From: Halolamina sediminis
GTDB lineage: Archaea; Halobacteriota; Halobacteria; Halobacteriales; Haloferacaceae
Length of the DNA stretch: 64,000 nucleotides
Assembly: GCF_001282785.1 (NCBI RefSeq)
Contig: NZ_CVUA01000001.1
Location: forward strand, 2,232,001 to 2,296,000
Direction of reading: 5' to 3'
Shown: positions 1 through 64,000 of the stretch, piece by piece
Position numbering within the stretch: position 1 is the first letter of the stretch
Layout: each line of letters starts with the position of its first letter
Program-made: the position numbers and the translations under genes
Notes under the pieces: generated by a model
The model's database searches: none
What the model was told of the DNA's origin: nothing
Seen by the model: the letters and a program-made list of their open reading frames with translations, nothing else

Positions 1-455
1 GGATCATGCTCAAACGGCCCGACTCGGCGTACACTCCCGGCGACCGCGGGCAGGACTGGCTCAAGCGCAAGCCCGACGTGGAGACGCTGGACTGCGTCGT
101 CGTCGGCGCGGAGTGGGGCGAGGGGCGCCGCGCCAACGAGTTCGGGACGTTCCTGCTCGCGGTGGGGGCCGACGACGGCTACGAGACGGTCGGGAAGGTG
201 GCGACGGGGATCACCGACGAGAAGCTCGCCGAGCTCACCGACCTGCTCGAACCCCACGTCGTCAGCGAGGACGGCCAGACCGTCGAGTTCCGGGCCGAGG
301 TCGTGTTCGAGGTGGGGTACGAGGAGATTCAGGCGTCGCCGACCTACGGCGCCGGCTACGCGCTGCGGTTCCCGCGGTTCGTGGGGGTTCGGGAGGATAA
401 GTCGCCGGGAGATGCGGATACTGTGGAGCGTGTAGAGCGGTTGGCCAACGACTGA
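1..455 (+). CDS. lig: ATP-dependent DNA ligase, C-terminal part (5' end outside window)
   Basis: Partial gene: the frame is open from the first bases and stops at 455. It seals nicks in replication and repair using ATP. The fragment starts in nucleotidyltransferase motif V (LKRPDSAYTPGDRGQDWLKR), the conserved Lys-rich strand that contacts ATP. It continues through the OB-fold and ends with the ALRFPRF and DKSPGDADT signature of archaeal/eukaryal DNA ligase I. The adenylation Lys lies upstream of the window. Family assignment is firm; the start cannot be seen. Confidence 0.93.
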   Translation, partial: IMLKRPDSAYTPGDRGQDWLKRKPDVETLDCVVVGAEWGEGRRANEFGTFLLAVGADDGYETVGKVATGITDEKLAELTDLLEPHVVSEDGQTVEFRAEVVFEVGYEEIQASPTYGAGYALRFPRFVGVREDKSPGDADTVERVERLAND

Positions 456-511
456 TCGGTTTGAAGAGGGTTTGTTTCGACAGTCTGTCGACTCGTTAGC
501 TACTGCAACGG

Positions 512-898
512 CGACAGCATGTCGATCGTTGGCACCTTGTGACCGCACCGCCCCGCACAGCCCACAGCCCTCCCCAACCGATTCGGTCGCTCCTTCGTCG
601 CTCCCTCGTCCTCCGAGAGAGCAAGCTCTCACGTGCCCTCGCTCGGTTCACTCGCGAGGACCTCGCGCTGACACGCCGCACGAGGCCGCGTGCGCTTCGC
701 GCCACTGCTGGCTGCGGTGCGGTGGCGGAGCGGTGGACGCCGCGGCCTCGCACCGGTCGCGAGGCCGCGGGGAGGGGTGGGGACTTGGCGCTGCGCCGGG
801 CCTCGTGCCCGGCGCACTGCAGTCGCAAGGTTCCAACATTCGAACTGCTGTCGCCGTCGCGGTTGCTGTCTCAGTTGCCAACGATCGAACTGCTGTCG
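512..898. repeat. Copy A of a ~388-bp terminal-inverted-repeat element
   Basis: The 456-985 gap has no convincing gene. It holds an element bounded by inverted repeats at 512-534 and 876-898, 23 bp with 21 matches; the inner 13 bp (TCGATCGTTGGCA and its complement) are perfect. A second copy of almost the same length lies inverted at 61144-61532. Internal hairpins include a 9-bp stem at 793-815 around a CTCGT loop. Long open frames across it are low-complexity Arg/Ala/Ser-rich translations and look spurious. No transposase is present, so it resembles a MITE or a structured intergenic repeat. Confidence 0.75.
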
Positions 899-985
899 TA
901 GCAACTCCCGTCAGTAGCTGTTCGAAAAACCACGCCGAATACCGCTCCACCAACCCCTAAGAACCCCCCGACCCCACCGTCGAGC

Positions 986-1765
986 ATGACTGTCCACCAC
1001 GACGGCCTCGCCGTCACGTGGCTCGGCTACGCGACCACGCGCATCGAGACGCCGGGCGGCTTCGTCGCCTACCTCGACCCCGGCCGCTACGGCGTGCTCA
1101 CGGGCGACTGGACCCCCGTCGGCGGCGGCAACCCCAAGGACGCCGCCCACCCGCGGGCGACCGACTACCGCCCCGAGGACGCTAATCTGGTCTGCATCAC
1201 CCACGACCACCACTACGACGCCGACGGGATCCGCCGCGTCGCGAACGAGGACACCACCGTCGTCGTCTACGAGGCCGTCGACCCGGCGGGGATCGACCGC
1301 GACGTCGATCCCGTCTCCGAACTCCCGGGCGAGGTCGTCCGGATCGGCGAGGAGGACCACCTCGCGGTCGAGGGCGTCGACGGCGGCGCCGATGTCTGGT
1401 CCGTCCCGGCGTACAACGAGCCCGACGGCCCCCGGGCCGACGAGGACGGGAACGTCAGCCATCCGAAGGGGTTCGGCGTCGGCTACCGGCTCGCGATCGG
1501 CGGCACGTCGGTGTTCTGGCCGGGCGACAGCGACGCGCTGGACGCGTTCGCGGAGCTCTCGGTCTCGCTGTTCCTCGCGAACATCGCCGGCACCGTCGTC
1601 AGCAGCGCCGCGGAGTCGGCCGACCTCGCCGAGCGCATGGAGCCGGATCTGGTGCTGCCGGTCCACTACAACACGATCGAGATCCTGCAGGCGGACTCGG
1701 GGGAGTTCGTAAAGGACGTCGCGAAACGGGGCATCCCGGTGGTGTTAGACGAACGGGAGGGGTGA
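986..1765 (+). CDS. MBL-fold metal-dependent hydrolase (UlaG-like)
   Basis: A 259-residue metallo-beta-lactamase fold protein, probably a cytoplasmic Zn hydrolase of unknown substrate. The metal-binding THDHHYDADG motif lies near residue 73. Further support comes from a WPGDSDALDAF strand and a late LPVHYNT histidine, in the order expected for the UlaG-like branch. The N-terminal VTWLGYATTRIETPGG is typical of that group. It stands alone between the repeat element and a convergent regulator whose stop is 18 nt away. Substrate cannot be inferred. Confidence 0.8.
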   Translation: MTVHHDGLAVTWLGYATTRIETPGGFVAYLDPGRYGVLTGDWTPVGGGNPKDAAHPRATDYRPEDANLVCITHDHHYDADGIRRVANEDTTVVVYEAVDPAGIDRDVDPVSELPGEVVRIGEEDHLAVEGVDGGADVWSVPAYNEPDGPRADEDGNVSHPKGFGVGYRLAIGGTSVFWPGDSDALDAFAELSVSLFLANIAGTVVSSAAESADLAERMEPDLVLPVHYNTIEILQADSGEFVKDVAKRGIPVVLDEREG

Positions 1766-1783
1766 AGCGGACCGTCGCGTCGG

Positions 1784-2317
1784 TCAGTGCGCGGCTTCCC
1801 CTGACGGCGCCGCCATCGACTCGATCTCGAGGATGACGACGTTCGCGGTCGTGTCCTTCCCGTCGACGGTGCCCTCGACGACCAGCGCCGACAGCGGGGT
1901 CGGACCCGCGCGCACGTCGTCGCCCTCGTGGAACTGCTTGACCGAGCCGCGCAGGTGGAGTTCCGCCCGGCAGAGGTCGGGGTTGTGGACGCTAGTGAGG
2001 CGGATCTCCTCGACGTTGACGCCGGTTAGCTCCTCGCCCTCGTGGACCAGCGGCACCGACGCCGGCTCGTCCAGCTGCTGCACGTCGAGTGCATCGAACG
2101 CGTTGGTCGTCGGCTTGTAGCCGCCCTTCGGGCCGGGGACGCCCTCGACCAACTGGAGCGCCTTGAGGCTCTGCATCTGGTTCCGGATCGTTCCGGGGTT
2201 GCGGCCCACCTCCTCGGCGATCGTCTCCCCCTTGACTGCGGACTCCTGTTCACCGTGGAGATTGACGAGCGCCCTGAGGATCGTACGCTGGCTGGCCGTG
2301 AGCTCGATCGAAGACAT
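1784..2317 (-). CDS. Winged-helix transcriptional regulator
   Basis: 177 residues. An N-terminal winged helix-turn-helix spans about residues 5-65 (LTASQRTILRALVNL, then EEVGRNPGTIRNQMQSLKAL and a GPKGGYKPT wing). The wing resembles Rrf2/MarR-type proteins. The rest is a beta-rich domain of about 100 residues that might bind a ligand or act in dimerisation. A TATA-like box 25-32 nt upstream of the ATG points to a leaderless transcript. Genes controlled are unknown; the divergent neighbour is the epimerase at 2497. Confidence 0.7.
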   Translation of the reverse strand: MSSIELTASQRTILRALVNLHGEQESAVKGETIAEEVGRNPGTIRNQMQSLKALQLVEGVPGPKGGYKPTTNAFDALDVQQLDEPASVPLVHEGEELTGVNVEEIRLTSVHNPDLCRAELHLRGSVKQFHEGDDVRAGPTPLSALVVEGTVDGKDTTANVVILEIESMAAPSGEAAH

Positions 2318-2341
2318 TTGTTGACTAATTTTCTGCCAGAG

Positions 2342-2349
2342 TACATAAA
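2342..2349 (-). promoter_or_regulatory. TATA-like box for the wHTH regulator
   Basis: The minus-strand sequence TTTATGTA is centred about 28 nt before the ATG at 2317. That is the spacing expected for a leaderless haloarchaeal transcript. Confidence 0.5.
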
Positions 2350-2496
2350 CCTACGGCCGACTCCCGAAGTATCGGAATAAGTCTGGCATCGAGCCGCGAA
2401 AAACTGGAGTATCCGTTCAAAATATCGAGGTACACCGGACGGATGTTCGTATCGCCGAACGACAGGCCTTTGCCGCCGCCGGGTGGAGGCCCGCAC

Positions 2497-3450
2497 ATGA
2501 ACGGCAAGCGCGTGCTCGTCACCGGCGGCGCGGGGTTCATCGGCTCGAACCTCTCGAACTATCTCGCGACCGACAACGAGGTGATCGCGCTGGACAACTG
2601 CTACCTCGGGACCCCCGAGAACCTCGCTGACGACGTGATCTTCGCGGAGGCGGACGTGCTCGACGACGACCTCCCGACCGACGTGGACGTGGTGTTCCAC
2701 CTCGCGGCGCTATCCTCCCGACAGATGCTGGAGGAGAACCCCCGGCAGGGCGCCCGCGTCAACATCGAGGGGTTCGTCAACGTCGTCGAGCAGGCGATGG
2801 ACGACGGCTGCGAGACGTTCGTCTACGCCTCCACCTCCTCGATCTACGGCAGTCAGCAGGAGCCCTGCAACGAGGAGATGGACGTCGAAGCCGCGACGGG
2901 GTACGACGCGTCGATGATGGGCCGGGAGCGCTACGCGGAGTACTACTCCGACTTCCACGACCTCACGCTCGCGGGGATGCGCTTCTTCTCCGTCTACCAG
3001 GGGTACGGCGGCAACGAGGAACACAAGGGGGAGTACGCCAACACGATCGCGCAGTTCGCCGACGCGATCGCCGACGGCGAGTCGCCGGTGCTCTGGGGCG
3101 ACGGCACGCAGACCCGCGATTTCACCCACGTCGAGGACATCGTCCGCGGGCTGGAGCTCGCCGCCGAGAACGAGCTCGACGGCGTGTACAACCTCGGCGT
3201 CGGCGATCCCTACACGTTCAACGAGATGGTCGGCATGATCAACGAGGAGTTGGGGACCGACGTGGACCCCGTCTACGAGCCGGTGCCGCTGGAGAACTAC
3301 GTCTACCACACCCACGCCGATGCCGGGAAGTTCAAGCAGGCCACGGGCTGGGAGCCCGAGATCAGCTTCGAGGAAGGTCTGAGCCGTGTGTGTGAGCCGT
3401 ACAAGGAACGCGAGGACGGCGAGAGCGAACGGGAGCGCGTGCGGGAGTAG
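2497..3450 (+). CDS. NAD-dependent epimerase/dehydratase (extended SDR), altered active site
   Basis: 317 residues. The start at 2497 is preferred because GGTGGAGG sits just upstream and the Rossmann strand KRVLVTGGAGFIGSN begins at once. Extended SDRs of this type act on nucleotide sugars such as UDP-glucose. The NAD-binding GxxGxxG and the YASTSSIYGS strand with the catalytic Ser are intact. The usual Tyr-x3-Lys reads Y136-D-A-S-M140, so the catalytic Lys is Met. The rest of the fold, including FFSVYQGYG and VEDIVRG, is conserved. Substrate is unknown and activity is doubtful without the Lys. Confidence 0.85.
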   Translation: MNGKRVLVTGGAGFIGSNLSNYLATDNEVIALDNCYLGTPENLADDVIFAEADVLDDDLPTDVDVVFHLAALSSRQMLEENPRQGARVNIEGFVNVVEQAMDDGCETFVYASTSSIYGSQQEPCNEEMDVEAATGYDASMMGRERYAEYYSDFHDLTLAGMRFFSVYQGYGGNEEHKGEYANTIAQFADAIADGESPVLWGDGTQTRDFTHVEDIVRGLELAAENELDGVYNLGVGDPYTFNEMVGMINEELGTDVDPVYEPVPLENYVYHTHADAGKFKQATGWEPEISFEEGLSRVCEPYKEREDGESERERVRE

Positions 3451-3627
3451 CTACTCGCTGCCCGCCAGCCCCGAAGAGTCGGGTTGGAGCACGCCGATCA
3501 GCCCGAAGAGGTACCCGAGGGCGAGCAACAGGAGGCCGACCCCGCCGCCGGCAGTAGCCGCGCCGAGTGAGACGAAACCGCCGAGGAGGAGCGTCAACAG
3601 TCCGAGTCGGTAAACTGTCTGATTCAC
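3451..3627 (-). CDS. Small hydrophobic membrane protein, GTG start
   Basis: A 58-residue reading frame starting at GTG, with an in-frame stop two codons upstream that fixes the maximum length. It begins MNQTVYRLGLLTLLLGGF and encodes two hydrophobic segments joined by Gly-rich turns (AATAGGGVGLLLLALGYLF), then a short polar tail. Its stop directly abuts the stop of the epimerase, tail to tail. Composition and codon usage look coding. Function unknown. Confidence 0.6.
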   Translation of the reverse strand: MNQTVYRLGLLTLLLGGFVSLGAATAGGGVGLLLLALGYLFGLIGVLQPDSSGLAGSE

Positions 3628-3717
3628 GGCTCACGGCTTCCCGTGGTCCCTACCTCGTTCTTTCGTCTTCCCCCACGGAGTGCCGAGTTTATACCCGAGA
3701 ACCGATCCACTCCGGGC

Positions 3718-3795
3718 ATGCGCGTCGAGAACTCCTTCGTCCTCAGCCCGGCGAACTGCCGGGGCAGTGGCTACTCGTCTTCGAGGGCGTCGTAG
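3718..3795 (+). pseudogene. Possible 5' remnant of a truncated gene
   Basis: ATG at 3718 follows a good TATA-like box (GTTTATACCC, 3688-3697) at leaderless spacing. It opens a 25-codon frame (MRVENSFVLSPANCRGSGY...) that soon runs out antisense to the 3' end of the small gene at 3771. A clean promoter plus a protein-like N-terminus that stops abruptly next to a toxin module suggests a gene cut short there. It could be chance. Confidence 0.25.
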
Positions 3796-3911
3796 ACGTC
3801 GCGGTTCTCGTCGCGGTCGGCGGCCGCGACCCGGCGGACGAGCTCCTGCCTGATGTCCGCCATCACCTCGTCCAACGGGGACTCCGACTCGACTCCTTCT
3901 TCCGTCGCCAT
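3771..3911 (-). CDS. Small acidic protein downstream of Doc toxin
   Basis: A 46-residue protein (MATEEGVESESPLDEVMADI..., ending YDALEDE), mostly helical and acidic with a central QELVRRVAAADRDE helix. It starts 24 nt after the Doc-like gene stop on the same strand, so probably shares its transcript. Size and charge fit an antitoxin, although Phd/Doc antitoxins usually precede the toxin. No DNA-binding motif is seen. Function is inferred from position only. Confidence 0.5.
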   Translation of the reverse strand: MATEEGVESESPLDEVMADIRQELVRRVAAADRDENRDVYDALEDE

Positions 3912-3935
3912 AGCTGATGTAACGCACGTACGCGG

Positions 3936-4424
3936 TTAATCGTTCGGGTCGTCCCGACTGCCCGTGAGTTCGTCGACGCCGAACTGAACGAGGTCCTCAC
4001 GCCAGTTCTCGATCTCGGCGGCGAGATCCAGTTGTTCAGTATGTGACTGGAGGTACTCGATGGCCGCCGACTCGTCGACAGCCGCCTCGTCGACGGCGAA
4101 CTGCTTGAGGAACGAGCGGATTTCGTGGTCGTAAGTAAACCGGTAGCCGTTGAGGAAGTAGAAGACGCTCGTCGTGTTCAGCGCCGTTCGCTTGTTCGCG
4201 TCGACGAACGGGTGATTGGCGACGAGCAGTCGGAGCAGGTGGAACGCCTTCTCGTGGATTCCATCCGGCGCTTCACCGAAGCTCCCGCTCTCGACGTAGC
4301 CGAGGGCGAACTCGATGTCTCCCTGGTTTCGAACCCCTCCATCGGTCTCGGGGTACTCCGAGACGATGTCCTCGTGGATGTCGACGACATCCCCGACCGA
4401 GGGGTACCACAGCGGGTCCACCAT
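3936..4424 (-). CDS. doc: Doc/Fic-family toxin
   Basis: 162 residues. The Fic core motif reads HPFVDANKRTALNTT (H71, D75, N77, K78, R79), the Doc variant. P1 Doc phosphorylates EF-Tu and stops translation; other Fic proteins AMPylate. The preceding helices (IHEKAFHLLRLLVAN) and following FYFLNGYRF match the fold, so all core residues are present. Its ATG follows immediately after the TGA of a 39-codon frame, and a small acidic gene follows downstream, giving a likely three-gene transcript. The antitoxin is not identified with certainty. Confidence 0.85.
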   Translation of the reverse strand: MVDPLWYPSVGDVVDIHEDIVSEYPETDGGVRNQGDIEFALGYVESGSFGEAPDGIHEKAFHLLRLLVANHPFVDANKRTALNTTSVFYFLNGYRFTYDHEIRSFLKQFAVDEAAVDESAAIEYLQSHTEQLDLAAEIENWREDLVQFGVDELTGSRDDPND

Positions 4425-4544
4425 TCAGTTCAGGATGGACAGCGGGGGGAGGAAACTGTTGTCGTTGACGCCCGGCCATGGCGGAGCGTTCAGGCAGTCC
4501 TCACCGACCCGGACAACCCGCAGGCTTTTCTCCGCGTTTGACAT
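4425..4544 (-). CDS. Short upstream frame coupled to doc (possible antitoxin remnant)
   Basis: A 39-codon frame whose TGA directly precedes the doc ATG, suggesting translational coupling. It begins MSNAEKSLRVVRVGE, which resembles the first strand of AbrB/SpoVT-type antitoxins, then diverges into an unrelated tail. In another frame the sequence continues further, so a frameshifted AbrB-type antitoxin is possible. A leader peptide or chance frame are alternatives. Confidence 0.35.
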   Translation of the reverse strand: MSNAEKSLRVVRVGEDCLNAPPWPGVNDNSFLPPLSILN

Positions 4545-4601
4545 AGCCGTCGATGAACGATCCACGGAGCCTCTCCAACCCCCCAATCTTCCCAACTCAC
4601 C

Positions 4602-5363
4602 ATGTCTAAACAACGTACGAACATCGGTATCGAGAACTCCTTCATCCCGGTTCGCGGCGTCGGCGAGACGACCGAACGCCGACTCTGGGAAGACGACATC
4701 ACCCACTGGGACGACTTCCACCCGAGCGCGGTCGGCGTCAAGACCGGCGAGCGCGTCGAGTCGTTCATCGACGAGGCCCGCCCGCGCCTCGACGCCGGCG
4801 ACGCTGCCTTCTTCGACCAAGCGTTCCCCTCCGGCGAGCGCTGGCGGCTCTACGAGAACTTCCGGGAGTCGGCCTGCTTCTTCGACATCGAGACGACCGG
4901 GCTCGACCACGATCGGAACGAAGTCACCACCGTCTCGTTCCACTGCGACGGCGAGACGACGACGCTCGTCAACGGCGACGACCTCACCGCCGAGAACGTC
5001 CGCGGGCAGTTCGCGGACGCCGACCTGCTGGTGACGTTCAACGGCAAGCGCTTCGACGTGCCGTTCCTCGAGACCTCGTTCGGCCTCGACGTGGACACGC
5101 CCCACCTCGACCTGATGTACACCTGCAAGCAGCTCGGGCTCTCGGGCGGGCTCAAGCCGATCGAGCAGGAGATCGGGATCGAACGCGATCGCCCGGACAT
5201 TTCCGGCCGAGACGCGGTCCGGCTCTGGAAGGAGTACGAGCGCGGCGAGGACGGCTCGCTGGAGACGCTGATCTCCTACAACCGCGAGGACGCCGTCAAT
5301 CTGCGGACGCTGGCCGACGAGGCGACCGAGCGGCTGGATCGCCGGACCTTCGTGGACAGCTGA
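4602..5363 (+). CDS. RNase H-fold exonuclease-like protein
   Basis: 253 residues in two parts. An N-terminal region of about 85 residues (NSFIPVRGVGETTERRLWEDDITHW) resembles a helix-hairpin-helix/recB-associated segment. A DEDD 3'-5' exonuclease/RNase H-like domain follows: CFFDIETTGLD supplies the first Asp and Glu, FNGKRFDVPFLE the second motif and YNREDAVNLRTLA the last Asp. The acidic residues look complete, so nuclease activity is plausible; the substrate is unknown. It is divergent from the Doc module. Confidence 0.75.
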   Translation: MSKQRTNIGIENSFIPVRGVGETTERRLWEDDITHWDDFHPSAVGVKTGERVESFIDEARPRLDAGDAAFFDQAFPSGERWRLYENFRESACFFDIETTGLDHDRNEVTTVSFHCDGETTTLVNGDDLTAENVRGQFADADLLVTFNGKRFDVPFLETSFGLDVDTPHLDLMYTCKQLGLSGGLKPIEQEIGIERDRPDISGRDAVRLWKEYERGEDGSLETLISYNREDAVNLRTLADEATERLDRRTFVDS

Positions 5364-5412
5364 GCCGGCGGCTCCCGGAAACTTTTGTACTGCCGGACAG
5401 AGTCCCGCGGGT

Positions 5413-5667
5413 ATGGGAGAGAACGGCGGCGACGAGAGCAGCGACGCGTCCGGCGGGGAGGCCCGCCGGCGTTCGGCCGATGCGTCCGGGGAGGACGGCA
5501 CCGTCCCGCGAGTGGATCTGGGGCTGCGGGAACTGTCGGTGTCGGTGACCGGGCGGTCGGACGACGACCTCGAAACCGTCGCGGAGAGCGCGCAGGACCT
5601 GATGGGCTACCTCGTCGCGGAGGCCGACGGGTTGGAGGACGACCACGACGAGTACGGGCTGAGCTGA
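5413..5667 (+). CDS. Small acidic hypothetical protein
   Basis: 84 residues. A low-complexity Gly/Asp/Ser-rich N-terminal half is followed by VPRVDLGLRELSVSVTGRSDDDLETVAESAQDLM, which looks like a short strand plus amphipathic helix. It follows the exonuclease by 49 nt and is convergent with the gene at 5675. No family recognised with confidence. Confidence 0.6.
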   Translation: MGENGGDESSDASGGEARRRSADASGEDGTVPRVDLGLRELSVSVTGRSDDDLETVAESAQDLMGYLVAEADGLEDDHDEYGLS

Positions 5668-5674
5668 TCGGGCG

Positions 5675-5878
5675 TCAGATCGACTGCACGATGTCGCCGA
5701 CTCGGCGGGGCTCCCCAGAGATGGTGGGGTCCTCCTCGACGATCTTGAGCACCTCGTGGTCGGTCACGTCGGGGTAGGACTTCTCGGTCGCCTCCTCGAT
5801 CAGCGGCTTCTCCAGTCGGAACTCGGTGCCCTCGTAGACGACGTCGACGCCCTCCTCGTCGAACGAAAGTGCGGTCAT
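5675..5878 (-). CDS. Conserved small haloarchaeal protein (DUF5800-like)
   Basis: 67 residues, starting MTALSFDEEGVDVVYEGTEF. A longer frame runs upstream, but its extra 25 residues are Arg/Gly-rich and overlap the promoter side of the bactofilin gene, so the ATG at 5878 is chosen. From memory it resembles the DUF5800 family of small haloarchaeal proteins, with LIEEATEKSYPDVTDHEVLK as its most characteristic part. Role unknown. Confidence 0.65.
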   Translation of the reverse strand: MTALSFDEEGVDVVYEGTEFRLEKPLIEEATEKSYPDVTDHEVLKIVEEDPTISGEPRRVGDIVQSI

Positions 5879-6036
5879 GCGCCGACGTAGGACGCCGCCG
5901 GGGGTTAACCTCACGCTTCCGGGGCGAGCGCCGGCGGCGTCACCACCGAACACGGCCGGACGGCCGCGGATCCTGTCGGGATGTGGAGGTATGTCTGACG
6001 GAGGCTTTTAAGTATGGGACCCGATTCCTCGCGTAT

Positions 6037-6921
6037 ATGTCGCTCCGTCAGGACCCGCTCGACGAACTGTCCATCCCCAGCGGCACCGTGGTCGAGGAGC
6101 ACGACCTCGTCACCGACGGTGACGTGCTGGTCGGTGGCCAGTCGACCGTCGAGTTCGGGGTCCGCGGTCGCTCGGTCGCGGCCGGCGAACGGAGCAGCTT
6201 CGGCGGCCACATCGATGCCGAGAACGACTGTCGGCTGGACATGTGGACCGACGTGGACGGCGACGTGCTCGTCGGCGATGACGCGTACTTGGGGGAACGC
6301 GCCCGGATCGGCGGCCAGCTGATGGTGTCGGGCGATCTGGACATCGGCGACGACGTGGAGATCGAGGAGGGGTTCGAGGCCAACGGCTGGATCACGATCC
6401 GGAACCCGATGCCGACGCTGGTGTTCTACTTCATCGTGCTCTCCCAGCTACTCCGGCTGGGCGAGGAGGAGGCCGCCGACGATCTGGCGTACGCGCTGGC
6501 CGACGGCGGCGAGGCCGAGCAGGCGCCGCTGGTGATCCCGCGGGGCTCGTCGGTCTCCGACGACGCGTGGCGCGTCTCGACGCCCGCGACGATCGGCTCG
6601 GACTGCCGGCTCCACGGGAACATCCGCGCGACGGAGGTGACGATCGGCGAGCACTCGGAGCTGTTCGGCAGCGTCCGTGCCCGCGGCGACGTGCACCTAC
6701 ACACCGGGACCGTGATCCACGGCGACGTGAGCACCCGCGACGGCCGGGTCACGATCGACGCCGGCGCGAACGTCCGCGGCGACGTCTCCTGTGGCGACCT
6801 GCGGGTCCACGAGCGCGCGAACGTCGAGGGGACGATGCGCGCCGACGGCGAGATCCAGCTTGTGCAGTCCGACGACTCGGCGGCACCGGAGGATCCGCAG
6901 GAGCAGACGCCGGATTTCTGA
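6037..6921 (+). CDS. Bactofilin-like polymer-forming cytoskeletal protein
   Basis: 294 residues starting MSLRQDPLDELSIPSG. The TTTTAAGTA box at 6006-6014 lies about 27 nt upstream, supporting a leaderless start here. Repeating short strands (GDVLVGGQ, IGGQLMVSGDLDIGDDVEIEE, TIGEHSELFGSVRARGDVHL) form a right-handed beta-helix as in bactofilins. A hydrophobic stretch (TLVFYFIVLSQLLRLG, about residue 128) splits two beta-helical halves and may anchor it at the membrane. Halofilins, archaeal bactofilins that shape cells, are the nearest described relatives; equivalence is an inference. Confidence 0.75.
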   Translation: MSLRQDPLDELSIPSGTVVEEHDLVTDGDVLVGGQSTVEFGVRGRSVAAGERSSFGGHIDAENDCRLDMWTDVDGDVLVGDDAYLGERARIGGQLMVSGDLDIGDDVEIEEGFEANGWITIRNPMPTLVFYFIVLSQLLRLGEEEAADDLAYALADGGEAEQAPLVIPRGSSVSDDAWRVSTPATIGSDCRLHGNIRATEVTIGEHSELFGSVRARGDVHLHTGTVIHGDVSTRDGRVTIDAGANVRGDVSCGDLRVHERANVEGTMRADGEIQLVQSDDSAAPEDPQEQTPDF

Positions 6922-7317
6922 GTTTGCGGTATGGTTGCTACTGCTTCTGTTTGGTTATCGCTCTGAGTTGCTCGTCCAGACTACAGGGCCAGCAATACCG
7001 TGAAAGCCCCTGCCCGCTCGGGTCGCGCGACTCGCTGCGCGCTTCGGTCGCTACGCTCCCTCAGTGCTTGCGTCGTCGTGCTTCCCCGAGCGACCAGCCC
7101 CTTTCAGTCCCCCCCGACCGCATGGCCCACAGACCTCCCCAGCCGATTCGCTCGTTCGCTCCGCTCACTCGCTCATCCCTCGCGCTGAGCCGCGACACGA
7201 GGTCGCGGCCGCTTCGCGCCGACAGCGTTCCCCCGTCGAGAAAGTCGTCGAAACTCAGAATCCCCGGTATCGACCGAAAGGCAGTTCTCTCCGTCCACAG
7301 AACCAACCCGCAACTAA
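6922..7317. other. GC-rich intergenic region, partial similarity to the TIR element
   Basis: No convincing gene. The stretch around 7120-7210 (CACAGACCTCCCCAGCCGAT, then Ser/Arg-rich translations) loosely resembles the interior of the element at 512-898. No terminal inverted repeats were found, so it may be a decayed relative. Long open frames reflect high GC. Confidence 0.4.
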
Positions 7318-8499
7318 ATGCTCTCGGTCGCACTCGCCGGCAAACCCAACGCCGGCAAGTCCACGTTCTTCAAGGCCGCCACGATGGCCGACGTCGACGT
7401 CGGCAACTACCCGTTCACCACGATCGACCCGAACCGGGGCGTCAGCCACGTCCGCACCGAGTGCCCCTGTCTCGACCGCGACGAGCGCTGTGACAGCGAC
7501 AACTGCCGGGACGGCAAACGCTACGTCCCGGTCGAACTGCTCGACGTGGCGGGGCTCGTCCCCGGCGCCCACGAGGGCCGCGGGCTCGGGAACCAGTTCC
7601 TCGACGCGCTGACCGACGCCGACGTGATCCTCAACGTCGTCGACGCCGCCGGCGCGACCGACGAGGAGGGCGAACCCGTCGAGGTCGGCACGTACGACCC
7701 CACGGAGGAGGCCACGTTCATCGAGGAGGAGATGGATCGCTGGCTCACGGGCATCGTCGACCGCAACTGGGAATCCGTCGAGCGCAAGTCCCGCTCGCCG
7801 GACTTCGATATCGACGAGGCACTCCACGATCTCCTGACTGGCTTCGGGGCCGACGAGTACGACGTAACCGCCACGCTCCGCGGGATGGCGTACCCCGACA
7901 ACCCCCGGGACTGGACTGACGACCACCGCGAGACGCTCGCCCGCGATCTGCGAGCCCGCACGAAGCCGATCGTCCTCGTCGCGAACAAGATCGACATCGC
8001 GCCCGAGGAGAACGTCGAGGCGCTGCGGGAGACGGACAAGCCGGTCGTCCCCTGCACCGCCGACGGCGAGCTCGCGCTCCGGAACGGCGCCGAGGCGGGG
8101 ATCCTCGACTACGACCCCGGCGACGAGGACTTCGAGATCGTCGGCGACGTGAGCGAGACGCAGGAACGGGGCCTCGAGACGATCCGGGAGACGATGGCCG
8201 AGCACGGCGGCACCGGCGTCCAGCAGTCCCTGAACGAGGCGGTGTACGGCCTGCTCGATCGATTCACCGCCTATCCCGTCCAGAACGAATCGAAGTGGAC
8301 CGACGGCACCGGGAACGTGCTCCCCGACGCGTTCCTGCTGCCCGACGGGTCGACGCCGAAGGACCTCGCCTACGCCGTCCACTCCGACATCGGCGACGGG
8401 TACGTCCACGCCGTCGACGCCCGCGCGGGCCGGCGCATCGGCGAGGATCACGAGCTCGAGGAGGGCGACGTGATCAAGATCGTCTCCACCGCGTCCTGA
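7318..8499 (+). CDS. YchF/Obg-family GTP-binding protein with TGS domain
   Basis: 393 residues. Walker A/G1 is GKPNAGKSTFF; a TTIDPN switch, LLDVAGLVPGAHEGRGLG (G3) and VANKIDI (G4) follow. A short Cys cluster (ECPCLDRDERCDSDNC) sits after switch I, as in archaeal-type YchF proteins. The C-terminal part (LPDGSTPKDLAYAVHSDIGD) is a TGS domain. YchF proteins bind ATP or GTP and associate with ribosomes. The next gene's ATG overlaps its TGA, indicating translational coupling. Confidence 0.88.
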   Translation: MLSVALAGKPNAGKSTFFKAATMADVDVGNYPFTTIDPNRGVSHVRTECPCLDRDERCDSDNCRDGKRYVPVELLDVAGLVPGAHEGRGLGNQFLDALTDADVILNVVDAAGATDEEGEPVEVGTYDPTEEATFIEEEMDRWLTGIVDRNWESVERKSRSPDFDIDEALHDLLTGFGADEYDVTATLRGMAYPDNPRDWTDDHRETLARDLRARTKPIVLVANKIDIAPEENVEALRETDKPVVPCTADGELALRNGAEAGILDYDPGDEDFEIVGDVSETQERGLETIRETMAEHGGTGVQQSLNEAVYGLLDRFTAYPVQNESKWTDGTGNVLPDAFLLPDGSTPKDLAYAVHSDIGDGYVHAVDARAGRRIGEDHELEEGDVIKIVSTAS

Positions 8500-8930
8500 T
8501 GGACGGAAGTGAAGAAATCGAACAGCGATCGCTCGCCGACCTCCATCCCAGCCAACTGCTCGTGAGCGCCGCGAAGCTCGAGGGCGTGCTCGACTGGTGG
8601 AACGCCGACGACCCCGATCCCGAACCGCTGCCGTATCTGGAGCCCGTCGAGGACTTCGGACTCGACCCCGGAACGGTCGAGCCGGGCCGGGTCGTGCTCG
8701 CGGACGGCCACACGCGCGCACTCGCGGCGGTGCTCTCGGGCACTGAGACGGTGCCGGTCGTCCGCGATCCCGACAGGGAAGAGCTCTCGATGGGGATCTA
8801 CAGGGAGTGTCTCGGCTGGTGTGTCGACGAGGGTGTTCGCCGGCCGGCGAATCTCGTCGGGCGAGTGGTGAGCGACGAGACGTTCCGGACCGAGTGGGTC
8901 GAGCGGTGTCGGGCAGTGGCCGAGGAGTGA
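8499..8930 (+). CDS. ParB/Srx-fold-like small protein coupled to YchF
   Basis: 143 residues. The start at 8499 overlaps the upstream stop by one base (TGATG), typical of coupling. The fragment DLHPSQLLVSAAKLEG is followed by GRVVLADGHTRALAAVLSG, which resembles the D-G-H-x-R loop of ParB/sulfiredoxin-fold proteins. The C-terminal half is helical with YRECLGWCVDEG. Catalytic function is not clear. Coupling to YchF suggests a shared process but does not show which one. Confidence 0.65.
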   Translation: MDGSEEIEQRSLADLHPSQLLVSAAKLEGVLDWWNADDPDPEPLPYLEPVEDFGLDPGTVEPGRVVLADGHTRALAAVLSGTETVPVVRDPDREELSMGIYRECLGWCVDEGVRRPANLVGRVVSDETFRTEWVERCRAVAEE

Positions 8931-8976
8931 GCGCGACCCAAAAACGCTATTCCGCCGTTCTCCCACCGACCACACA

Positions 8977-9486
8977 GTGGTGGGCGAGTTCCGCACGAAG
9001 GACGGCCGCTGTATCGTCGCGGAGGACGGCCTCCGCATCCGGGTCGGCGAGCGGAGCCCGCTGGGGACGCTCCGCGACGCGCTGACCGACGAGGAGATCC
9101 CCCCGGTTCGCCGCGCGGGCGTCGCGCTGTTCGGCCTCGCGGTCGTCGTCGGGGTCGCGCTGGCGGTCCGGACGCTGCCCGTGTGGCTCTCCGGCGCCGG
9201 CGCGGGGCTGCTGCTCGCGTGGCTCGTCTGGTCGCGGCTCCGCGGCGGGCGGCCCGAGAAGGAGATCAGCATCAAGTACGACGCCGTCGAGAGCGTCGAG
9301 CCGGAGTACGGCCTCCCGCTTTTGACCCGGCCGCGGTTCGTGATCCGCTACCGCTCGGAGGGTGGGGTGAAACGGCGGTACGTGCTCTGCCCCTCACGGC
9401 TCTACGGCTTCGGCGCCTACGAACGCGGGAAGGAGCTGTTCACGGAACAAGGACTGATGGCACCGAAGCCTACAGACGACGAGTAG
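8977..9486 (+). CDS. Membrane protein with soluble C-terminal domain
   Basis: 169 residues, GTG start. The N-terminal 40 residues are soluble, then two membrane segments (VALFGLAVVVGVALAVRTL and AGAGLLLAWLVW, about residues 48-86). A C-terminal domain with KEISIKYDAVESVEPEYGLP and RPRFVIRYRSEGGVKRRY reads like a PH-like fold. It lies 3 nt before the rhomboid gene, so likely co-transcribed. Function unknown. Confidence 0.6.
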   Translation: MVGEFRTKDGRCIVAEDGLRIRVGERSPLGTLRDALTDEEIPPVRRAGVALFGLAVVVGVALAVRTLPVWLSGAGAGLLLAWLVWSRLRGGRPEKEISIKYDAVESVEPEYGLPLLTRPRFVIRYRSEGGVKRRYVLCPSRLYGFGAYERGKELFTEQGLMAPKPTDDE

Positions 9487-9489
9487 GTC

Positions 9490-10143
9490 ATGGCCCGCGA
9501 CCCCGACTCGGAGCGCCCGTCCCGTCGGGTCGCCGCGGACCTGCAGGTGTGGTTCGGCGGCAGCCCAGTGACGGGGGGTGCCGTCACGGTGCTGGTCTGC
9601 TGGCACGCGCTCGCCCCGTGGCTCGCCGCCGCGCTCGGCGCGGACCGCTTCGGCGCGTGGTTCGTCGCACGAGCGTCGCCCTCACCGGGCTGGCTGCTCG
9701 CGGTGCTCAGTCACGCCGATCTGAACCACCTCGCCGCGAACCTCCTCTTTCTCGTGATCTGGGGGACGATCGCCGAGCACGCGCTCGGCGCGCGACGCTA
9801 CGCCGCCTTCCTCGCCGCGACCGGCGTCGCCGGGATACTGGCACAGGTCGCCCAGTACGTCCTCACGGGCGTCAGCGGCGGGATCGTCGGAGCCAGCGGC
9901 GCGGCCCAGGCCACCGCCGCGTTCGCCGCCGTGGCGCTGGCACGGGGTCGCGGCCCGTTCGAGACGCCGGCGGTGCGCCGCGGGCTAATCTCGGGCGCGG
10001 TCGCGATCGTCGCCCTCCAACTGCTGAACGACTTCGTCGGCGCGTCGACAGTCGTTCCCGAGAGCTCGGGGGTCGCCCACGTGACGGGGATGCTCCTCGG
10101 CGCCGGCTACGCGTTGGTCGAGATGGGGCGGGAGAGAGCGTGA
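9490..10143 (+). CDS. Rhomboid-family intramembrane serine protease
   Basis: 217 residues, about six membrane helices. The rhomboid signature is complete: SHADLNHLAANLL (H75, N79, H80, N84), the nucleophile in GIVGASGAAQA (S136), and the second catalytic residue in SGVAHVTGMLLG (H197). It would cleave membrane-spanning substrates; the substrate here is unknown. It follows the preceding membrane protein by 3 nt and is convergent with mutY. Confidence 0.88.
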   Translation: MARDPDSERPSRRVAADLQVWFGGSPVTGGAVTVLVCWHALAPWLAAALGADRFGAWFVARASPSPGWLLAVLSHADLNHLAANLLFLVIWGTIAEHALGARRYAAFLAATGVAGILAQVAQYVLTGVSGGIVGASGAAQATAAFAAVALARGRGPFETPAVRRGLISGAVAIVALQLLNDFVGASTVVPESSGVAHVTGMLLGAGYALVEMGRERA

Positions 10144-10188
10144 TCGGGCGGACGAAAAGGCGACCCGCCGACCTTCACCGATCCCCAG

Positions 10189-11130
10189 CTACCGAAGCCG
10201 TGCGACGCGCTCGCCGTCCTCCGTCTCGACGGCGACCAGCCCGTCGTCGGCCAAGTCGTCGAGAATCCCCTCCAGCCACTCCCGGCCGTGCTCGCCGTCG
10301 GGCGTGTAGTCTACCCGGATTCGGTGGCCGAGATCGTCGACGGCGACCGCGTCGTGCTCGCCCAGCACGCGGACGATCCGCCCCCGGAACTGTCGCCGAC
10401 TCCCCTCGAAGCTCGGTTGCTCTGGCACGTCCGGTGCGGTGAAGTCTCCGGTCTCGTAGGCGTGACACCACCGCCGCCACGGGCAGCGCGCCTCGTCGCA
10501 GCTGGGCGATTTCGTACAGGCGACGCCGCCGAGTTCCATGATCGCGTTGTTCCAGACGCGTGACTCGCCGTCGGGCATGAGTTCGGCCGCGGCCGCCTCG
10601 AACGCCGCGTCGTCGTCCGGCACGTCGAACGCGCGGTAGGTGACTCGTTCGACGTTCGTGTCCACGACCGCGTTCCCGTTGTTGAACGCGAACGACGCGA
10701 CGGCGTTGGCAGTGTAGGGGCCGACCCCCATCAGCTCCTCGAGCTCGTCGGGCGACTCGGGGTACTCGCCGCCGTACGCCTCGACGACCTGATTGGCGGC
10801 CTCGTGGAGATACTTCGCGCGGTTGTTGTACCCCAGCGAGTGATCGGTCCAGAACGCCACCACCTCGCTCCGGTCGGCGTCGGCGAGGGCGTCGACGGTC
10901 GGCCAGCGGTCGCGGAACTCCTCCCACGCGGAGATGATCCGGTCCAGTTGGGTCTGCTGGCTCATCACCTCGCTGACGTGGATCTCGTAGGGGTCGTCGG
11001 TCTGGCGCCACGGGAACGGCCGGTGGTCGTCCTCGTACCACTCGATCAGCGCCTCGCGGACGGCGTCGAGATCCAGATCCGGGGGGAAGGGGGCGTCGGC
11101 GGCGCTCGTGCCGCCGTCGGCGTCGGTCAT
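10189..11130 (-). CDS. mutY: A/G-specific adenine glycosylase
   Basis: 313 residues. It removes adenine paired with 8-oxoguanine in base-excision repair. HhH-GPD core: catalytic Glu in HVSEVMSQQTQ (E54), GVGPYTANAVASFAF hairpin and catalytic Asp in VVDTNVERV (D157). Four Cys (C205, C211, C216, C222) form an FeS loop, spaced C-x5-C-x4-C-x5-C rather than the common C-x6-C-x2-C-x5-C. The C-terminus lacks a recognisable NUDIX-like domain and carries a short winged-helix-like tail (REWLEGILDDLADDGLVAV). Confidence 0.9.
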   Translation of the reverse strand: MTDADGGTSAADAPFPPDLDLDAVREALIEWYEDDHRPFPWRQTDDPYEIHVSEVMSQQTQLDRIISAWEEFRDRWPTVDALADADRSEVVAFWTDHSLGYNNRAKYLHEAANQVVEAYGGEYPESPDELEELMGVGPYTANAVASFAFNNGNAVVDTNVERVTYRAFDVPDDDAAFEAAAAELMPDGESRVWNNAIMELGGVACTKSPSCDEARCPWRRWCHAYETGDFTAPDVPEQPSFEGSRRQFRGRIVRVLGEHDAVAVDDLGHRIRVDYTPDGEHGREWLEGILDDLADDGLVAVETEDGERVARLR

Positions 11131-11295
11131 ACGCGAAGGTGGGGCGCGGCGTCGCTAAAACGGCGCGGTCGCGGGGCGTAAGTCGTCCGTGGTGGGGACG
11201 GTTTCGATATTTAACTCTTCCGCCCAGACTCCGACTCGACAGTCCTGGATCCGTTTATAAGCTGGCTGCGTTCGGAGCGTCTCTCACAGCGAACG

Positions 11296-13812
11296 ATGTC
11301 ACGAGATACACTGTCGGACGCGATCGGTTTCGTCACGCGACACACTCGGCTCACGTTGCTGGTGATGATCCTCCTCTCGGGGCTGGTGGTCGCCGGGATC
11401 CCCCAGCTCGACACGGGGAGTCAGGCCGGCGCCGACGCCGACGCGTTCGACGATGTCGAGCGCGTGCAGAAGGCACAGTACGCACAGAGCCAGTTCGGCG
11501 GGTCGGACGACGGGCCGGACCGTACCTTCGAGGCCGTGTACGTCCGGGACGACGACGGCAACGTCCTCTCGAAGGGGTCCCTGCTCGCCGGGCTACGCTA
11601 CCAACGGACGATACGCGAGAACGAGACGGTCGACGCCGCCCTCCACGAGGACGGCGTTACGGGCCTCTCGAACCTCGTCGGGAAGCGCGCGGCCGGCAGC
11701 CCGAACGCCTCGCTCGACGAGCAGATCCGGGCGCTCGAGGGCGCGACGCGCGGCGAGGTCGAACGGCTGGTCGATCGGACGCTGTCGAACGATCCGCGGG
11801 CCTTACGCTACCTACCCGCCGATCACGGGCGGAACGAGACGACCGCGGCCGACCGCCGGCTGCTCGTCGCGCTCGACGCCGACGCCGGAAACGGCACCGT
11901 CGACAACGCGACCGCAGCGCTGTACCACAGCGCGAACGAGCGCTCCGCCGCCGGCTTCTTCGTCGTGAACTCGGCGGCGTGGAGCGACGCGAGTAGCCAC
12001 TTCTTCGGGGAGATGGTCGAGCTCGTGGTGCCGGCGGCGCTGGCGTTCATCCTCGTCGTGCTCGGGTTCGCGTACCGCGACCTCGTCGACGTGGTCGTCG
12101 GTATGGTCGGCGTTGCCCTCTCGGTTGTGTGGATGTTCGGCCTGCTGGGCTGGCTCGGCGTCGCCGCCGGCGCCACCAGCATCATCCCGGTGGTACTGGT
12201 CGCCGGGCTGAGCATCGACTACGGCTTCCACGTGTTCAATCGCTACCGCGAGCAGCGCGGCGAGGACGAAGGGATTCGGGCACCGATGCGCCGCGGCGTG
12301 AGCCTCGTCGCCACGGCGCTGGTGCTCGTCACGGTCACCGCGGCGATCGGCTTCCTCGCGAACCTCTCGAACCCCCTACCGCTGATCCGTAACCTCGGCG
12401 TGTCGATCACGCTGGGCGTGGTCTCGGCGCTGCTGATCTTCCTCACGGTCGTCCCCGCGCTCAAGATCGAAGTCGACGGGCTGCTCGAACGCGCCGGGAT
12501 CGACCGCCACAAGCGGCCGCTCGGCCACGGTCGCTACCTCCGGCCGGCCCTCGCGAAGGCAGTTACGCTCGCGCGACGCGGCGCGCCGGCCGTGCTGGTC
12601 CTCGCGCTCGTCGTCGGGAGCGCCGGCGGCGTCGCGTGGGCGGACCTCGACGAGGAGAGCTACCAGCAGAACGACGGCGTGGTCGCGGAGTGGAAACAGG
12701 AGCTGCCGGACCCGATCGGCTGGAATCCCCATCCCGTCCCCGAACGGAGCCAACACGTCGACGAGGTGTACCAGCCCGCCAGCGCCGAGACGGCCACACA
12801 GGAGGCGATCCTGATAGAGGGGGAGGTCACGAGCGACGACACGCTCGACGATCTCCGGCGCGGCGTCGACGAGATCGACGGGCAAGGGCTGCTGGTCGAT
12901 CGCACAGACGGCGGGGGGGTCCGCTCACCCGTGACGGCGATGCACGCCGTCGCTGCGCGGAACGACTCGTTCGCGGCCGTCCTCGACGACGCCGACACGG
13001 ACGGCGACGGCGTGCCGGACCGGAACCTCGAACGGGTGTACGACGCGTTCTACGCCGCGGACAGTGAGGTCGCGAGCAGCGTCGTCGAGCGGGACGGCGG
13101 CGAGTACGAGTCCCTGCTCGTGACCCTGTCACTCGACGCCGACTACGCGGAGGCTAGCAGCGTCGTCCCGGAGCTCGCCGAGGGCGCCGACCGCATGGCC
13201 GACGGCGACGATCGGACCGCGACCGTCGTCGGGAACCTCGCCGTCAACGACGCAGTGCTCGGCGAAGTCGTCGGCGGGATCCTCACGACGATGGTGCTCG
13301 CGCTCGCGGCCATTGCACTGACGCTGGCCGCCGTGTTCGAGTACATGCACGGCAGCGCCACGCTCGGACTGGTCGTCTCGGTTCCGATCGCGCTGGTGCT
13401 CGGGCTCGTCATCGGTGGGATGGCCGTCCTCTCGATCCCGCTGACGCTGCTGACTGCGCTGCTGATGAGCCTGGTGATCGGGCTGGGCGTCGACTACAAC
13501 ATCCACGTCGGCGACCGGTTCGCCGACGAACGCCGCGCCGGCGCGGGCACGTTCGAGGCGCTCAAGGCCGCCGTCACCGGGACCGGCGGTGCGCTGCTGG
13601 GCAGCACGCTCACCTCGGCGGGCGCGTTCGCCACCATCGCGCTCGTTCCCCACCCCCAACTCCAGAGCTTCGGGGCGATTGTCGTCGTCGCCATGACGAC
13701 AGCGTTCGCAGTGAGCGTCCTCGTCCTGCCGAGCCTACTGGTGCTCTGGGACCGCTACGTCCCCGCGAGCGTCACGACCATACCGAGCCCGGGCGAGATC
13801 CCACAGGACTGA
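11296..13812 (+). CDS. RND/MMPL-family membrane exporter
   Basis: 838 residues. Two halves each have one leading membrane helix, a large exterior domain and a bundle of five helices: TLLVMILLSGLVVAGIP near residue 18, the first bundle about 240-400 and the second about 655-830. The conserved AGLSIDYGFHVFNRYREQ and its repeat IGLGVDYNIHVGDRFADE are the sterol-sensing/MMPL-type helix 4 motifs, typical of archaeal RND proteins. A TATA-like TTTATAAGC at 11251 implies a short 5' UTR. Substrate unknown; lipid or drug export are possibilities. Confidence 0.85.
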   Translation: MSRDTLSDAIGFVTRHTRLTLLVMILLSGLVVAGIPQLDTGSQAGADADAFDDVERVQKAQYAQSQFGGSDDGPDRTFEAVYVRDDDGNVLSKGSLLAGLRYQRTIRENETVDAALHEDGVTGLSNLVGKRAAGSPNASLDEQIRALEGATRGEVERLVDRTLSNDPRALRYLPADHGRNETTAADRRLLVALDADAGNGTVDNATAALYHSANERSAAGFFVVNSAAWSDASSHFFGEMVELVVPAALAFILVVLGFAYRDLVDVVVGMVGVALSVVWMFGLLGWLGVAAGATSIIPVVLVAGLSIDYGFHVFNRYREQRGEDEGIRAPMRRGVSLVATALVLVTVTAAIGFLANLSNPLPLIRNLGVSITLGVVSALLIFLTVVPALKIEVDGLLERAGIDRHKRPLGHGRYLRPALAKAVTLARRGAPAVLVLALVVGSAGGVAWADLDEESYQQNDGVVAEWKQELPDPIGWNPHPVPERSQHVDEVYQPASAETATQEAILIEGEVTSDDTLDDLRRGVDEIDGQGLLVDRTDGGGVRSPVTAMHAVAARNDSFAAVLDDADTDGDGVPDRNLERVYDAFYAADSEVASSVVERDGGEYESLLVTLSLDADYAEASSVVPELAEGADRMADGDDRTATVVGNLAVNDAVLGEVVGGILTTMVLALAAIALTLAAVFEYMHGSATLGLVVSVPIALVLGLVIGGMAVLSIPLTLLTALLMSLVIGLGVDYNIHVGDRFADERRAGAGTFEALKAAVTGTGGALLGSTLTSAGAFATIALVPHPQLQSFGAIVVVAMTTAFAVSVLVLPSLLVLWDRYVPASVTTIPSPGEIPQD

Positions 13813-13826
13813 CCGCATCCCCCCGG

Positions 13827-13974
13827 GCGAGCCATCTCACGCCGGCTGACGGCGTGCCGGTGTGCGAGTCATCCCGCGCCGGCTGACGGCGTGCCGGCGT
13901 GCGAGTCATCCCGCGCCGGCTGACGGCGTGCCGGCGTGCGAGTCATCCCGCGCCGGCTGATCACCGCCGGCGGG
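13827..13974. repeat. Four tandem copies of a 37-bp palindrome-containing repeat
   Basis: Units at 13827-13863, 13864-13900, 13901-13937 and 13938-13974. The two central copies are identical; the first and last are degenerate. Each unit contains CGCCGGC and its complement GCCGGCG around a 9-nt spacer, so each RNA copy could fold as a hairpin. It lies directly after the exporter gene and before a short gene. It may act as a termination array or be a simple expansion. Confidence 0.85.
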
Positions 13975-14015
13975 CGAGCCACAAGCCGTATTCCCCTCCC
14001 GCCAAACCGTCAGGC

Positions 14016-14336
14016 ATGAGCCTCGACGACCTCGACGAGAACGTGACCGCGAACTACGCCGCACTGGGCGAGGAGACGACCGTCGACCTCGACCCGGAGA
14101 CCCGGAACGAACTCGCGATGCTGTCGGCGGCGATGGGGACGGACACCGACGAACTCCTCCGCCGGGGAATCCACGCGCTGTTCCAGCAGGCCGTCAGCAG
14201 CGGCGACCTCGACTTCCACCTGCGGACCGGCTACGACGTGACCTACGACGAGTACCTCGCGGGCGCGACCTACGAGGAGATGACCGGCGGGAATCAGTAC
14301 CCCGAGCGCGACGACGATCGGCGGTACAACATGTAA
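14016..14336 (+). CDS. Small haloarchaeal protein, function unknown
   Basis: 106 residues starting MSLDDLDENVTANYAAL. An in-frame upstream extension would run through the tandem repeats, so it is rejected. The middle (LDPETRNELAMLSAAMGTDTDELLRRGIHALFQQ) resembles a ribbon-helix-helix-like or short helical domain. A Tyr-rich tail (YDVTYDEYLAGATYEEM) follows. A perfect stem-loop ends the gene 10 nt after the stop. Confidence 0.65.
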   Translation: MSLDDLDENVTANYAALGEETTVDLDPETRNELAMLSAAMGTDTDELLRRGIHALFQQAVSSGDLDFHLRTGYDVTYDEYLAGATYEEMTGGNQYPERDDDRRYNM

Positions 14337-14345
14337 CTCGACGCT

Positions 14346-14391
14346 TCGAGCTTTTGCCAGGGCCCCCAGAGGGGCCCTGGCAAAAGCTCGA
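14346..14391. terminator. Perfect 21-bp inverted repeat between convergent genes
   Basis: Arms of 21 bp (14346-14366 and 14371-14391) pair without mismatch around a CAGA loop; the arm reads TCGAGCTTTTGCCAGGGCCC. It lies between the convergent genes ending at 14336 and 14476, so it can terminate both strands. It is much longer than usual archaeal terminators, which rely mainly on U-tracts. Confidence 0.7.
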
Positions 14392-14475
14392 GCAAAAGCC
14401 TCCTCACTCCTTACAGTGGCTCGTCGGCCCGCTCGCTTCGCTCGCGGTGGGGGTTCGGCTCCCCCTCCCCACTAC

Positions 14476-15441
14476 TCACTGCTCGCCCGCCGGCGCACCG
14501 CCGTGCCGTTTCCGCACTCGAACCGCGAGGATCGACGCCGCGTAGATGGCGATCGCCACGAGCACGATCGTCCCTCCCGCGGCCACGTCGTACACGTACG
14601 AGAGCGTCACGCCCGCGACCGTCGCGAGCAGACCCGCGCCGACCGCACCCACGATCGAGCGTTTGAACCCCCGGAGCGGCGTCGCCGTCGCGGCCGGGAT
14701 CACCAGCATCGCCGCGACGAGGATCACGCCCATGATCTGCATCGCGCCGACGACGACCACCGCGGTCAACACCGCGAGCAGTCGGTTATACCGTGCGACC
14801 GGGATGCCCGCCGCACGGGCGCCGACCTCGTCGAAGGTAACGTACAGCAGCGGGCGGTAGGTGACGGCGACCACCGTTCCGACGACGACGATCATCGCCA
14901 GCAGGATCGCCGCGTTGGCCCGCGAAACCGTCGCGAGCGAGCCGAACAGGTAGGCGTCGATCCCGACCGCGATCCCGCCGTCGGTCGCGGTGAGCAGCAC
15001 GCTCCCGACCGCGAATGAACCGGTGAGTACGATAGCCAACGACGTGTCGCGGTACGCGCCGGCGGAGTCGATCAGCGTCTGGACCGCCAGCGCGGCGACG
15101 GCCGCGACCACGAGCGCCGCGAGCAACGGCGGCACCGTCACCGCGAACAGGCTGTTGACGAACAGCCCCGCCGCGACGCCGGCAAAGGCCGAGTGGGCGA
15201 GCGTGTCGCCGATCATCGCCATCTCCCGGTGGACGAGGAAGCTCCCGACGAGCGGTCCGAGCAGCGCGACACAGATCGCCGCGAGGTAGGCCCGCTGCAT
15301 GAACGCGTAGGACAGCATCTCGATCCCGGTCGCGGCGGCGAGCAGATCCAGCAGCCCGCCCCAGAGACCGTCGATGGCGAACGAGGCCACACCGTCGAAC
15401 TGGAGCGGACGAGGCGACGGCGCGAGCGAACTCTCGATCAT
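14476..15441 (-). CDS. znuB: Zinc-type ABC transporter permease (operon 1)
   Basis: 321 residues, ABC-3 family, about eight to nine helices. YAFMQRAYLAAICVALLGPLVGSFLVHREMAMIGDTLAHSAFAG is the family hallmark. The GVILVAAMLVIPAATA helix is also typical. Its ATG overlaps the ATP-binding gene's TGA by one base, and the order is binding protein, ATPase, permease. It is paralogous to the permease at 49591. Metal specificity is inferred from the His-rich binding protein. Confidence 0.88.
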   Translation of the reverse strand: MIESSLAPSPRPLQFDGVASFAIDGLWGGLLDLLAAATGIEMLSYAFMQRAYLAAICVALLGPLVGSFLVHREMAMIGDTLAHSAFAGVAAGLFVNSLFAVTVPPLLAALVVAAVAALAVQTLIDSAGAYRDTSLAIVLTGSFAVGSVLLTATDGGIAVGIDAYLFGSLATVSRANAAILLAMIVVVGTVVAVTYRPLLYVTFDEVGARAAGIPVARYNRLLAVLTAVVVVGAMQIMGVILVAAMLVIPAATATPLRGFKRSIVGAVGAGLLATVAGVTLSYVYDVAAGGTIVLVAIAIYAASILAVRVRKRHGGAPAGEQ

Positions 15442-16181
15442 CAGTGGTTGTGCCGCACGATCGACTGCGACCCGCCGTAGGCCGCCGCGAGCGCGTCGGT
15501 CTCGACGAACGTCTCGGGGTCGCCGTGGAAGTAGAGCTCGCGGTTCAGGCAGGCGATCTCGGAGGCGCGAGTCGTCACGACGCCGATGTCGTGCTCGATC
15601 AGCACGATCGTCATCCCCTCGTCGTTGAGTTGGCCGAGCAGATCGTAGAACGCCTCGCGTGACTCGGCGTCGACGCCGACCGTCGGCTCGTCGAGCGCGA
15701 GCAGGTCCGCCTCGGCGGCGAGCGCGCGGGCGATGAACACGCGTTGGCGCTGCCCGCCCGAGAGGCGACCCACCCGCCGGTCCGCGAGATCCGTGATCTC
15801 GACCCGATGGAGCGCCGCCTCGACGGCCGCGCGGTCGTCATCATCGAACCGCCCGAACCCGTGCCGTGGGTAGCGCCCCATCCGGACGGCCTCCCGGACC
15901 GTGACGGGCATCTCGCCGGCCGCGTCCGAGACGTTCTGCGGGACGTAGCCCACGCGCTTGCCGGTCCCGCGGCGATGGGCTGGCTCGCCGAACAGCCGAA
16001 CCGAGCCGCTGTCGGGGCGCCGGAGCCCGATCAGGAGTTCGAGCAGTGTCGTCTTTCCCGAGCCGTTCGGACCGACCAGACCGAGGAACCCTCCCGCCTC
16101 GATGTCGAGCGAGACGCTCTCGATGACGGGGCGATCGCCGTAGGCGAACGTCACGTCCGTGGCCTCGACGACCGCGGTCAT
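15441..16181 (-). CDS. znuC: Metal ABC transporter ATP-binding protein (operon 1)
   Basis: 246 residues. Walker A GPNGSGKTTLLE, signature LSGGQRQRVFIARALA, Walker B LLALDEPTVGVD and H-loop IEHDIGVV are intact. The ATG at 16181 is chosen because it overlaps the stop of the binding protein (ATGA); a much longer frame upstream is antisense-like noise. It energises uptake by the permease at 14476. Confidence 0.9.
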   Translation of the reverse strand: MTAVVEATDVTFAYGDRPVIESVSLDIEAGGFLGLVGPNGSGKTTLLELLIGLRRPDSGSVRLFGEPAHRRGTGKRVGYVPQNVSDAAGEMPVTVREAVRMGRYPRHGFGRFDDDDRAAVEAALHRVEITDLADRRVGRLSGGQRQRVFIARALAAEADLLALDEPTVGVDAESREAFYDLLGQLNDEGMTIVLIEHDIGVVTTRASEIACLNRELYFHGDPETFVETDALAAAYGGSQSIVRHNH

Positions 16182-17203
16182 GCGTCGAGCGCCCGTTCGA
16201 GTGTCGGGAGGTTCACCTCCGTCATCACGTCGACGTAGCCCCAATCCTCGGCGTCCCACTCGTCGGTCAGGCCGGGGATCGCCGTCAGCGGCAGCACCGC
16301 CTCGGCGTCGGTCTCGGCGACCAACTGCTCGGCGGCCTGTTGGGACGCCAGCGGATCCGCACAGACGTACTGCAGGTCGTGTTCGTCGATGATCTCCTGG
16401 GCGTGTTGAATGTCCCGCGTGGTCGGGCGGTCGTCGGGCGAGATGCCGGTCAGCGCCGCGACGTGGACGCCGTAGCGGTCCGCAAGATAGCTGAAGGAGT
16501 CGTGGCCCGCGACGAGGAGGGTGTCGGTCGACGCGTCGGCGACGGTCGCCTCGATCCGCGTGTCGAGGGCGCTCAGCCGTTCGCGGAACGCCGACGCGTG
16601 CTCGGCGTAGGCGTCGGCGTTCCCGGGGTCGACGTCGGCCAACGCCGCCTCGACGGTCCCGGCCGCCGTGGCGACCCGCGTCGGGTCCAGCCAGAAGTGT
16701 GGGTCGGTGGCGCCGTGGTCGTGTCCCCCGCCGTCGTGTTCCGTCTCCTCGTGATGATCCGTTTCCGCGTGTGCCTCGTGATCGTCCCCCCCGTCCTCGT
16801 GACCGTGGCCGCCGTTCGCCGGGAGCAGATCCACGTCGTGGGCCACGTCGACCGTCGCGACCTCGTCGCCGTCGGCGTCGAGGTCGGCGAGCACGTCGTC
16901 CATCCACGGCTGGAACGCCTCGGGGCCGTGGACGAGCAGGTCGGCACCGGAGACCTCCTCGCGCACCCGCGGCCCGGGCTCCCAGCCGTGGCCGTGCTGC
17001 CCAGTCGGCACCAGCAACGCCGCCGTGGCCGCGTCGCCGGCGACCGCGTCGGTGATCGATCCGAAGACGAAGAAGGACGACTGGGCGGTCCGTCCGTCCG
17101 ACTCCGACCTGTCGCCGTTCGTCGCGTCGAGACAGCCGGCGAGCGCCCCGACCCCCGCCGTTCCGACCGCGATACCCATCAACTGCCGTCTGGTTAGCCC
17201 CAT
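16178..17203 (-). CDS. znuA: Zinc-binding ABC substrate-binding lipoprotein with His-rich loop
   Basis: 341 residues. Tat-type lipoprotein signal (TRRQLMGIAVG ... GALAGC). A cluster-9 solute-binding fold follows with TGQHGHGWEPGP, TDPHFWLDPTR and GHDSFSYLADRYG, giving three metal-site His residues. A His/Asp/Glu-rich insert from about residue 130 (GGHGHEDGGDDHEAH ... HDHGATD) is the zinc-scavenging loop of ZnuA proteins. First gene of a three-gene operon. Zinc is the likely substrate, Mn less likely. Confidence 0.9.
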   Translation of the reverse strand: MGLTRRQLMGIAVGTAGVGALAGCLDATNGDRSESDGRTAQSSFFVFGSITDAVAGDAATAALLVPTGQHGHGWEPGPRVREEVSGADLLVHGPEAFQPWMDDVLADLDADGDEVATVDVAHDVDLLPANGGHGHEDGGDDHEAHAETDHHEETEHDGGGHDHGATDPHFWLDPTRVATAAGTVEAALADVDPGNADAYAEHASAFRERLSALDTRIEATVADASTDTLLVAGHDSFSYLADRYGVHVAALTGISPDDRPTTRDIQHAQEIIDEHDLQYVCADPLASQQAAEQLVAETDAEAVLPLTAIPGLTDEWDAEDWGYVDVMTEVNLPTLERALDA

Positions 17204-17230
17204 CTGATTATTAATTCTGTAGTAGTGTCT

Positions 17231-17246
17231 AATAACTCTTGTTATC
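17231..17246. promoter_or_regulatory. Imperfect dyad upstream of znuA
   Basis: AATAAC-TCTT-GTTATC is a 6-bp dyad with one mismatch, lying 28-43 nt before the znuA ATG and overlapping the expected TATA position. It is a candidate operator for a metal-sensing repressor. The surrounding 17204-17262 is AT-rich compared with the rest of the window. Confidence 0.3.
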
Positions 17247-17385
17247 TTTTGAGCCAGTGTTGTTAATCAGTCGGTGCTGTGGGGTCGGGGGGAGCGATGC
17301 CGCTATCGGGCGTCAGTTGGCTCCGGACAGAAACGGGGGAAAACGGCAGTCGGAGAGGGCTCGTGAAACAGGTCGGCAGCGTCGC

Positions 17386-18723
17386 TCAGTTCTCGGCTTC
17401 GATCGCTTCGACGAACAGCTCCGCGCCGAGTTCGATCTCGCGTTCGGTCACGTCCATCGGCGGCAGGACGCGGATCGTCTTCTGGCCGCAGGCCAGCAGC
17501 AGCAGACCGCGCTGGAAGGCGGCGTCGACGATATCGTCACGCAGCTCCTTCGACTCGAAGTCGACGCCGAGCATCAGCCCCTTGCCGCGGACGCTGGTCA
17601 CGCCGTCGAGGTCGGCGTCGTGGAGGAGCTCCTTGAACTGCTGTCCGCGCTCGGTGGCGTTGTCGAGCAGGTCGTACTCCGCGATGGCGTCGATGGTGAA
17701 CGCGCCGCGGGCGGCGGCCACGATGTCGCCGGCGCCCCACGTCGAGGAGAGTCGGCCCTTCTCCTCGGGGAACGTCTCGCTGTCGGAGATCGTCGCGCCG
17801 ACGCGCATCCCCTTCGCGGAAGTGATCACGTCCGGATCGAACGGGTAGTGCTCGGAGGCCCACCACTCGCCGGTGCGGCCGAGCCCCGACTGGATCTCGT
17901 CGGCGACCAGCGTGATGTCGTGCTCTTCGGTGACCTCTGCGACATCGCGGGCGAACGCCTCGCTGGGGAAGCGGTAGCCGCCCTCGCCCTGGATCGGCTC
18001 CATGATCAGGAACGCGACCTCCTCGGGGTTGACGTGGCCCGTCTTCGGGTCGAGTTTGGAGCGCAGCGCGGACGTGCCGCCCGCGAAGTAGCCACACTGG
18101 CAGTTCTCGGGGGCACCGTCACACGAGCAGTACGGGAAGTCGTGAACGCTCGAAATCTCGGGGAATCGACGCCGGTACACCTCCTTCGAGCGGTTGAGCG
18201 AGAGCGCGCCCAGCGTCCGCCCGTGGAACGCCCCCTCGAAGGTGAGCGCGTACTTCCCGAGGGGGTTGTGGTCGTAGGAGATCTTCATCGCGTTCTCGAC
18301 GGCCTCGGCGCCGGAGTTCGAGAGGAACACGGTGTCCATACCGAACTCCTCGGCGGTGGCGGTGATGCGGTCCATCAGCCCCGCGGCGCCGGGGAGTCCC
18401 TCGCCCGGGGGTTTCCCGTCGGAGGCGTAGAAGTCCTGCCCGGCGATCTTCACCGGGTCGAACAGGTCGAACTCCGAGAGCGGTTCCATGATCTTGGGGT
18501 TGTTGTACCCAAGCGGCGCCGCGGCGACGTGGCTGGTGAAGTCCATCAGCACGTTGCCGTCGACGTCGGTACAGAACGGGCCCTCGGCGGGCGCGGTGTG
18601 GTCCCAGACGAACTCGTAGACGTACGTGCTCGGTGCGGCGAACTCGTGGTGGTAGTCGACCCATTCCGTGGCTCGGTCGCCGGGGAGGTCGGTGACCTCC
18701 GGCTCCGCGGTATCCCGGTCCAT
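17386..18723 (-). CDS. Class III PLP-dependent aminotransferase with Cys-rich insert
   Basis: 445 residues. Fold-type I aminotransferase: SNSGAEAVENAMKISYDH, EGAFHGRTLGALSL, MEPIQGEGGY, VADEIQSGLGRTG (D275) and the PLP lysine in TSAKGMRVGA (K304). Relatives include 4-aminobutyrate and acetylornithine aminotransferases; the exact substrate is not clear. An unusual insert YCSCDGAPENCQCGYF supplies C199, C201, C208 and C210, which could bind metal. It stands alone between znu and the MgtC-like gene. Confidence 0.85.
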   Translation of the reverse strand: MDRDTAEPEVTDLPGDRATEWVDYHHEFAAPSTYVYEFVWDHTAPAEGPFCTDVDGNVLMDFTSHVAAAPLGYNNPKIMEPLSEFDLFDPVKIAGQDFYASDGKPPGEGLPGAAGLMDRITATAEEFGMDTVFLSNSGAEAVENAMKISYDHNPLGKYALTFEGAFHGRTLGALSLNRSKEVYRRRFPEISSVHDFPYCSCDGAPENCQCGYFAGGTSALRSKLDPKTGHVNPEEVAFLIMEPIQGEGGYRFPSEAFARDVAEVTEEHDITLVADEIQSGLGRTGEWWASEHYPFDPDVITSAKGMRVGATISDSETFPEEKGRLSSTWGAGDIVAAARGAFTIDAIAEYDLLDNATERGQQFKELLHDADLDGVTSVRGKGLMLGVDFESKELRDDIVDAAFQRGLLLLACGQKTIRVLPPMDVTEREIELGAELFVEAIEAEN

Positions 18724-18765
18724 GCTTGAGAGAGCGGGGGGGTCGTTGTTAAGCTGGCGGTCCGC

Positions 18766-20067
18766 TCAGAACCCCGGCCCGAACAGGATCGCCGCCCCCG
18801 CCACCGCCGCGGTGACGCCAAGCAGCAGCACCGACCAGATCGCGACCGAGCGGGCGAACCGTCGCGGCCCCGACAGCGTGAGCCCGGCCTTGACCGCGAT
18901 GCTCGACGCCGACGCGAGCAGGACGGCGATCACGGCTGGCCCGCCGCCGACGCCGCCGCCGATGTACAGAAGCGTCGCCGACGTGGTCGCACCCGCCGAG
19001 GAGACCAACCCCGAGATCGCGGCGCTGACGAACAGCCCCGCGGTGCCGAAGCGGGCCTGTGCGAACGCCGAACCGACGAGGATCACCGCGAACACCGCGC
19101 CGAAAGTGAGCGCGTTCCGCATCGAGAACGGGCTCTCCAGCTCGACTTCGAGCGACGTGTCCCAGTCGGCGGTCAGCGCGGCCGCACCCACGCTCGCGAG
19201 CACCAGCGCGCCCAGCGGCGCCGCCGCCGCGACGAGCACGGGTACGCCCGAGGTGAGGGTGAAAAAGAGGACGATCCCGAGGTTGCGCGCGGCCATCGCG
19301 GCGTCGGCCAGCAGCACCGCGGCGACGGCGTACTCCGTCACCGAGTCGCGCTGGCGGACGTGATCGAGCATCGAGCCCACGACCGCGGTCGACGACGCCA
19401 GCCCGCCGAAGAAGCCCGTGATTGCGACGCCGCGACCGCCGTAGGTCCGCACCAGCGCGTAGTTCGCGATCCCGATCCCCGCGACGGTGACGACCATCAG
19501 CCACGCCACCCGGGGCGGGAAGCCGACGCCGAAGAGGTCCACCTCCTCGGCGGGCAGGATCGGGTAGATCACGAACGCGAGCACGGCGAACTCCGTCGAG
19601 GAGCGCAGTTCGGCGCGGTCGAGGTCGCCGGCGAAGGAGTGGAGCTCCCGTTTGAGCACTAGCAGCGCAGAAGAGATCACCGCCACCGTCACCCCCTCGA
19701 TCACCAGCCCCCCCGCCACGAGCGCGCCGATCCCGTAGGCGACGAACATCGAGACGCTGGTGGTCAGCGAGAGCGAGGCGTCGGCGCTGTCGCTCTGGAG
19801 CTCTCGGACCGCGAGCAGCCCGCCCATCAGCAGGACGAGCAGGCCGCCGACCGCCACCAGCGCGCCGGTCGCAGCGACACGCTCGGCCAGCAGCGTCGTC
19901 GTCGCGCCCGACAGCGTCAACAGCGAGAACGTCCGCACGCCCGCCGACTTCTCGGACCACTCCCGTTCGAGCCCGAGAAACAGCCCCAGCGCGCCGGCGA
20001 TCGTCAGCCTGACCACCGGCTCCGAAAGGGGGGCGGCGAACAGCGTGTCGGCCTGCAGCGGCAGCAT
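18766..20067 (-). CDS. MgtC/SapB and DUF4010 membrane protein
   Basis: 433 residues, about 12 to 13 hydrophobic helices. The N-terminal part (RLTIAGALGLFLGLEREWSEKSAGVRTFSLLTLSGA) is an MgtC/SapB signature. The rest (LVSSAGATTSATLLYIGGG, and GPRRFARSVAIWSVLL near the end) matches the DUF4010 half found in such fusions. These proteins are suggested to act in ion homeostasis; transport activity is not proven. Confidence 0.85.
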   Translation of the reverse strand: MLPLQADTLFAAPLSEPVVRLTIAGALGLFLGLEREWSEKSAGVRTFSLLTLSGATTTLLAERVAATGALVAVGGLLVLLMGGLLAVRELQSDSADASLSLTTSVSMFVAYGIGALVAGGLVIEGVTVAVISSALLVLKRELHSFAGDLDRAELRSSTEFAVLAFVIYPILPAEEVDLFGVGFPPRVAWLMVVTVAGIGIANYALVRTYGGRGVAITGFFGGLASSTAVVGSMLDHVRQRDSVTEYAVAAVLLADAAMAARNLGIVLFFTLTSGVPVLVAAAAPLGALVLASVGAAALTADWDTSLEVELESPFSMRNALTFGAVFAVILVGSAFAQARFGTAGLFVSAAISGLVSSAGATTSATLLYIGGGVGGGPAVIAVLLASASSIAVKAGLTLSGPRRFARSVAIWSVLLLGVTAAVAGAAILFGPGF

Positions 20068-20166
20068 GGGTCGCTACGTACCGCACCCGGCACGTAAAGC
20101 TCTAGGGGCCCGTGCGCCCCCCGGGTCGGGAACACGCTTATACTCGCGCCGGTCCCCTCGGGAGGT

Positions 20167-21354
20167 ATGGAGTTCTCGGAGGTCGACAAGGGGCGACTGG
20201 CGTGGGGGGCGCTCGGCCTCGCGCTCGCCGGCGCGCTGGCGTTCGTCGCCTACTCCTTCGTCGGGACGCTCGTGTTCGGCCTCTTCGTCTACTACGCGAC
20301 GCGGCCGATCTACCGGCAGCTCCGGCGCGCCCTCGACAGCCCCAGCCTCGCCGCCGGCGTCTCGCTGTTCGCGCTGGTGTTGCCGGCGCTGGCGCTAGTG
20401 GGCTATGCGGTCACCATCGTGCTCCAGGAGCTCGACCGCTACGCCCAGACGACCACGATCGACGTCGAACAGCTCGGTATCGACCCGGCGCTGCTGGACG
20501 GGATCGCGGACCCGGAGAGCCTGCTGCAGGAGGGGACGGTGGAGATGCTCACGTCGGCGGAGCTCTCGGAGCTGCTCCAGCCGATCGAGTCGGCGTTCGG
20601 CACCGTCGCGGTGCTGGGCATCGCCGGCATTCACCTGTTCGTGATGCTGGCGATGGCGTTCTACCTGCTGCGGGAGGACCACCGGCTCGCGCGCTGGTTC
20701 GTCCGGAACTTCGACGACGACCGGGGGATCGTCCGGACGTTCTTCGGCGCGGTCGATCGGGACTTCAACTCGATCTTCTTCGGCAACATCCTCAACGCGA
20801 TCCTGACCGGCACGATCGGCGTGATCTCCTACTCCGTGCTGAACGTGTTCGCACCGCCGGGCGGGTCGATCCCGGCGCCCGCGCTGGTGGGGATGCTCGC
20901 CGGCATCGCGAGCCTGATCCCCGTCGTCGGGATGAAGCTCGTCTACGTCCCGGTGGCGCTGGTGCTTGCGGTCCAGTCGGCGCTCGCGGGGACGGCGGGC
21001 GGGTTCGCGTTCGTCATCGCCTTCGCCGCGGTGTCGTTCGTGATCGTCGATACGATCCCCGATCTGGTGCTCCGACCGTACGTCTCCGGGCGCTCGCTCC
21101 ACGTCGGCGCGCTGATGCTCGCGTACACCCTCGGCCCGCTGCTGTTCGGCTGGTACGGCATCTTCCTGATGCCGATGCTGCTGGTGTTCGTCGTCCACTT
21201 CACCCGCATCGTCCTCCCCGAGCTCGTCGCCGCGGAGCCGATCGAGCCGTACGCTGTCGACCCGAGCTACATCACCGTCGGCGTCGGGGAGGAGTTCGAG
21301 TTCGCGGAGGGCGGCGACGACACACCGGAGACGGGGACCGAAGGCGAGGGTTAG
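20167..21354 (+). CDS. AI-2E-family (PerM/YdiK-like) membrane permease
   Basis: 395 residues, about seven to eight helices. The N-terminal helices (LALAGALAFVAYSFVGTLVFGLFVYYATRPIYRQL) and the C-terminal block around GILIPVVG-like GIASLIPVVGMKLVYVP and DLVLRPYVSGRSLHVGALMLAYTLGPLLFG are characteristic. Members export small molecules, or Na+ (Na+/H+) in some halophiles. The acidic tail (EEFEFAEGGDD) is typical of haloarchaea. It overlaps the convergent PadR gene by 4 bp. Confidence 0.82.
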   Translation: MEFSEVDKGRLAWGALGLALAGALAFVAYSFVGTLVFGLFVYYATRPIYRQLRRALDSPSLAAGVSLFALVLPALALVGYAVTIVLQELDRYAQTTTIDVEQLGIDPALLDGIADPESLLQEGTVEMLTSAELSELLQPIESAFGTVAVLGIAGIHLFVMLAMAFYLLREDHRLARWFVRNFDDDRGIVRTFFGAVDRDFNSIFFGNILNAILTGTIGVISYSVLNVFAPPGGSIPAPALVGMLAGIASLIPVVGMKLVYVPVALVLAVQSALAGTAGGFAFVIAFAAVSFVIVDTIPDLVLRPYVSGRSLHVGALMLAYTLGPLLFGWYGIFLMPMLLVFVVHFTRIVLPELVAAEPIEPYAVDPSYITVGVGEEFEFAEGGDDTPETGTEGEG

Positions 21355-21629
21355 TCTAGGTCGAGGTACTGGTCCTCCCACTCTCGACGTGCCTCGATCT
21401 CGCGGGTCCCGCGGCGGGTCAGCGTGTAGTAGTTGGTTCGACGGTCGCGTTGGCCCTTCTCGACGAGCCCCTTCTCGACCAGCGTGTCGAGGTTCGGGTA
21501 GAGCCGCCCGTGGTGAATCTCCGACTCGTAGTACTCCTCCAGTTCCTCCTTGATCGCCAGTCCGTGTGGATCGCCCTCGCCCGCGATGACGTACAACAGG
21601 TCGCGCTGGAACCCGGTGAGGTCGTACAT
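21351..21629 (-). CDS. PadR-family transcriptional regulator
   Basis: 92 residues, just the winged-helix domain: FQRDLLYVIAGEGDPHGLAIKEELEEYY, then EIHHGRLYPNLDTLVEKGLVEKGQRDRRTNYYTLT. The HHGRLYPNLDTL helix is a PadR hallmark. Small PadR proteins often control an adjacent transporter, and its 3' end overlaps that of the AI-2E-like permease by 4 bp, but targets are unknown. Confidence 0.85.
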   Translation of the reverse strand: MYDLTGFQRDLLYVIAGEGDPHGLAIKEELEEYYESEIHHGRLYPNLDTLVEKGLVEKGQRDRRTNYYTLTRRGTREIEARREWEDQYLDLD

Positions 21630-21784
21630 AGTGTTACTTTCCTACTATTTCGGAACGCTGATAAAGATTACGCAGATATCGGTTTTAGGGCCGTTGACGC
21701 CGGCCAACGTCGGTAGTCGGGGAGAAATCTGATCTGACGATTCGACGTATCCGTCACGACGGAGCAGTGACTGACGGACGTGAG

Positions 21785-21875
21785 AACGAAAACGCCGGGC
21801 GGGCCGAGAAAACCGGCCGTGCCCGGCGTCGAAACGGTCCCCGCTGACGCTTCGGCCCTCCAGACGAAGCGTCAT
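21785..21875 (-). ncRNA. Candidate small RNA or structured 3' UTR
   Basis: The 21630-21926 gap has no gene. On the minus strand a TTTAAC box (about 21896-21902) is followed at TATA-TSS distance by a 9-bp hairpin (21846-21854 with 21865-21873). A second hairpin follows (ACGCCGGGC 21792-21800 with GCCCGGCGT 21821-21829), ending in a T-rich run (TTTTCGTTCT). That is the layout of a short independent RNA. It might instead be the 3' UTR of the small gene ending at 21927. Confidence 0.35.
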
Positions 21876-21926
21876 CGGTCGTTGGCAGTCCCCCCTGTTA
21901 AACGTAGCGTTGTCCCGAATCCGACA

Positions 21927-22073
21927 CTAGATATGCTCCTCCTCGAGCACCCACCCCAGCGCCCGCTTGTAGTAGGTGAACATCTCCCTGACGCCCTCGT
22001 GGTTCATCTCCTCGCTGTCGAGCTGTTCCTGCAGGAACTCGTACTGCTCGCGGATTTCCGACTCGTCGCGCAT
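21927..22073 (-). CDS. Small acidic haloarchaeal protein
   Basis: 48 residues, MRDESEIREQYEFLQEQLDS ... YYKRALGWVLEEEHI. It is helical, acidic and Tyr/Trp-containing, and appears complete. Codons are G/C-ending as in neighbours. It sits 141 nt after the DUF1028 gene on the same strand. Function unknown. Confidence 0.6.
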   Translation of the reverse strand: MRDESEIREQYEFLQEQLDSEEMNHEGVREMFTYYKRALGWVLEEEHI

Positions 22074-22214
22074 GCGGGTGGGTAGAACCCGCGGGCGCTT
22101 GGGTGTGACGGCGGAACAAACGACCGCGTCGGTTACTGATCTCGCTACTCGCGGCTCACGCCGCTCGTCGCTCCGAGGCGGTTTGCCTCGCCGGAGGCGA
22201 GTTTTCCCGCCTCG

Positions 22215-23129
22215 CTACTCCCGCTCCAGCCGCTGGAGCCCGTGCCAGATCGCGTCGACCATGCGCTTTTCCCCCTCGCCGTCGGCGTCGTCCCAGCCGC
22301 GGGCCAGCGCGTCCTCGACGACGGGCAGCGAGTGGTTCTCGAAGTTGTTCATCCCCCGGAACGCCTCCAGCGCGTCGCGCTGGGGCTCGGCGAATGCGGC
22401 GACGGTCTCCGCATCTTCGGTGTCGAGGTGGCCCAGATCGACCAGCGTGTCGGCGACCGCCTGTGCGGTCTCGCCGGTCAGCTCCGTCACCTCCTCGGGC
22501 TCCTCCCGGGCCAGCAGCGTCACGTCGTACAGCTTGAACACGCGTTCGAGCTCCTGAATCGGCGTCTCGTGGTCGTCGACGCGCACGTCGATCCAGCGAT
22601 CGTTCCCCCCGTCGTAGCCGCCCTCGGGCTTGACGACGTACAGCGCCGCGGCCTGCTTGCCGCGGCTGTCGCCGCCGGCCTCGTCGCCGGCCTGTAGCGC
22701 GGCGAGCAGCCGCTCGGGCAGGCCGCCGTCGGCCTCCTCGAACGTCTCGGCCATCGCGTGGATCGTCTCCTCGTTTTCGAGGATGTTCCCCTGTGCGGTG
22801 TAGTTCTCGCCCTGTACGTCGAGTGCAGTGTCGAAGCAGTCGTCGCCGGTGAAGCCGGCGACGGAGCCGTCCGCGCCGACGACGCCGACCTGCCGGCGCT
22901 CGGCCTCGTCGTCTGCCTCGGTCAGCCGCTCGATCGTCTCCTCGGCAGTCAGCCCGTCCCGGAGATGCTCCAGCCCGTCCGCGCCGTAGGCCACGTTCGC
23001 GAAGCTCTGTGTCGCGATCGCGCCCGCCTCGGCGTCCGCGAACGGGACGACCGAGCCCACGCTGACGAACTTCGACTGGACGGCGATCCCGATCGCGTCA
23101 TCCGCTTTGGCGACGATGGAGAACGTCAT
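22215..23129 (-). CDS. DUF1028-family (Ntn-hydrolase-like) protein
   Basis: 304 residues. It begins TFSIVAKADDAIGIAVQSKFVSVGSVVPFADAEAGAIATQS, the DUF1028 signature, with GENYTAQGNIL and GDEAGGDSRGKQAAALYVVK in the usual positions. The fold is Ntn-hydrolase-like with a Thr after Met; substrates are not established. A C-terminal extension of about 80 residues (EVTELTGETAQAVADTLVDLG...) is helical and seen in longer members. Confidence 0.85.
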   Translation of the reverse strand: MTFSIVAKADDAIGIAVQSKFVSVGSVVPFADAEAGAIATQSFANVAYGADGLEHLRDGLTAEETIERLTEADDEAERRQVGVVGADGSVAGFTGDDCFDTALDVQGENYTAQGNILENEETIHAMAETFEEADGGLPERLLAALQAGDEAGGDSRGKQAAALYVVKPEGGYDGGNDRWIDVRVDDHETPIQELERVFKLYDVTLLAREEPEEVTELTGETAQAVADTLVDLGHLDTEDAETVAAFAEPQRDALEAFRGMNNFENHSLPVVEDALARGWDDADGEGEKRMVDAIWHGLQRLERE

Positions 23130-23191
23130 GGGCGATCGATCGGCCGGCGGCGAGAAAAGCGTTGACGCCGCGGCAGCCGTTGCGGGACTGC

Positions 23192-23749
23192 TCAGTCGGT
23201 CGGGGCGGCGACGGTCGCCCGTGTCTGCCCGTCGTCAGAGGGTGTCTTCTCCGCGGTCAGGGGCTGTTCGGCGACCAGTTCGCAGTCGAAAGCGGGGTGT
23301 TCGGCGAAGTGCCGGACGAGCAGGTGTCGGCGGCTCCCCGACACCGCGTCGTCGCCGGCGGCCACGCCGACCGCGCTGGCGTCGAACTGCTCGGGCAGCC
23401 GTTCGTACAGCGCCGTTATCGTCCGGAAGTCGCGGAACTGCTTGGCGTTGCCCGCGGAGTCGGCGCCCCGGCGCGAGACGACGTAGCTGCCGTCCGGGCG
23501 GTGCTCGCCTGCAGTCCGGACGAACTCCCGGCACCCCGTCAGCGCCGCGGTCAGGTCGTCCCGCAACGCCGTCGCGGCCTCGCGGGAGAGCCGGTGCTCA
23601 CCGTCGGGGAGCGACAGAACCAGTTCGCCGTCCCGACTGTCCTCAGCGCCGACCGATTTCTCGATCAGCCGCCTGTCGACGGCTTCCTCTATCCTCGACG
23701 GATGTCGGGTGAGACATCGTGCCCGGCGGTAGGGCGGGTCGTCACTTAT
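23192..23749 (-). CDS. Uncharacterised protein with no standard start codon
   Basis: The C-terminal 124 residues start at a TTG (23566), but protein-like sequence continues upstream without a stop: about 61 further codons with the same G/C-ending codon bias (RHPSRIEEAVDRRLIEKSVG, then DGELVLSLPDGEHRL). There is no ATG, GTG or TTG before that TTG. At the natural N-terminus the codon is ATA followed by SDDPPYRRARC, as if ATG had become ATA. It may start at ATA, start late, or be a gene that lost its start. Function unknown. Confidence 0.45.
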   Translation of the reverse strand: MSDDPPYRRARCLTRHPSRIEEAVDRRLIEKSVGAEDSRDGELVLSLPDGEHRLSREAATALRDDLTAALTGCREFVRTAGEHRPDGSYVVSRRGADSAGNAKQFRDFRTITALYERLPEQFDASAVGVAAGDDAVSGSRRHLLVRHFAEHPAFDCELVAEQPLTAEKTPSDDGQTRATVAAPTD

Positions 23750-23863
23750 CGCTGACGGGCGGGCGGGGTGGGTTCACACCCGACCACGGCATCACACTCG
23801 AGAACCGAGCGACGCAGGGCTCGGCTGGTCGCTCGCCGTCGCAGGACTACGTCCGGCGGGCAG

Positions 23864-24030
23864 TCAGAAGCACAGCTTCTGACAACGTCGCCAGAACGCG
23901 CCGCGTTCTGGCTGGCGGACGAGCGCCGCTCGTCCACGTCGCCAGAAATCTTCGATTTCTGGCTGGCTAACGGGAGTGCTACGAGAGGCGCGAGGCGCCT
24001 CTCGGCACGACGAAAGCGCTTCGCTCTTTC
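23864..24030. repeat. Train of near-loopless palindromes
   Basis: Five perfect palindromes with 1- or 3-nt centres: 23864-23882 (8-bp arms), 23891-23911 (10), 23917-23935 (9), 23942-23962 (9) and 23982-24004 (10). A weaker one lies at 24010-24030. Two share outer sequence (GTCGCCAGAA ... TTCTGGCTGGC) but have different tips. Similar mini-hairpins occur inside the element near 61280. The rest of 23750-24114 contains no gene I can support. Confidence 0.8.
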
Positions 24031-24114
24031 GAACCGCTTCGCTTCCGTGGACGTGGTCGGTGGACGCGCCGCCCGACCACCGCCGTTTTGCCGCCGGCGC
24101 TCCCACGATCGGGC

Positions 24115-24858
24115 ATGAAGATCCGCGGCGAGCGCGAGTGCAAGAACTGCGGCACGCGCTGGTCCTACTACGAGACCGGGGAGGCGAGCTGCCCGGACTG
24201 CGGGAGCCTCCGGAGCGTCGCGGTCGAGGACGAACGGCGCCACCACACGGACAGCCCCGCCGAGTTCGAGCTCACGCCACACCGGACCGCGCTCGCGGAC
24301 GGCGAGGGGATCACCGATATCGCCGACAGCGTGGCGTCGGACTGCCGGGCGTACCTCCGTAAGCGGGGGTTCCTCCGCGGGGGCGAGCTGCTCCCGCTGG
24401 ACGACACGTACCTCGCGGTCGGGGAGCTTCGGGCGGCGATCACCGACTACCGCCGGGACGCACGCTTCGGCGCCGCGTCCGACGAGCCCGAACGGGAGGC
24501 CGCCGAGCGCTACCTACTCGACCTGCTCCAGGGCGCCGACGACGGCGAACGTCCCGCGCCCGCTGACGTGCCCGAGTCGCTCGCGCCCGCCCGTGGGCTG
24601 GCGTACGCGGCGGCCGTCGACGCCTACCGCGACGACGTGGCCAGCTACCTCGACGACGCCCCTGAGGAGGACGCGCGCCGAACGCTCGGGCGAATCCGCG
24701 ATCAACAGAAGCGGCTCGACGCGCTGGAGGGCGATCTCCCTCCGGAGACGGTCGAGTCGCTCGTCCGGGCGTGCCGGGACCTGCACCGCTACCTGAACGG
24801 CGAGGAGTCGGCGCTCGCGGCCGCACGCCAGCGGCTCGACGGGCTGGCCGAGAGTTGA
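24115..24858 (+). CDS. Zinc-ribbon protein of haloarchaeal type
   Basis: 247 residues from the ATG at 24115; nine in-frame residues upstream are not protein-like. An N-terminal zinc ribbon has two CxxC pairs (KNCGTRWSYYETGEASCPDCG, with the first Cys in ECKNC). A long helical region follows (AERYLLDLLQ, EDARRTLGRIRDQQKRLDALE). It might bind nucleic acid or protein; no enzymatic motif is seen. Function unknown. Confidence 0.7.
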   Translation: MKIRGERECKNCGTRWSYYETGEASCPDCGSLRSVAVEDERRHHTDSPAEFELTPHRTALADGEGITDIADSVASDCRAYLRKRGFLRGGELLPLDDTYLAVGELRAAITDYRRDARFGAASDEPEREAAERYLLDLLQGADDGERPAPADVPESLAPARGLAYAAAVDAYRDDVASYLDDAPEEDARRTLGRIRDQQKRLDALEGDLPPETVESLVRACRDLHRYLNGEESALAAARQRLDGLAES

Positions 24859-24970
24859 AAGGCGATTGCGGGAGCGTGGGGCACACCCGGTCGCACGGCC
24901 ATCCACACCTCCGCCACGTGTTACCACGTTTTCAGCCAGCTTTATCACTGGACCGTGGTATTTGCGGCGT

Positions 24971-25417
24971 ATGGAACACGCACTCGCTGTCGTCGGACCG
25001 GACGACGTGACAAAGGAGCTGGTTCGAGAGGCCGGCGAACTCGCGGCCGGGGTCGACGCCCGACTCACGCTGCTCTGTGTCGTGAGTGAGGAGGAGTACG
25101 CCGAGGAGCGCGAAGCGCTGGAGGCGATCCCGGAGGCCGACGTGAGCTACTCCGTCGGACAGGCGCTTGAGGGCGCCCGCAGCTTCGCGAACGACATCGG
25201 CGTCGAGACGCTCGAGGGCGTCGACATCGAGTACGAGACCGCCGGCGCGGTCGGCGACCGGGCCGAGACCGTAATCGACGGCGCACAGAACCACGGCTGT
25301 GACCACATCTTCATGACCGGCCAGCGCCGCTCGCCCACCGGGAAGGCGATCTTCGGCGACGTGACCCAGCGCGTCATTCTCGACTTCGAGGGGCCGGTGA
25401 CGGTCGTCACGGAGTAA
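24971..25417 (+). CDS. Universal stress protein family, ATP-binding type
   Basis: 148 residues, a single UspA domain. The start at 24971 leads straight into MEHALAVVGPDDVTKELVREAG. The C-terminal ATP-binding motif reads MTGQRRSPTGKAIFGDVTQRVI followed by FEGPVTVVTE, matching G-x2-G-x9-G-S/T. UspA proteins act as cytoplasmic stress sensors of unknown mechanism. It stands alone. Confidence 0.85.
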   Translation: MEHALAVVGPDDVTKELVREAGELAAGVDARLTLLCVVSEEEYAEEREALEAIPEADVSYSVGQALEGARSFANDIGVETLEGVDIEYETAGAVGDRAETVIDGAQNHGCDHIFMTGQRRSPTGKAIFGDVTQRVILDFEGPVTVVTE

Positions 25418-25499
25418 AAATCGGCCACGGCGCGTGGCGTGCGACGACCATCGTGTCGTCGCTAGATTTCCTGTCGGACCTATCACGACGCCGATAGCC

Positions 25500-26417
25500 T
25501 CACTCCAGATCGAGATCGACGCCCGACTGCCGGGCCGCAGCCATCACCGTATTCCGCAGTAGCATCGCTCGGGTCATCGGCCCGACGCCGCCGGGGACTG
25601 GGGTGATCGCGCCGGCGACCTCCGAAGCGCTCTCGTACTCGACGTCGCCGACCAGTTCGCGGTCGTCGCCCTCGCCGACGGCGTTGATCCCCACGTCGAT
25701 CACCGTCGAGTCCGGCGCCAGCATCTCGCCGGTGACGAGTTCGGGGACGCCCGCGGCGACGACCACCACGTCCGCGCGGGAGACGTGCGCCGCCAGGTCG
25801 TCGGTCTTCGAGTGACAGACCGTCACCGTCGCGTCCGCGTCGTCGCCGCGGCCGAGCAGGAGGTTCGCGAGCGGCTTCCCCACCAGCTCCGAGCGGCCGA
25901 CGACGACCACGTCCGAGCCGGGGATCTCCACGCCCGCCTCCACCAGCAGCCGCTGGATCCCCAGCGGCGTACACGGGACGAATCGCGGGTCGCCGGTCAC
26001 GAGCCGGCCGACGTTCTCCGGGTGGAACCCGTCGACGTCCTTCTCGGGGGCGACCCGGCGCAGCGCCGCCGGCTCGTCGACGCCCGCCGTCAGCGGCCGC
26101 TGGATCAGGATCCCGTCGATCGCGGGGTCGGCGTTGAGCTCGTCGATCGTCTCGAACAGCTCGGACTGCGGGGCGTCAGTGTCGATCTCGACGTGGCGGC
26201 TCTCGATACCCACGTCCTCGCAGTCGCGCTGTTTCATCCGGACGTACGTCTCGCTCGCGGGGTCGTCGCTCATCAGCACGGTCGCCAGCCCCGGGGTCAC
26301 GCCCTCGCTCCGGAGGCGATCGACCGCCCCGGAGACGCTCTCCCGTACCGCCGCGGCGACGGCCTCGCCGTCGATCACGTCCGCCCGGTCGGCTCGCTCC
26401 TGAATTGCCTCGCTCAC
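25500..26417 (-). CDS. folD: Methylenetetrahydrofolate dehydrogenase/cyclohydrolase
   Basis: 305 residues with a GTG start, chosen because it precedes SEAIQERADRADVIDGEAV and the longer frame upstream lies antisense to other features. It interconverts methylene- and formyl-tetrahydrofolate. The catalytic Lys lies in ETYVRMKQRDCED (K62). A substrate loop QRPLTAGVD, NAD(P)-site GRSELVGKPLANLL and the C-terminal PGGVGPMTRAMLL are conserved. With glyA at 29153 it forms a one-carbon pair flanking a histidine kinase on the same strand. Confidence 0.9.
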   Translation of the reverse strand: MSEAIQERADRADVIDGEAVAAAVRESVSGAVDRLRSEGVTPGLATVLMSDDPASETYVRMKQRDCEDVGIESRHVEIDTDAPQSELFETIDELNADPAIDGILIQRPLTAGVDEPAALRRVAPEKDVDGFHPENVGRLVTGDPRFVPCTPLGIQRLLVEAGVEIPGSDVVVVGRSELVGKPLANLLLGRGDDADATVTVCHSKTDDLAAHVSRADVVVVAAGVPELVTGEMLAPDSTVIDVGINAVGEGDDRELVGDVEYESASEVAGAITPVPGGVGPMTRAMLLRNTVMAAARQSGVDLDLE

Positions 26418-26505
26418 GGTCGATACCGGGGGCTGGGCCCACTTCAACCCTCGGATACGTGCATAGAAAAGGATGGAAACTATTTCGAGTGGGCAAGAAC
26501 GTGGA

Positions 26506-29106
26506 TTACTCCGTCGCCCGGCGGAGCCGGAGCCGCACGACGGTGTTCCCGTCCCGGCGCTCGAACGACACGTCGCCGCCGACGGACTCGACGGCCCAGC
26601 GGACGAGCCATAGCCCCAGCCCGCTACCGTGCTGAAGCTGTGTGATGTCGCGGCTGCCCGTGATGGCCGCGCGCTCGGCCTCCGGGATCCCCGGCCCGTT
26701 GTCGACAACGAGCAGGTCGATCCACTCCCCCGGGGCGGGCTCGAACGGCTCCGCTCGGAGATCCACGGCCGGGGCGTCGGCGCCGTGGACGATCGCGTTC
26801 TCGACCAACTCCTCCAGCGCGAGCCGGAGATCAGAGGTGGCGAGCACCGCGAGGTCGTCGAACTCGTCGCCAATCCGAACCGTCGCCTCGGGGAACTGCT
26901 CCCGGGCGTCGGCCGCGACCGGCCCGAACAGGCTCGCGACGCCGATCGTGGATCGCTCGGTCTCGGGGCCCTCGATGATCCGGCGGATGCGCTTTGCGGT
27001 GTCGCTCAGGTCGATCAGCCCGTTGGCGGCCTCGACGAGGGCGGCGGCCTCCGACTCGATATCCGGGTCGTCCGCCCGTTCGAGCACGTTCTCGGCCCGG
27101 CCGATCACGACGCCGAGATCGTTCCGGAGGTTGTGTCTGAGCAGTCGATCGAGCACCTTCACGTGGCGCTCGCGGCGCTCGATCTCGGTCACGTCGGTGT
27201 AGATGCCGAACGCGCGGACGGAACCGTTCTCGGCGTAGGGGATCCCCCGGAACAGGAACGTCCGCGCACCGTGGGCGGTCTCCCGCCGGACTTTCGCGCC
27301 CGTTACCTCCCCCTCGCGGACCCGCTCGTTGATCGCTTCCGGCGGCGTGTCTCCGGGTCGCTCGCCGGCGGGCAGGCTGAGCACCTCGTCGATAGGCTGC
27401 CCGACGATCGACTCGCGGTCGACGCCGAACACGTCCGCGAACGCGTCGTTGGCTGCGCGGATCACCGGCCCGCCCTCGACGTGTTCGGCGTCGACGACCG
27501 GGTCGGGGAGGTTCTCGAACAGCGTCCACAGCCGCTCGTGCTCCCGGCGGAGGTCCTCGCGGGTCTCCGCCAGCGTCGAGCGGTCCTCGACGATGCCGAC
27601 GAGCGTCCGCCCACGGTCGGTCTGTTCGAGCACCGAGAGGTCGACGCGGGCGGGGAACGACTCCCCGTCGGGCGAGTCGATACGGAGGTCGAGCGAAAGA
27701 TCCGACACGTCCTCGCGGAGCCGGCTCTCGGCGCCGTAGAACTCTGTCACGTCGACAAACTCCACGACGTGTTTGCCGACGACATCCTCCCGGCTCACGC
27801 CGAGGCGCTCCGCCAGCGGCGTCGAAACGTAGTCGATCAGTCGGTCCTCGTCGAGCACGAACACCATCCCCTGGACCGATTCGAGCACCGCCTCCCGACG
27901 GCGAAGTTGGGTCTCGCGTTCGGCCCGATCGAGCGCCGCGGTCACCGTCGTCGACAGCAGCCGCGCCAGCGAGACGTCGGCGTCGTCGAACGCGTCGGTA
28001 GCGGTCGAGCCGACGCTCATGACGCCGTGCTCGCCCAACGGGAGGGAGATCGTCGATTCGATCTGGCCGAACCGCTCCTCGTCGAGGTCGAGCGAGATCC
28101 GCGGGCTCCCCTCCTCGTAGACGGCGCCGGCGATGCTCTCGCCGACGCCGTAGCGCGACCGTGCGGGCATCAGCTCCTCGACCGGCTCGGTTTTCGCCGC
28201 CACTCGGAGCCCGTCCCCACCCCGCTCGGCGAGGCGAACGACGACGACTTCGAGGCCGAGCACGTCCCGGGCCGCCTCGCAGGCGATCTCCGCGATGGCG
28301 TCGGGCGTCTCGGCGGCGAACAGCCGGCGAGTGAGCCCGTGGAGCCGGTCGAGCACGACCCGCCGACGCTCGGCCGCGTCGAGTTCGACGACGGTGACCG
28401 TCGCGCCCGCGTCCGTGGGACGGGCGGTCAGCTTCAGCCAGCGGTTGGCCGGCATCAGCCGCTCGACCGTCGACACCGTCCCGTCGTCGGCCGCGAGATC
28501 GTCTACCCTTTCCAGCCGGCCGAGGTCGGCCCACGGCAACGCCTCGTGAAGCTCGCTGCCCAGCAGCGACTCGGCGTCCCGGCCCAGCAGCTCGGCGGCG
28601 CGCTCGCCCACGTAGCTGATCTGCCCCTCGTCGTCGACAGTCAGCGTCCCCCGCGGCGGGCGTTCGTCGGTCGGCGTCGCGGTTCCGGTCGGTGCCGGTG
28701 GATCGCCGGCTGCCTCCCGCGCAGTGTCGTGGGCCGAGCCCATCCCGTCGGCGATCGAGGCCGAGTCCGACTCGACGGCCCCGAGGCGGTCGAGGAGCGT
28801 GTCCACTCCCCACTCGTCGGTGTCCTGTGGGAGCACGATATCGACGCCGACCGCGCTCGCGGCGCCCACGCCGTCGGCGGTCGTCACCGGTGGACAGTGC
28901 GCGATCGGCGCCTGCGTGGCCGCACGGAGCCCGTCGAGATCGGCGTCGTCCGTGCCGACGACGACTGCCGCGGGGCGGTGACGGGTCGCCGCACCGGCAC
29001 TACTCCCCGGGTCGGCGCTCCGGAGCGACCAGCCGCGCCGTTCGGCGAGGCGGGCGACCGTCTCAGGTGGCTCCGGCGGGCCGACCCAGAGGAGGTTGGT
29101 ACGCAT
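26506..29106 (-). CDS. Multi-PAS/GAF sensor histidine kinase
   Basis: 866 residues, apparently soluble. Order: N-terminal receiver-like segment (about 1-120), PAS (about 150-240, TVDDEGQISYVGERAAELLG), GAF (about 255-390, RLFAAETPDAIAEIACEAARDVLGLEVV), two more PAS domains (about 400-640), then the kinase. The phospho-acceptor His is in LLRHNLRNDLGVV (H658). The ATPase lobe has ELVENAIVHG (N box), DNGPGIP (G1) and GSGLGLWLVRW (G2). Input signal and partner regulator are unknown; no response regulator is adjacent. Confidence 0.88.
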   Translation of the reverse strand: MRTNLLWVGPPEPPETVARLAERRGWSLRSADPGSSAGAATRHRPAAVVVGTDDADLDGLRAATQAPIAHCPPVTTADGVGAASAVGVDIVLPQDTDEWGVDTLLDRLGAVESDSASIADGMGSAHDTAREAAGDPPAPTGTATPTDERPPRGTLTVDDEGQISYVGERAAELLGRDAESLLGSELHEALPWADLGRLERVDDLAADDGTVSTVERLMPANRWLKLTARPTDAGATVTVVELDAAERRRVVLDRLHGLTRRLFAAETPDAIAEIACEAARDVLGLEVVVVRLAERGGDGLRVAAKTEPVEELMPARSRYGVGESIAGAVYEEGSPRISLDLDEERFGQIESTISLPLGEHGVMSVGSTATDAFDDADVSLARLLSTTVTAALDRAERETQLRRREAVLESVQGMVFVLDEDRLIDYVSTPLAERLGVSREDVVGKHVVEFVDVTEFYGAESRLREDVSDLSLDLRIDSPDGESFPARVDLSVLEQTDRGRTLVGIVEDRSTLAETREDLRREHERLWTLFENLPDPVVDAEHVEGGPVIRAANDAFADVFGVDRESIVGQPIDEVLSLPAGERPGDTPPEAINERVREGEVTGAKVRRETAHGARTFLFRGIPYAENGSVRAFGIYTDVTEIERRERHVKVLDRLLRHNLRNDLGVVIGRAENVLERADDPDIESEAAALVEAANGLIDLSDTAKRIRRIIEGPETERSTIGVASLFGPVAADAREQFPEATVRIGDEFDDLAVLATSDLRLALEELVENAIVHGADAPAVDLRAEPFEPAPGEWIDLLVVDNGPGIPEAERAAITGSRDITQLQHGSGLGLWLVRWAVESVGGDVSFERRDGNTVVRLRLRRATE

Positions 29107-29152
29107 CTATCGACTACTCCAGTGCTCTACGGAAAAAGCCGTCCCACTCAGA

Positions 29153-30400
29153 CTACTCGTACAGCGGGTGTTTCTCGGTCAGTTCGCCGATCGTCTCGGC
29201 GACTTCGGCGAGCACGTCCTCGTCGTCCGGCGCGTCGACGACGTCGGCGATGCAGTCGGCGACGGTCCGGCAGTCGCTCGCGGTGAACCCGCGGGTCGTG
29301 ATCGCGGGCGTGCCGACGCGGATGCCGGAGGGGTTGAACGGCGAGCGTGTCTCGCCGGGGACGGTGTTGGCGTTGAGGACGATCCCCGCCTTCTCGAGGG
29401 CCTCCTCGACGTCCTTCCCGCTCGTGTCGGGGTGGGACGGCCGGAGATCAGCGAGCACGAGGTGGGTGTCGGTGCCGCCGGAGACGAGATCGAGGCCGCG
29501 CTCGCGAAGGCGCTCGGCCATCGCCTCCGCGTTGGTGACGACGCGGGCGGCGTACTCCTCGAACTCCGGCGTGAGCGCCTCCTCGAATCCGACCGCCTTG
29601 CCGGCGATGTTGTGCATCAGCGGGCCGCCCTGCATTCCGGGGATGACGGCCTTGTCGACGGCCTCGGCCCACTCCTCGCCGCACATGACCATCCCGCCGC
29701 GGCCGGCGCGGATCGTCTTGTGGGTCGAGCCGGTGACGAAGTCGGCGACGCCGACCGGCGACGCGTGTTCGCCGGCGGCGACGAGCCCGGTGATGTGAGC
29801 GATGTCGGCGAGGTGGAGCGCGTCGACCGACTCGGCGGTCGCTTGGATGCGCTCCCACTCGACCTCGCGGGGGTAGGCGGAGTAGCCCGAGACGATCATG
29901 TCCGGTTCGAACTGCTCGGCCTGCTCGGCCAGCCCCTCGTAGTCGACGTACCCCGTCTCGTCGTCGCACTCGTAGTGCTGCACCTCGAAATGTTCGCCGA
30001 CGAAGTTCGCGGAGTGGCCGTGGCTGAGGTGGCCGCCGTGGGTCAGATCGAGGCTCAGGATCTTGTCGCCGGGGTCGAGCGCGGCGATGTAGACGGCCAT
30101 GTTGGCCTGCGAGCCGGAGTGGGGCTGGACGTTGACGTGCTCTGCGCCCCACAGCTCCTTCGCGCGGTCGATCGCCAGCTGTTCGACGGTGTCGGCGTGC
30201 TCACAGCCCCCGTAGTAGCGCTGCCCGGGGTACCCCTCGGCGTACTTGTTGGTGAGGCTGCTGGACTGGGCGTCCATCACCGCCTCCGAGACGTGGTTCT
30301 CGCTGGCGATCAGCGTGATCGTGTCCCGCTGGCGGTCGGTCTCGGCTTCGAGCGCGTCCGCGAGCTCGGGATCGACCTGTCGGACGTGATCGTGCTCCAT
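29153..30400 (-). CDS. glyA: Serine hydroxymethyltransferase
   Basis: 415 residues. It interconverts serine and glycine with a folate carrier, using PLP. LIASENHVSEAV, SGSQANMAVY, GGHLSHGHSANF, the LADIAHITG loop (D199, H202) and the PLP lysine in TGSTHKTIRAGRGG (K228) are as expected. The ATG at 30400 is chosen over a long upstream frame that overlaps a real gene on the other strand. Divergent from the CHAT gene. Confidence 0.93.
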   Translation of the reverse strand: MEHDHVRQVDPELADALEAETDRQRDTITLIASENHVSEAVMDAQSSSLTNKYAEGYPGQRYYGGCEHADTVEQLAIDRAKELWGAEHVNVQPHSGSQANMAVYIAALDPGDKILSLDLTHGGHLSHGHSANFVGEHFEVQHYECDDETGYVDYEGLAEQAEQFEPDMIVSGYSAYPREVEWERIQATAESVDALHLADIAHITGLVAAGEHASPVGVADFVTGSTHKTIRAGRGGMVMCGEEWAEAVDKAVIPGMQGGPLMHNIAGKAVGFEEALTPEFEEYAARVVTNAEAMAERLRERGLDLVSGGTDTHLVLADLRPSHPDTSGKDVEEALEKAGIVLNANTVPGETRSPFNPSGIRVGTPAITTRGFTASDCRTVADCIADVVDAPDDEDVLAEVAETIGELTEKHPLYE

Positions 30401-30490
30401 ACGCGCAACCGGGGCCAGGTCCGGGTTAAGCTTGACTGTCGCTGCCCGACAGAGATTTAGCGCCGGCCTCCCGTATCGCGGGACGGACGC

Positions 30491-32542
30491 ATGGACGTCG
30501 AGATCGAGGGGGACGGTGTCCGCGCCGTCGACGGGGCCAAAACCGCCGTCCGCGTCGGGACCGTCGGGTGGACGCCGACCGCCGCGGCACCGGCGCTGGA
30601 CGCACCTGTCGACGCCGCAGTCGCCGGGCGGACCGAGCGGCTGGAGTTCCCGCCCGTCGTCGTCGCCGTGGACGACATCGACAGCGGGGAGTCGACCACG
30701 CTGGGCGGCCGTGAGGGACCGATCTCGTTCCCCGCCGGCGCGTACGAGCTCCGGATCGCCGCGCCGGTCCGGACGTTCCTCCGGGTCGACGGCTCGTTCA
30801 GCCTCGCCCAGCCGGAGTTCGACCGGACCGTCGTCTCGTTCCCCGGCCCCACGGCTGTCAGGCTGGGGTTTCGGAGCCGGGTGGACTCGGCGCGGGAGTC
30901 GGTCACCGTCCCCCGGAGCCCGGCGGGGGTCGCGACCGCGCTCTCGACGTTTTCTGGGGCCTTCTGCTCGGCGACGGCCGACCGATCGTTCAGTTCGATG
31001 CGGGAGCGCCCGCCCTCGCTGACGTTCGGCGAGACGGTCTCGATCCCCGACTCCGTTCGCGAGGCGGTCCCCGATTCGTCGATCGAACTCCGGCTTCCCC
31101 GCTCGCTGTCGGCGCTGCTGCCGGCGGCGCCGCTGGCACACTACCTCGGTGCCGAGGTCCACGTCGCCGACGGGGTCGAGCCGTCGCTCCGTGCCGGGGG
31201 CGAGCAGATCGATCTGGGGCAGGGACGACGCTACGAGCGGCGGGTCGCGGCGCTGCTCCGACGGACGTTCTGGCTCGACTGTCTGGTTCGGACCGCCGGC
31301 CCCCACGACGCGACTGTCCGGGCGGCCGATCTGCTCGATCGGCTCCCCATCGACGCCGACGCGCTCTACGACGCGGAGATCGCCGAACGGGTGCTGGCGT
31401 ACCGGGAGGTCGATCTCGACGCCGTCGCCGAGGCGCTGCCGGAGTGGCACCTCTCGATGTACGTCGAGCCGACGTACGACGGCGTCCAGTGTCTCCCGTT
31501 CATGCTCGACGACGTGCCGCAGCTGTTCACCCCGCGAAGCAGCCCGCTGAGCGACGAAGACCGGCTCGACAGCTCGCTCTCGGCGTTCTACCGGGCGGGC
31601 GTGGCCGCCCCCGACCCGGTCGAGCTCCGGGACGCCGATCTGGGGCCGAGTCGTTACCACGGCTGGCTGGCCGGCGGCGTCGCCATGGACACGTTCAAAA
31701 CGCTCCCGGCGGCCTACGAGAACCGATCGCTCTACCGGGGGCGGGCCGACGGCCCGATCTCGGTGGTCGCGGTGCTCAACGACGCGGAGATGCGGGAGGA
31801 GCACTCCCGGGCCGCCGACATCTACCGGCGGCGGGCCGAGAAGCTCGAGATCGACATCGACGTGCGGGAGTCGCTGTCAGTCGACGAGCTCGCCGACGTG
31901 ATCGAGCAGCGCCACGACTTGCTCCACTTCGTCGGCCACTGTGAGCCGACGGGGCTGCGCTGTCCCGACGGGACGCTCTCGATCTCGTCGGTCGACCGTT
32001 CCCGGGTCCAGACGTTCTTCCTCAACGCCTGTGGCTCCTACGAGGAGGGGACGGAGCTCGTCCGGAAAGGGAGCGTCGCGGGCGCGGTCACGTTCGAGAA
32101 GGTGCTCGACAGCCACGCCGCGAAAGTCGGGACCATGTTCGCGCGGCTGGTCGCCCACGGCTACGCGATCGAGCGGGCGCTCGCGCTGGCCCGTCGGCGG
32201 GTGATCATGGGGAAGGATTACGCGGTCGTCGGCGACGGCACACACGTTCTGACGCAGACGGACTCGCTGGCGGGGACGGAGGCAAAACTGGTCCGGGACG
32301 GCGACACGTTCACCCTGACCCACGGGATGCTGTCGCCGTCGCTTGCGGGCGGGCGTGCGTTCATCAACGTCGACCAGGACTGCCCGCCAGTGTTGATCGG
32401 GAACGAGTGGGAGATCGAGATGGACGCGGCTGAGTTGGTCCAGTTCCTCCGCCGGGGGGAGTTCCCCGTGGTCTACCGCGGCGACATCCACTGGTGTACC
32501 GAGCTCGCCGAAGAGCTCGCCGCCGAAACGGCCGGTCGCTAG
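30491..32542 (+). CDS. CHAT-domain putative cysteine protease
   Basis: 683 residues. The N-terminal 400 or so residues (beta-rich start, then a helical region with LPEWHLSMYVEPTYDGVQCLPFML) match no family I know. From about residue 435 there is a CHAT (caspase-like) domain: HDLLHFVGHCEPTGLRCPDG and TFFLNACGSYEEG supply the His-Cys dyad (H483, C514). AKVGTMFARLVAHGYAIERALALARRR is the typical end of the fold. CHAT proteins are caspase relatives used in conflict and cell-death systems. The facing 3' neighbour is a small membrane protein whose end overlaps it by 4 bp. Confidence 0.75.
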   Translation: MDVEIEGDGVRAVDGAKTAVRVGTVGWTPTAAAPALDAPVDAAVAGRTERLEFPPVVVAVDDIDSGESTTLGGREGPISFPAGAYELRIAAPVRTFLRVDGSFSLAQPEFDRTVVSFPGPTAVRLGFRSRVDSARESVTVPRSPAGVATALSTFSGAFCSATADRSFSSMRERPPSLTFGETVSIPDSVREAVPDSSIELRLPRSLSALLPAAPLAHYLGAEVHVADGVEPSLRAGGEQIDLGQGRRYERRVAALLRRTFWLDCLVRTAGPHDATVRAADLLDRLPIDADALYDAEIAERVLAYREVDLDAVAEALPEWHLSMYVEPTYDGVQCLPFMLDDVPQLFTPRSSPLSDEDRLDSSLSAFYRAGVAAPDPVELRDADLGPSRYHGWLAGGVAMDTFKTLPAAYENRSLYRGRADGPISVVAVLNDAEMREEHSRAADIYRRRAEKLEIDIDVRESLSVDELADVIEQRHDLLHFVGHCEPTGLRCPDGTLSISSVDRSRVQTFFLNACGSYEEGTELVRKGSVAGAVTFEKVLDSHAAKVGTMFARLVAHGYAIERALALARRRVIMGKDYAVVGDGTHVLTQTDSLAGTEAKLVRDGDTFTLTHGMLSPSLAGGRAFINVDQDCPPVLIGNEWEIEMDAAELVQFLRRGEFPVVYRGDIHWCTELAEELAAETAGR

Positions 32543-32739
32543 TCCCGTATCGGTTCGGGGCCGGGGTCGGCCGAGGCGTCGTCGGCCGGCTCCAGGACCA
32601 CACCGTCCGCGGCCAGCGCCCCATCCTGCACCGCAAGGAGCACGAGCATCGCCGCGACCGCCACGACGAGCCGCGGGTGGCGCGCGACGAACTCGCCGGT
32701 CCGAACACCGATTCTCGGTAGCGCACCGTTCCGTGGCAT
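32539..32739 (-). CDS. Small single-span membrane protein next to CHAT gene
   Basis: 66 residues. The basic N-terminus (MPRNGALPRIGVRTGEFVARHPR) is followed by one membrane helix (LVVAVAAMLVLLAVQDGALA) and an acidic tail (LEPADDASADPGPE). A promoter-like CTTTTCACG lies about 28 nt upstream of the ATG at 32739. It is convergent with the CHAT gene and overlaps its stop. The ARHPRLVVAVAAMLVLL pattern resembles short haloarchaeal membrane proteins that often accompany CHAT genes; that link is from memory. Confidence 0.6.
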   Translation of the reverse strand: MPRNGALPRIGVRTGEFVARHPRLVVAVAAMLVLLAVQDGALAADGVVLEPADDASADPGPEPIRD

Positions 32740-32899
32740 GGAATACCATACCATTTCTTCCGTGAAAAGAGTTGTCTTACACACACGACTCCGGCCTTGA
32801 TTTCCCATCAGAACGAGTTCAGAATTTCCGGTAGAAGCCCTGAGACGGCGATATACCCGTTAATATTAAATATCGAGTAGCGCATATACTCTCGTAGGA

Positions 32900-33721
32900 A
32901 TGAACTCGAATTTACTCGGCGACGAAATAGAGGATATCCTGCGGGAGAGCATCGAAGCCGCCGACGGCGAGGTACTGTTCGTCGGTCCCTCGGCGGCGGC
33001 GGTGGAGGCGCTGATCGGACTCGGAACCGAGTTCGACGGCGAGTTCCCGACGGTGAAGCTGCTGGCGGACGAACGCATGCTCAAAGACGTGATGGACGAC
33101 TTCCTCGTCGCCAGTAACGCGGCCGACCTCGTCGAGGCCGGCAGCCTCGAACTCCGGACGCTCGAAGGTGGCGTCGACAACGCGCTGCTCGTGACCGAGG
33201 AGCGAACGATCGCCGTCGTCACTGCCGGCGACGCCGTCGCCGGGCTCTCGACCGACGACGAGTCGTTCGTCGGGCAGGCCTACGAGGACTACAGCGCACG
33301 CTTCGAGGCCGCTGAGGCGTTCAACCTCCGGACGCCCGCCATCTCGCGGGTCCGCGAGACGATGGCCGACGACATCGGCGAGCAGTCCCGCACCGACTTC
33401 GACGCGGTGCTCGACTCGCTGGAGACCGCCCGGGGCGACGGCGACGGGCTCGACGAGGTGACCATCTCGCTGCTGGTCGCCGCCAAGAACGACGTGCTGC
33501 TGTACGACATCAGCAAGTGGGGCGAGGACGTGGGGATCGCCTCGAAGGCGACGTTCTCCCGGACGAAAACCCGCCTCGAGGAGCTGGGGCTGATCGACAC
33601 CGAGAAGGTCCCGATCGACGTGGGGCGCCCCCGACTGCGGCTGAAGCTGGGCGACGAGCGGCTCCACGACGCCGACGCCGCGGAGATCGCGAGCGTCGCG
33701 CAGTCGATGATCGCCAGCTAA
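32900..33721 (+). CDS. tbsP: TbsP-like transcriptional regulator (DUF5821)
   Basis: 273 residues. It begins MNSNLLGDEIEDILRES with VLFVGPSAAAVEAL and VTEERTIAVVTAGD, recalling haloarchaeal TbsP/DUF5821 proteins. TbsP of Haloferax acts with TrmB in gluconeogenic gene control. The C-terminal winged-helix part is YDISKWGEDVGIASKATFSRTKTRLEELGLID, then RPRLRL. An AT-rich box (TTAAATATC, 32866-32874) gives leaderless spacing to the ATG. Assignment rests on overall resemblance; target genes are not visible. Confidence 0.7.
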   Translation: MNSNLLGDEIEDILRESIEAADGEVLFVGPSAAAVEALIGLGTEFDGEFPTVKLLADERMLKDVMDDFLVASNAADLVEAGSLELRTLEGGVDNALLVTEERTIAVVTAGDAVAGLSTDDESFVGQAYEDYSARFEAAEAFNLRTPAISRVRETMADDIGEQSRTDFDAVLDSLETARGDGDGLDEVTISLLVAAKNDVLLYDISKWGEDVGIASKATFSRTKTRLEELGLIDTEKVPIDVGRPRLRLKLGDERLHDADAAEIASVAQSMIAS

Positions 33722-33766
33722 GCCGGCACCCGTTCCTTTTTGCGAGCGGCGCCCCCTCCCCGGGAC

Positions 33767-35473
33767 ATGGATATCGGAATCGTCGGGAGCGGCCCCGCCG
33801 TCGACGCGATCGAGGCGGCGATGGACGATCTCGACGCGCGGGTGATCGAGGCCGGCAGCGACGAGTTCGCCGACGTGGGGCTCTGTTTCGTCGTCGGCGC
33901 CGCCGGCGCGGACGCGTTCGGCACCGCCGCCGACAGTGACGCGCTGGACCGGTGGGTCGCCGTCGAGATCGGCGGCGTCGGCGGCCACGCCGTCGACGCG
34001 GTCGACGCCGCCGTCTCGGCGTTCACGCCCGCCTCGGGCTGCTACCGCTGTCTGGAGCGCCGCGTCGCCGCGACAGCCGAGGGAGACGATCGGTCCGCGC
34101 CCACCAGCGCCGTGCGCTACGCGGGCGCGGTCGCCGGCCGTCGGGCGACGAGGCTGCTGACCGGCGAGGATCTGGGCGGCACGGTCGTCGAGGTCGGCGA
34201 GGCCGACGTGCAACGCCGGTTCCAGCCGGTCCCGTACTGTCGCTGCGCCGGCGGGCGGGACCGCACGCTCTCGCTGTCCTTCCGGGAGACCGACCTCGAC
34301 GACGCCGTCGGTCGGGCCGAGATCGCCGTCGACGACCGCGTCGGCCTCGTCGAGCAGGTGGGCGAACAGGCGTCGTTCCCCCTCCCATACTACCTCGCGT
34401 CGATCGCGGGAACGGAGGGGTTCTCCGACGCGAGCGCCGCGCCCTTCGCCGCCGGTGCGGCTGCGGACTGGAACGAGGCGTACATGAAGGCGCTGGGCGA
34501 GGGACTGGAGCGCTACGCGGCCGGCGTCTACCGCAACGCGGAGTTCCGGCACGCGCCAGCAACAACGCTCGACGACGCCGTGTTCCCGACGCGCTTCGTC
34601 ACGAGCGACGGCTACGACCCGGACCCCGACGCCGAGCGCCCGTGGCTGCCGGGGTTGGATCTCGTCGAGGAGTCGGGCGTCTGGCTCCCCGCCGAGATCG
34701 TCCAGTACCCCCCGCCCGAGCGGCGGATCAAGCCGCCAATCACCACCGGGCTCGGCCTCGGGAGCTCGACCGTCGAGGCGGTGATCTCGGGGCTCTCGGA
34801 GGTGATCGAACGCGACGCGACGATGCTCGCGTGGTACTCCGACTACGAGCCGCTGGGGCTGGCCGTCGACGACGAGCGCGTCCGCGAACTCGAGAAGCGT
34901 GCTCGTGCCGAGGCGCTCTCGGTCTCGGTCACGCTGCTCACGCAGGACGTCGACGTGCCGGTCGTCGCCGCGACAGTCCACCGCGACGGGGAGTGGCCGC
35001 GGTTCGCCGCCGGCTCCGGGGCGGCACTCGATCCCGTCGACGCCGCGACCGGCGCGCTCGCGGAGGCGCTCCAGAACTGGATCGAACTCCGGGACATGGG
35101 GCCCGAACAGGCGGGCGAGGAGGGCGGCGCCATCGGCGAGTACGCCGACTTCCCCGACCGCGCTCGCGAGCTCACACACCCCGAGACGACTGTGCCGGCC
35201 GACTCGGTCGCCGACGAGGCTGCGGAGCTCTCGGGCGAAGCAGCACTCGACGCCCTCGTCGAGCGCGTCGACGACGCCGGGCTCACGCCGTACGCTGCCC
35301 GGACGACGACCCGCGACGTGGCCGCGCTGGGGTTCGAGGGTGTTCGCGTCGTGATCCCCGAGGCACAGCCGCTGTTCACCGGCGAGCCGTTCTTCGGCGA
35401 CCGGCTGGGGCGCGTGGCGGCGTCGATGGGGTACGAGGCGCGGCCGGAGCGGGCGTATCACCCGTTCCCGTGA
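33767..35473 (+). CDS. YcaO-domain protein with N-terminal Cys-pair domain
   Basis: 568 residues. The N-terminal 230 residues resemble the reduced E1/ThiF-like partner domain of TOMM cyclodehydratases, with a Cys tetrad (C92, C95 in SGCYRCLE; C158, C160 in PYCRC) likely binding zinc. The YcaO domain follows: WNEAYMKALGEGLERYA, GLGLGSSTVEAVISGLSEVIERDA (ATP site) and ALAEALQNWIE. YcaO enzymes use ATP to activate peptide amides for azoline or thioamide formation. The protein ends ERAYHPFP, reminiscent of the Pro-rich C-terminus of cyclodehydratases. No precursor peptide or dehydrogenase is nearby, so substrate is unknown. Confidence 0.8.
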   Translation: MDIGIVGSGPAVDAIEAAMDDLDARVIEAGSDEFADVGLCFVVGAAGADAFGTAADSDALDRWVAVEIGGVGGHAVDAVDAAVSAFTPASGCYRCLERRVAATAEGDDRSAPTSAVRYAGAVAGRRATRLLTGEDLGGTVVEVGEADVQRRFQPVPYCRCAGGRDRTLSLSFRETDLDDAVGRAEIAVDDRVGLVEQVGEQASFPLPYYLASIAGTEGFSDASAAPFAAGAAADWNEAYMKALGEGLERYAAGVYRNAEFRHAPATTLDDAVFPTRFVTSDGYDPDPDAERPWLPGLDLVEESGVWLPAEIVQYPPPERRIKPPITTGLGLGSSTVEAVISGLSEVIERDATMLAWYSDYEPLGLAVDDERVRELEKRARAEALSVSVTLLTQDVDVPVVAATVHRDGEWPRFAAGSGAALDPVDAATGALAEALQNWIELRDMGPEQAGEEGGAIGEYADFPDRARELTHPETTVPADSVADEAAELSGEAALDALVERVDDAGLTPYAARTTTRDVAALGFEGVRVVIPEAQPLFTGEPFFGDRLGRVAASMGYEARPERAYHPFP

Positions 35474-35503
35474 ACTGACTGGGCCCACCCCGGGCCGGAG
35501 GCG

Positions 35504-35749
35504 TCAGTCGACGAGCGCGAGCACGACGAGACCGAGGACCAAACTTCCCACGGCAAACACGCCCGTCACGACGCCGTCCAGTCGTGGTTCGGCCCCCCCA
35601 TGGGCGAGTCCGGTCTGGAGGAGAACGCTCGTGAGACCGCCGAGGAGCACGAACACGGGGGACAGCAGTTTCGCCCGAAGAGAACGGTTCCACTCGCTCC
35701 AATCCGTCCGGAGGAGGCGGACAGCGAGCTTTCGTCGCGTGGAGGACAT
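35504..35749 (-). CDS. Small two-span membrane protein
   Basis: 81 residues, convergent with the YcaO gene. Basic N-terminus (MSSTRRKLAVRLLRTDWSEW), then two hydrophobic segments (LLSPVFVLLGGLTSVLLQTGLA and GVFAVGSLVLGLVVLALV). An upstream ATG adds eight residues but would sit in the TATA-like ATTTTTGTG (35773-35781), so the ATG at 35749 is chosen as leaderless. Function unknown. Confidence 0.6.
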   Translation of the reverse strand: MSSTRRKLAVRLLRTDWSEWNRSLRAKLLSPVFVLLGGLTSVLLQTGLAHGGAEPRLDGVVTGVFAVGSLVLGLVVLALVD

Positions 35750-35797
35750 ACTGCGAACTGATCGTCCCGTCACAAAAATCGGTCGAACGCTTACTCG

Positions 35798-36817
35798 CTA
35801 TAGCAGTACGTCCTTTACGTCGGCCTCACCCGCCCGCCGGACCACCGCACGAACGGGCTCCTCCGCGCCGGCGAGGTTGTCCGAGTCGCCGTCGAGCGTG
35901 AGCAGTTTCGCGGGTCTGCCTTCCTCGATCAGGCCGTACTCCTTCCCCGCCAGCTCGGCGCCGTTTTTCGTCGCCATCCGGAGCACCTCGGTCGCGCTCA
36001 CGTCGGCCAGCTTGGCGGCGAACTCCATCTCGCGGAACATCGACGGCGAGTTCAGCATCACGTTGTCCGTCCCGAGCGCGACGGTCGTCCGCTCGACCAG
36101 TTCGCGGATCGGGGCGACGCCGACGTTCGTGACGAGGTTCGAACGCGGGCAGACCACCACCGGTAGCTCCTCGCGTTCGATGCGGTCGAAATGCTCGTCT
36201 CCGGGGTGGACAACGTGGACCAGGAACGCGGGATCGAGATCCATCGCGGGTGTGAGATCGTGGGGGTCGCGCTCGCCGGCGTGGATCGCGAACGGCTTGC
36301 CCGCCGCCCGGCAGGCCTTCCGGAGGTCACCGAACTCGCTGTCACGGGCGCCGCTGGCGCCGAACCCGTCGGCGGCCCGCATCGCGTCGGCGCTCTCACG
36401 GCCGAAGATCACGGGGTCGATCTCGCGGTCGGCCAGCGCGTCGCGGATCGCCTCGACGCCCTCGACGCCGCCCTCGCGGAACTCCAGGAACGCCGCGGTG
36501 CCGGAGTCCTCCATGAACCGGAGGCTCCGAGCCATCGCGTCGACTTTCTCTTCGCGGCTGGCCTGCCGGAGGAGGCGGTGTTTGAGTCCGTCCGGCGGCG
36601 CGACCAGCTCGTCCAGCGAGAGGCCGCCGCCGGCCTCCTTCGCGATCGAGTCGCCGATGTGGGTGTGTGCGTTGACGAACGCCGGGAGCACGATGTCGGT
36701 CGAGTCGGTCCGGGCCGCTTCCACCGCCGCAATCTCGCCGTTCTCGACGATCACCCGCCCCTCGATGGGGTCGAACGACTCGCCCCGGAGGATCGTCCCT
36801 TCGAGCGTGGTAGCCAT
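35798..36817 (-). CDS. Amidohydrolase-family protein
   Basis: 339 residues. The metal-binding H-x-H is in FVNAHTHIGDS (H51, H53). AIHAGERDPHDL, HVVHPGDEHF and LGTDNVMLNSP supply later His and Asp ligands, as in cytosine deaminase/ATZ-type amidohydrolases. Substrate unknown; purine or pyrimidine deamination is one possibility. The ATG at 36817 is chosen; a 50-residue upstream extension is Arg/Pro-rich. The 36818-37079 gap holds no gene I can support. Confidence 0.8.
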   Translation of the reverse strand: MATTLEGTILRGESFDPIEGRVIVENGEIAAVEAARTDSTDIVLPAFVNAHTHIGDSIAKEAGGGLSLDELVAPPDGLKHRLLRQASREEKVDAMARSLRFMEDSGTAAFLEFREGGVEGVEAIRDALADREIDPVIFGRESADAMRAADGFGASGARDSEFGDLRKACRAAGKPFAIHAGERDPHDLTPAMDLDPAFLVHVVHPGDEHFDRIEREELPVVVCPRSNLVTNVGVAPIRELVERTTVALGTDNVMLNSPSMFREMEFAAKLADVSATEVLRMATKNGAELAGKEYGLIEEGRPAKLLTLDGDSDNLAGAEEPVRAVVRRAGEADVKDVLL

Positions 36818-37079
36818 ACCGGTGCGTGGATCCCGGGGGGCATGAACGCGACGCCACGCGGTCGTCGACCCGCGGACGGTTCTGGCGAAGGGTAACGGCC
36901 TTCCGCGCTCGGCGGCTACCGTCGAGTGGCCGATGACGACGGCACCGGGCCGAGCCGGACTCGGCATCCGGCGACGACGAGCCCTATGAGTGCCGAGGCC
37001 AGCTTTCTGAGCCCGGATTATCGCGAGGCGGCGGGAGGTCGGGGAGCCGTGTCTGGGACCGCCAAAGAGAGAGTCAGCC

Positions 37080-37859
37080 TCAGACGGGGGCGTTGAGGGC
37101 GCCGAAGAACACCTGCCAGGCGAGCAGTGACTTCGCGACGAGGCTGAGGACGATGTAGGTCTTCTCGCCGAAGAGGTAGTCCTGCCACTTCCAGGTTTCG
37201 CGGTACTGCAGCACCATGTTGATCGCGAACAGGTTGAAGAACACGAACAGGCTGGCGTAGATCAGTAACACGAAGTCCGGCGGCCCGCCGCCGTCGCTCC
37301 CGAGTACGGTGGCCACGATGGTGATGGCGATGACGACCCAGGGGACGAGACCCGCGAAGGAGCCGACGAGGTAGGCCGTCCAGTCGGTTGTCGTCGTGGT
37401 TTGGTTGTGCAGTTCCATCATGAGCCCCATGAGGTTCATCACGGCGACCAGCGAGAACAGCGCCACGAGGGTCCCGAGGTCCCAGACGCCCGCGAGCATC
37501 GCGATGACGACGATCATCACGGACGCGCTGATCGCGTACTCGTACCAGCGGTACGGGTTCATGCCGCGTTTCAGGTACGACACGTAGGAGTTGTACAGCA
37601 CTGTCGCGATGAGGAGATGGGCGAGCGCCGACAGCAGCAGGAACGCGGCGACGAGGTACGACAGTTGGATCGTCGTCCAGGGTTCGAGGACGGGTGTGAG
37701 GCGCTGGGTGCCCGCCTGAAACTCGAGACTGGTGACGGTGATGGTCCACTTGAGCGAGGTGCTCAGGTAGATCATCAGCGCACCCTGGACGAAATGCAGG
37801 ACCGCCATCACGGCGTTGAACTGGCGGAGTCGTCGGTACGGTGTGTCGGATGTGGACAT
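37080..37859 (-). CDS. Heliorhodopsin
   Basis: 259 residues, seven membrane helices. The retinal Schiff-base lysine is in helix 7 (VLSLVAKSLLAWQVF, K243). The counterion glutamate sits in NPYRWYEYAISASVM (E107), and conserved His occurs at H22 (VLHFV) and H81 (LAHLL). These match heliorhodopsins, which have inverted topology and no established transport in most members. A longer frame of 21 residues upstream overlaps the promoter, so the ATG at 37859 is used. No carotenoid gene is adjacent. Role in light sensing is not proven. Confidence 0.92.
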   Translation of the reverse strand: MSTSDTPYRRLRQFNAVMAVLHFVQGALMIYLSTSLKWTITVTSLEFQAGTQRLTPVLEPWTTIQLSYLVAAFLLLSALAHLLIATVLYNSYVSYLKRGMNPYRWYEYAISASVMIVVIAMLAGVWDLGTLVALFSLVAVMNLMGLMMELHNQTTTTTDWTAYLVGSFAGLVPWVVIAITIVATVLGSDGGGPPDFVLLIYASLFVFFNLFAINMVLQYRETWKWQDYLFGEKTYIVLSLVAKSLLAWQVFFGALNAPV

Positions 37860-38153
37860 ACCCCTAATTTGACCCGGGCCGTTATGAGGATATGTGTTCT
37901 GCCAACATTTTGACGACGGCAATATTCAGAACGGGTCCTCGGAGGGCGAGGTGTGCCGAGAGCGCCGGGGCCGAGGCCATCCCGAAGGCGCTGGGCGAGC
38001 GGACCGGGGGGTCGTGGCCACGACACCTCCATCTCCTCGTCCGCGATTGTTGACTCGGACACACCTAACCTATCAATGCGCAGTAAAAAGCAGCGTTTTC
38101 CAGTTGTCGATCGGTTGGCAGCCGCTGCGGACACGCTGGGGACCCGGTTGGGG

Positions 38154-39443
38154 CTATTTAGCGTCGGCGCCATCGGCCGTCGACGGCGCCTCCACTGCGC
38201 GGGCTGTCGCGGTGAATCCGGCGTCGCGGAGCCGTTCGACGAGAGGGGCGCCGATGCCCGAGGCGGGCGTGAGCACGCCGCCGTCCAGCGGCGAGTCGAC
38301 GTCGCCGCGGACGAGACAGACCGCGGACTCGCCGAGCATCCGTGCGGCCGCGCCGTAGCCTGGGTCGAGGTCGGTGCCGAACTCGGCCACGACGCTGAAC
38401 GGGCCGTCCCGGGCCGTCCCACGGCCGAGGACGGACACCGTGAAGTGGCCGTTCTCGATCTGTTCGGTGCTCGGCCCCTCGCCCGGATCCGGGAACAGAA
38501 ACCGCTGGACGGCGCGCCGCGCCGGACCCACGGACATCGCCGCCGTAAACAGCCCCAGACCGCCGGCGAGAAGCGTCGCACCCGCCGCGCCGCGCAGCCC
38601 GGAGCCGGTGGCGACGACCTCCGTACAGCGGAACTCCCGCCCCCAGGGGTAGCCCAGTAGGGCGTTACTGCGTCGGACCACGCGTTCGTTCACCTGCGCC
38701 ATCGGCGACGGCGCAGTCCAGACCGACCGGATCGAGTCGTGCCGTGGTAAGCGGGCGCCGCCGAGATCGACGCCGTCGCGCTCGCCGGCCGGCGCCAGCG
38801 AGTAGGGGTTCCGGAGCGTCTCCCGAGCCAGCGGATCGTTCGCCGCCGCCTCGAACACCGCGGCCATGCTCGCCAGGGTGCCGCCACTCACACCGCCGCT
38901 GGCGTCGTCGACTGAGATGCGGACCGTCTCACACGGCGCGTCGAACGCCTCGAGCGCGTAGGACTGTGCGAGCAGGGTGCCGCTGTCTGCGGGCACGGAG
39001 TCGAACCCACAGCTATGGACGATCCGCGTCTCGGCGTCGACCGCCGCCTCGTGGTAGCGGTCGATCATCTCACGGATCCAGTTCACTTCGCCAGTCAGGT
39101 CGCAGTAGTCGGTTCCGGCTTCGACGCATGCCGCGACCAGAGGCGTGCCGTATCGCGTGTACGGCCCGACGGTCGTACAGACGACGCGGGTGCGCCGGGC
39201 GATCGCTTGGAGGCTCGCTGGCTCCGTCGCGTCGCCGACGACCGTCGGGACGTCGTCCCACGCCTCGCTCCCGTCGGCGAGGTCGGCCGCGACCGACGCC
39301 AGCCGGTCGGGATTCCGCCCGCCGAGCGCCAGCGAGAGCGTCTCCGGCGTGTACTGCTCCGTGAGATACTCGGCCGTCAAGCGACCGGCGAACCCAGTCG
39401 CTCCCCACACGACGAGATCGTACTGTCGGGAATCAGCTGCCAT
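38154..39443 (-). CDS. Saccharopine dehydrogenase-like / trans-acting enoyl reductase-like protein
   Basis: 429 residues. The Rossmann strand (DLVVWGATGFAGRLTAEYL) binds NAD(P). VCTTVGPYTRYGTPLVAACVEAGTDYCDLTGE and HSCGFDSVPADSG are family hallmarks of the saccharopine dehydrogenase-like group that includes mycobacterial trans-acting enoyl reductases. In haloarchaea it could reduce isoprenoid or lipid chains, which is inference. The 37860-38153 gap between this gene and heliorhodopsin has only promoter-like sequence. Confidence 0.82.
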   Translation of the reverse strand: MAADSRQYDLVVWGATGFAGRLTAEYLTEQYTPETLSLALGGRNPDRLASVAADLADGSEAWDDVPTVVGDATEPASLQAIARRTRVVCTTVGPYTRYGTPLVAACVEAGTDYCDLTGEVNWIREMIDRYHEAAVDAETRIVHSCGFDSVPADSGTLLAQSYALEAFDAPCETVRISVDDASGGVSGGTLASMAAVFEAAANDPLARETLRNPYSLAPAGERDGVDLGGARLPRHDSIRSVWTAPSPMAQVNERVVRRSNALLGYPWGREFRCTEVVATGSGLRGAAGATLLAGGLGLFTAAMSVGPARRAVQRFLFPDPGEGPSTEQIENGHFTVSVLGRGTARDGPFSVVAEFGTDLDPGYGAAARMLGESAVCLVRGDVDSPLDGGVLTPASGIGAPLVERLRDAGFTATARAVEAPSTADGADAK

Positions 39444-39534
39444 TTGTCCCCGTTATGCCCCCGAGAGGAAAACAGGCAGGGCCCTTCGGATTGAGCTGTC
39501 GCCGGTCGGTCCGGCAGACGGCCATCGACGCCGG

Positions 39535-39754
39535 CGGTGAGGCGGGCAGCCCTACGAGAGTCGGTCGTCGACGCCGTCGGGAGCGACACGAACTCTTCAC
39601 AGTACCGCGAGGCCGCGGCGGGGACCCCCGACTTCTCGGAGGCGACGATGGAGTCGATCCCCTGTCGGGCGAGTGAACGGACGCAGGTGTAACTCGCCGC
39701 GTCGTGCCCGGTAGGTATCAGGGCGCGCTCGCCCGTTCGGAGGCTGTCTGGCAT
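39535..39754 (-). pseudogene. Truncated ATP-grasp (carboxylate-amine ligase-like) gene, 5' part
   Basis: The first ~57 codons (MPDSLRTGERALIPTGHDAASY..., then LARQGIDSIVASEKSGVP and SRYCEEFVSLP) are like the N-terminal domain of haloarchaeal ATP-grasp ligases. Full-length ATP-grasp proteins exceed 350 residues. Here the similarity ends and the frame runs on into the start of the gene at 39443. The downstream part is absent, so this looks like a deletion remnant. A TATA-like GTATACTAA remains upstream. Confidence 0.45.
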
Positions 39755-39954
39755 CTCGATACCGCCGACTTGGCCCCCCGCCGCGATTAGTATACACGAG
39801 CAAACGCGAAGGAGCCGCATACTGCCCGTGCCGTCGATGCCACGCCCACGGCCGGATAGCTCTCCCTACTGTCTCGCGGGCGGGTCCGGGCTACGCGGGC
39901 GTCGGCCGACGACGGGCCGGGCGAAGGATCGCTCCGGAAAACTCGCTGGCTGCG

Positions 39955-40629
39955 TTACTGGCTCGGCGTCGCCGTTCCCTCGGTCGTCTCCGAGTAGGCG
40001 ACCTCGGTGCCGGAGGCGACGGGCTGGAGGAGGTACTTCCCCGTCTGGCCCCGCTTGACCGGCGTGAAGTCGGCGGTGAACGTCGTGCGCTGGCCCTCGC
40101 GGATCTCGAAGCGCTCCTTGAACTGCAGCGGCGCCTCGCCGGGCGTCCCCACGTCTGCGTTCCCGCCGTCGGCGAGCGTCGCGTCGACGCCCGAGACGTC
40201 GAGCTGGAGGTACGCGTACGTGCCCACCTCGAGTTCGCGTTCGTCGACCAGCGAGCTCTCCCCGTTCTGGAGCTGGACGAGGTCGGCCTCCTGCGGCTCG
40301 TCGTACTCGTAGTACGTGCGCTCGTCGCTCTGATCGACATCCGCCTCGTCCTGCTGCTCGACGCCGCCCTCATCGGTGGCGGCGGTGTTGACGGTGGTGG
40401 ACGTACCCGCCTCGGATTCCGTGTTCTCGGCCTCTTTCACCCAGAACCCCTGGATACTGACGACACAGGACTCGAAGTCCGAGATGTCGCCCGGCGCGTC
40501 CTTCACTTGCGTCGCGAGCGTGCCCGTTCCGGCACTGCCCGAACAGCCAGCCAGTCCCGTGATACCTGCGAGGCCGATCGCACCCGCCGCTCGGAGATAC
40601 GTTCGCCGCGATGTCGTTGTGTCACTCAT
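39955..40629 (-). CDS. DUF4382 domain lipoprotein
   Basis: 224 residues. Tat lipoprotein signal: SRRTYLRAAGAIGLAGITGLAGC. DUF4382 features include QVKDAPGDISDFESCVVSIQGFWV, LVDERELEVGTYAYLQLDV and VKRGQTGKYLLQPVASG. An acidic low-complexity insert (about residues 70-115) is typical of haloarchaeal surface proteins. It is anchored outside the cell; function unknown. Confidence 0.75.
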   Translation of the reverse strand: MSDTTTSRRTYLRAAGAIGLAGITGLAGCSGSAGTGTLATQVKDAPGDISDFESCVVSIQGFWVKEAENTESEAGTSTTVNTAATDEGGVEQQDEADVDQSDERTYYEYDEPQEADLVQLQNGESSLVDERELEVGTYAYLQLDVSGVDATLADGGNADVGTPGEAPLQFKERFEIREGQRTTFTADFTPVKRGQTGKYLLQPVASGTEVAYSETTEGTATPSQ

Positions 40630-40968
40630 GCACTCGACAGGAGCGGCTGGACGGGGGTAAACCGGGGAGATACTCCGGCCGAGTTTGGATCGGTTTCACC
40701 CCGATTAATCGCCGGTTCGAGCGAGATAACCGCAAGACGCGTGTGGGTCCGTCTCACGTTCGGGGGCTGTGGGGTGTTGTCGGCCCTCAGATAGCCCCGC
40801 GCGTCGTGCGCCGCGAGTGGCCAATTACCTCGGTCGACCCCCACCCCAGCCGACGCGATTCGTGGCTCGATCCGCCGACGTGACCGGGCGGGGTGGCGGC
40901 AGTCTGTCGACTGGACGCAGTGAATTTTTATATCCCTCCGGCGGAGAGAGTGATTGTGAAAGACACAC
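40630..40968. other. Intergenic region with livH promoter
   Basis: 339 nt without a gene. Near its right end a TATA-like TTTTTATATCCC (40923-40934) lies about 40 nt before the livH ATG, implying a UTR of about 13 nt. A T-arm-like GGTTCGAGC near 40711 is not part of a foldable tRNA. Nothing else recognised. Confidence 0.5.
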
Positions 40969-42105
40969 ATGGTATCTTCTGATGAGTACAGCGCTGTCGG
41001 CCGGACACTGCTCGAACGGCCCGCAGTGGCCGCGCTGGGGCTCGTGATCGGCTACCTCCTCATCGATCTCGTTGCCAAGCTGGCCGGCGTCGAGGTCGGC
41101 GCCGGCGGCGTCCATCTCCTCGGTGGGTCGACCCCGGTCTCACAGGTCGGCCGGTACGTGCTGGACGGGCTGATCGTCGGGCTCGTGATCGGGCTGGCCG
41201 GCGTCGGACTCTCGATGACGTACAGCATCCTCAGCTTCGCGAACTTCGCCCACGGCGACTACATCACGACGGGTGCGTTCTCCGGGTGGTTCGCCGCCTA
41301 CCTGGTCGCCTTCTTCACGCTCAACGTCGACGTCCCCTTCGGCGAGGCGTTTCTCGTCACCGCGCCGTCGCTGATCTCGGTGATCAACGCCCCGCTGGCG
41401 CTGCTCGTGGGGCTCGTCGCGTCCGGCGTCATCACCGTCGCCGTGGTGCTCCTGCTCGACCGGATCGTCTACGAGCCGATGCGGGACAAGGGCGGCATCC
41501 CCCTGCTGATCGCGTCGATCGGCGTCGCGCTCGCGATGCGGTACGCGATCGTGTTCGTGTTCGGCACCAGCACCCGCGGGGTGACCGAGACGGGGTCGAT
41601 CCCCTCGGTCGACATCCCGATGGTCGACGGGTACGTCCCGCTCAACGCCCACGAAGCCACGCTCATCGTCGCCGCAGTGAGCCTGATGTTCGGCGTCCAC
41701 TTCCTCCTCCAGCGGACGAAACTCGGGAAGGCGATGCGCGCGATGGCGGACAACAAGGATCTCGCACAGGTCACGGGGATCCCCACCGAGCGCGTCGTCC
41801 GCACGACGTGGATCGTCGGCGGCGGGCTCGCGGGGATCGCCGGCTTTCTGATGGTGCTCGAACGCGGGACGCTCAACTACAACGTCGGCTGGCGGCTCCT
41901 GCTGTTGGTGTTCTCGGGCGTGATCCTCGGCGGGATCGGCAGCGTCTACGGCGCCATCGGCGGCGGGATCATCATCGGCATCGCCTCGCGGCTCTCACTG
42001 GTGTGGATCCCCTCCGACTTCGCGCGGGTCGTCGCGTTCGCCGTGATGATCCTCGTGTTGCTGTACCGGCCGTCGGGGCTGTTCAGCGGGGTGAAAACCG
42101 CATGA
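40969..42105 (+). CDS. livH: Branched-chain amino acid ABC permease LivH-type
   Basis: 378 residues, about eight to nine helices. LAGVGLSMTYSILSFANFAHGDYITTGAF and RTKLGKAMRAMADNKDLAQVTGIPTERVV (EAA-like coupling loop) are LivH signatures, with GGIGSVYGAIGGGIIIGI late. It is the first of four overlapping genes (livHMGF). Substrate is branched-chain amino acids or related organic acids. The binding protein is the convergent gene at 45122. Confidence 0.9.
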   Translation: MVSSDEYSAVGRTLLERPAVAALGLVIGYLLIDLVAKLAGVEVGAGGVHLLGGSTPVSQVGRYVLDGLIVGLVIGLAGVGLSMTYSILSFANFAHGDYITTGAFSGWFAAYLVAFFTLNVDVPFGEAFLVTAPSLISVINAPLALLVGLVASGVITVAVVLLLDRIVYEPMRDKGGIPLLIASIGVALAMRYAIVFVFGTSTRGVTETGSIPSVDIPMVDGYVPLNAHEATLIVAAVSLMFGVHFLLQRTKLGKAMRAMADNKDLAQVTGIPTERVVRTTWIVGGGLAGIAGFLMVLERGTLNYNVGWRLLLLVFSGVILGGIGSVYGAIGGGIIIGIASRLSLVWIPSDFARVVAFAVMILVLLYRPSGLFSGVKTA

Positions 42106-43448
42106 GCGTCGCCGATCGCGCCTGGGCAGCCGTCCCGGCGTACTTCAAGGAGAACGACGCCCGGCTGATCGCCGGGCTGTTGCTCGGGACGTACCTGTTC
42201 CACGGCCTGTTGGCGGGCTTTCTCGCCGGCGTCAACAACGCCTCGGTGGCCAACGCCGTCGCCAACTCCGTCAGCAACATCACGTTCCTGATCGCGGTGT
42301 ACGCGCTGCTGGCGCTGGCGCTGAACCTCCACTGGGGGTATACGGGCCTGTTCAACATCGGCGTCGCGGGGTTCATGGCCGTCGGAGTGTACGCGATGTC
42401 GATCCTCGCGGCGTCGCCGACGGGCTCGCCGCCAGGGCTGGGGCTGCCGGTGCCGATCGCGATCGTCGGCGCGCTACTGATCACCGCGGTCGTCGGCGGG
42501 CTGGCGGCGCTGCCCGCGCTGCAGTTGGACGCCGACTACCTCGCGATCGTGACCGTCGGCCTCTCGGAGATCATCCGGCTGGTGTTCAACGCCAGCTACT
42601 TCGCGGGCACCGTCACCGATCCGTCGGCGAGCAGCTACAACGTCGTCGACGTCTTCGGGCTCCGGTTCGGCACCGGCGGCGGACAGGGGATCTCCACCCC
42701 GATCAACAGCCCCGCACGGGCGATCTACGAAACCGAGTCGGGGCTGACCGCGATCGGCGAGGTGGTGTACGGGCTCGCAGACACGCTCGACGTCGGAACC
42801 AGCGTGGTCGTCGGCGGGACGTACGCGGTGGTCCTGCTGCTCGTGTTCGTGACGCTGTACTACGTCCTCCTCAGCCGCATCGGGAACTCCCCGTTCGGCC
42901 GCGTGCTGAAGGCGATCCGCGAGGACGAACTCGTCGCCCGCTCGCTCGGCAAGGACACCCGGCTGTTCAAGATCAAGGTGTTCATGGTCGGCTGTGCGCT
43001 GATGGGGCTGGGTGGCATCCTCTGGCAGGGCTCCTACGGGTTCGTCAACCCCAACACGTTCCGGCCGATCGTGACGTTCTACATCTTCACCGCGCTGATC
43101 GTCGGCGGCTCGGGCTCGAACACCGGCAGCGTCGTCGGCGGCGCCGTCTTCGCGGCGTTCCTGCTCGAAGGGCCCCGCCGGATCGCGGGGTTCGTCGACG
43201 CCATCGCACAGCTGTTCTTCGGCTCGCTCCCGCGGCCGACGAACTTCTACGAGGCGATGGTCACGCTCGATCCGCTGGCTTGGGCCGGCTACCTCGTCGA
43301 CAACGTCGCCTATCTGAAGTTCATCTTCCTCGGCGCGGTGTTGGTGTACCTGATGCAGAACCGCCCCGAGGGGCTGCTGGGCGGCCGCAGCGAGATCGCC
43401 GCTAGCGTCGACCTCAGCGAGCGAACGGGAGGTGAGACCGATGAGTGA
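42102..43448 (+). CDS. livM: Branched-chain amino acid ABC permease LivM-type
   Basis: 448 residues, starting inside the livH stop (ATGA overlap). LNLHWGYTGLFNIGVAGFMAVGVYAMS, LDADYLAIVTVGLSEIIRLVF and the coupling loop NSPFGRVLKAIREDELVARSLGK are LivM signatures. An extra loop of about 60 residues (residues 170-230) between helices is longer than in bacterial LivM. It partners with LivH in the membrane channel. Confidence 0.9.
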   Translation: MSVADRAWAAVPAYFKENDARLIAGLLLGTYLFHGLLAGFLAGVNNASVANAVANSVSNITFLIAVYALLALALNLHWGYTGLFNIGVAGFMAVGVYAMSILAASPTGSPPGLGLPVPIAIVGALLITAVVGGLAALPALQLDADYLAIVTVGLSEIIRLVFNASYFAGTVTDPSASSYNVVDVFGLRFGTGGGQGISTPINSPARAIYETESGLTAIGEVVYGLADTLDVGTSVVVGGTYAVVLLLVFVTLYYVLLSRIGNSPFGRVLKAIREDELVARSLGKDTRLFKIKVFMVGCALMGLGGILWQGSYGFVNPNTFRPIVTFYIFTALIVGGSGSNTGSVVGGAVFAAFLLEGPRRIAGFVDAIAQLFFGSLPRPTNFYEAMVTLDPLAWAGYLVDNVAYLKFIFLGAVLVYLMQNRPEGLLGGRSEIAASVDLSERTGGETDE

Positions 43449-44316
43449 CGCCGGCGGGCCCGAGAAGCCGGTCGACGCGACGCCGCCGGAGGAGCTCTCG
43501 GAGACGGAAGACAGTGAGACCGAGCGTGCGGCACAGGAGCTGCCGCCGTCGATCCCGCTCCGCGTACAGAACCTCGAGAAACACTTCGGCGGGATCACCG
43601 CCGTCGACGGCGCCTCCTTCGAGGTCGAGTCCGGATCGCTCACGGGGCTGATCGGCCCCAACGGCGCGGGCAAGTCGACGACGTTCAACTGCATCACCGG
43701 CGTCCACGAGCCCGACGGGGGCTCCGTCATGTTCCAGGGCGAGGACATCACGGGTCGCTCGCCGCCGGAGATCGCGAACCGCGGGCTCGTCCGGACGTTC
43801 CAGATCGCCCGCGAACTGGAGGAGATGACGGTGCTCGAGAACATGATGCTCGCCCCCCAGGATCAGCTCGGCGAGAAGCTGGTCAACGCCGTCCTGCCCG
43901 GCCTTCGCGACGACGTGATCGCCCAGGAGATCGAGCTCCGGGAGGCGGTCTGGGAGATGCTCGAACTGTTCGAGATCGACCACCTCGCCGAGGAGGAGGC
44001 GGGGAACCTCTCTGGCGGCCAGCGCAAGCTGCTGGAGCTCGCCCGGGCGCTGATGGTCGACCCGGAGATGCTGCTGCTCGACGAGCCGTTCGCGGGCGTC
44101 AACCCGACGCTGGAGGAGAAGCTGCTCGACCGCATCCACGACCTGACCGAGCAGGGGTACACGTTCCTGCTCGTCGAACACGACATGGATCTGATCATGG
44201 AGAACTGCGAGCACGTCATCGTCATGCACCAGGGGACCGTCCTCGCGGAGGGGACGCCCGCGGAGATCAAAAACGACGACCGCGTCGTCGAGGCGTATCT
44301 CGGGGGTGAGGTATGA
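43441..44316 (+). CDS. livG: Branched-chain amino acid ABC ATPase LivG-type
   Basis: 291 residues. ATG at 43441, overlapping the livM stop; an alternative GTG lies 9 nt upstream. An acidic, low-complexity N-terminal tail of about 35 residues precedes the ATPase fold. Walker A GPNGAGKSTTFN, signature LSGGQRKLLELARAL, Walker B LLLDEPFAGVNP and VEHDMDLIM H-loop are intact. Pairs with LivF. Confidence 0.9.
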   Translation: MSDAGGPEKPVDATPPEELSETEDSETERAAQELPPSIPLRVQNLEKHFGGITAVDGASFEVESGSLTGLIGPNGAGKSTTFNCITGVHEPDGGSVMFQGEDITGRSPPEIANRGLVRTFQIARELEEMTVLENMMLAPQDQLGEKLVNAVLPGLRDDVIAQEIELREAVWEMLELFEIDHLAEEEAGNLSGGQRKLLELARALMVDPEMLLLDEPFAGVNPTLEEKLLDRIHDLTEQGYTFLLVEHDMDLIMENCEHVIVMHQGTVLAEGTPAEIKNDDRVVEAYLGGEV

Positions 44317-45095
44317 GCGCCGACAGCGAGGGCCAGCCCGCCGAGCAGCAGGACGGTGCGGTCAACGCTACCGAGTTCGTCACCAGCGAGGAGAGCCTGC
44401 TGCAGGTGGACTCGCTGGACGCCGGCTACGGCGACCTCCAGATCCTCGACGGCGTGGACATGAACGTCGAGGACGGCGAGTACGTCACGATCGTCGGCCC
44501 GAACGGGGCGGGGAAGTCGACCGTGATGAAGTCGATCTTCGGGCTCACCACGCTGATGGGCGGCACCGTGGAGTTCGATGGCACCGACATCACGGGGAAG
44601 AAGCCGGAAGAGGTGATCCACCTCGGCCTCGGCTACGTCCCCCAGTCCGACAACGTGTTCCCGACGCTCTCAGTGCTCGAGAACCTCGAGATGGGCGCGT
44701 ACATCCTCGACGAGGTACCACAGGAACAGCTCGACGCCGTGTTCGAGCGGTTCCCGATCCTCGAAGAGCGCAAGGGACAGAAAGCAGGGACGCTCTCGGG
44801 CGGCCAGCAGCAGATGCTCGCCATGGGTCGGGCGCTGATGCTCGATCCCGACCTGCTACTGCTCGACGAGCCCTCGGCGGGGCTGGCACCCGATCTCGTC
44901 GAGGACATGTTCGACCGCATCGACCGGATCAACGACGCCGGGACGGCGGTGCTGATGGTCGAGCAGAACGCCAAAGAGGCGCTGCGGCGCTGTGACCGCG
45001 GCTACGTGCTCGTGCAGGGCGGGAACCGGTTCATGGACGACGGCGACGCGCTGCTGCACGACGAGCAGGTGCGACAGGAGTTCCTCGGCGGCTGA
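44313..45095 (+). CDS. livF: Branched-chain amino acid ABC ATPase LivF-type
   Basis: 260 residues, ATGA overlap with livG. Walker A GPNGAGKSTVMK, signature LSGGQQQMLAMGRALM, Walker B LLLDEPSAGLAP and VEQNAKEAL H-loop. LGLGYVPQSDNVFPTLSVLENL is characteristic of LivF. Last gene of the operon. Confidence 0.92.
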   Translation: MSADSEGQPAEQQDGAVNATEFVTSEESLLQVDSLDAGYGDLQILDGVDMNVEDGEYVTIVGPNGAGKSTVMKSIFGLTTLMGGTVEFDGTDITGKKPEEVIHLGLGYVPQSDNVFPTLSVLENLEMGAYILDEVPQEQLDAVFERFPILEERKGQKAGTLSGGQQQMLAMGRALMLDPDLLLLDEPSAGLAPDLVEDMFDRIDRINDAGTAVLMVEQNAKEALRRCDRGYVLVQGGNRFMDDGDALLHDEQVRQEFLGG

Positions 45096-45121
45096 TTCGG
45101 AAAACGGAAAATCGGGGTCGG

Positions 45122-46360
45122 CTACCCGCCGAAGGCGATCGAGTCGACCTCGGTGAACTCCCGATCCTCGACCTCGTAGATACCGTAGGAGACCGCGGTC
45201 ATGTCGCCGTTGTCGTCGAAGTTGACGGCCGACGACGCACCCTGATAGTTGACGTCGTCGCCTGCCGCGGCGGCCTCGATGGCCTCGGCTAGTTCGCCCG
45301 GGCCGAACTGCTCGCCCTCGGGGTTCGCCGCGCGGCGCATGTTGTCACGGACGGCCGGGCCGGAGTTCTCCCCCGCGTACACGTTCGCGAGGAAGCTGAC
45401 TGCCGTCGCGTCGTAGGCGTGGGCGTTGAACACGCCGGGCTGGCGGTCGTACTCCTCCATGTACCGCTCGTCGAACGCGTCCCGGCCGGGGCCGGACGCC
45501 TTCGGCCCCGTCCCGGTGACGTTGGCCATGTCGTTGTCGACCTCGTCGGGGAGCTGGTCGTCGAGCAGCCCGTCGGTGACGACGATGTCCTCGCCGGTGT
45601 CGTAGTTGCTGTAGTAGTCACGGAACAGCTGGATCCCGGAGGCCGGGTAGCCGATCACGACCAGCGTGTCGGGTTCGCCTTCGAGTGCGGACTCGAGCTG
45701 TGAGCTGTAGGAGTTCTGCTCCTGCTCGAAGGAGACCTGACTGGAGACGCTCCCCCCGTGTTCCTCCTCGAACGTGCTGGTGAACGACTCCGAGAGCGCC
45801 TGCCCGTAGTCGTTGTTGACGTACATCGTCGCGGCCGTGCTGTTGCCGAGCTCCTCGGCGGCCACCTGTGCGATGACCTGCCCCTGCAACGCGTCAGACG
45901 GCGCCGTCCGGAAGATGAAGTCGTCGTCGTCGAGATCGGTCACCGCGGGGGAGGTCGACGACGGCGAGCAGCCGACCGTCTCGTTGGGGATGAGCACCTG
46001 CTGGGTCACCTGCATGTTGACGCCGGACGACGCCGGCCCGGTGATCGCCGGGAACCCGTTGTTGACCAGCGTCTCCGCGCCGGAGATGCCCGCCTGTGCG
46101 TTCGTCTCGGTGTCCTCCTCCTGGATGTCGAACGTGAACTCCGTCTCGCCCTCCAGCTCCGACGCCGGGAGGATCGCCCCGTCCCGGATCGGGCCGCCGA
46201 GGTTCGCGAGGTCACCCGTCAGCGGCAGGAGGACCCCCTGCTGGATCGTCCGGCTGCCGCCACCGCCGCCACCGAGACAGCCGGCGACGCCGGTCACGCC
46301 GGCCGCACCGACCGCACCGGCACCTTTCAACACGTCACGTCGTGTGACTCTTCGTACCAT
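45122..46360 (-). CDS. Branched-chain amino acid-type ABC substrate-binding lipoprotein
   Basis: 412 residues from the ATG at 46360. An upstream GTG (46384) would lie within 10 nt of the TATA-like ATTTATAG at 46388-46395, so the ATG is preferred. Tat lipoprotein signal RRVTRRDVLKGAG ... GVAGC. Periplasmic-binding (Leu/Ile/Val-type) fold: GVLLPLTGDLANLGGPIRDG, ITGPASSGVN and FIFRTAPSDALQG. It presumably feeds LivHM, though it is convergent rather than in the operon. Confidence 0.88.
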   Translation of the reverse strand: MVRRVTRRDVLKGAGAVGAAGVTGVAGCLGGGGGGSRTIQQGVLLPLTGDLANLGGPIRDGAILPASELEGETEFTFDIQEEDTETNAQAGISGAETLVNNGFPAITGPASSGVNMQVTQQVLIPNETVGCSPSSTSPAVTDLDDDDFIFRTAPSDALQGQVIAQVAAEELGNSTAATMYVNNDYGQALSESFTSTFEEEHGGSVSSQVSFEQEQNSYSSQLESALEGEPDTLVVIGYPASGIQLFRDYYSNYDTGEDIVVTDGLLDDQLPDEVDNDMANVTGTGPKASGPGRDAFDERYMEEYDRQPGVFNAHAYDATAVSFLANVYAGENSGPAVRDNMRRAANPEGEQFGPGELAEAIEAAAAGDDVNYQGASSAVNFDDNGDMTAVSYGIYEVEDREFTEVDSIAFGG

Positions 46361-46454
46361 AGCGGGCGTGTGTTCACTGTTCACCCCTATAAATGTGTGT
46401 CAATACCAAGCACGAACCGTGCAAGAACGGATCGCCGGCCGCCGTTTCGCCGCC

Positions 46455-47609
46455 TCAGCGCCCCTCGTCGAGCAGTTCGCGGGCGACGATGTTCTTCTGG
46501 ATCTCGGTCGTCCCCTCGTAGATCTGGGTAATCTTCGAGTCGCGGTAGAGCCGCTCCACGTCGAAGTCGTCGACGAACCCCGCGCCGCCGTGGATCTGGA
46601 CCGCCTCGTCGGCGGCGTCGGTCGCCACGTCCGAAGCGAACTCCTTAGCCATCGACGCCAACATAGTGAGATCCTCCTCGGCGTTGTCGACGCTCCAAGC
46701 CGACTTGTACGTGAGCTGGCGGGCGGCCTCCGTCCGGGTGTGCATCTCCGAGAGCTTGTGCCGGATCGCCTGGAACTCCGAGATGGAGCGACCGAACTGC
46801 TCGCGCTCCTCGGCGTACTCCAGTGCACGCTCGGCGGCGCCTTTCGCGATACCGACTGCCTGTGCGGCGACCATGGTTCGGGTCTCGTCGAAGAACTGCA
46901 TCAGCTGGGGGAACCCCATCCCGCGCTGACCGACGAGGTTCTCCTCGGGCACGCGGACGTCGTCGAACCGAAGTTCGGCCGTGTCGCTCGCCCGGATCCC
47001 CATCTTCCCGGTGATCTTCTCGCTCTCGAACCCGTCGCGCTCCCGCTCGACGAGGATCTGTGAGAACCCCGTGTAGCGGTCGCCCACGTCGGGGTCGGTC
47101 TCGCACATCACGACGAAGTAGTCGCCGACCGAGCCGTTGGTGATCCACATCTTCGAGCCGTTGAGCACCCACTCGTCGCCGTCCTTCCGTGCGCTCGTCG
47201 AGATCGAGCTCACGTCGGAGCCGGCGTGGGGCTCGCTGATCGCCGCGCCCATTACTGCCTCGCCCTCCGCGATCGGCCGCAGGTACTCCTCTTTCTGCTC
47301 CTCGGTGCCGTACTCCATGATCGCCTCGGCGCCGAAGCCGGCGCTGGTGACACAGAGCCCGATCCCGGGGTCGACCGCGAACAGCTCCTCGGTGATCAGC
47401 GCCATCTCCAGCGTCGAGTAGCCGACGCCGCCGTACTCCATCGGGAAGTGCGCTCCCGTCAGCCCCATCTCGGCGGCTTTCTCGACGATCTCGGCGGGGT
47501 ACTTCTCCTCACGATCGTACTCGCCGGCGACGGGCGCGATCTCGTTCTCCGCGAACCGACGCACTTCCTCTCGTAGCTGCTCCTGCTCTTGGGTCAGTCC
47601 GAACTCCAT
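46455..47609 (-). CDS. Acyl-CoA dehydrogenase
   Basis: 384 residues. FAD-dependent oxidation of an acyl-CoA, passing electrons to ETF. MGAAISEPHAGSD, SKMWITNGSVGDYFVV and the catalytic glutamate in QIYEGTTEIQKN match the short/branched-chain branch. The ATG at 47609 (MEFGLTQEQEQLREEV) is chosen, with a TATA-like AAAAATTCTT about 28-37 nt upstream. Adjacent to the Liv-type uptake genes, suggesting branched-chain amino or fatty acid degradation, but co-regulation is not shown. Confidence 0.9.
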   Translation of the reverse strand: MEFGLTQEQEQLREEVRRFAENEIAPVAGEYDREEKYPAEIVEKAAEMGLTGAHFPMEYGGVGYSTLEMALITEELFAVDPGIGLCVTSAGFGAEAIMEYGTEEQKEEYLRPIAEGEAVMGAAISEPHAGSDVSSISTSARKDGDEWVLNGSKMWITNGSVGDYFVVMCETDPDVGDRYTGFSQILVERERDGFESEKITGKMGIRASDTAELRFDDVRVPEENLVGQRGMGFPQLMQFFDETRTMVAAQAVGIAKGAAERALEYAEEREQFGRSISEFQAIRHKLSEMHTRTEAARQLTYKSAWSVDNAEEDLTMLASMAKEFASDVATDAADEAVQIHGGAGFVDDFDVERLYRDSKITQIYEGTTEIQKNIVARELLDEGR

Positions 47610-47739
47610 AACGGATACAACGAGAAACACGTGAAGAATTTTTCGGCGAACGCGGTCGCCGGATCGGCGATCGAGGGGGGAGCTTCCTACACAGCGTCTG
47701 GCTTCGGCGTCCGGACACCCGCTCGGAACGAGGAGTCCG

Positions 47740-47759
47740 TATTTAGAACTATCTAAATA
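47740..47759. promoter_or_regulatory. Perfect 20-bp dyad upstream of metal ABC operon 2
   Basis: TATTTAGA-ACTA-TCTAAATA is an exact 8-bp inverted repeat, 51 nt before the ATG of the binding protein. The TTTAG...CTAAA outline resembles DtxR/MntR/SirR-family metalloregulator operators. It overlaps the likely TATA element, so a repressor bound here could block initiation when metal is plentiful. Confidence 0.65.
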
Positions 47760-47810
47760 TTTACTTCACCGAAGCTATTTTGAGTATTCGGTTCCCCTCT
47801 CCACTCGACA

Positions 47811-48854
47811 ATGAGCGACACGAACCGATCGTCGACGGCGAACCAACTCTCGCGCCGGGCGGCCATCGCCGCCGGTGCCGGGGCGCTCGCGGCCGGGCTG
47901 GCGGGCTGTGCACGTACCGCAGGGGAGGAAGGGCCGGTCGTCACGGCGTCGTTTTTTAGCTTCTACGACTTCGCGCGCGTCGTCGCCGACGGCACCCCGA
48001 TCCGGGTCGAGAACCTCGTGCCGACCGGGCTCCACGGCCACGGCTGGCAGCCCAACGCGAGCATCACGCGGGAGATCATCGAGTCCGACGCCTTCCTCCA
48101 CGTCGGTGAGGGGTTCCAGCCCTGGGCCGACCGCGCCATCCAGACGATGGAGGACGACGGCGTCGACACGGAACTGATCAACGCCCGCGAGGGAATCGAG
48201 CTCCTGGATCTCGCCGCCAGCCTCGACCGGGAGGAGGAGGGCGTCGGCAAGCAGCAGGGGAAAGACCCCCACTTCTGGCTGGACCCCCAGCGCGCGAAGA
48301 CGTCCATCGACAACATCACGGAGGGGCTGGTCGATCTCGAGCCGGAGGCCGAGGACACGCTCCGGGAGAACGCCGCGCGCTACAAGTCCGAAACCATCGA
48401 GGAGATCGACGCGTCCTATCAGGCCATCTTCGACGCCGCCGACCGCGACGTGGTCCAGCTAGCGGCCCACAACGCGTTCCAGTACATCGGCGCCCGCTAC
48501 GACGTAGCGATGCGGCCGCTGGTGACCAACCTCGCCGCCAGCGGCGCGGTCGCCCCCGAGGACATCCGGCAGGCCCAGGAGGTGATCGCGGAGAACGACA
48601 TCCGCTACGTCGCCAACGGCGTCTTCGAGGCCCGCCGCCCCGCGAGACAGCTGATCGAGGAGACGCGGGCGGAGGCGTACTTCCCGGTCACGCCGTACGC
48701 CGGCGTCCGAGAGGACTGGGTCGAACAGAACTGGGGGTACGCGGAGATCGCCTACAACATCAACATGCCCACCTTCGAGGTCGTCCTCGGGAACAAACCG
48801 CCCGAAGAGGCCGGCCCCGACGGGTGGAGCGAGGAGTGGAGGAACTTCGAATGA
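47811..48854 (+). CDS. Metal-binding ABC lipoprotein (operon 2), no His-rich loop
   Basis: 347 residues. Tat lipoprotein signal LSRRAAIAAGAGALAAGLAGC. Metal-site His occurs in GLHGHGWQPN, KDPHFWLDPQR and LAAHNAFQYIGARYD. Unlike the paralogue at 16178 it has no His-rich loop, only GVGKQQGKD, which may mean manganese or another metal. Its gene overlaps the ATPase gene by 4 nt (ATGA). Confidence 0.85.
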   Translation: MSDTNRSSTANQLSRRAAIAAGAGALAAGLAGCARTAGEEGPVVTASFFSFYDFARVVADGTPIRVENLVPTGLHGHGWQPNASITREIIESDAFLHVGEGFQPWADRAIQTMEDDGVDTELINAREGIELLDLAASLDREEEGVGKQQGKDPHFWLDPQRAKTSIDNITEGLVDLEPEAEDTLRENAARYKSETIEEIDASYQAIFDAADRDVVQLAAHNAFQYIGARYDVAMRPLVTNLAASGAVAPEDIRQAQEVIAENDIRYVANGVFEARRPARQLIEETRAEAYFPVTPYAGVREDWVEQNWGYAEIAYNINMPTFEVVLGNKPPEEAGPDGWSEEWRNFE

Positions 48855-49594
48855 GCGACGACACCGTCGTCGACCTCTCCGAAGTCGCGTTCGGCTACAC
48901 CGCCACCCCGGTGGTGACGGACATCTCGTTGCAGGTCGAGCCGGGCGAGTACGTCGCCATCGTCGGGCCGAACGGCTCCGGCAAGTCGACGCTGATGAAA
49001 CTGATGCTCGGCCTGCTGCGCCCCGACTCGGGGACCGCCCGCCTGTTCGGCGAGCCGGCCCACGAGTTCGACGAGGGCTCGCGGCTTGGCTACGTCGCCC
49101 AGCACGCCAGCGCGTCGAAGGAGATGCCCATCACCGTCAGGGAGGTCGTCAAGATGGGGCGGTTCCCCCACGTCGGCTTCGGGTGGCTCTCGGAGTCGGA
49201 CTGGGAGCGCGTCGACGAGGCGCTCGACACCGTCGGCATGACCGCGTTCGCCGACCGCCGGGTGACCCAGCTCTCGGGCGGCCAGCGCCAACGGGCGTTC
49301 ATCGCCCGGGCGCTGGCGAGTGAGGCCGACCTGCTCGTACTCGACGAGCCCACGGTCGGCGTCGACGCCGAGTCCGTCGACGCGTTCTACGAGCTGCTGC
49401 ACTCGCTGAACGAGCAGGGGATCACGGTGCTGCTGATCGAGCACGACCTCAGCGCCGTCACGAACCACGCCGAGCGGGTGATCTGTCTGAACAAGCAGGT
49501 CTACTTCGACGGGCCGACCGACGAGTTCGTCGACAGCGACGCGCTGGCCCGCGCGTTCGGCACGGCCGCGGGGATCGTGGGGGGGACGGAATGA
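48851..49594 (+). CDS. Metal ABC transporter ATP-binding protein (operon 2)
   Basis: 247 residues, ATG at 48851. Walker A GPNGSGKSTLMK, signature LSGGQRQRAFIARALA, Walker B LLVLDEPTVGVD and IEHDLSAV H-loop. Close paralogue of the ATPase at 15441 (both have GFG or GYVAQ/GYVPQ segments and LFGEPAH). Middle gene of the three-gene operon. Confidence 0.9.
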   Translation: MSDDTVVDLSEVAFGYTATPVVTDISLQVEPGEYVAIVGPNGSGKSTLMKLMLGLLRPDSGTARLFGEPAHEFDEGSRLGYVAQHASASKEMPITVREVVKMGRFPHVGFGWLSESDWERVDEALDTVGMTAFADRRVTQLSGGQRQRAFIARALASEADLLVLDEPTVGVDAESVDAFYELLHSLNEQGITVLLIEHDLSAVTNHAERVICLNKQVYFDGPTDEFVDSDALARAFGTAAGIVGGTE

Positions 49595-50658
49595 CCGCGC
49601 CCGTGCTGCAGGCGAGCGCACTCGACGCGCTGCTCTCGCCGCTGTACTGGTTCCTCGACCTCTGGTCGGGGCTGCTGTCGTGGGTCGGCGAGCTGACCGG
49701 GCTCGGGCTGCTCCAGTACGGGTTCATGCACCGCGCGATCCTCGTCGGGCTCTGTGTCGGCATCATCGCCCCGCTGATCGGGACGTTCCTCGTCCACCGC
49801 CAGCTGGCGCTGATCGGCGACGCGCTCGCACACACGGCCTTTGCGGGCGTCGCCGTCGGACTGTTCCTCAACGCGGTCATCGACCTCGGGGTGAGCCCGT
49901 ACCTGACGGCGGTGATCGTCGCGATGCTCGCGGCGCTGCTGATCGAGCTCATCTCGGAGACGACCGACGCGTACAACGACGTGTCGATGGCGATCGTCCT
50001 CTCGACGGGGTTCGCGCTGGGGACGACGCTCATCAGCATCAACGCCGGCGGCCTGACCGTCAGCGTCGACCAGTACCTGTTCGGGAACCTCTCGACGGTG
50101 ACCAGCCAGAGCGCCGCGATCCTGCTGGTGCTGTTCGCCGTCGTCGTCGGCGTCGTCGCGGTGACCCGGAACCAGCTGCTGTACGTCACGTTCGACGAGA
50201 CTGCCGCCGAGGTGTCGGGACTCTCGGTGGGCTGGTACAACCGGATCATGGTGATGCTGACCGCGCTGGTCGTCGTCGGCGCCATGCAGATCATGGGGGT
50301 GATCCTCGTCGCCGCGATGCTTGTCGTCCCCGTCGCGGGCGCGGCGCAGGTCTCCCGGAGCTTCACCGAGTCGCTGCTAGTCTCAGTTGTGCTGGCCGAG
50401 CTCGCGGTGCTGCTGGGGATCGCCGTCTCCTACTACGCTGGCGCGACCGCCGGCGGCGTCGTCGTCCTCGTCGCGGTCGGCATCTACGCGCTCGCGGTGG
50501 TCGCCGGGAAGGTCCAGACCGCAGTCGGCGACGAGAAGTCCCCCGAGATGGGGAGCATCGACGCGGGACGGGATCCTGCCGACAGGGAGAGTCGAAGGCG
50601 ATCGGGGAAGCGTTCGGCTTCGGGTGACAGTCAGACGGCGCCTGACGACGCCGACTGA
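49591..50658 (+). CDS. Metal ABC transporter permease (operon 2)
   Basis: 355 residues, ABC-3 family. YGFMHRAILVGLCVGIIAPLIGTFLVHRQLALIGDALAHTAFAG is the same hallmark as in the operon 1 permease. GVILVAAMLVVPVAGA follows. A low-complexity, charged C-terminal tail of about 45 residues (DPADRESRRRSGKRS) is an extension relative to the paralogue. Confidence 0.88.
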   Translation: MTAPVLQASALDALLSPLYWFLDLWSGLLSWVGELTGLGLLQYGFMHRAILVGLCVGIIAPLIGTFLVHRQLALIGDALAHTAFAGVAVGLFLNAVIDLGVSPYLTAVIVAMLAALLIELISETTDAYNDVSMAIVLSTGFALGTTLISINAGGLTVSVDQYLFGNLSTVTSQSAAILLVLFAVVVGVVAVTRNQLLYVTFDETAAEVSGLSVGWYNRIMVMLTALVVVGAMQIMGVILVAAMLVVPVAGAAQVSRSFTESLLVSVVLAELAVLLGIAVSYYAGATAGGVVVLVAVGIYALAVVAGKVQTAVGDEKSPEMGSIDAGRDPADRESRRRSGKRSASGDSQTAPDDAD

Positions 50659-50725
50659 GCGGCTGTATCGTCCGACGCGCCCGCCGGCGGTAGCTCTTTG
50701 GCGCTTCCGGCACGCCGTCGATACC

Positions 50726-50986
50726 GTGCTCGAACTCTACCAGTCCGAAGGCTGCCCACACAGCGCGGAAGTCCGCGAGACACTCTCCGAACTCGGCGTC
50801 TCGTACGTGATCCACAACCCCCGACTCCCCGGCAACGCCGGCGGCGACGTGACCAACGAGGTGACCCACGAAGAGCTCACAGCCGGCGGCGAGGACCAGA
50901 TCCCGTACCTCGTCGACACCGACCGCGGCGTGACGATGTACGAGACCGACGATATCGTCGAGTATCTCGAAGAGCACTACGAGTAA
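50726..50986 (+). CDS. Glutaredoxin-like thioredoxin-fold protein
   Basis: 86 residues starting at GTG 50726 (LELYQSEGCPHSAEVR). The active site is CPHS, a monothiol-type variant. The cis-proline is in EDQIPYLVDTDRG and MYETDDIVEYLEEHYE closes the fold. Thiol-disulfide exchange or glutathione/gamma-glutamylcysteine use is likely; partner unknown. Convergent with the phosphate permease gene. Confidence 0.78.
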   Translation: MLELYQSEGCPHSAEVRETLSELGVSYVIHNPRLPGNAGGDVTNEVTHEELTAGGEDQIPYLVDTDRGVTMYETDDIVEYLEEHYE

Positions 50987-51007
50987 CGGCCCCTACGGGG
51001 CGGACCG

Positions 51008-52183
51008 TTACCAGACGAACCGGAACAGGATCGTGAACGCGGCGTAGGCGCCCACCGTCGAGAGCACCGGCACGACGTTCTGCATGATCAACACCCGGCC
51101 CGTCGTCGACGGGTCGAACAGGTCGGAGGCGGCGGGGATATCCTCGGGCTCCTCCTCGCCGATCTCCGGGGGTGCCTCCCCCGGCTCGTCGGCGGCCAGC
51201 GCGCCGACGGAGACGTTCGGGGACTCCTCGCCGCGGACCCCCTCGGAGATGGTGGCCGTCCGGGTCGCTCGCCCCCAGCCGAGGCCGACGATGGAGGTGG
51301 TCGCGATGATGACGAACGAGGCGGGGATGCCGATCGCCGAGAGCCCGATCACGATCGTCGAGGAGACGATCGCGACGACGATCGCCGCGGTCAGCGGCAG
51401 GTCGGTGATGTCGTTCCCCAGCGTGTCGAGCGTCCGGCGGGCGATCGTGAACGCGCCGACGGCGACGGCGGCACAGCCCAGCAGGATCATCATGTTCACG
51501 TCGACACCGGCACCGACCAGCGGCGCGATCGCGTTCGCGATGTTCGAGGTGCCCGAGGCGAACGCCATCAGACAGCCGATCGTGATGACGATGATCCCGC
51601 CGATCAGCTCCCGGCGGGTCGTGTTCGGGCCCGAGACCGGCCGCGGGATCGCCCCGGAGCGTTCGACCTCCATCAGCGGCCCCTCGCTGCTGTTGATCGC
51701 GACCCACTGGTTGATCCGCGGGTAGAGGTAGCGGCCGATCATCCCCGACACCCAGAAGCCGACGATCGGCGCGACGACCCACCAGACCGCGATCTCGCCC
51801 ATCACGGCCCAGTCGAGTTCGCCCGTCGCGACGCCGAGACCGGCGATCGATCCCACGGCGGTCATCGACGTCGACGCCGGGACGCCGAAGTAGTTGCCGA
51901 CGAACAGCGCGCCGCCGATGAAGAAGAGGACGACGATACTCGTCTCGATCGTGAACACGCTGGCGCTGGTGATGAGCTCCTCGCCGAGCTTGTCCACGAC
52001 GCGGCGGCCGATCGTCCACGCGCCGACGAAGAAGAACACACCCATCAGCGCCGCGGCGCCGGTCTTGGAGATGGCGTCGGAGCCGACCGCCGGCCCGAAC
52101 GCTGGCCCGGTGGTCGACCCACCGATGTTGAACCCCACGAACAGCGCCACGACGATCCCCACGACGAGAAAAACATCGACCAT
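51008..52183 (-). CDS. PiT-family inorganic phosphate permease
   Basis: 391 residues, about 10 helices in two repeats. The first PiT signature reads LFVGFNIGGSTTGPAFG rather than the usual GANDGANA. The second is FASGTSNIANAIAPLVG with a more conserved N-A-I-A-P. It imports phosphate, usually as metal-phosphate, by proton or sodium coupling. The loop between the halves is long and acidic. Promoter region is shared with the divergent coiled-coil gene. Confidence 0.82.
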   Translation of the reverse strand: MVDVFLVVGIVVALFVGFNIGGSTTGPAFGPAVGSDAISKTGAAALMGVFFFVGAWTIGRRVVDKLGEELITSASVFTIETSIVVLFFIGGALFVGNYFGVPASTSMTAVGSIAGLGVATGELDWAVMGEIAVWWVVAPIVGFWVSGMIGRYLYPRINQWVAINSSEGPLMEVERSGAIPRPVSGPNTTRRELIGGIIVITIGCLMAFASGTSNIANAIAPLVGAGVDVNMMILLGCAAVAVGAFTIARRTLDTLGNDITDLPLTAAIVVAIVSSTIVIGLSAIGIPASFVIIATTSIVGLGWGRATRTATISEGVRGEESPNVSVGALAADEPGEAPPEIGEEEPEDIPAASDLFDPSTTGRVLIMQNVVPVLSTVGAYAAFTILFRFVW

Positions 52184-52369
52184 ACGGGAGGGAGTGGCGG
52201 CGTGCTCTTAAGCGGTTGGAACGGCCCACCCCGCGAGCCGGCGCGACCCAGCCACGGGCGGGATCGCACCCACGACCGCCCGCCGGGAAAGATGGGTATA
52301 CCCGTCTGGAACTCGGTGTTGTCGTATGACCGTCCATCGACAGCGCGAGCGCTCGCAGGAGGAGTCCCG

Positions 52370-53080
52370 ATGAAGGCGTCACGGGTCGACGCAGCCGTCG
52401 ACATCGCCTACGGTCTGACTATCTTCGTGGCTATCGTGTTGATCCTCGAACTCGGCACGCAGGTCGGGGTCGCGTTCGGGCTCGGTGCGCTGCTCTCCTA
52501 CCTCATCCACATCGCCTGGAAGATGGCGCGGTTCGACCCCGAGTGGATGACCCAGGAGGTGACCGAGAAAGTGAGCGAGGAAGTCGAACAGACCGTCACC
52601 GAAACGGTGAGCGAGGAGGTCGAACAGACCGTCAGCAAGGAGGTCGACCAGGTGAGCGACACCGTGACCGAGGAGGTCGAGGAGACCGTCAGCGAGACGG
52701 TGAGCGAAGAGGTCGAGGAGACCGTCAGCGAAACCGTCAGCGAGGAGGTCGAGCAGACCGTCAGCGAAACCGTCAGCGAGGAGGTCGAGCAGACCGTGAG
52801 CAAGGAAGTCGACGAGGTGGCCGACAAGGTCAGCGAGGAAGTGACCGAGAAGGTCACCGAGGAGGTCGAACAGACCGTCGAGCAGACCGTCGCCGAGGGC
52901 GTCGAGGCGGGCGACGAGGCCGACGGCGAGAGAGCGAGGACCGACGACGAAACGGCCGAGGACGAGCCCGAGAGCGACGACGAGTCCGAAGCCGGCGACG
53001 GGAGCGCGGACGACGACGAGGCGGCAGACGATACTGAGGACGAGTCGGACGAGGGTCGCGATCCGGAAGACCGGAAATAG
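52370..53080 (+). CDS. Membrane-anchored coiled-coil protein with 12-residue repeats
   Basis: 236 residues. ATG at 52370 is preceded at 6 nt by AGGAGGAG. Two close hydrophobic stretches (IAYGLTIFVAIVLILELG and VGVAFGLGALLSYLIHIAW) are followed by about 120 residues of near-repeats of VSEEVEQTVSET (52543-52900), an amphipathic coiled-coil pattern. The acidic tail from residue 190 (DDETAEDEPESDDESEAG) is disordered. No catalytic motif. It might be a scaffold or tether; it is divergent from the phosphate permease. Confidence 0.7.
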   Translation: MKASRVDAAVDIAYGLTIFVAIVLILELGTQVGVAFGLGALLSYLIHIAWKMARFDPEWMTQEVTEKVSEEVEQTVTETVSEEVEQTVSKEVDQVSDTVTEEVEETVSETVSEEVEETVSETVSEEVEQTVSETVSEEVEQTVSKEVDEVADKVSEEVTEKVTEEVEQTVEQTVAEGVEAGDEADGERARTDDETAEDEPESDDESEAGDGSADDDEAADDTEDESDEGRDPEDRK

Positions 53081-53241
53081 CTCGTCGACGTCGCGTCCGC
53101 TCAGGGCGGGAGAGGCCTGCTCGCCCGGCGAGAACTTCTTTTGCCGTTCGAGAAGTCCTCTCGAAACCGATCGAGAAGGAACAGCGCGTGGGGACGACCC
53201 CCGACACGTTCTTAGGTATCTGTCCGATAGAGAACGACACG

Positions 53242-53892
53242 ATGATGCTCCCGACCCACGCGCTGTTCGGGATGGTGCTGGCGCTACCCGTAGCCGCGCT
53301 CGCTCCCGAGCACGCTACCGCGGCGCTGGTGGCCGGACTCGCTGGCGGTGTCCTGCCGGATCTGGACCTCTACGCCGGCCACCGGCGCACGCTCCACTAC
53401 CCCGTGGGATACAGCGTGCTCGCCGGCGTCGCCGCGGTCGTCGCGGTGGGCGCCCCGTCGGCACCGACGATCAGCGCGGCCCTGCTGTTCGCGGCCGCTG
53501 CGAGCCACAGCCTCCTCGACACACTCGGCGGCGGGCTGGAGCTCCGGCCGTGGAAGGCGACCGACGACCGCGCAGTGTACGATCACGTTCGCGGGCGCTG
53601 GATCGCCCCGCGGCGGTGGGTTCGCTACGACGGCGCCCCGGAGGATCTGCTGCTCGCGGTCGGGCTCGCGATCCCGCTTCGACTCCACGTCGCACCGCCG
53701 TTCGAGCGCGTGGTCGTCGCGTCGCTGGTCGTCGCGGTCGCGTACGCTGCCACGCGCCGTGTGCTCCCGCGGGTCGCGCGAGTCCTCGCGACGGAACTGC
53801 TGCCCGGTCGCGTGCCGCCGTCGCTGCTGGCACGGGTGCCCGAGCGGTACGTCGAAGACGCCGACAGCGACGACCCCCGGCCGGAACTGTGA
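53242..53892 (+). CDS. YdjM-like membrane-bound metal-dependent hydrolase-like protein
   Basis: 216 residues. The start at 53242 (MMLPTHALFGMVLALPV) has a TTCTTAGGTAT box about 27 nt upstream. LPTHALFG, GVLPDLDLYAGHRRTLHYPVGYS and ASHSLLDTLGGGLELRPW are DUF457/YdjM-like motifs with His/Asp residues placed as metal ligands. Several membrane helices. Function unresolved; phospholipid or LexA-regulated roles are known for bacterial relatives. Confidence 0.75.
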   Translation: MMLPTHALFGMVLALPVAALAPEHATAALVAGLAGGVLPDLDLYAGHRRTLHYPVGYSVLAGVAAVVAVGAPSAPTISAALLFAAAASHSLLDTLGGGLELRPWKATDDRAVYDHVRGRWIAPRRWVRYDGAPEDLLLAVGLAIPLRLHVAPPFERVVVASLVVAVAYAATRRVLPRVARVLATELLPGRVPPSLLARVPERYVEDADSDDPRPEL

Positions 53893-53935
53893 AGCGTCCA
53901 GAAGCTACTTCCGTGTGGTGGGACCTCATCGATCC

Positions 53936-54508
53936 ATGCAGCCGCTGACGGTCGGCGTCGCCGCTGTCGAGGGGGCGCTGCTGGCCGCGCTCTGGATCGC
54001 CTACCGTCGGGGGAATACGGCGGCGGTCGTCAACACCGTCGGCGCGATCTGTCTCACGCTCGTCCCGCCGGTGCTGGCGGTGACAGTCGGTACCGACGGC
54101 CCCGAACTCCGTGGGCTCGCATTCTGGATCGCCGTCGCCGGCCTCCTCCACGCGCTCGGGATGCTCGGGCGCTACGACTCGGTGTGGTGGTGGGACCATC
54201 TCACCCACACGCTCTCGGCAGCGCTGGCCGCCGCGCTGCTGTACGCCGGCCTGCTCGTCGTCGCGCCCGCGGCCGCCGTGGCGGGCACGCTGCTGGCCAC
54301 GTTCGTACTGGGCATCCTCTGGGAGGTCGGGGAGCTGTTCGCCCGTGAGGTCGCCGAGCGCTACGACATCGAGCCCGTACTCGTTCACTACGGGTGGCGG
54401 GACACCGCGCTCGATCTGGTGTTCGACCTCGTGGGCGCGGGGGTGGTCGTCGCGTTCGATCTGCGACTCTTCTCCCCCGTCGTCGAGGCTGTCGTCGGCG
54501 CCGTCTGA
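53936..54508 (+). CDS. Membrane protein (DUF2238/YjdF-like)
   Basis: 190 residues, about six helices. The central YDSVWWWDHLTHTLSAALAAALLYAG and the ILWEVGELFAREVAERYDIEPVLVHYG ... DTALDLVFDLVGAGVV segment match the DUF2238 family, with conserved His, Asp and Glu that could bind metal. It lies 43 nt after the YdjM-like gene. Function unknown. Confidence 0.68.
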   Translation: MQPLTVGVAAVEGALLAALWIAYRRGNTAAVVNTVGAICLTLVPPVLAVTVGTDGPELRGLAFWIAVAGLLHALGMLGRYDSVWWWDHLTHTLSAALAAALLYAGLLVVAPAAAVAGTLLATFVLGILWEVGELFAREVAERYDIEPVLVHYGWRDTALDLVFDLVGAGVVVAFDLRLFSPVVEAVVGAV

Positions 54509-54628
54509 GTCTGTCACCCAGTGGCTCCCCGGCCGCTTCTGTCGATATCCGGAACGTCGATCGTCGAACACGACGACGAAAGAAGACCCGTTATCAGTGC
54601 GGAGTACGAGCGTGGGAGTAACGCTCAC

Positions 54629-55966
54629 ATGTCCGAACAGTACGACCTCGTCATCGTCGGCGGCGGCATCAGCGGCGCGTCGCTGCTGTACACGACCGCG
54701 AAGTTCACCGACATCGACTCGATCGCGCTCGTCGAGAAGGAGCCGGAGATCGGCGCGATCAACACGCACCACACCAACAACTCCCAGACGCTGCACTTCG
54801 GCGACATCGAGACCAACTACACCCTCGAGAAGGCCGAGGAGGTCAAGGAGGGCGCCGAGCTGCTCGCGGGCTACTTGGAGAACCACGACCCCGACCGCGA
54901 GATGCACGCGAAACGGAGCAAGATGGTGCTCGGCGTCGGTCGCGAGGAGGTCGACAGCCTCGAACAGCGCTACGAGGAGGAAGGGTTCGGCGACCTGTTC
55001 CCCAAGCTCGAACCGATCGGGCGCGAGGAGATTGCCGATCTCGAGCCCAAAGTCGTCGAGGGGCGTGACCCCGACACCGAGATGCTCGCGCTCCAGACGC
55101 CCGACGGCTACGTCGTCGACTACGGCGCCACCGCCGAGTCGTTCGTCGATGCCGTCGACGACGGCGTCGACGTGTTTACCGGCACCGAGGTCACCGACAT
55201 CACCCCCAAGCCAGACGGCCACGAGATCGAGACCGCCGGCGCGGGCACGCTCGACGCCGACGCGACCGTCGTGGCCGCGGGCTCTCACAGCCTCCAGATG
55301 GCCAAAGAGCTCGGCTACGGACAGGACAAAGTGCTGCTCCCCGTCGCTGGCAGCTTCTTCCTCGCCGACGACCTGCTGAACGGGAAAGTGTACACCCTGC
55401 AGATGAAGAAGCTCCCGTTCGCGGCGGTCCACGGCGACGCCGACGTCCATGACGGCAGCATCACCCGCTTCGGCCCCACTGCGAAGCTGGTGCCGGCGCT
55501 TGAGCGCGGCCGGATCTCGACGGTCGGCGACTTCCTCGACGTGTTCGGGCTCAACGCCGCCTCCTTTTTGAGCTACGCCAACATCCTCGCCGACCGCATC
55601 CTGCTGCCGTACGTGCTCCGGAACCTCGTCTACGACGTGCCGGAGATCGGCCCGCGACAGTTCCTCCCGCACGTCCAGAAGGTGGTGCCCAGCGTCGAAC
55701 TCGACGACATCGAGCGCGCGAAGGGGTACGGCGGCGTCCGCCCCCAGATCGTCGACACCGAGAAGAAGTCCCTGGACATGGGCGAGGCCAAGATCGTCGG
55801 CAACGACGTGATCTTCAACATCACGCCCTCGCCGGGCGCCTCGACCTGTCTGAAGAACGCGATGCGGGACACCCACACGATCGTCGACTTCCTCGACGAC
55901 GAGTACGAGTTCGACGAGGACGCGTTCCGCGAGGACACGATCGGCGAGTTCCCGCGGGCGGAGTAG
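54629..55966 (+). CDS. mqo: Malate:quinone oxidoreductase-like FAD enzyme
   Basis: 445 residues from the ATG at 54629. FAD-binding strand DLVIVGGGISGASLLYTTAKF, then ALVEKEPEIGAINTHHTNNSQTLHFG, which parallels the Mqo loop after the FAD motif. RFGPTAKLVPALERG and NITPSPGASTCLKNAMRDT lie further on. It would oxidise malate and reduce quinone at the membrane. Its stop directly abuts the convergent channel gene. Other FAD-dependent hydroxyacid dehydrogenases are the main alternative. Confidence 0.72.
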   Translation: MSEQYDLVIVGGGISGASLLYTTAKFTDIDSIALVEKEPEIGAINTHHTNNSQTLHFGDIETNYTLEKAEEVKEGAELLAGYLENHDPDREMHAKRSKMVLGVGREEVDSLEQRYEEEGFGDLFPKLEPIGREEIADLEPKVVEGRDPDTEMLALQTPDGYVVDYGATAESFVDAVDDGVDVFTGTEVTDITPKPDGHEIETAGAGTLDADATVVAAGSHSLQMAKELGYGQDKVLLPVAGSFFLADDLLNGKVYTLQMKKLPFAAVHGDADVHDGSITRFGPTAKLVPALERGRISTVGDFLDVFGLNAASFLSYANILADRILLPYVLRNLVYDVPEIGPRQFLPHVQKVVPSVELDDIERAKGYGGVRPQIVDTEKKSLDMGEAKIVGNDVIFNITPSPGASTCLKNAMRDTHTIVDFLDDEYEFDEDAFREDTIGEFPRAE

Positions 55967-57658
55967 CTACGCCGGTCCGCCGTCGCCGGCGGGCGTCACG
56001 TCGTACCGCTTCAGGAACTGCTGGACCGCCTCGTCGGTGCCGACCAGCGTGAGTTCCTCGTTCCCCGAAAGCTGCTTTTCGGGGTCGACGACACGCGTCT
56101 CCCCGTCCTCGTCCTCGATCGTGACCACTCGACAGCCGGTCGCCGCGATGCCCGACGCCGCGATCGTCGATCCGGCGAACGGCGTCGCGGGGACCCGGAT
56201 CAGTCGGACCTGCCCGCCGGGGTCCAGAACCGCCTCGCCGCGGAGCGCCCGGGCCACCATCCGGGCGCTCACCCGCGGCACCGACAGCACGTAGTCGGCG
56301 CCGGCGCTCAGCGCCTTCCGGGTGGCGTCGCTCGCGGTTACCCGCATCAGCACCTCGATGTCCGGGTTCATCTCCTGGGCGAGCACCGCCGAGAGCAGCG
56401 CGTCGGAGTCGTCGGGGAGCCCGATCACGATCGCGTCGGCGTCGGCGTCGGCGACGCCGGCCTCGCGCAGCGTCTCACGCGCGCTGGCGTCGCCGACCAC
56501 GTCGACGCCGTCCCCCGGGGAGAGATCGATCGTGACGGTGTCGATCCCGGCGTCCTCGATGGCCCCGTGGGCGGCCTGCCCGACCTCGCCGAGGCCGGCG
56601 ACGACGATCCGGTCGTGGTCGCCGAACCGCTGCGGGGAGCGAGTGAACTCGCTCAGCTTCTCCAGGCTCTCCGCGCGGCCGGAGACCAGCAGGACGGTGT
56701 TGTCCCGGATCACCGCGTCTGGGTCGGGCGGGAGCTGGAGCTCGCCGTCGATCCAGGCGCCGATGATGTTGACACCGGCCCGCTCGCGGATCTTGGAGTC
56801 GCGGATGCGGCTCCCGACCAGTTCGCTGCCGTGGGAGACCGGCACCTCCGCAACCTCGATGTCGCCGCCGAGCTCGACCGTGTCTCGGACCTCAGCGGTG
56901 AAGGAGTCGACCGCCTTCGCCGCGAGGCGGCGGCCCAGCACGCCGTGGGGCGAGAGCACGGTGTCGGCGCCGGTCGAACGCAGCACGCCCGCCATCTCGC
57001 TGTCGTCGGTCAGCGCGATCACGTCGATGTCCTCGCGGATCGACCGGACCGTGAGGATCGTGTTGACGTTGGCGTCGCCGGCGTCGGTGAGCACCGCCCG
57101 CGCGCTGTCGATGCTCGCGCGCTCGAACGCCGCGGGGTCCTGCGGCGAGCCGTGGATCGCGGCGTACCCCTCGTCGGCCAGCGCCTTCGCCTCCGTCTCG
57201 TCCGAGGAGAGGAGCACGTAGTCGATGTCCAGCTCCCGGAGCTCGTCAAGCAAAACGGCGGAGTCCCGGCTGTACTCACAGATGATGACGTGGTCCTTCT
57301 TCGGCGAGAGTCGGCTGTCGAGGTCGACCTCCGCCTCGTTGAACAGCGGGATGACGACCAGTCGGAGCGTGAAGAAGCCGACGGCGATGCCGCTCAGCTG
57401 GATGAGCACCATGAAGACGTTCATCAGCGGGTGGTCCCACGGCGAGTCGGCGCCGTACCCCGTGGTCGTCATCGTCTCGACGACCGTCGTCAACGCGTTG
57501 AAGATCGTGTACTCCGCCCCCTCGCCCTCCAGCGTGCGCATCCCGTAGAAGTAGAGGAGCGTGATGAGCAGGACCATCGCCACCAGCCCCACGACGTAGT
57601 AGGCGACTAGCCGGTGGCGACGGGAGAGATCGGAGATCGAGTCCGGGAGCGACACCAT
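55967..57658 (-). CDS. Ion channel fused to TrkA N/C domains
   Basis: 563 residues. Two membrane helices flank a pore with selectivity filter TTTGYGADSPW, so K+ is likely. Two TrkA-N Rossmann domains follow (DHVIICEYSRDSAVLLDELRE, degenerate, and RIVVAGLGEVGQAAHGAIED, intact), interspersed with two TrkA-C domains. RCK-type nucleotide- or ligand-gated K+ channels have this layout. The first Rossmann lacks GxGxxG and may not bind nucleotide. Potassium handling is central to salt-in halophiles. Confidence 0.85.
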   Translation of the reverse strand: MVSLPDSISDLSRRHRLVAYYVVGLVAMVLLITLLYFYGMRTLEGEGAEYTIFNALTTVVETMTTTGYGADSPWDHPLMNVFMVLIQLSGIAVGFFTLRLVVIPLFNEAEVDLDSRLSPKKDHVIICEYSRDSAVLLDELRELDIDYVLLSSDETEAKALADEGYAAIHGSPQDPAAFERASIDSARAVLTDAGDANVNTILTVRSIREDIDVIALTDDSEMAGVLRSTGADTVLSPHGVLGRRLAAKAVDSFTAEVRDTVELGGDIEVAEVPVSHGSELVGSRIRDSKIRERAGVNIIGAWIDGELQLPPDPDAVIRDNTVLLVSGRAESLEKLSEFTRSPQRFGDHDRIVVAGLGEVGQAAHGAIEDAGIDTVTIDLSPGDGVDVVGDASARETLREAGVADADADAIVIGLPDDSDALLSAVLAQEMNPDIEVLMRVTASDATRKALSAGADYVLSVPRVSARMVARALRGEAVLDPGGQVRLIRVPATPFAGSTIAASGIAATGCRVVTIEDEDGETRVVDPEKQLSGNEELTLVGTDEAVQQFLKRYDVTPAGDGGPA

Positions 57659-57763
57659 TCAGTTGCCGGAAGGGCGTCCCCTGACCCAAAAAGCGTTGCT
57701 GCTGGATAGGGGCGACGCAGCCGCCTCGCGGCGTTTAACTCCGGTCGGCCACAACCACCGGCA

Positions 57764-58315
57764 ATGGCAGACGACTACGACGGTATCCTCGGCGCCTTCC
57801 CCTACGCGTTCCGGGGGAGCGACTCACTTTTGTTCCGGTCGTACGTGCTCGTCGCTGCCCTCGCGACGCTGCTGTTGACGCTGACCTGCGTGCTCGCGGT
57901 CGTGGTCGTGTTCGGGCAGACTGCCGGCGCCCGCGGCGGAAACTTCACGCTCTCTCGGTCGTTCGTCGCTCTCCTGGGCCTGCTAGCGGTGCTGCCGATC
58001 GTGGGTCCCGTACTGCTCGCGGCTCGAACGCGGCGGTACGGGCGTAGTGTCGATGGGTCGTTCGACCCGCCGGCGAACTACGAGCCGCTGCTGGCCGTCG
58101 GCGGCTACCTGTTCCTGCTCTCGCTGTACCTCGGCCTGATCGCGTCGATGCCCGAGACGTTCGTCCTCGACGGCGAGACGATCGCCCGCCCCGAGCCGTC
58201 CGGCGTGTTCGCCCCCGTCGTCGCCGCGCTGTACGCGCTCCCGGCGACCGCCTCCCCCCTGCTCCCGGGCGCGGCGGCGGCGCTGATTCTCCTGCTCCAC
58301 CGGCGGCTGCGCTGA
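57764..58315 (+). CDS. Four-span membrane protein of unknown function
   Basis: 183 residues. Four to five hydrophobic segments (YVLVAALATLLLTLTCVLAVVVVFG, FVALLGLLAVLPIVGPVLLAA, GGYLFLLSLYLGLIAS, VAALYALPATASPLLPGAAAALILLL). The N-terminal GILGAFPYAFRGSD and central RYGRSVDGSFDPPANYEPL are typical of a small haloarchaeal family. TATA-like GTTTAAC lies about 28 nt upstream. Confidence 0.65.
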   Translation: MADDYDGILGAFPYAFRGSDSLLFRSYVLVAALATLLLTLTCVLAVVVVFGQTAGARGGNFTLSRSFVALLGLLAVLPIVGPVLLAARTRRYGRSVDGSFDPPANYEPLLAVGGYLFLLSLYLGLIASMPETFVLDGETIARPEPSGVFAPVVAALYALPATASPLLPGAAAALILLLHRRLR

Positions 58316-58359
58316 GCCGCTGGCGAAATCCGGAAGGGGCTCGGGCGCCCAGTCGGGGT

Positions 58360-58845
58360 ATGAGCGACGCCGAGATCGACGGCGAGACCGAGGGGACGTT
58401 CCTCGTCACGCACGCCGACGACGACAGCGCAGTGTTGCGGGACGTGGACCGCGGGCAGGTGCACACGCTCTCCTCGAACCCCGGCCTCTCCGTGGACGAC
58501 GCCGTGGAGGGCGTCGTCGCCCCCGAACCGCCACTGGAGGTGACCGCGGAACTGGTCGAGGTCGAGGAGCGACGCCCGCTCTCGATCGACGAGAGCCGCG
58601 AACCGCCGACGAAGCAGGAACGAGAGATCGCCGCCGAGCAGTCCGTCGGCGAGCTCACCAAGCAGGAACGCGCGGGGATCGGCGAGATTCACGTGATCAG
58701 CGTGCCCGAAGACGAGACCGAGGCCGCCGTCGAGGACGTGCTCGACGACCGCGAGGCGACGCTCGGCCGCGCCGCCCGCCTCGGCGTGAACCGCGTCGAG
58801 ATCCGCTCGGAGCCGGGGGTCGTCAGCGTTCGCTACCTGCCGTAG
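58360..58845 (+). CDS. Haloarchaeal protein resembling DUF5812
   Basis: 161 residues. It begins MSDAEIDGETEGTFLVTHADDDSAVLRDVDRGQVHTLS. The first half looks like an OB-type or TRAM-like beta barrel (VTAELVEVEERRPLSI). The second is a mixed domain ending VVSVRYLP. Its position before the antiporter subunit may be incidental. Confidence 0.68.
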   Translation: MSDAEIDGETEGTFLVTHADDDSAVLRDVDRGQVHTLSSNPGLSVDDAVEGVVAPEPPLEVTAELVEVEERRPLSIDESREPPTKQEREIAAEQSVGELTKQERAGIGEIHVISVPEDETEAAVEDVLDDREATLGRAARLGVNRVEIRSEPGVVSVRYLP

Positions 58846-58900
58846 CCGGCGTGTGAATTTCTACCCACACCGTTATTCCCCTCGCCGCGTCAGGTGAGGT

Positions 58901-59380
58901 ATGACCGTCTACGAGACCGACCTCCCCGGGGTCGGCCGGAAGTTCGACCTCGACCTCGACGCCGGCGGGGTCGCGTCGGTGGTCGTCCACCACGACGGGC
59001 GCTGCGAGCTGTACCGCCGCCCCGGCCGCGACGGGAGCGGGGAGAAGCTGCTCGACCTGAACGGCGAGGAGGCGAACAAACTCGGCTCGATTCTCGAGGG
59101 CGCCTACTTCGAGTCGGTGAACGTCGACGCGCTGTCGGCGCCGTTGGGCGACGCGATCATCGAGTGGGTCGAAGTGGCCGAGGGCTCGTCGTTCGACGGC
59201 ACGACGCTCGCAGAGAGTGAGATCAAACGCGACACCGGCGCGACGGTGATCGCGGTCCAACGCGGGGAGGAGACGGTGTCCAACCCCGACGCCGAGTTCG
59301 AACTCGCGGGCGGGGACCTGCTCGTCGCGATCGGTACTCACGAGGAGCAGGCCGCGCTGAAGGAGCGCGTTCAGGACTGA
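58901..59380 (+). CDS. TrkA-C/KhtT-like regulatory subunit of a cation antiporter
   Basis: 159 residues. N-terminal KhtT/AmhM-type segment (MTVYETDLPGVGRKFDLDL), then a TrkA-C domain (EGSSFDGTTLAESEIKRDTGATVIAVQRGEE, then LAGGDLLVAIGTHEEQ). Such proteins gate a CPA2 antiporter. The antiporter gene is convergent and the two 3' ends overlap by 10 bp, so they are not on one transcript although they probably work together. Confidence 0.82.
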   Translation: MTVYETDLPGVGRKFDLDLDAGGVASVVVHHDGRCELYRRPGRDGSGEKLLDLNGEEANKLGSILEGAYFESVNVDALSAPLGDAIIEWVEVAEGSSFDGTTLAESEIKRDTGATVIAVQRGEETVSNPDAEFELAGGDLLVAIGTHEEQAALKERVQD

Positions 59381-60579
59381 GCCGTCGTCGGGAGCCGTTC
59401 CGCGACGCGCTGGATCAGCCCCGCGTTCCGCATCAGCACCGTCCCGAGCACGCTCGTCAGCAGGACGTAGCCGACGGTGAAGGCGGGGATCGTCTCGCGG
59501 AGGGCGGGCGTGGTTCCCGCGGTCAGGAGGAACGCGGCGATCACCAGCGAGAACTCCCCGCGGGGCACCAGCGCGGCGCCCATCCTCGACGCTCCCTCGA
59601 CCGAGAGCCCCCAGCTCCGCCCGGCGGCGTAGCCGCTGAGGATCTGTCCGGCGACAGTGACCACCGCCGCGGCGACCACGAGCCCGGCGACCGAGACCAC
59701 CACCCGCGGGTCGGTACCGAGCCCGACGACGAAGAAAAAGACCGCCGCGAACAGGTCCCGGCTGGGCGCGAGCAGGTCCTGGATCCGGGCGGCGTGGGAG
59801 GTCTGTCCGAACGCCGCGCCGACGAGAAAGGCGACGATCGCGTCGCTGACGCCCGCCGCCAGCCCGAAGCCGGAGACGAGCGCCGTCGCGCCGAGGACGG
59901 CGAGCAGGAACAGCTCGCCCGAGCGCACGTCGAACGCACGGTCGACCCACTCGCTCCCGTAGTACGCCAGCAGGGTGAGCGCGACCAGCACGACCGCCGC
60001 CTGTCCGAGCGTTCGGCCGAGGGAGGCCACGTCGGCACCGCCGAGCAGCACCGCCGAGAGCACCGCGAACGCCGCCGCTGTGAGCACGTCCTCGACGACG
60101 ATCACGCCGAGGATCGCCTCGCTCTCGGGGTCAGCGATCCACTCCAAGTCGATCAGCGACTTCGCGATGATCACCGTCGAGGAGTTGAACGTGATCAGGC
60201 CGACGAACAGCGACTCGACGAGCGAGAAGCCGACGGCGAGGCCGACGACGATCCCCAGCGGGAAGCTGACCGCCACGTCGACGGCGCCGGCACGGAGGAA
60301 CTGCGAGCGCTTGCGGATCAGCGACGCGAGGCTGAGTTCGAGGCCGACGAAAAACAGCAGCAGGACGACGCCGAGATCCGCGAGCAGGCGGACGATCTCC
60401 GTAGACTCGACGACGGTAAGCGAAACGCCGGCCACGGACGGCGCGTAGGGACCGAGCAGGACGCCGACGAGGATGTACGCCGGGATCACCGACTGACCCA
60501 GCCGGAGCGCGAGCAACCCCCCCAGCGCCAGCGCGGTCAGGAAGATCCCCGCGGTGAGAACGAGGTTCGCCTCGACCAT
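59371..60579 (-). CDS. CPA2-family cation:proton antiporter
   Basis: 402 residues, about 12 to 13 helices; ATG at 60579 leads to MVEANLVLTAGIFLTAL. Conserved family features include AYILVGVLLGPYAPS, LLFFVGLELSLASL, FNSSTVIIAKSL and MGAALVPRGEFSLVIA. Bacterial KhtU/KefB-type relatives exchange K+ or Na+ for H+. The TrkA-C subunit overlaps at the 3' end. Confidence 0.85.
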   Translation of the reverse strand: MVEANLVLTAGIFLTALALGGLLALRLGQSVIPAYILVGVLLGPYAPSVAGVSLTVVESTEIVRLLADLGVVLLLFFVGLELSLASLIRKRSQFLRAGAVDVAVSFPLGIVVGLAVGFSLVESLFVGLITFNSSTVIIAKSLIDLEWIADPESEAILGVIVVEDVLTAAAFAVLSAVLLGGADVASLGRTLGQAAVVLVALTLLAYYGSEWVDRAFDVRSGELFLLAVLGATALVSGFGLAAGVSDAIVAFLVGAAFGQTSHAARIQDLLAPSRDLFAAVFFFVVGLGTDPRVVVSVAGLVVAAAVVTVAGQILSGYAAGRSWGLSVEGASRMGAALVPRGEFSLVIAAFLLTAGTTPALRETIPAFTVGYVLLTSVLGTVLMRNAGLIQRVAERLPTTAQS

Positions 60580-60657
60580 ACGCCGAGAGAACACGCGGGC
60601 GGAATGACTGTTGCGGTGCTGGCGGTCCCCGTACCGGACGACAGCCGGGGAGCGACG

Positions 60658-61062
60658 CTACGCCTCGTCCTCGAACTCCAGCGCGACCGAGTTGATGCAG
60701 AAGCGCTTCCCGGTCGGCTCGGGGCCGTCGCTGAACACGTGGCCGAGGTGGCCCTCACAGTTGGCACAGACGACTTCGGTCCGGGTCATCCCGTGGCGAC
60801 GGTCCTCGCGAGTCTCGACGGCGTCGTTCTCGGCGGCGTAGAAGCTGGGCCAACCACACCCGGCGTCGAACTTCGTCTCGGAGTCGAAGAGGATCTCCCC
60901 ACAGCCTCCACAGCGGTAGACGCCGTCGTCGTCGCGGTCGACGTGCTCGCCGCTGAAGCGGGCCTCGGTGCCGCGTTCGCGGAGGATCTCGTACTCCTCC
61001 TCGGTGAGCTCCTCGCGCCATTCGGCGTCGGACTTCTCGGGTTTCGGGTCGGACTCGCTCAT
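60658..61062 (-). CDS. msrB: Peptide-methionine (R)-S-oxide reductase
   Basis: 134 residues. It repairs Met-R-sulfoxide. Two CxxC zinc pairs (C51/C54 in RCGGCGE; C99/C102 in VCANCEG) and the catalytic Cys in RFCINSVAL (C122), with GCGWPSF and GHLGHVF, are all present. The N-terminal 20 residues are acidic. Position between the antiporter gene and the TIR element is likely incidental. Confidence 0.94.
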
Positions 61063-61143
61063 GGGTGGTGTTGGGGCCGTACGGGTCTAATGCTTCCGCC
61101 GATTTCGTGGGGAGCACTCGCTTGATGCGGTTACCGCGACGGC

Positions 61144-61532
61144 AACAGCAACTCGATCGTTGGCAACTGGGACAGCAACCACGACAGCGACAGCATCTCG
61201 ACGCGAGACCACTTGCGACCGCAGTGTGCCGGACACGAGGTCCGGCACAGTTCCGAGTCCCCACCCCTCCCCCCGCGCCGTCGACGAGAATCTTCGATTC
61301 TCGGCTGGCAACCGGAACGCGAAGCGTTCTGGTGACGGCGACAGGTCGCCGGCGCGAGGCGTCCACCGCGACCGCACCGCAGCCGGCAGTGGCGCGCGAC
61401 GTGAGCGCGACGGCGCGAACGAGCGCGCGAGGGACGAGTGAACGACCACCGGGAGTGAACGAGTCGGCTGGGGAGGAGCGAGGGCTGTGCGGGGCGGTGC
61501 GGTCGCAAGGTGCCAACGATCGAGATGCTGTT
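61144..61532. repeat. Copy B of the TIR element, inverted
   Basis: The 61063-61643 gap holds an element with inverted repeats at 61144-61165 and 61511-61532 (22 bp, one mismatch). Its right end matches the left end of copy A (512-898) over 30 or more bases (GGTGCCAACGATCGA and the preceding GC-rich block). A 9-bp hairpin (61226-61248) matches copy A's with two compensatory base pairs. Mini-palindromes near 61285-61325 resemble those at 23942. No transposase. Confidence 0.75.
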
Positions 61533-61643
61533 GCTGTTGCTGTTCGCGGTCGCTGTCCGGGGATCGCTGATCGAGGTGTTGTTCGCGGTCGCTGGTCAAC
61601 CAACCACCGCTGAAAGAACTCGATCGTCAGTTCCTCTCCCCGC

Positions 61644-62258
61644 TTACCGCTCGAAGCCGACCTCGCCGTCGGAAACAGTCTCGCCCTCCTGATCCCGGCG
61701 CATCGCGATCTCGAACCACGGACACAGCCGCAGTTGGCGGTACCACTCGGGGTTCTCGTACAGCAGGTCGTAATCCGCCCAGAGCAGCCCTTCGATCTCC
61801 TCCGTGTCCGGATCGAGCGAGGTGTCGGTCAGCGTCACCTGCAGCACGGCACAGACTTCCCACTCTAGCCCCTCGCGCTCGTAGCGGCGCTTGTACTCGA
61901 AGCGGTCGGTCACTTCGAGGTCGTCGTACTGGTCGGGCGTGACGCCGAGTTCCTCCTCCAGTCGCTGCTTCGTGGCCTCGATCTGGCTCTGTCCCTCGAC
62001 GGGGTGGGAGGCGACCGTCCCGTCCCAGTGGGTGTCCCAGAGGCGCTTGTTCGCGGCGCGCTGGGCGAGGAGGATCCGGCCGTCCTCGTCGAACACCAGC
62101 GCGGTGAACGCGCGGTGGCGCTCCCCCTCGCCAGTGTGGGCGTCGAGGCGGTTCACGAGTCCGGTCTGCCCGTCGTCGCCGTCGACGGCGACCACGTCCT
62201 GCGCTGCGTTGGGGTGGGGCTCGGTGCCACCGCCCGAGTCGGCGTTCTCAGTGCTCAT
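61644..62258 (-). CDS. idi: Isopentenyl-diphosphate isomerase (type 1, NUDIX-like), Cys replaced by Ala
   Basis: 204 residues from the ATG at 62258 (GTG six codons upstream is an alternative). NUDIX fold: HRAFTALVFDEDGRILLAQRA, KRLWDTHWDGTVASHP and REEL-like RLEEELGVTP. In characterised type 1 isomerases the Cys precedes GHP or SHP; here that position is Ala (A83). The later EWEVC with a Glu is kept. It would make dimethylallyl diphosphate for isoprenoid lipids, but activity is uncertain. Confidence 0.8.
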   Translation of the reverse strand: MSTENADSGGGTEPHPNAAQDVVAVDGDDGQTGLVNRLDAHTGEGERHRAFTALVFDEDGRILLAQRAANKRLWDTHWDGTVASHPVEGQSQIEATKQRLEEELGVTPDQYDDLEVTDRFEYKRRYEREGLEWEVCAVLQVTLTDTSLDPDTEEIEGLLWADYDLLYENPEWYRQLRLCPWFEIAMRRDQEGETVSDGEVGFER

Positions 62259-62312
62259 ACGGGGGTCATTGGCCACCGGGGGTAAGGTCGCTTCGATGCC
62301 GAACGAGCCCGA

Positions 62313-62996
62313 TCAGGCCTCGACGCCCAGCTCCTCCAGGAGCGTCAGTGCGGCCGCGTGGGAGGAGCCGGGGCCGCGAGCCGTCACGAGGTCGCCGTCG
62401 ACGGTGACGGAGGTGTCGGCGTCGAGTTCGGCATCCCAGTTCGCGCCGACGGTCTTGACCTCGTCCTCGACCCAGTAGGGGAGCTTCCGCCCATCGAACA
62501 GGTCGCGCTCGTCGACGATCCCCTCCTCCCACGCGTTCGGGAAGCCCGTCACGTCCCGGCCGGCGGCGAGGAACTCGCCGTCGCTGTCGCGGGTGAACGC
62601 GAGGATCCCGGCGGCGTGGCAGACGACTAGCGCCGTCCCGTCCTCGCCCTCGACGGCCGTCCGGAGCGCGGCGCGGGCGTGCTTGTCCTGATTGATGTCC
62701 CACACGGTGCCGTGGCCGCCGGGGAACACCACCGCGTCGTAGCCCGCCGGCTCGGCGTCGGCCACCGCGATCGGATCGTTGAGCCGCTCGTCAGTCTCGT
62801 GGATCTCGCGGAGGCGGTCGGCCTCCTCCTCGCCGATGTCCTCGGGATCGAGCGAGCGCTCGTCGACGACCGGCGGCTCGCCGGTCGGCGTCGCGACGGT
62901 CACGTCGACGCCGGCGTCGTTCAGTGTGGTGAGCGGATCGATACACTCCTCGGCCCAGTAGCCTTCCTCGCTGACGATGAATAACGCGTCGGTCAT
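62313..62996 (-). CDS. DJ-1/PfpI (Hsp31-like) family protein
   Basis: 227 residues. The catalytic Cys is in LVVCHAAGILAF (C126), with a nearby acidic EECID (about residue 18) and FPGGHGTVWD. Relatives act as chaperones, glyoxalases or deglycases. Longer than minimal DJ-1, with an insert around DERSLDPEDIGEEEADRLRE that caps the active site in Hsp31-like proteins. Confidence 0.85.
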   Translation of the reverse strand: MTDALFIVSEEGYWAEECIDPLTTLNDAGVDVTVATPTGEPPVVDERSLDPEDIGEEEADRLREIHETDERLNDPIAVADAEPAGYDAVVFPGGHGTVWDINQDKHARAALRTAVEGEDGTALVVCHAAGILAFTRDSDGEFLAAGRDVTGFPNAWEEGIVDERDLFDGRKLPYWVEDEVKTVGANWDAELDADTSVTVDGDLVTARGPGSSHAAALTLLEELGVEA

Positions 62997-63067
62997 GCAT
63001 CCGACAGTCGGGGACTGGGAGGGAAAAGCGCTCCCGCCGTGGCACGCGATCCGCCCGCCGGAGGGCT

Positions 63068-63484
63068 TTAGGTCCCGAGCCGCTCGTCGAGGATCAGCCG
63101 GGTAGTGCTCTCCTCGACCTCCTCCTGCTCGCGGGCCCGCGAGATGAGCTCGTTCACCGCCCGGGTATCGACGCAGTCGACGATCAGCACGATGTCGTCC
63201 TCGCCGGAGACCTGCCAGACGAAGTCCACCTCGTCCCACTCAGCCAGCCGCTTGCCCACCTCGTCGGTGTTCACGTCCATCGCGACCGAGATCTCGATCA
63301 TCGCCTTCACGTTCCCGGTCCGGGTGGTCACGGTGAACCGTTCGATCACGCCCTCCTCGACCATCCCCTCCACGCGGTTCCGGACGGTCCCCTCGCTCGT
63401 GCCGACCCGTTCGGCGATCTCGGTGTAGGGCGTCCGGGCGTCCCGCCGGAGGATGTTCAGGATCTCCCGATCGAGTTCGTCCAT
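63068..63484 (-). CDS. Lrp/AsnC-family transcriptional regulator
   Basis: 138 residues. N-terminal HTH (LDREILNILRRDARTPYTEIAERVGTSEGTVRNRVEGM) and a C-terminal RAM domain (MIEISVAMDVNTDEVGKRLAEW, WQVSGEDDIVLIVD). It is divergent from carA, an arrangement seen in several haloarchaea. A perfect 15-bp palindrome 32-46 nt before its ATG is a candidate self-operator. Probably controls nitrogen or arginine/pyrimidine genes. Confidence 0.88.
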   Translation of the reverse strand: MDELDREILNILRRDARTPYTEIAERVGTSEGTVRNRVEGMVEEGVIERFTVTTRTGNVKAMIEISVAMDVNTDEVGKRLAEWDEVDFVWQVSGEDDIVLIVDCVDTRAVNELISRAREQEEVEESTTRLILDERLGT

Positions 63485-63515
63485 ACAGTCCCCTGGGACG
63501 CCCCCGTCATACCGA

Positions 63516-63530
63516 TTACGAATTTCGTAA
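63516..63530. promoter_or_regulatory. 15-bp palindrome between lrp and carA
   Basis: TTACGAA-T-TTCGTAA is an exact 7-bp inverted repeat around one base, in the divergent promoter region and adjoining the expected TATA zones. Lrp-type regulators bind such short dyads. A weaker similar site overlaps the carA start (TACGTATCTCGTAA, 63568-63581). Confidence 0.55.
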
Positions 63531-63580
63531 GAATACTTCGAACGACACAGTTATAGGGCACGATGAGTACGTATCTCGTA

Positions 63581-64000
63581 ATGAGTGCGTACATCGCGCT
63601 GGCCGACGGTCGTGTCGTGGAGGGACGCTCGCGTGCCCCCGGCACGGGCCGGGGCGAGCTCGTCTTCACGACGGCCTACACCGGCTACGAGGAGAGCTTG
63701 ACCGACCCCTCCTACGCCGAGCAGGCGCTGACGTTCTCCTACCCGCTGATCGGGAACTACGGCGTCCGGGAGGAGCGCTTCGAGTCGGACTCGGTCCAGC
63801 CCCGAGTCGCCGTCGCGCGGGAGTTCACCGACGACGTGGCCGACTGGCTCACGGCCGAGGGGATCCCTGCGATCGACGCCGTCGATACCCGGGATCTCGT
63901 CACCTCGATCCGCGAGCAGGGAGCGATGCGCTGTGGCGTCGCCGCCGGCCCGGACGCGACGCCCGAGCAGGCCAAAGCACAGCTCGAGCAGTGCGTCGGG
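63581..64000 (+). CDS. carA: Carbamoyl-phosphate synthase small subunit, 5' part
   Basis: Partial: continues past the window end. An in-frame ATG 18 nt upstream (63563) is possible, but TATA-like GTTATAGG (63549-63556) gives leaderless spacing only to 63581. The N-terminal domain reads AYIALADGRVVEGRS, GELVFTTAYTGYEESLTDPSY and TFSYPLIGNYGVREERF, diagnostic for CarA. It hydrolyses glutamine to feed ammonia to CarB for arginine and pyrimidine synthesis. Confidence 0.93.
   Translation, partial: MSAYIALADGRVVEGRSRAPGTGRGELVFTTAYTGYEESLTDPSYAEQALTFSYPLIGNYGVREERFESDSVQPRVAVAREFTDDVADWLTAEGIPAIDAVDTRDLVTSIREQGAMRCGVAAGPDATPEQAKAQLEQCVG

Follow-up and report, generated by a model that had tools for sequence, protein, structure and literature searches.

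A heliorhodopsin gene in Halolamina sediminis and its genomic address beside the guide sRNA sR-tMet

The window (the whole stretch of 64,000 nucleotides analysed here) carries a complete and intact heliorhodopsin gene of the ordinary archaeal kind (Table 1). Both the protein family and the host class are known, and as a haloarchaeal heliorhodopsin the gene adds one sequence to a partly characterised branch. The new element is its genomic address, which is found repeatedly 3' of sR-tMet, a C/D-box guide sRNA. Taken as a whole, the best explanation, which we consider probable, is an intact green-light heliorhodopsin that would be transcribed alone and would regulate a partner encoded elsewhere.

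Table 1. Features of the window around the heliorhodopsin gene (window numbering)
Feature	Position	Strand	Basis
YcaO cyclodehydratase gene, SagD-like TOMM family	33740-35473	plus	237 bits
Amidohydrolase gene	35798-36817	minus	Pfam
C/D-box guide sRNA sR-tMet	36928-37000	plus	Rfam RF02163, 71.9 bits against a gathering threshold of 50, model positions 1-72 of 72
Heliorhodopsin gene (259 aa)	37080-37859	minus	ATG at 37859, stop codon ending at 37080; translation and family matches
Promoter-like element CATATCCTCATAACGG	37879-37894	minus	20-35 nt upstream of the heliorhodopsin ATG; alignment of upstream regions
Saccharopine-dehydrogenase-type NADP-binding protein (reductase) gene	38154-39443	minus	Pfam

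Family identity and key residues

The preliminary description of a heliorhodopsin in a haloarchaeon is borne out by the Pfam, NCBIfam and PDB matches as well as by the placement in the tree. The protein matches the Pfam family Heliorhodopsin (PF18761) with 325 bits and E = 3.1e-97 over model positions 1-242 of 242, and the NCBIfam HeR equivalog NF038020 with 355 bits (cut-off 100; E about 1e-106) over positions 1-244 of 244. All six structures matched in the PDB are heliorhodopsins; TaHeR from Thermoplasmatales archaeon SG8-52-1 is at the top (6is6, E = 1.4e-84), and direct comparison with it gives 55% identity over 251 residues. We regard membership of the heliorhodopsin (type-3 rhodopsin) family, judged from these matches, as virtually certain. 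Bacteriorhodopsin-like type-1 rhodopsins and heliorhodopsins are both seven-helix retinal proteins, which is the only common ground for mistaking the product for a type-1 pump or sensory rhodopsin; we reject this identity as having a negligible chance of being right, because both heliorhodopsin models match over their full length, Bac_rhodopsin (PF01036) does not match at E <= 0.001, the sole PF01036 match of the genome lies away from the heliorhodopsin gene and BLASTP detects no similarity between the two proteins.

The suggested phylogeny was built from 107 proteins and midpoint-rooted, type-1 rhodopsins being left out as unalignable. It places the window protein with archaeal heliorhodopsins beside those of Thermoplasmatota; grouping with type-1 pumps, which would have told against the identification, did not occur, and the type-1 rhodopsin of the same genome is dissimilar. 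Haloarchaeal heliorhodopsins form one clade (support 99/95), with a very long branch for one row (L115), and their sister group is found within the Thermoplasmatota heliorhodopsins, in haloalkaliphilic Thermoplasmata such as Candidatus Haladaptatiplasma (99/92). The long-branched row is a very divergent heliorhodopsin (48% identity) from a Haloarculaceae MAG; it may represent a second type in haloarchaea, or its contig may have been mis-binned.

The residues named in the preliminary description are at the positions it gave, E107 in RWYEYAIS, K243 in VAKSLLAWQ, and the two histidines H22 and H81. When the haloarchaeal set is aligned with TaHeR, H22, S77, H81, N101, R104, W105, E107, Y108 and S111 are invariant in 57 of 57 rows, and S239, K243 and W248 in all 56 rows that reach those positions; most of them are also kept in distant archaeal and bacterial heliorhodopsins. 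The two-histidine feature near the Schiff base cavity is present, H22 and H81 being invariant in haloarchaeal and distant rows alike. In helix 3, the family feature of R104 before the glutamate counterion E107, with S111 one turn further on, is also seen. The SxxxK motif of helix 7 (S239-K243) aligns to TaHeR, with K243 as the retinal Schiff base lysine, and E107 aligns with Glu-108, the counterion in the described TaHeR structure (PMC9385722). TaHeR (PDB 6is6 and 7u55) shares with the window protein the Schiff-base lysine, counterion, two histidines, arginine and SxxxK motif; it differs in the stretch between helices 5 and 6, which is shorter by six residues, and in coming from another host lineage. 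By eye, Lys and Arg cluster at the N-terminus as well as in loops B-C and F-G, which are cytoplasmic in TaHeR, and by homology to TaHeR an inverted topology with the N-terminus inside is inferred.

Retinal supply and proposed function

The 2.84 Mb chromosome of the genome contains one type-1 rhodopsin gene (PF01036; G000:C1:31882-32562), which encodes a protein without detectable sequence similarity to the heliorhodopsin. It is followed by a putative lycopene-cyclase-like frame, recognised by eye, and then by a BCD (Blh/Brp) gene at 33643-34524 of the same contig. This region lies about 0.6 Mb from the heliorhodopsin gene if the single contig is circular, and one RPE65-type carotenoid oxygenase is also encoded in the genome. 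The retinal would come from a carotenoid-cleavage enzyme of this genome. Among the haloarchaeal genomes, BCD is found in 30 of 41 heliorhodopsin-bearing and 216 of 353 other genomes, a difference that is not significant (p = 0.17), and a type-1 rhodopsin in 36 of 41 against 247 of 353 (p = 0.016, relatedness being ignored). Neither BCD nor a type-1 rhodopsin was found in five of the sampled haloarchaea that bear a heliorhodopsin. A search for BCD, type-1 rhodopsin and RPE65-type oxygenase found none of them in four of these five, G052, G070, G262 and G267 (loci L061, L042, L069 and L033), whose genomes are 93-99% complete. Such bearers without a known retinal-forming enzyme, which are relatives and not the window genome, raise the question of where their retinal comes from.

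The window heliorhodopsin very probably binds retinal, as its published relatives do. The retinal would sit on K243 with E107 as counterion, and green light would be absorbed at about 535-545 nm, with the slow photocycle expected of the family. The purified heliorhodopsin of Halorhabdus tiamatea (HtHeR), also haloarchaeal, has its absorption maximum at 536 nm (PMC7807009); the comparison with HtHeR was made through five proteins of the group with Halorhabdus salina, which are 66-70% identical to the window's. In this Halorhabdus-type group, unlike in the window, the gene is not near sR-tMet and a family-2 glycosyltransferase is present directly downstream. Light would isomerise the retinal, upon which the Schiff-base proton would move inside an inner hydrogen-bond network with no net ion transport, and the ensuing conformational change would reach a partner protein by way of the cytoplasmic face.

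Judged from relatives, a regulatory output is likely, and a green-light-driven regulator acting on a genomically unlinked partner is the most likely role. Heliorhodopsins have been reported to bind and stimulate glutamine synthetase (PMC9529153) and to modulate an ABC transporter (PMC11109279), and that of Trichococcus flocculiformis (TfHeR) binds and stimulates photolyase, raising its repair activity about 3-fold (PMC9769723). The window protein might likewise help a DNA photolyase whose gene lies at another place in the genome, and the intense sunlight faced by haloarchaea would favour such a role. However, partners differ among other heliorhodopsins and no photolyase is among the families listed for the immediate neighbours, which leaves this more specific proposal unlikely. 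Somewhat less likely still is a light-driven ion transporter, for instance of protons, in place of a sensor. The viral heliorhodopsin V2HeR3 is reported to be a proton transporter (PMC9448325), so that lack of transport is not universal among heliorhodopsins. Rhodopsin pumps are also commonly used by haloarchaea. However, TaHeR and the other prokaryotic heliorhodopsins to which the window protein is close are, to our knowledge, not reported to transport ions, and a bacteriorhodopsin-like type-1 protein is already encoded in the genome.

Transcription and coding neighbours

The flanking genes are those given in the preliminary description, an amidohydrolase and a saccharopine dehydrogenase-like reductase by Pfam. 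Upstream, 294 bp separate the heliorhodopsin gene from its neighbour, and the downstream gap, of 262 bp, contains the sRNA gene on the opposite strand. Alignment of upstream regions reveals that the six closest homologues have all retained CATA...TCAT within the promoter-like element, against a background of divergent flanking sequence. This conserved putative element suggests that the heliorhodopsin gene has its own promoter, and the shared element together with the two gaps makes a monocistronic transcript likely. The heliorhodopsin would be transcribed alone from this promoter, its partner being encoded elsewhere.

The hint that the amidohydrolase or the reductase might be a partner did not hold. 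Such a partnership would take the form of a light-controlled operon through which the heliorhodopsin regulates one of the two, and the shared strand of the three genes, in an arrangement common to the window and Halolamina pelagica, could be read in this way. However, besides the gaps and the intervening opposite-strand sRNA, four Halolamina congeners without a heliorhodopsin (G073, G281, G242 and G090) retain an amidohydrolase that is 93-94% identical, and the reductase is retained, at 77-81%, by two of them (G073 and G281). The place between amidohydrolase and reductase where the heliorhodopsin sits in the window is taken in G073 by another gene, of 336 aa, and in another congener (G191) the heliorhodopsin is on another contig than both. 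Among 48 haloarchaeal loci, the pairing with reductase and amidohydrolase is found only in the window and in Halolamina pelagica, other bearers having different neighbours. We have dropped the operon reading as very improbable, since the neighbours are not conserved and congeners keep the flanking genes without the heliorhodopsin.

Halolamina pelagica has the nearest named relative of the window protein (93% identity), encoded likewise between reductase and amidohydrolase with sR-tMet just past the stop codon; its locus differs by two extra small genes (72 and 125 aa) between reductase and heliorhodopsin. A YcaO cyclodehydratase gene elsewhere in the window (Table 1) is possibly a peptide-modification locus.

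Conserved neighbours, proposed earlier as a check, were looked for in the 48 loci with simple codon-usage gene calls that were then clustered, in which some starts or genes will be misplaced, making this a survey and not an annotation. The coding neighbours vary from genus to genus and no conserved partner emerges. Within six genes on each side, the heliorhodopsin apart, clusters recur in 8 of the 48 loci at most, and the recurrent ones are mostly from a single genus or belong to broad families. Pfam scans of the immediate neighbours (45 upstream, 47 downstream) reveal no common family. The commonest downstream family is glycosyltransferase 2 (6 of 47, five of them from one genus), and the commonest upstream is an Asp/Glu racemase in 4 of 45, all from one genus. 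Histidine kinases with PAS domains stand beside the heliorhodopsin at 3 of 45 upstream and 1 of 47 downstream positions, too few to generalise. At five loci of the genus with Halorhabdus salina (L045, L047, L052, L055 and L056), the family-2 glycosyltransferase gene follows on the same strand after a gap of 53-74 bp, and a genus-specific operon of the two genes is possible there.

The sR-tMet address, distribution and probable exchange

The sR-tMet gene lies 79 bp past the stop codon of the heliorhodopsin gene and is nearly invariant across Halolamina congeners. This sRNA guides Cm34 formation in haloarchaeal tRNA (PMC4033218). It has a match in 41 of 41 heliorhodopsin-bearing genomes, nearly always one in each. 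The starts of the two genes lie within 1 kb of each other in 5, within 10 kb in 11 and within 30 kb in 18 of the 41 genomes, where random placement would give 0.02, 0.25 and 0.75, respectively; these counts are not independent, the genomes being related, and the pattern was found in these data and not predicted beforehand. The 18 linked genomes span 10 of the 19 bearing genera, and in all 18 the heliorhodopsin is on the 3' side of sR-tMet. Its orientation relative to sR-tMet changes only twice on the tree (20 rows), as compared to a mean of 6.9 in 500 shuffles, none of which gave a value as low. We did not meet this linkage in the open-access papers searched, none of which was queried for the linkage as a combined subject.

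The adjacency looks like a retained ancestral address and not like a functional link. Later inversion, relocation, loss and exchange would have altered a single ancestral placement 3' of sR-tMet. Repeated independent insertion at sR-tMet was also considered; with only two orientation changes, inheritance of a single arrangement fits better. Site-specific insertion is a less favoured possibility. tRNA genes as an insertion site are present at 7 of 47 loci, with no consistent position.

A further reading, which we put forward tentatively as somewhat short of an even chance, is that the address is fixed on the sR-tMet 3' side and that the region is a mobile photobiology locus, in which genes for retinal proteins would be gained, lost and exchanged between haloarchaeal families with the sRNA as a stationary anchor. 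As part of this reading, the sR-tMet region of some genera may also hold halorhodopsin, sensory rhodopsin II or the retinal-forming Blh. Type-1 rhodopsins are located within 10 kb of the heliorhodopsin in 5 genomes from 4 genera, against 0.56 expected (L038 in G101, L041 in G042, L046 in G136, L053 in G139 and L057 in G023). By motif, those at L038, L041 and L046 resemble halorhodopsin and those at L053 and L057 sensory rhodopsin II.

The distribution of heliorhodopsin in haloarchaea is patchy, the family being present in 41 of 394 genomes and 19 of 86 genera, with every match above the curated cut-off. Three of the 41 genomes carry interrupted or truncated copies, which is consistent with ongoing loss. 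In one (L068 in G357) the gene has an internal TAG stop, in another (L070 in G041) a DDE transposase gene lies between two pieces of it, which are separated by about 1.1 kb, and the third (G269) has a second, partial copy at G269:C9:18545-18787.

Heliorhodopsins of Haloarchaeobius (L071 and L072) are 88-90% identical to the window's and are nested beside those of Halolamina in the tree, although the genus is of another family. Their neighbours differ from those in the window (an HpcH/HpaI aldolase and DUF429), and the amidohydrolase orthologue is just 67-68% identical. The gap between these identities suggests that the heliorhodopsin was probably exchanged between families, which is the simplest reading of the closeness of the two.

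That the heliorhodopsin recurs beside sR-tMet shows how poorly its coding neighbours indicate its function, while the position itself is a marker by which gain, loss and exchange of the gene can be tracked. Haloarchaea, with many culturable species and feasible gene deletion, are a useful class for the study of heliorhodopsins, and among Halolamina congeners some have the gene and others lack it, a natural contrast from which its role might be found.
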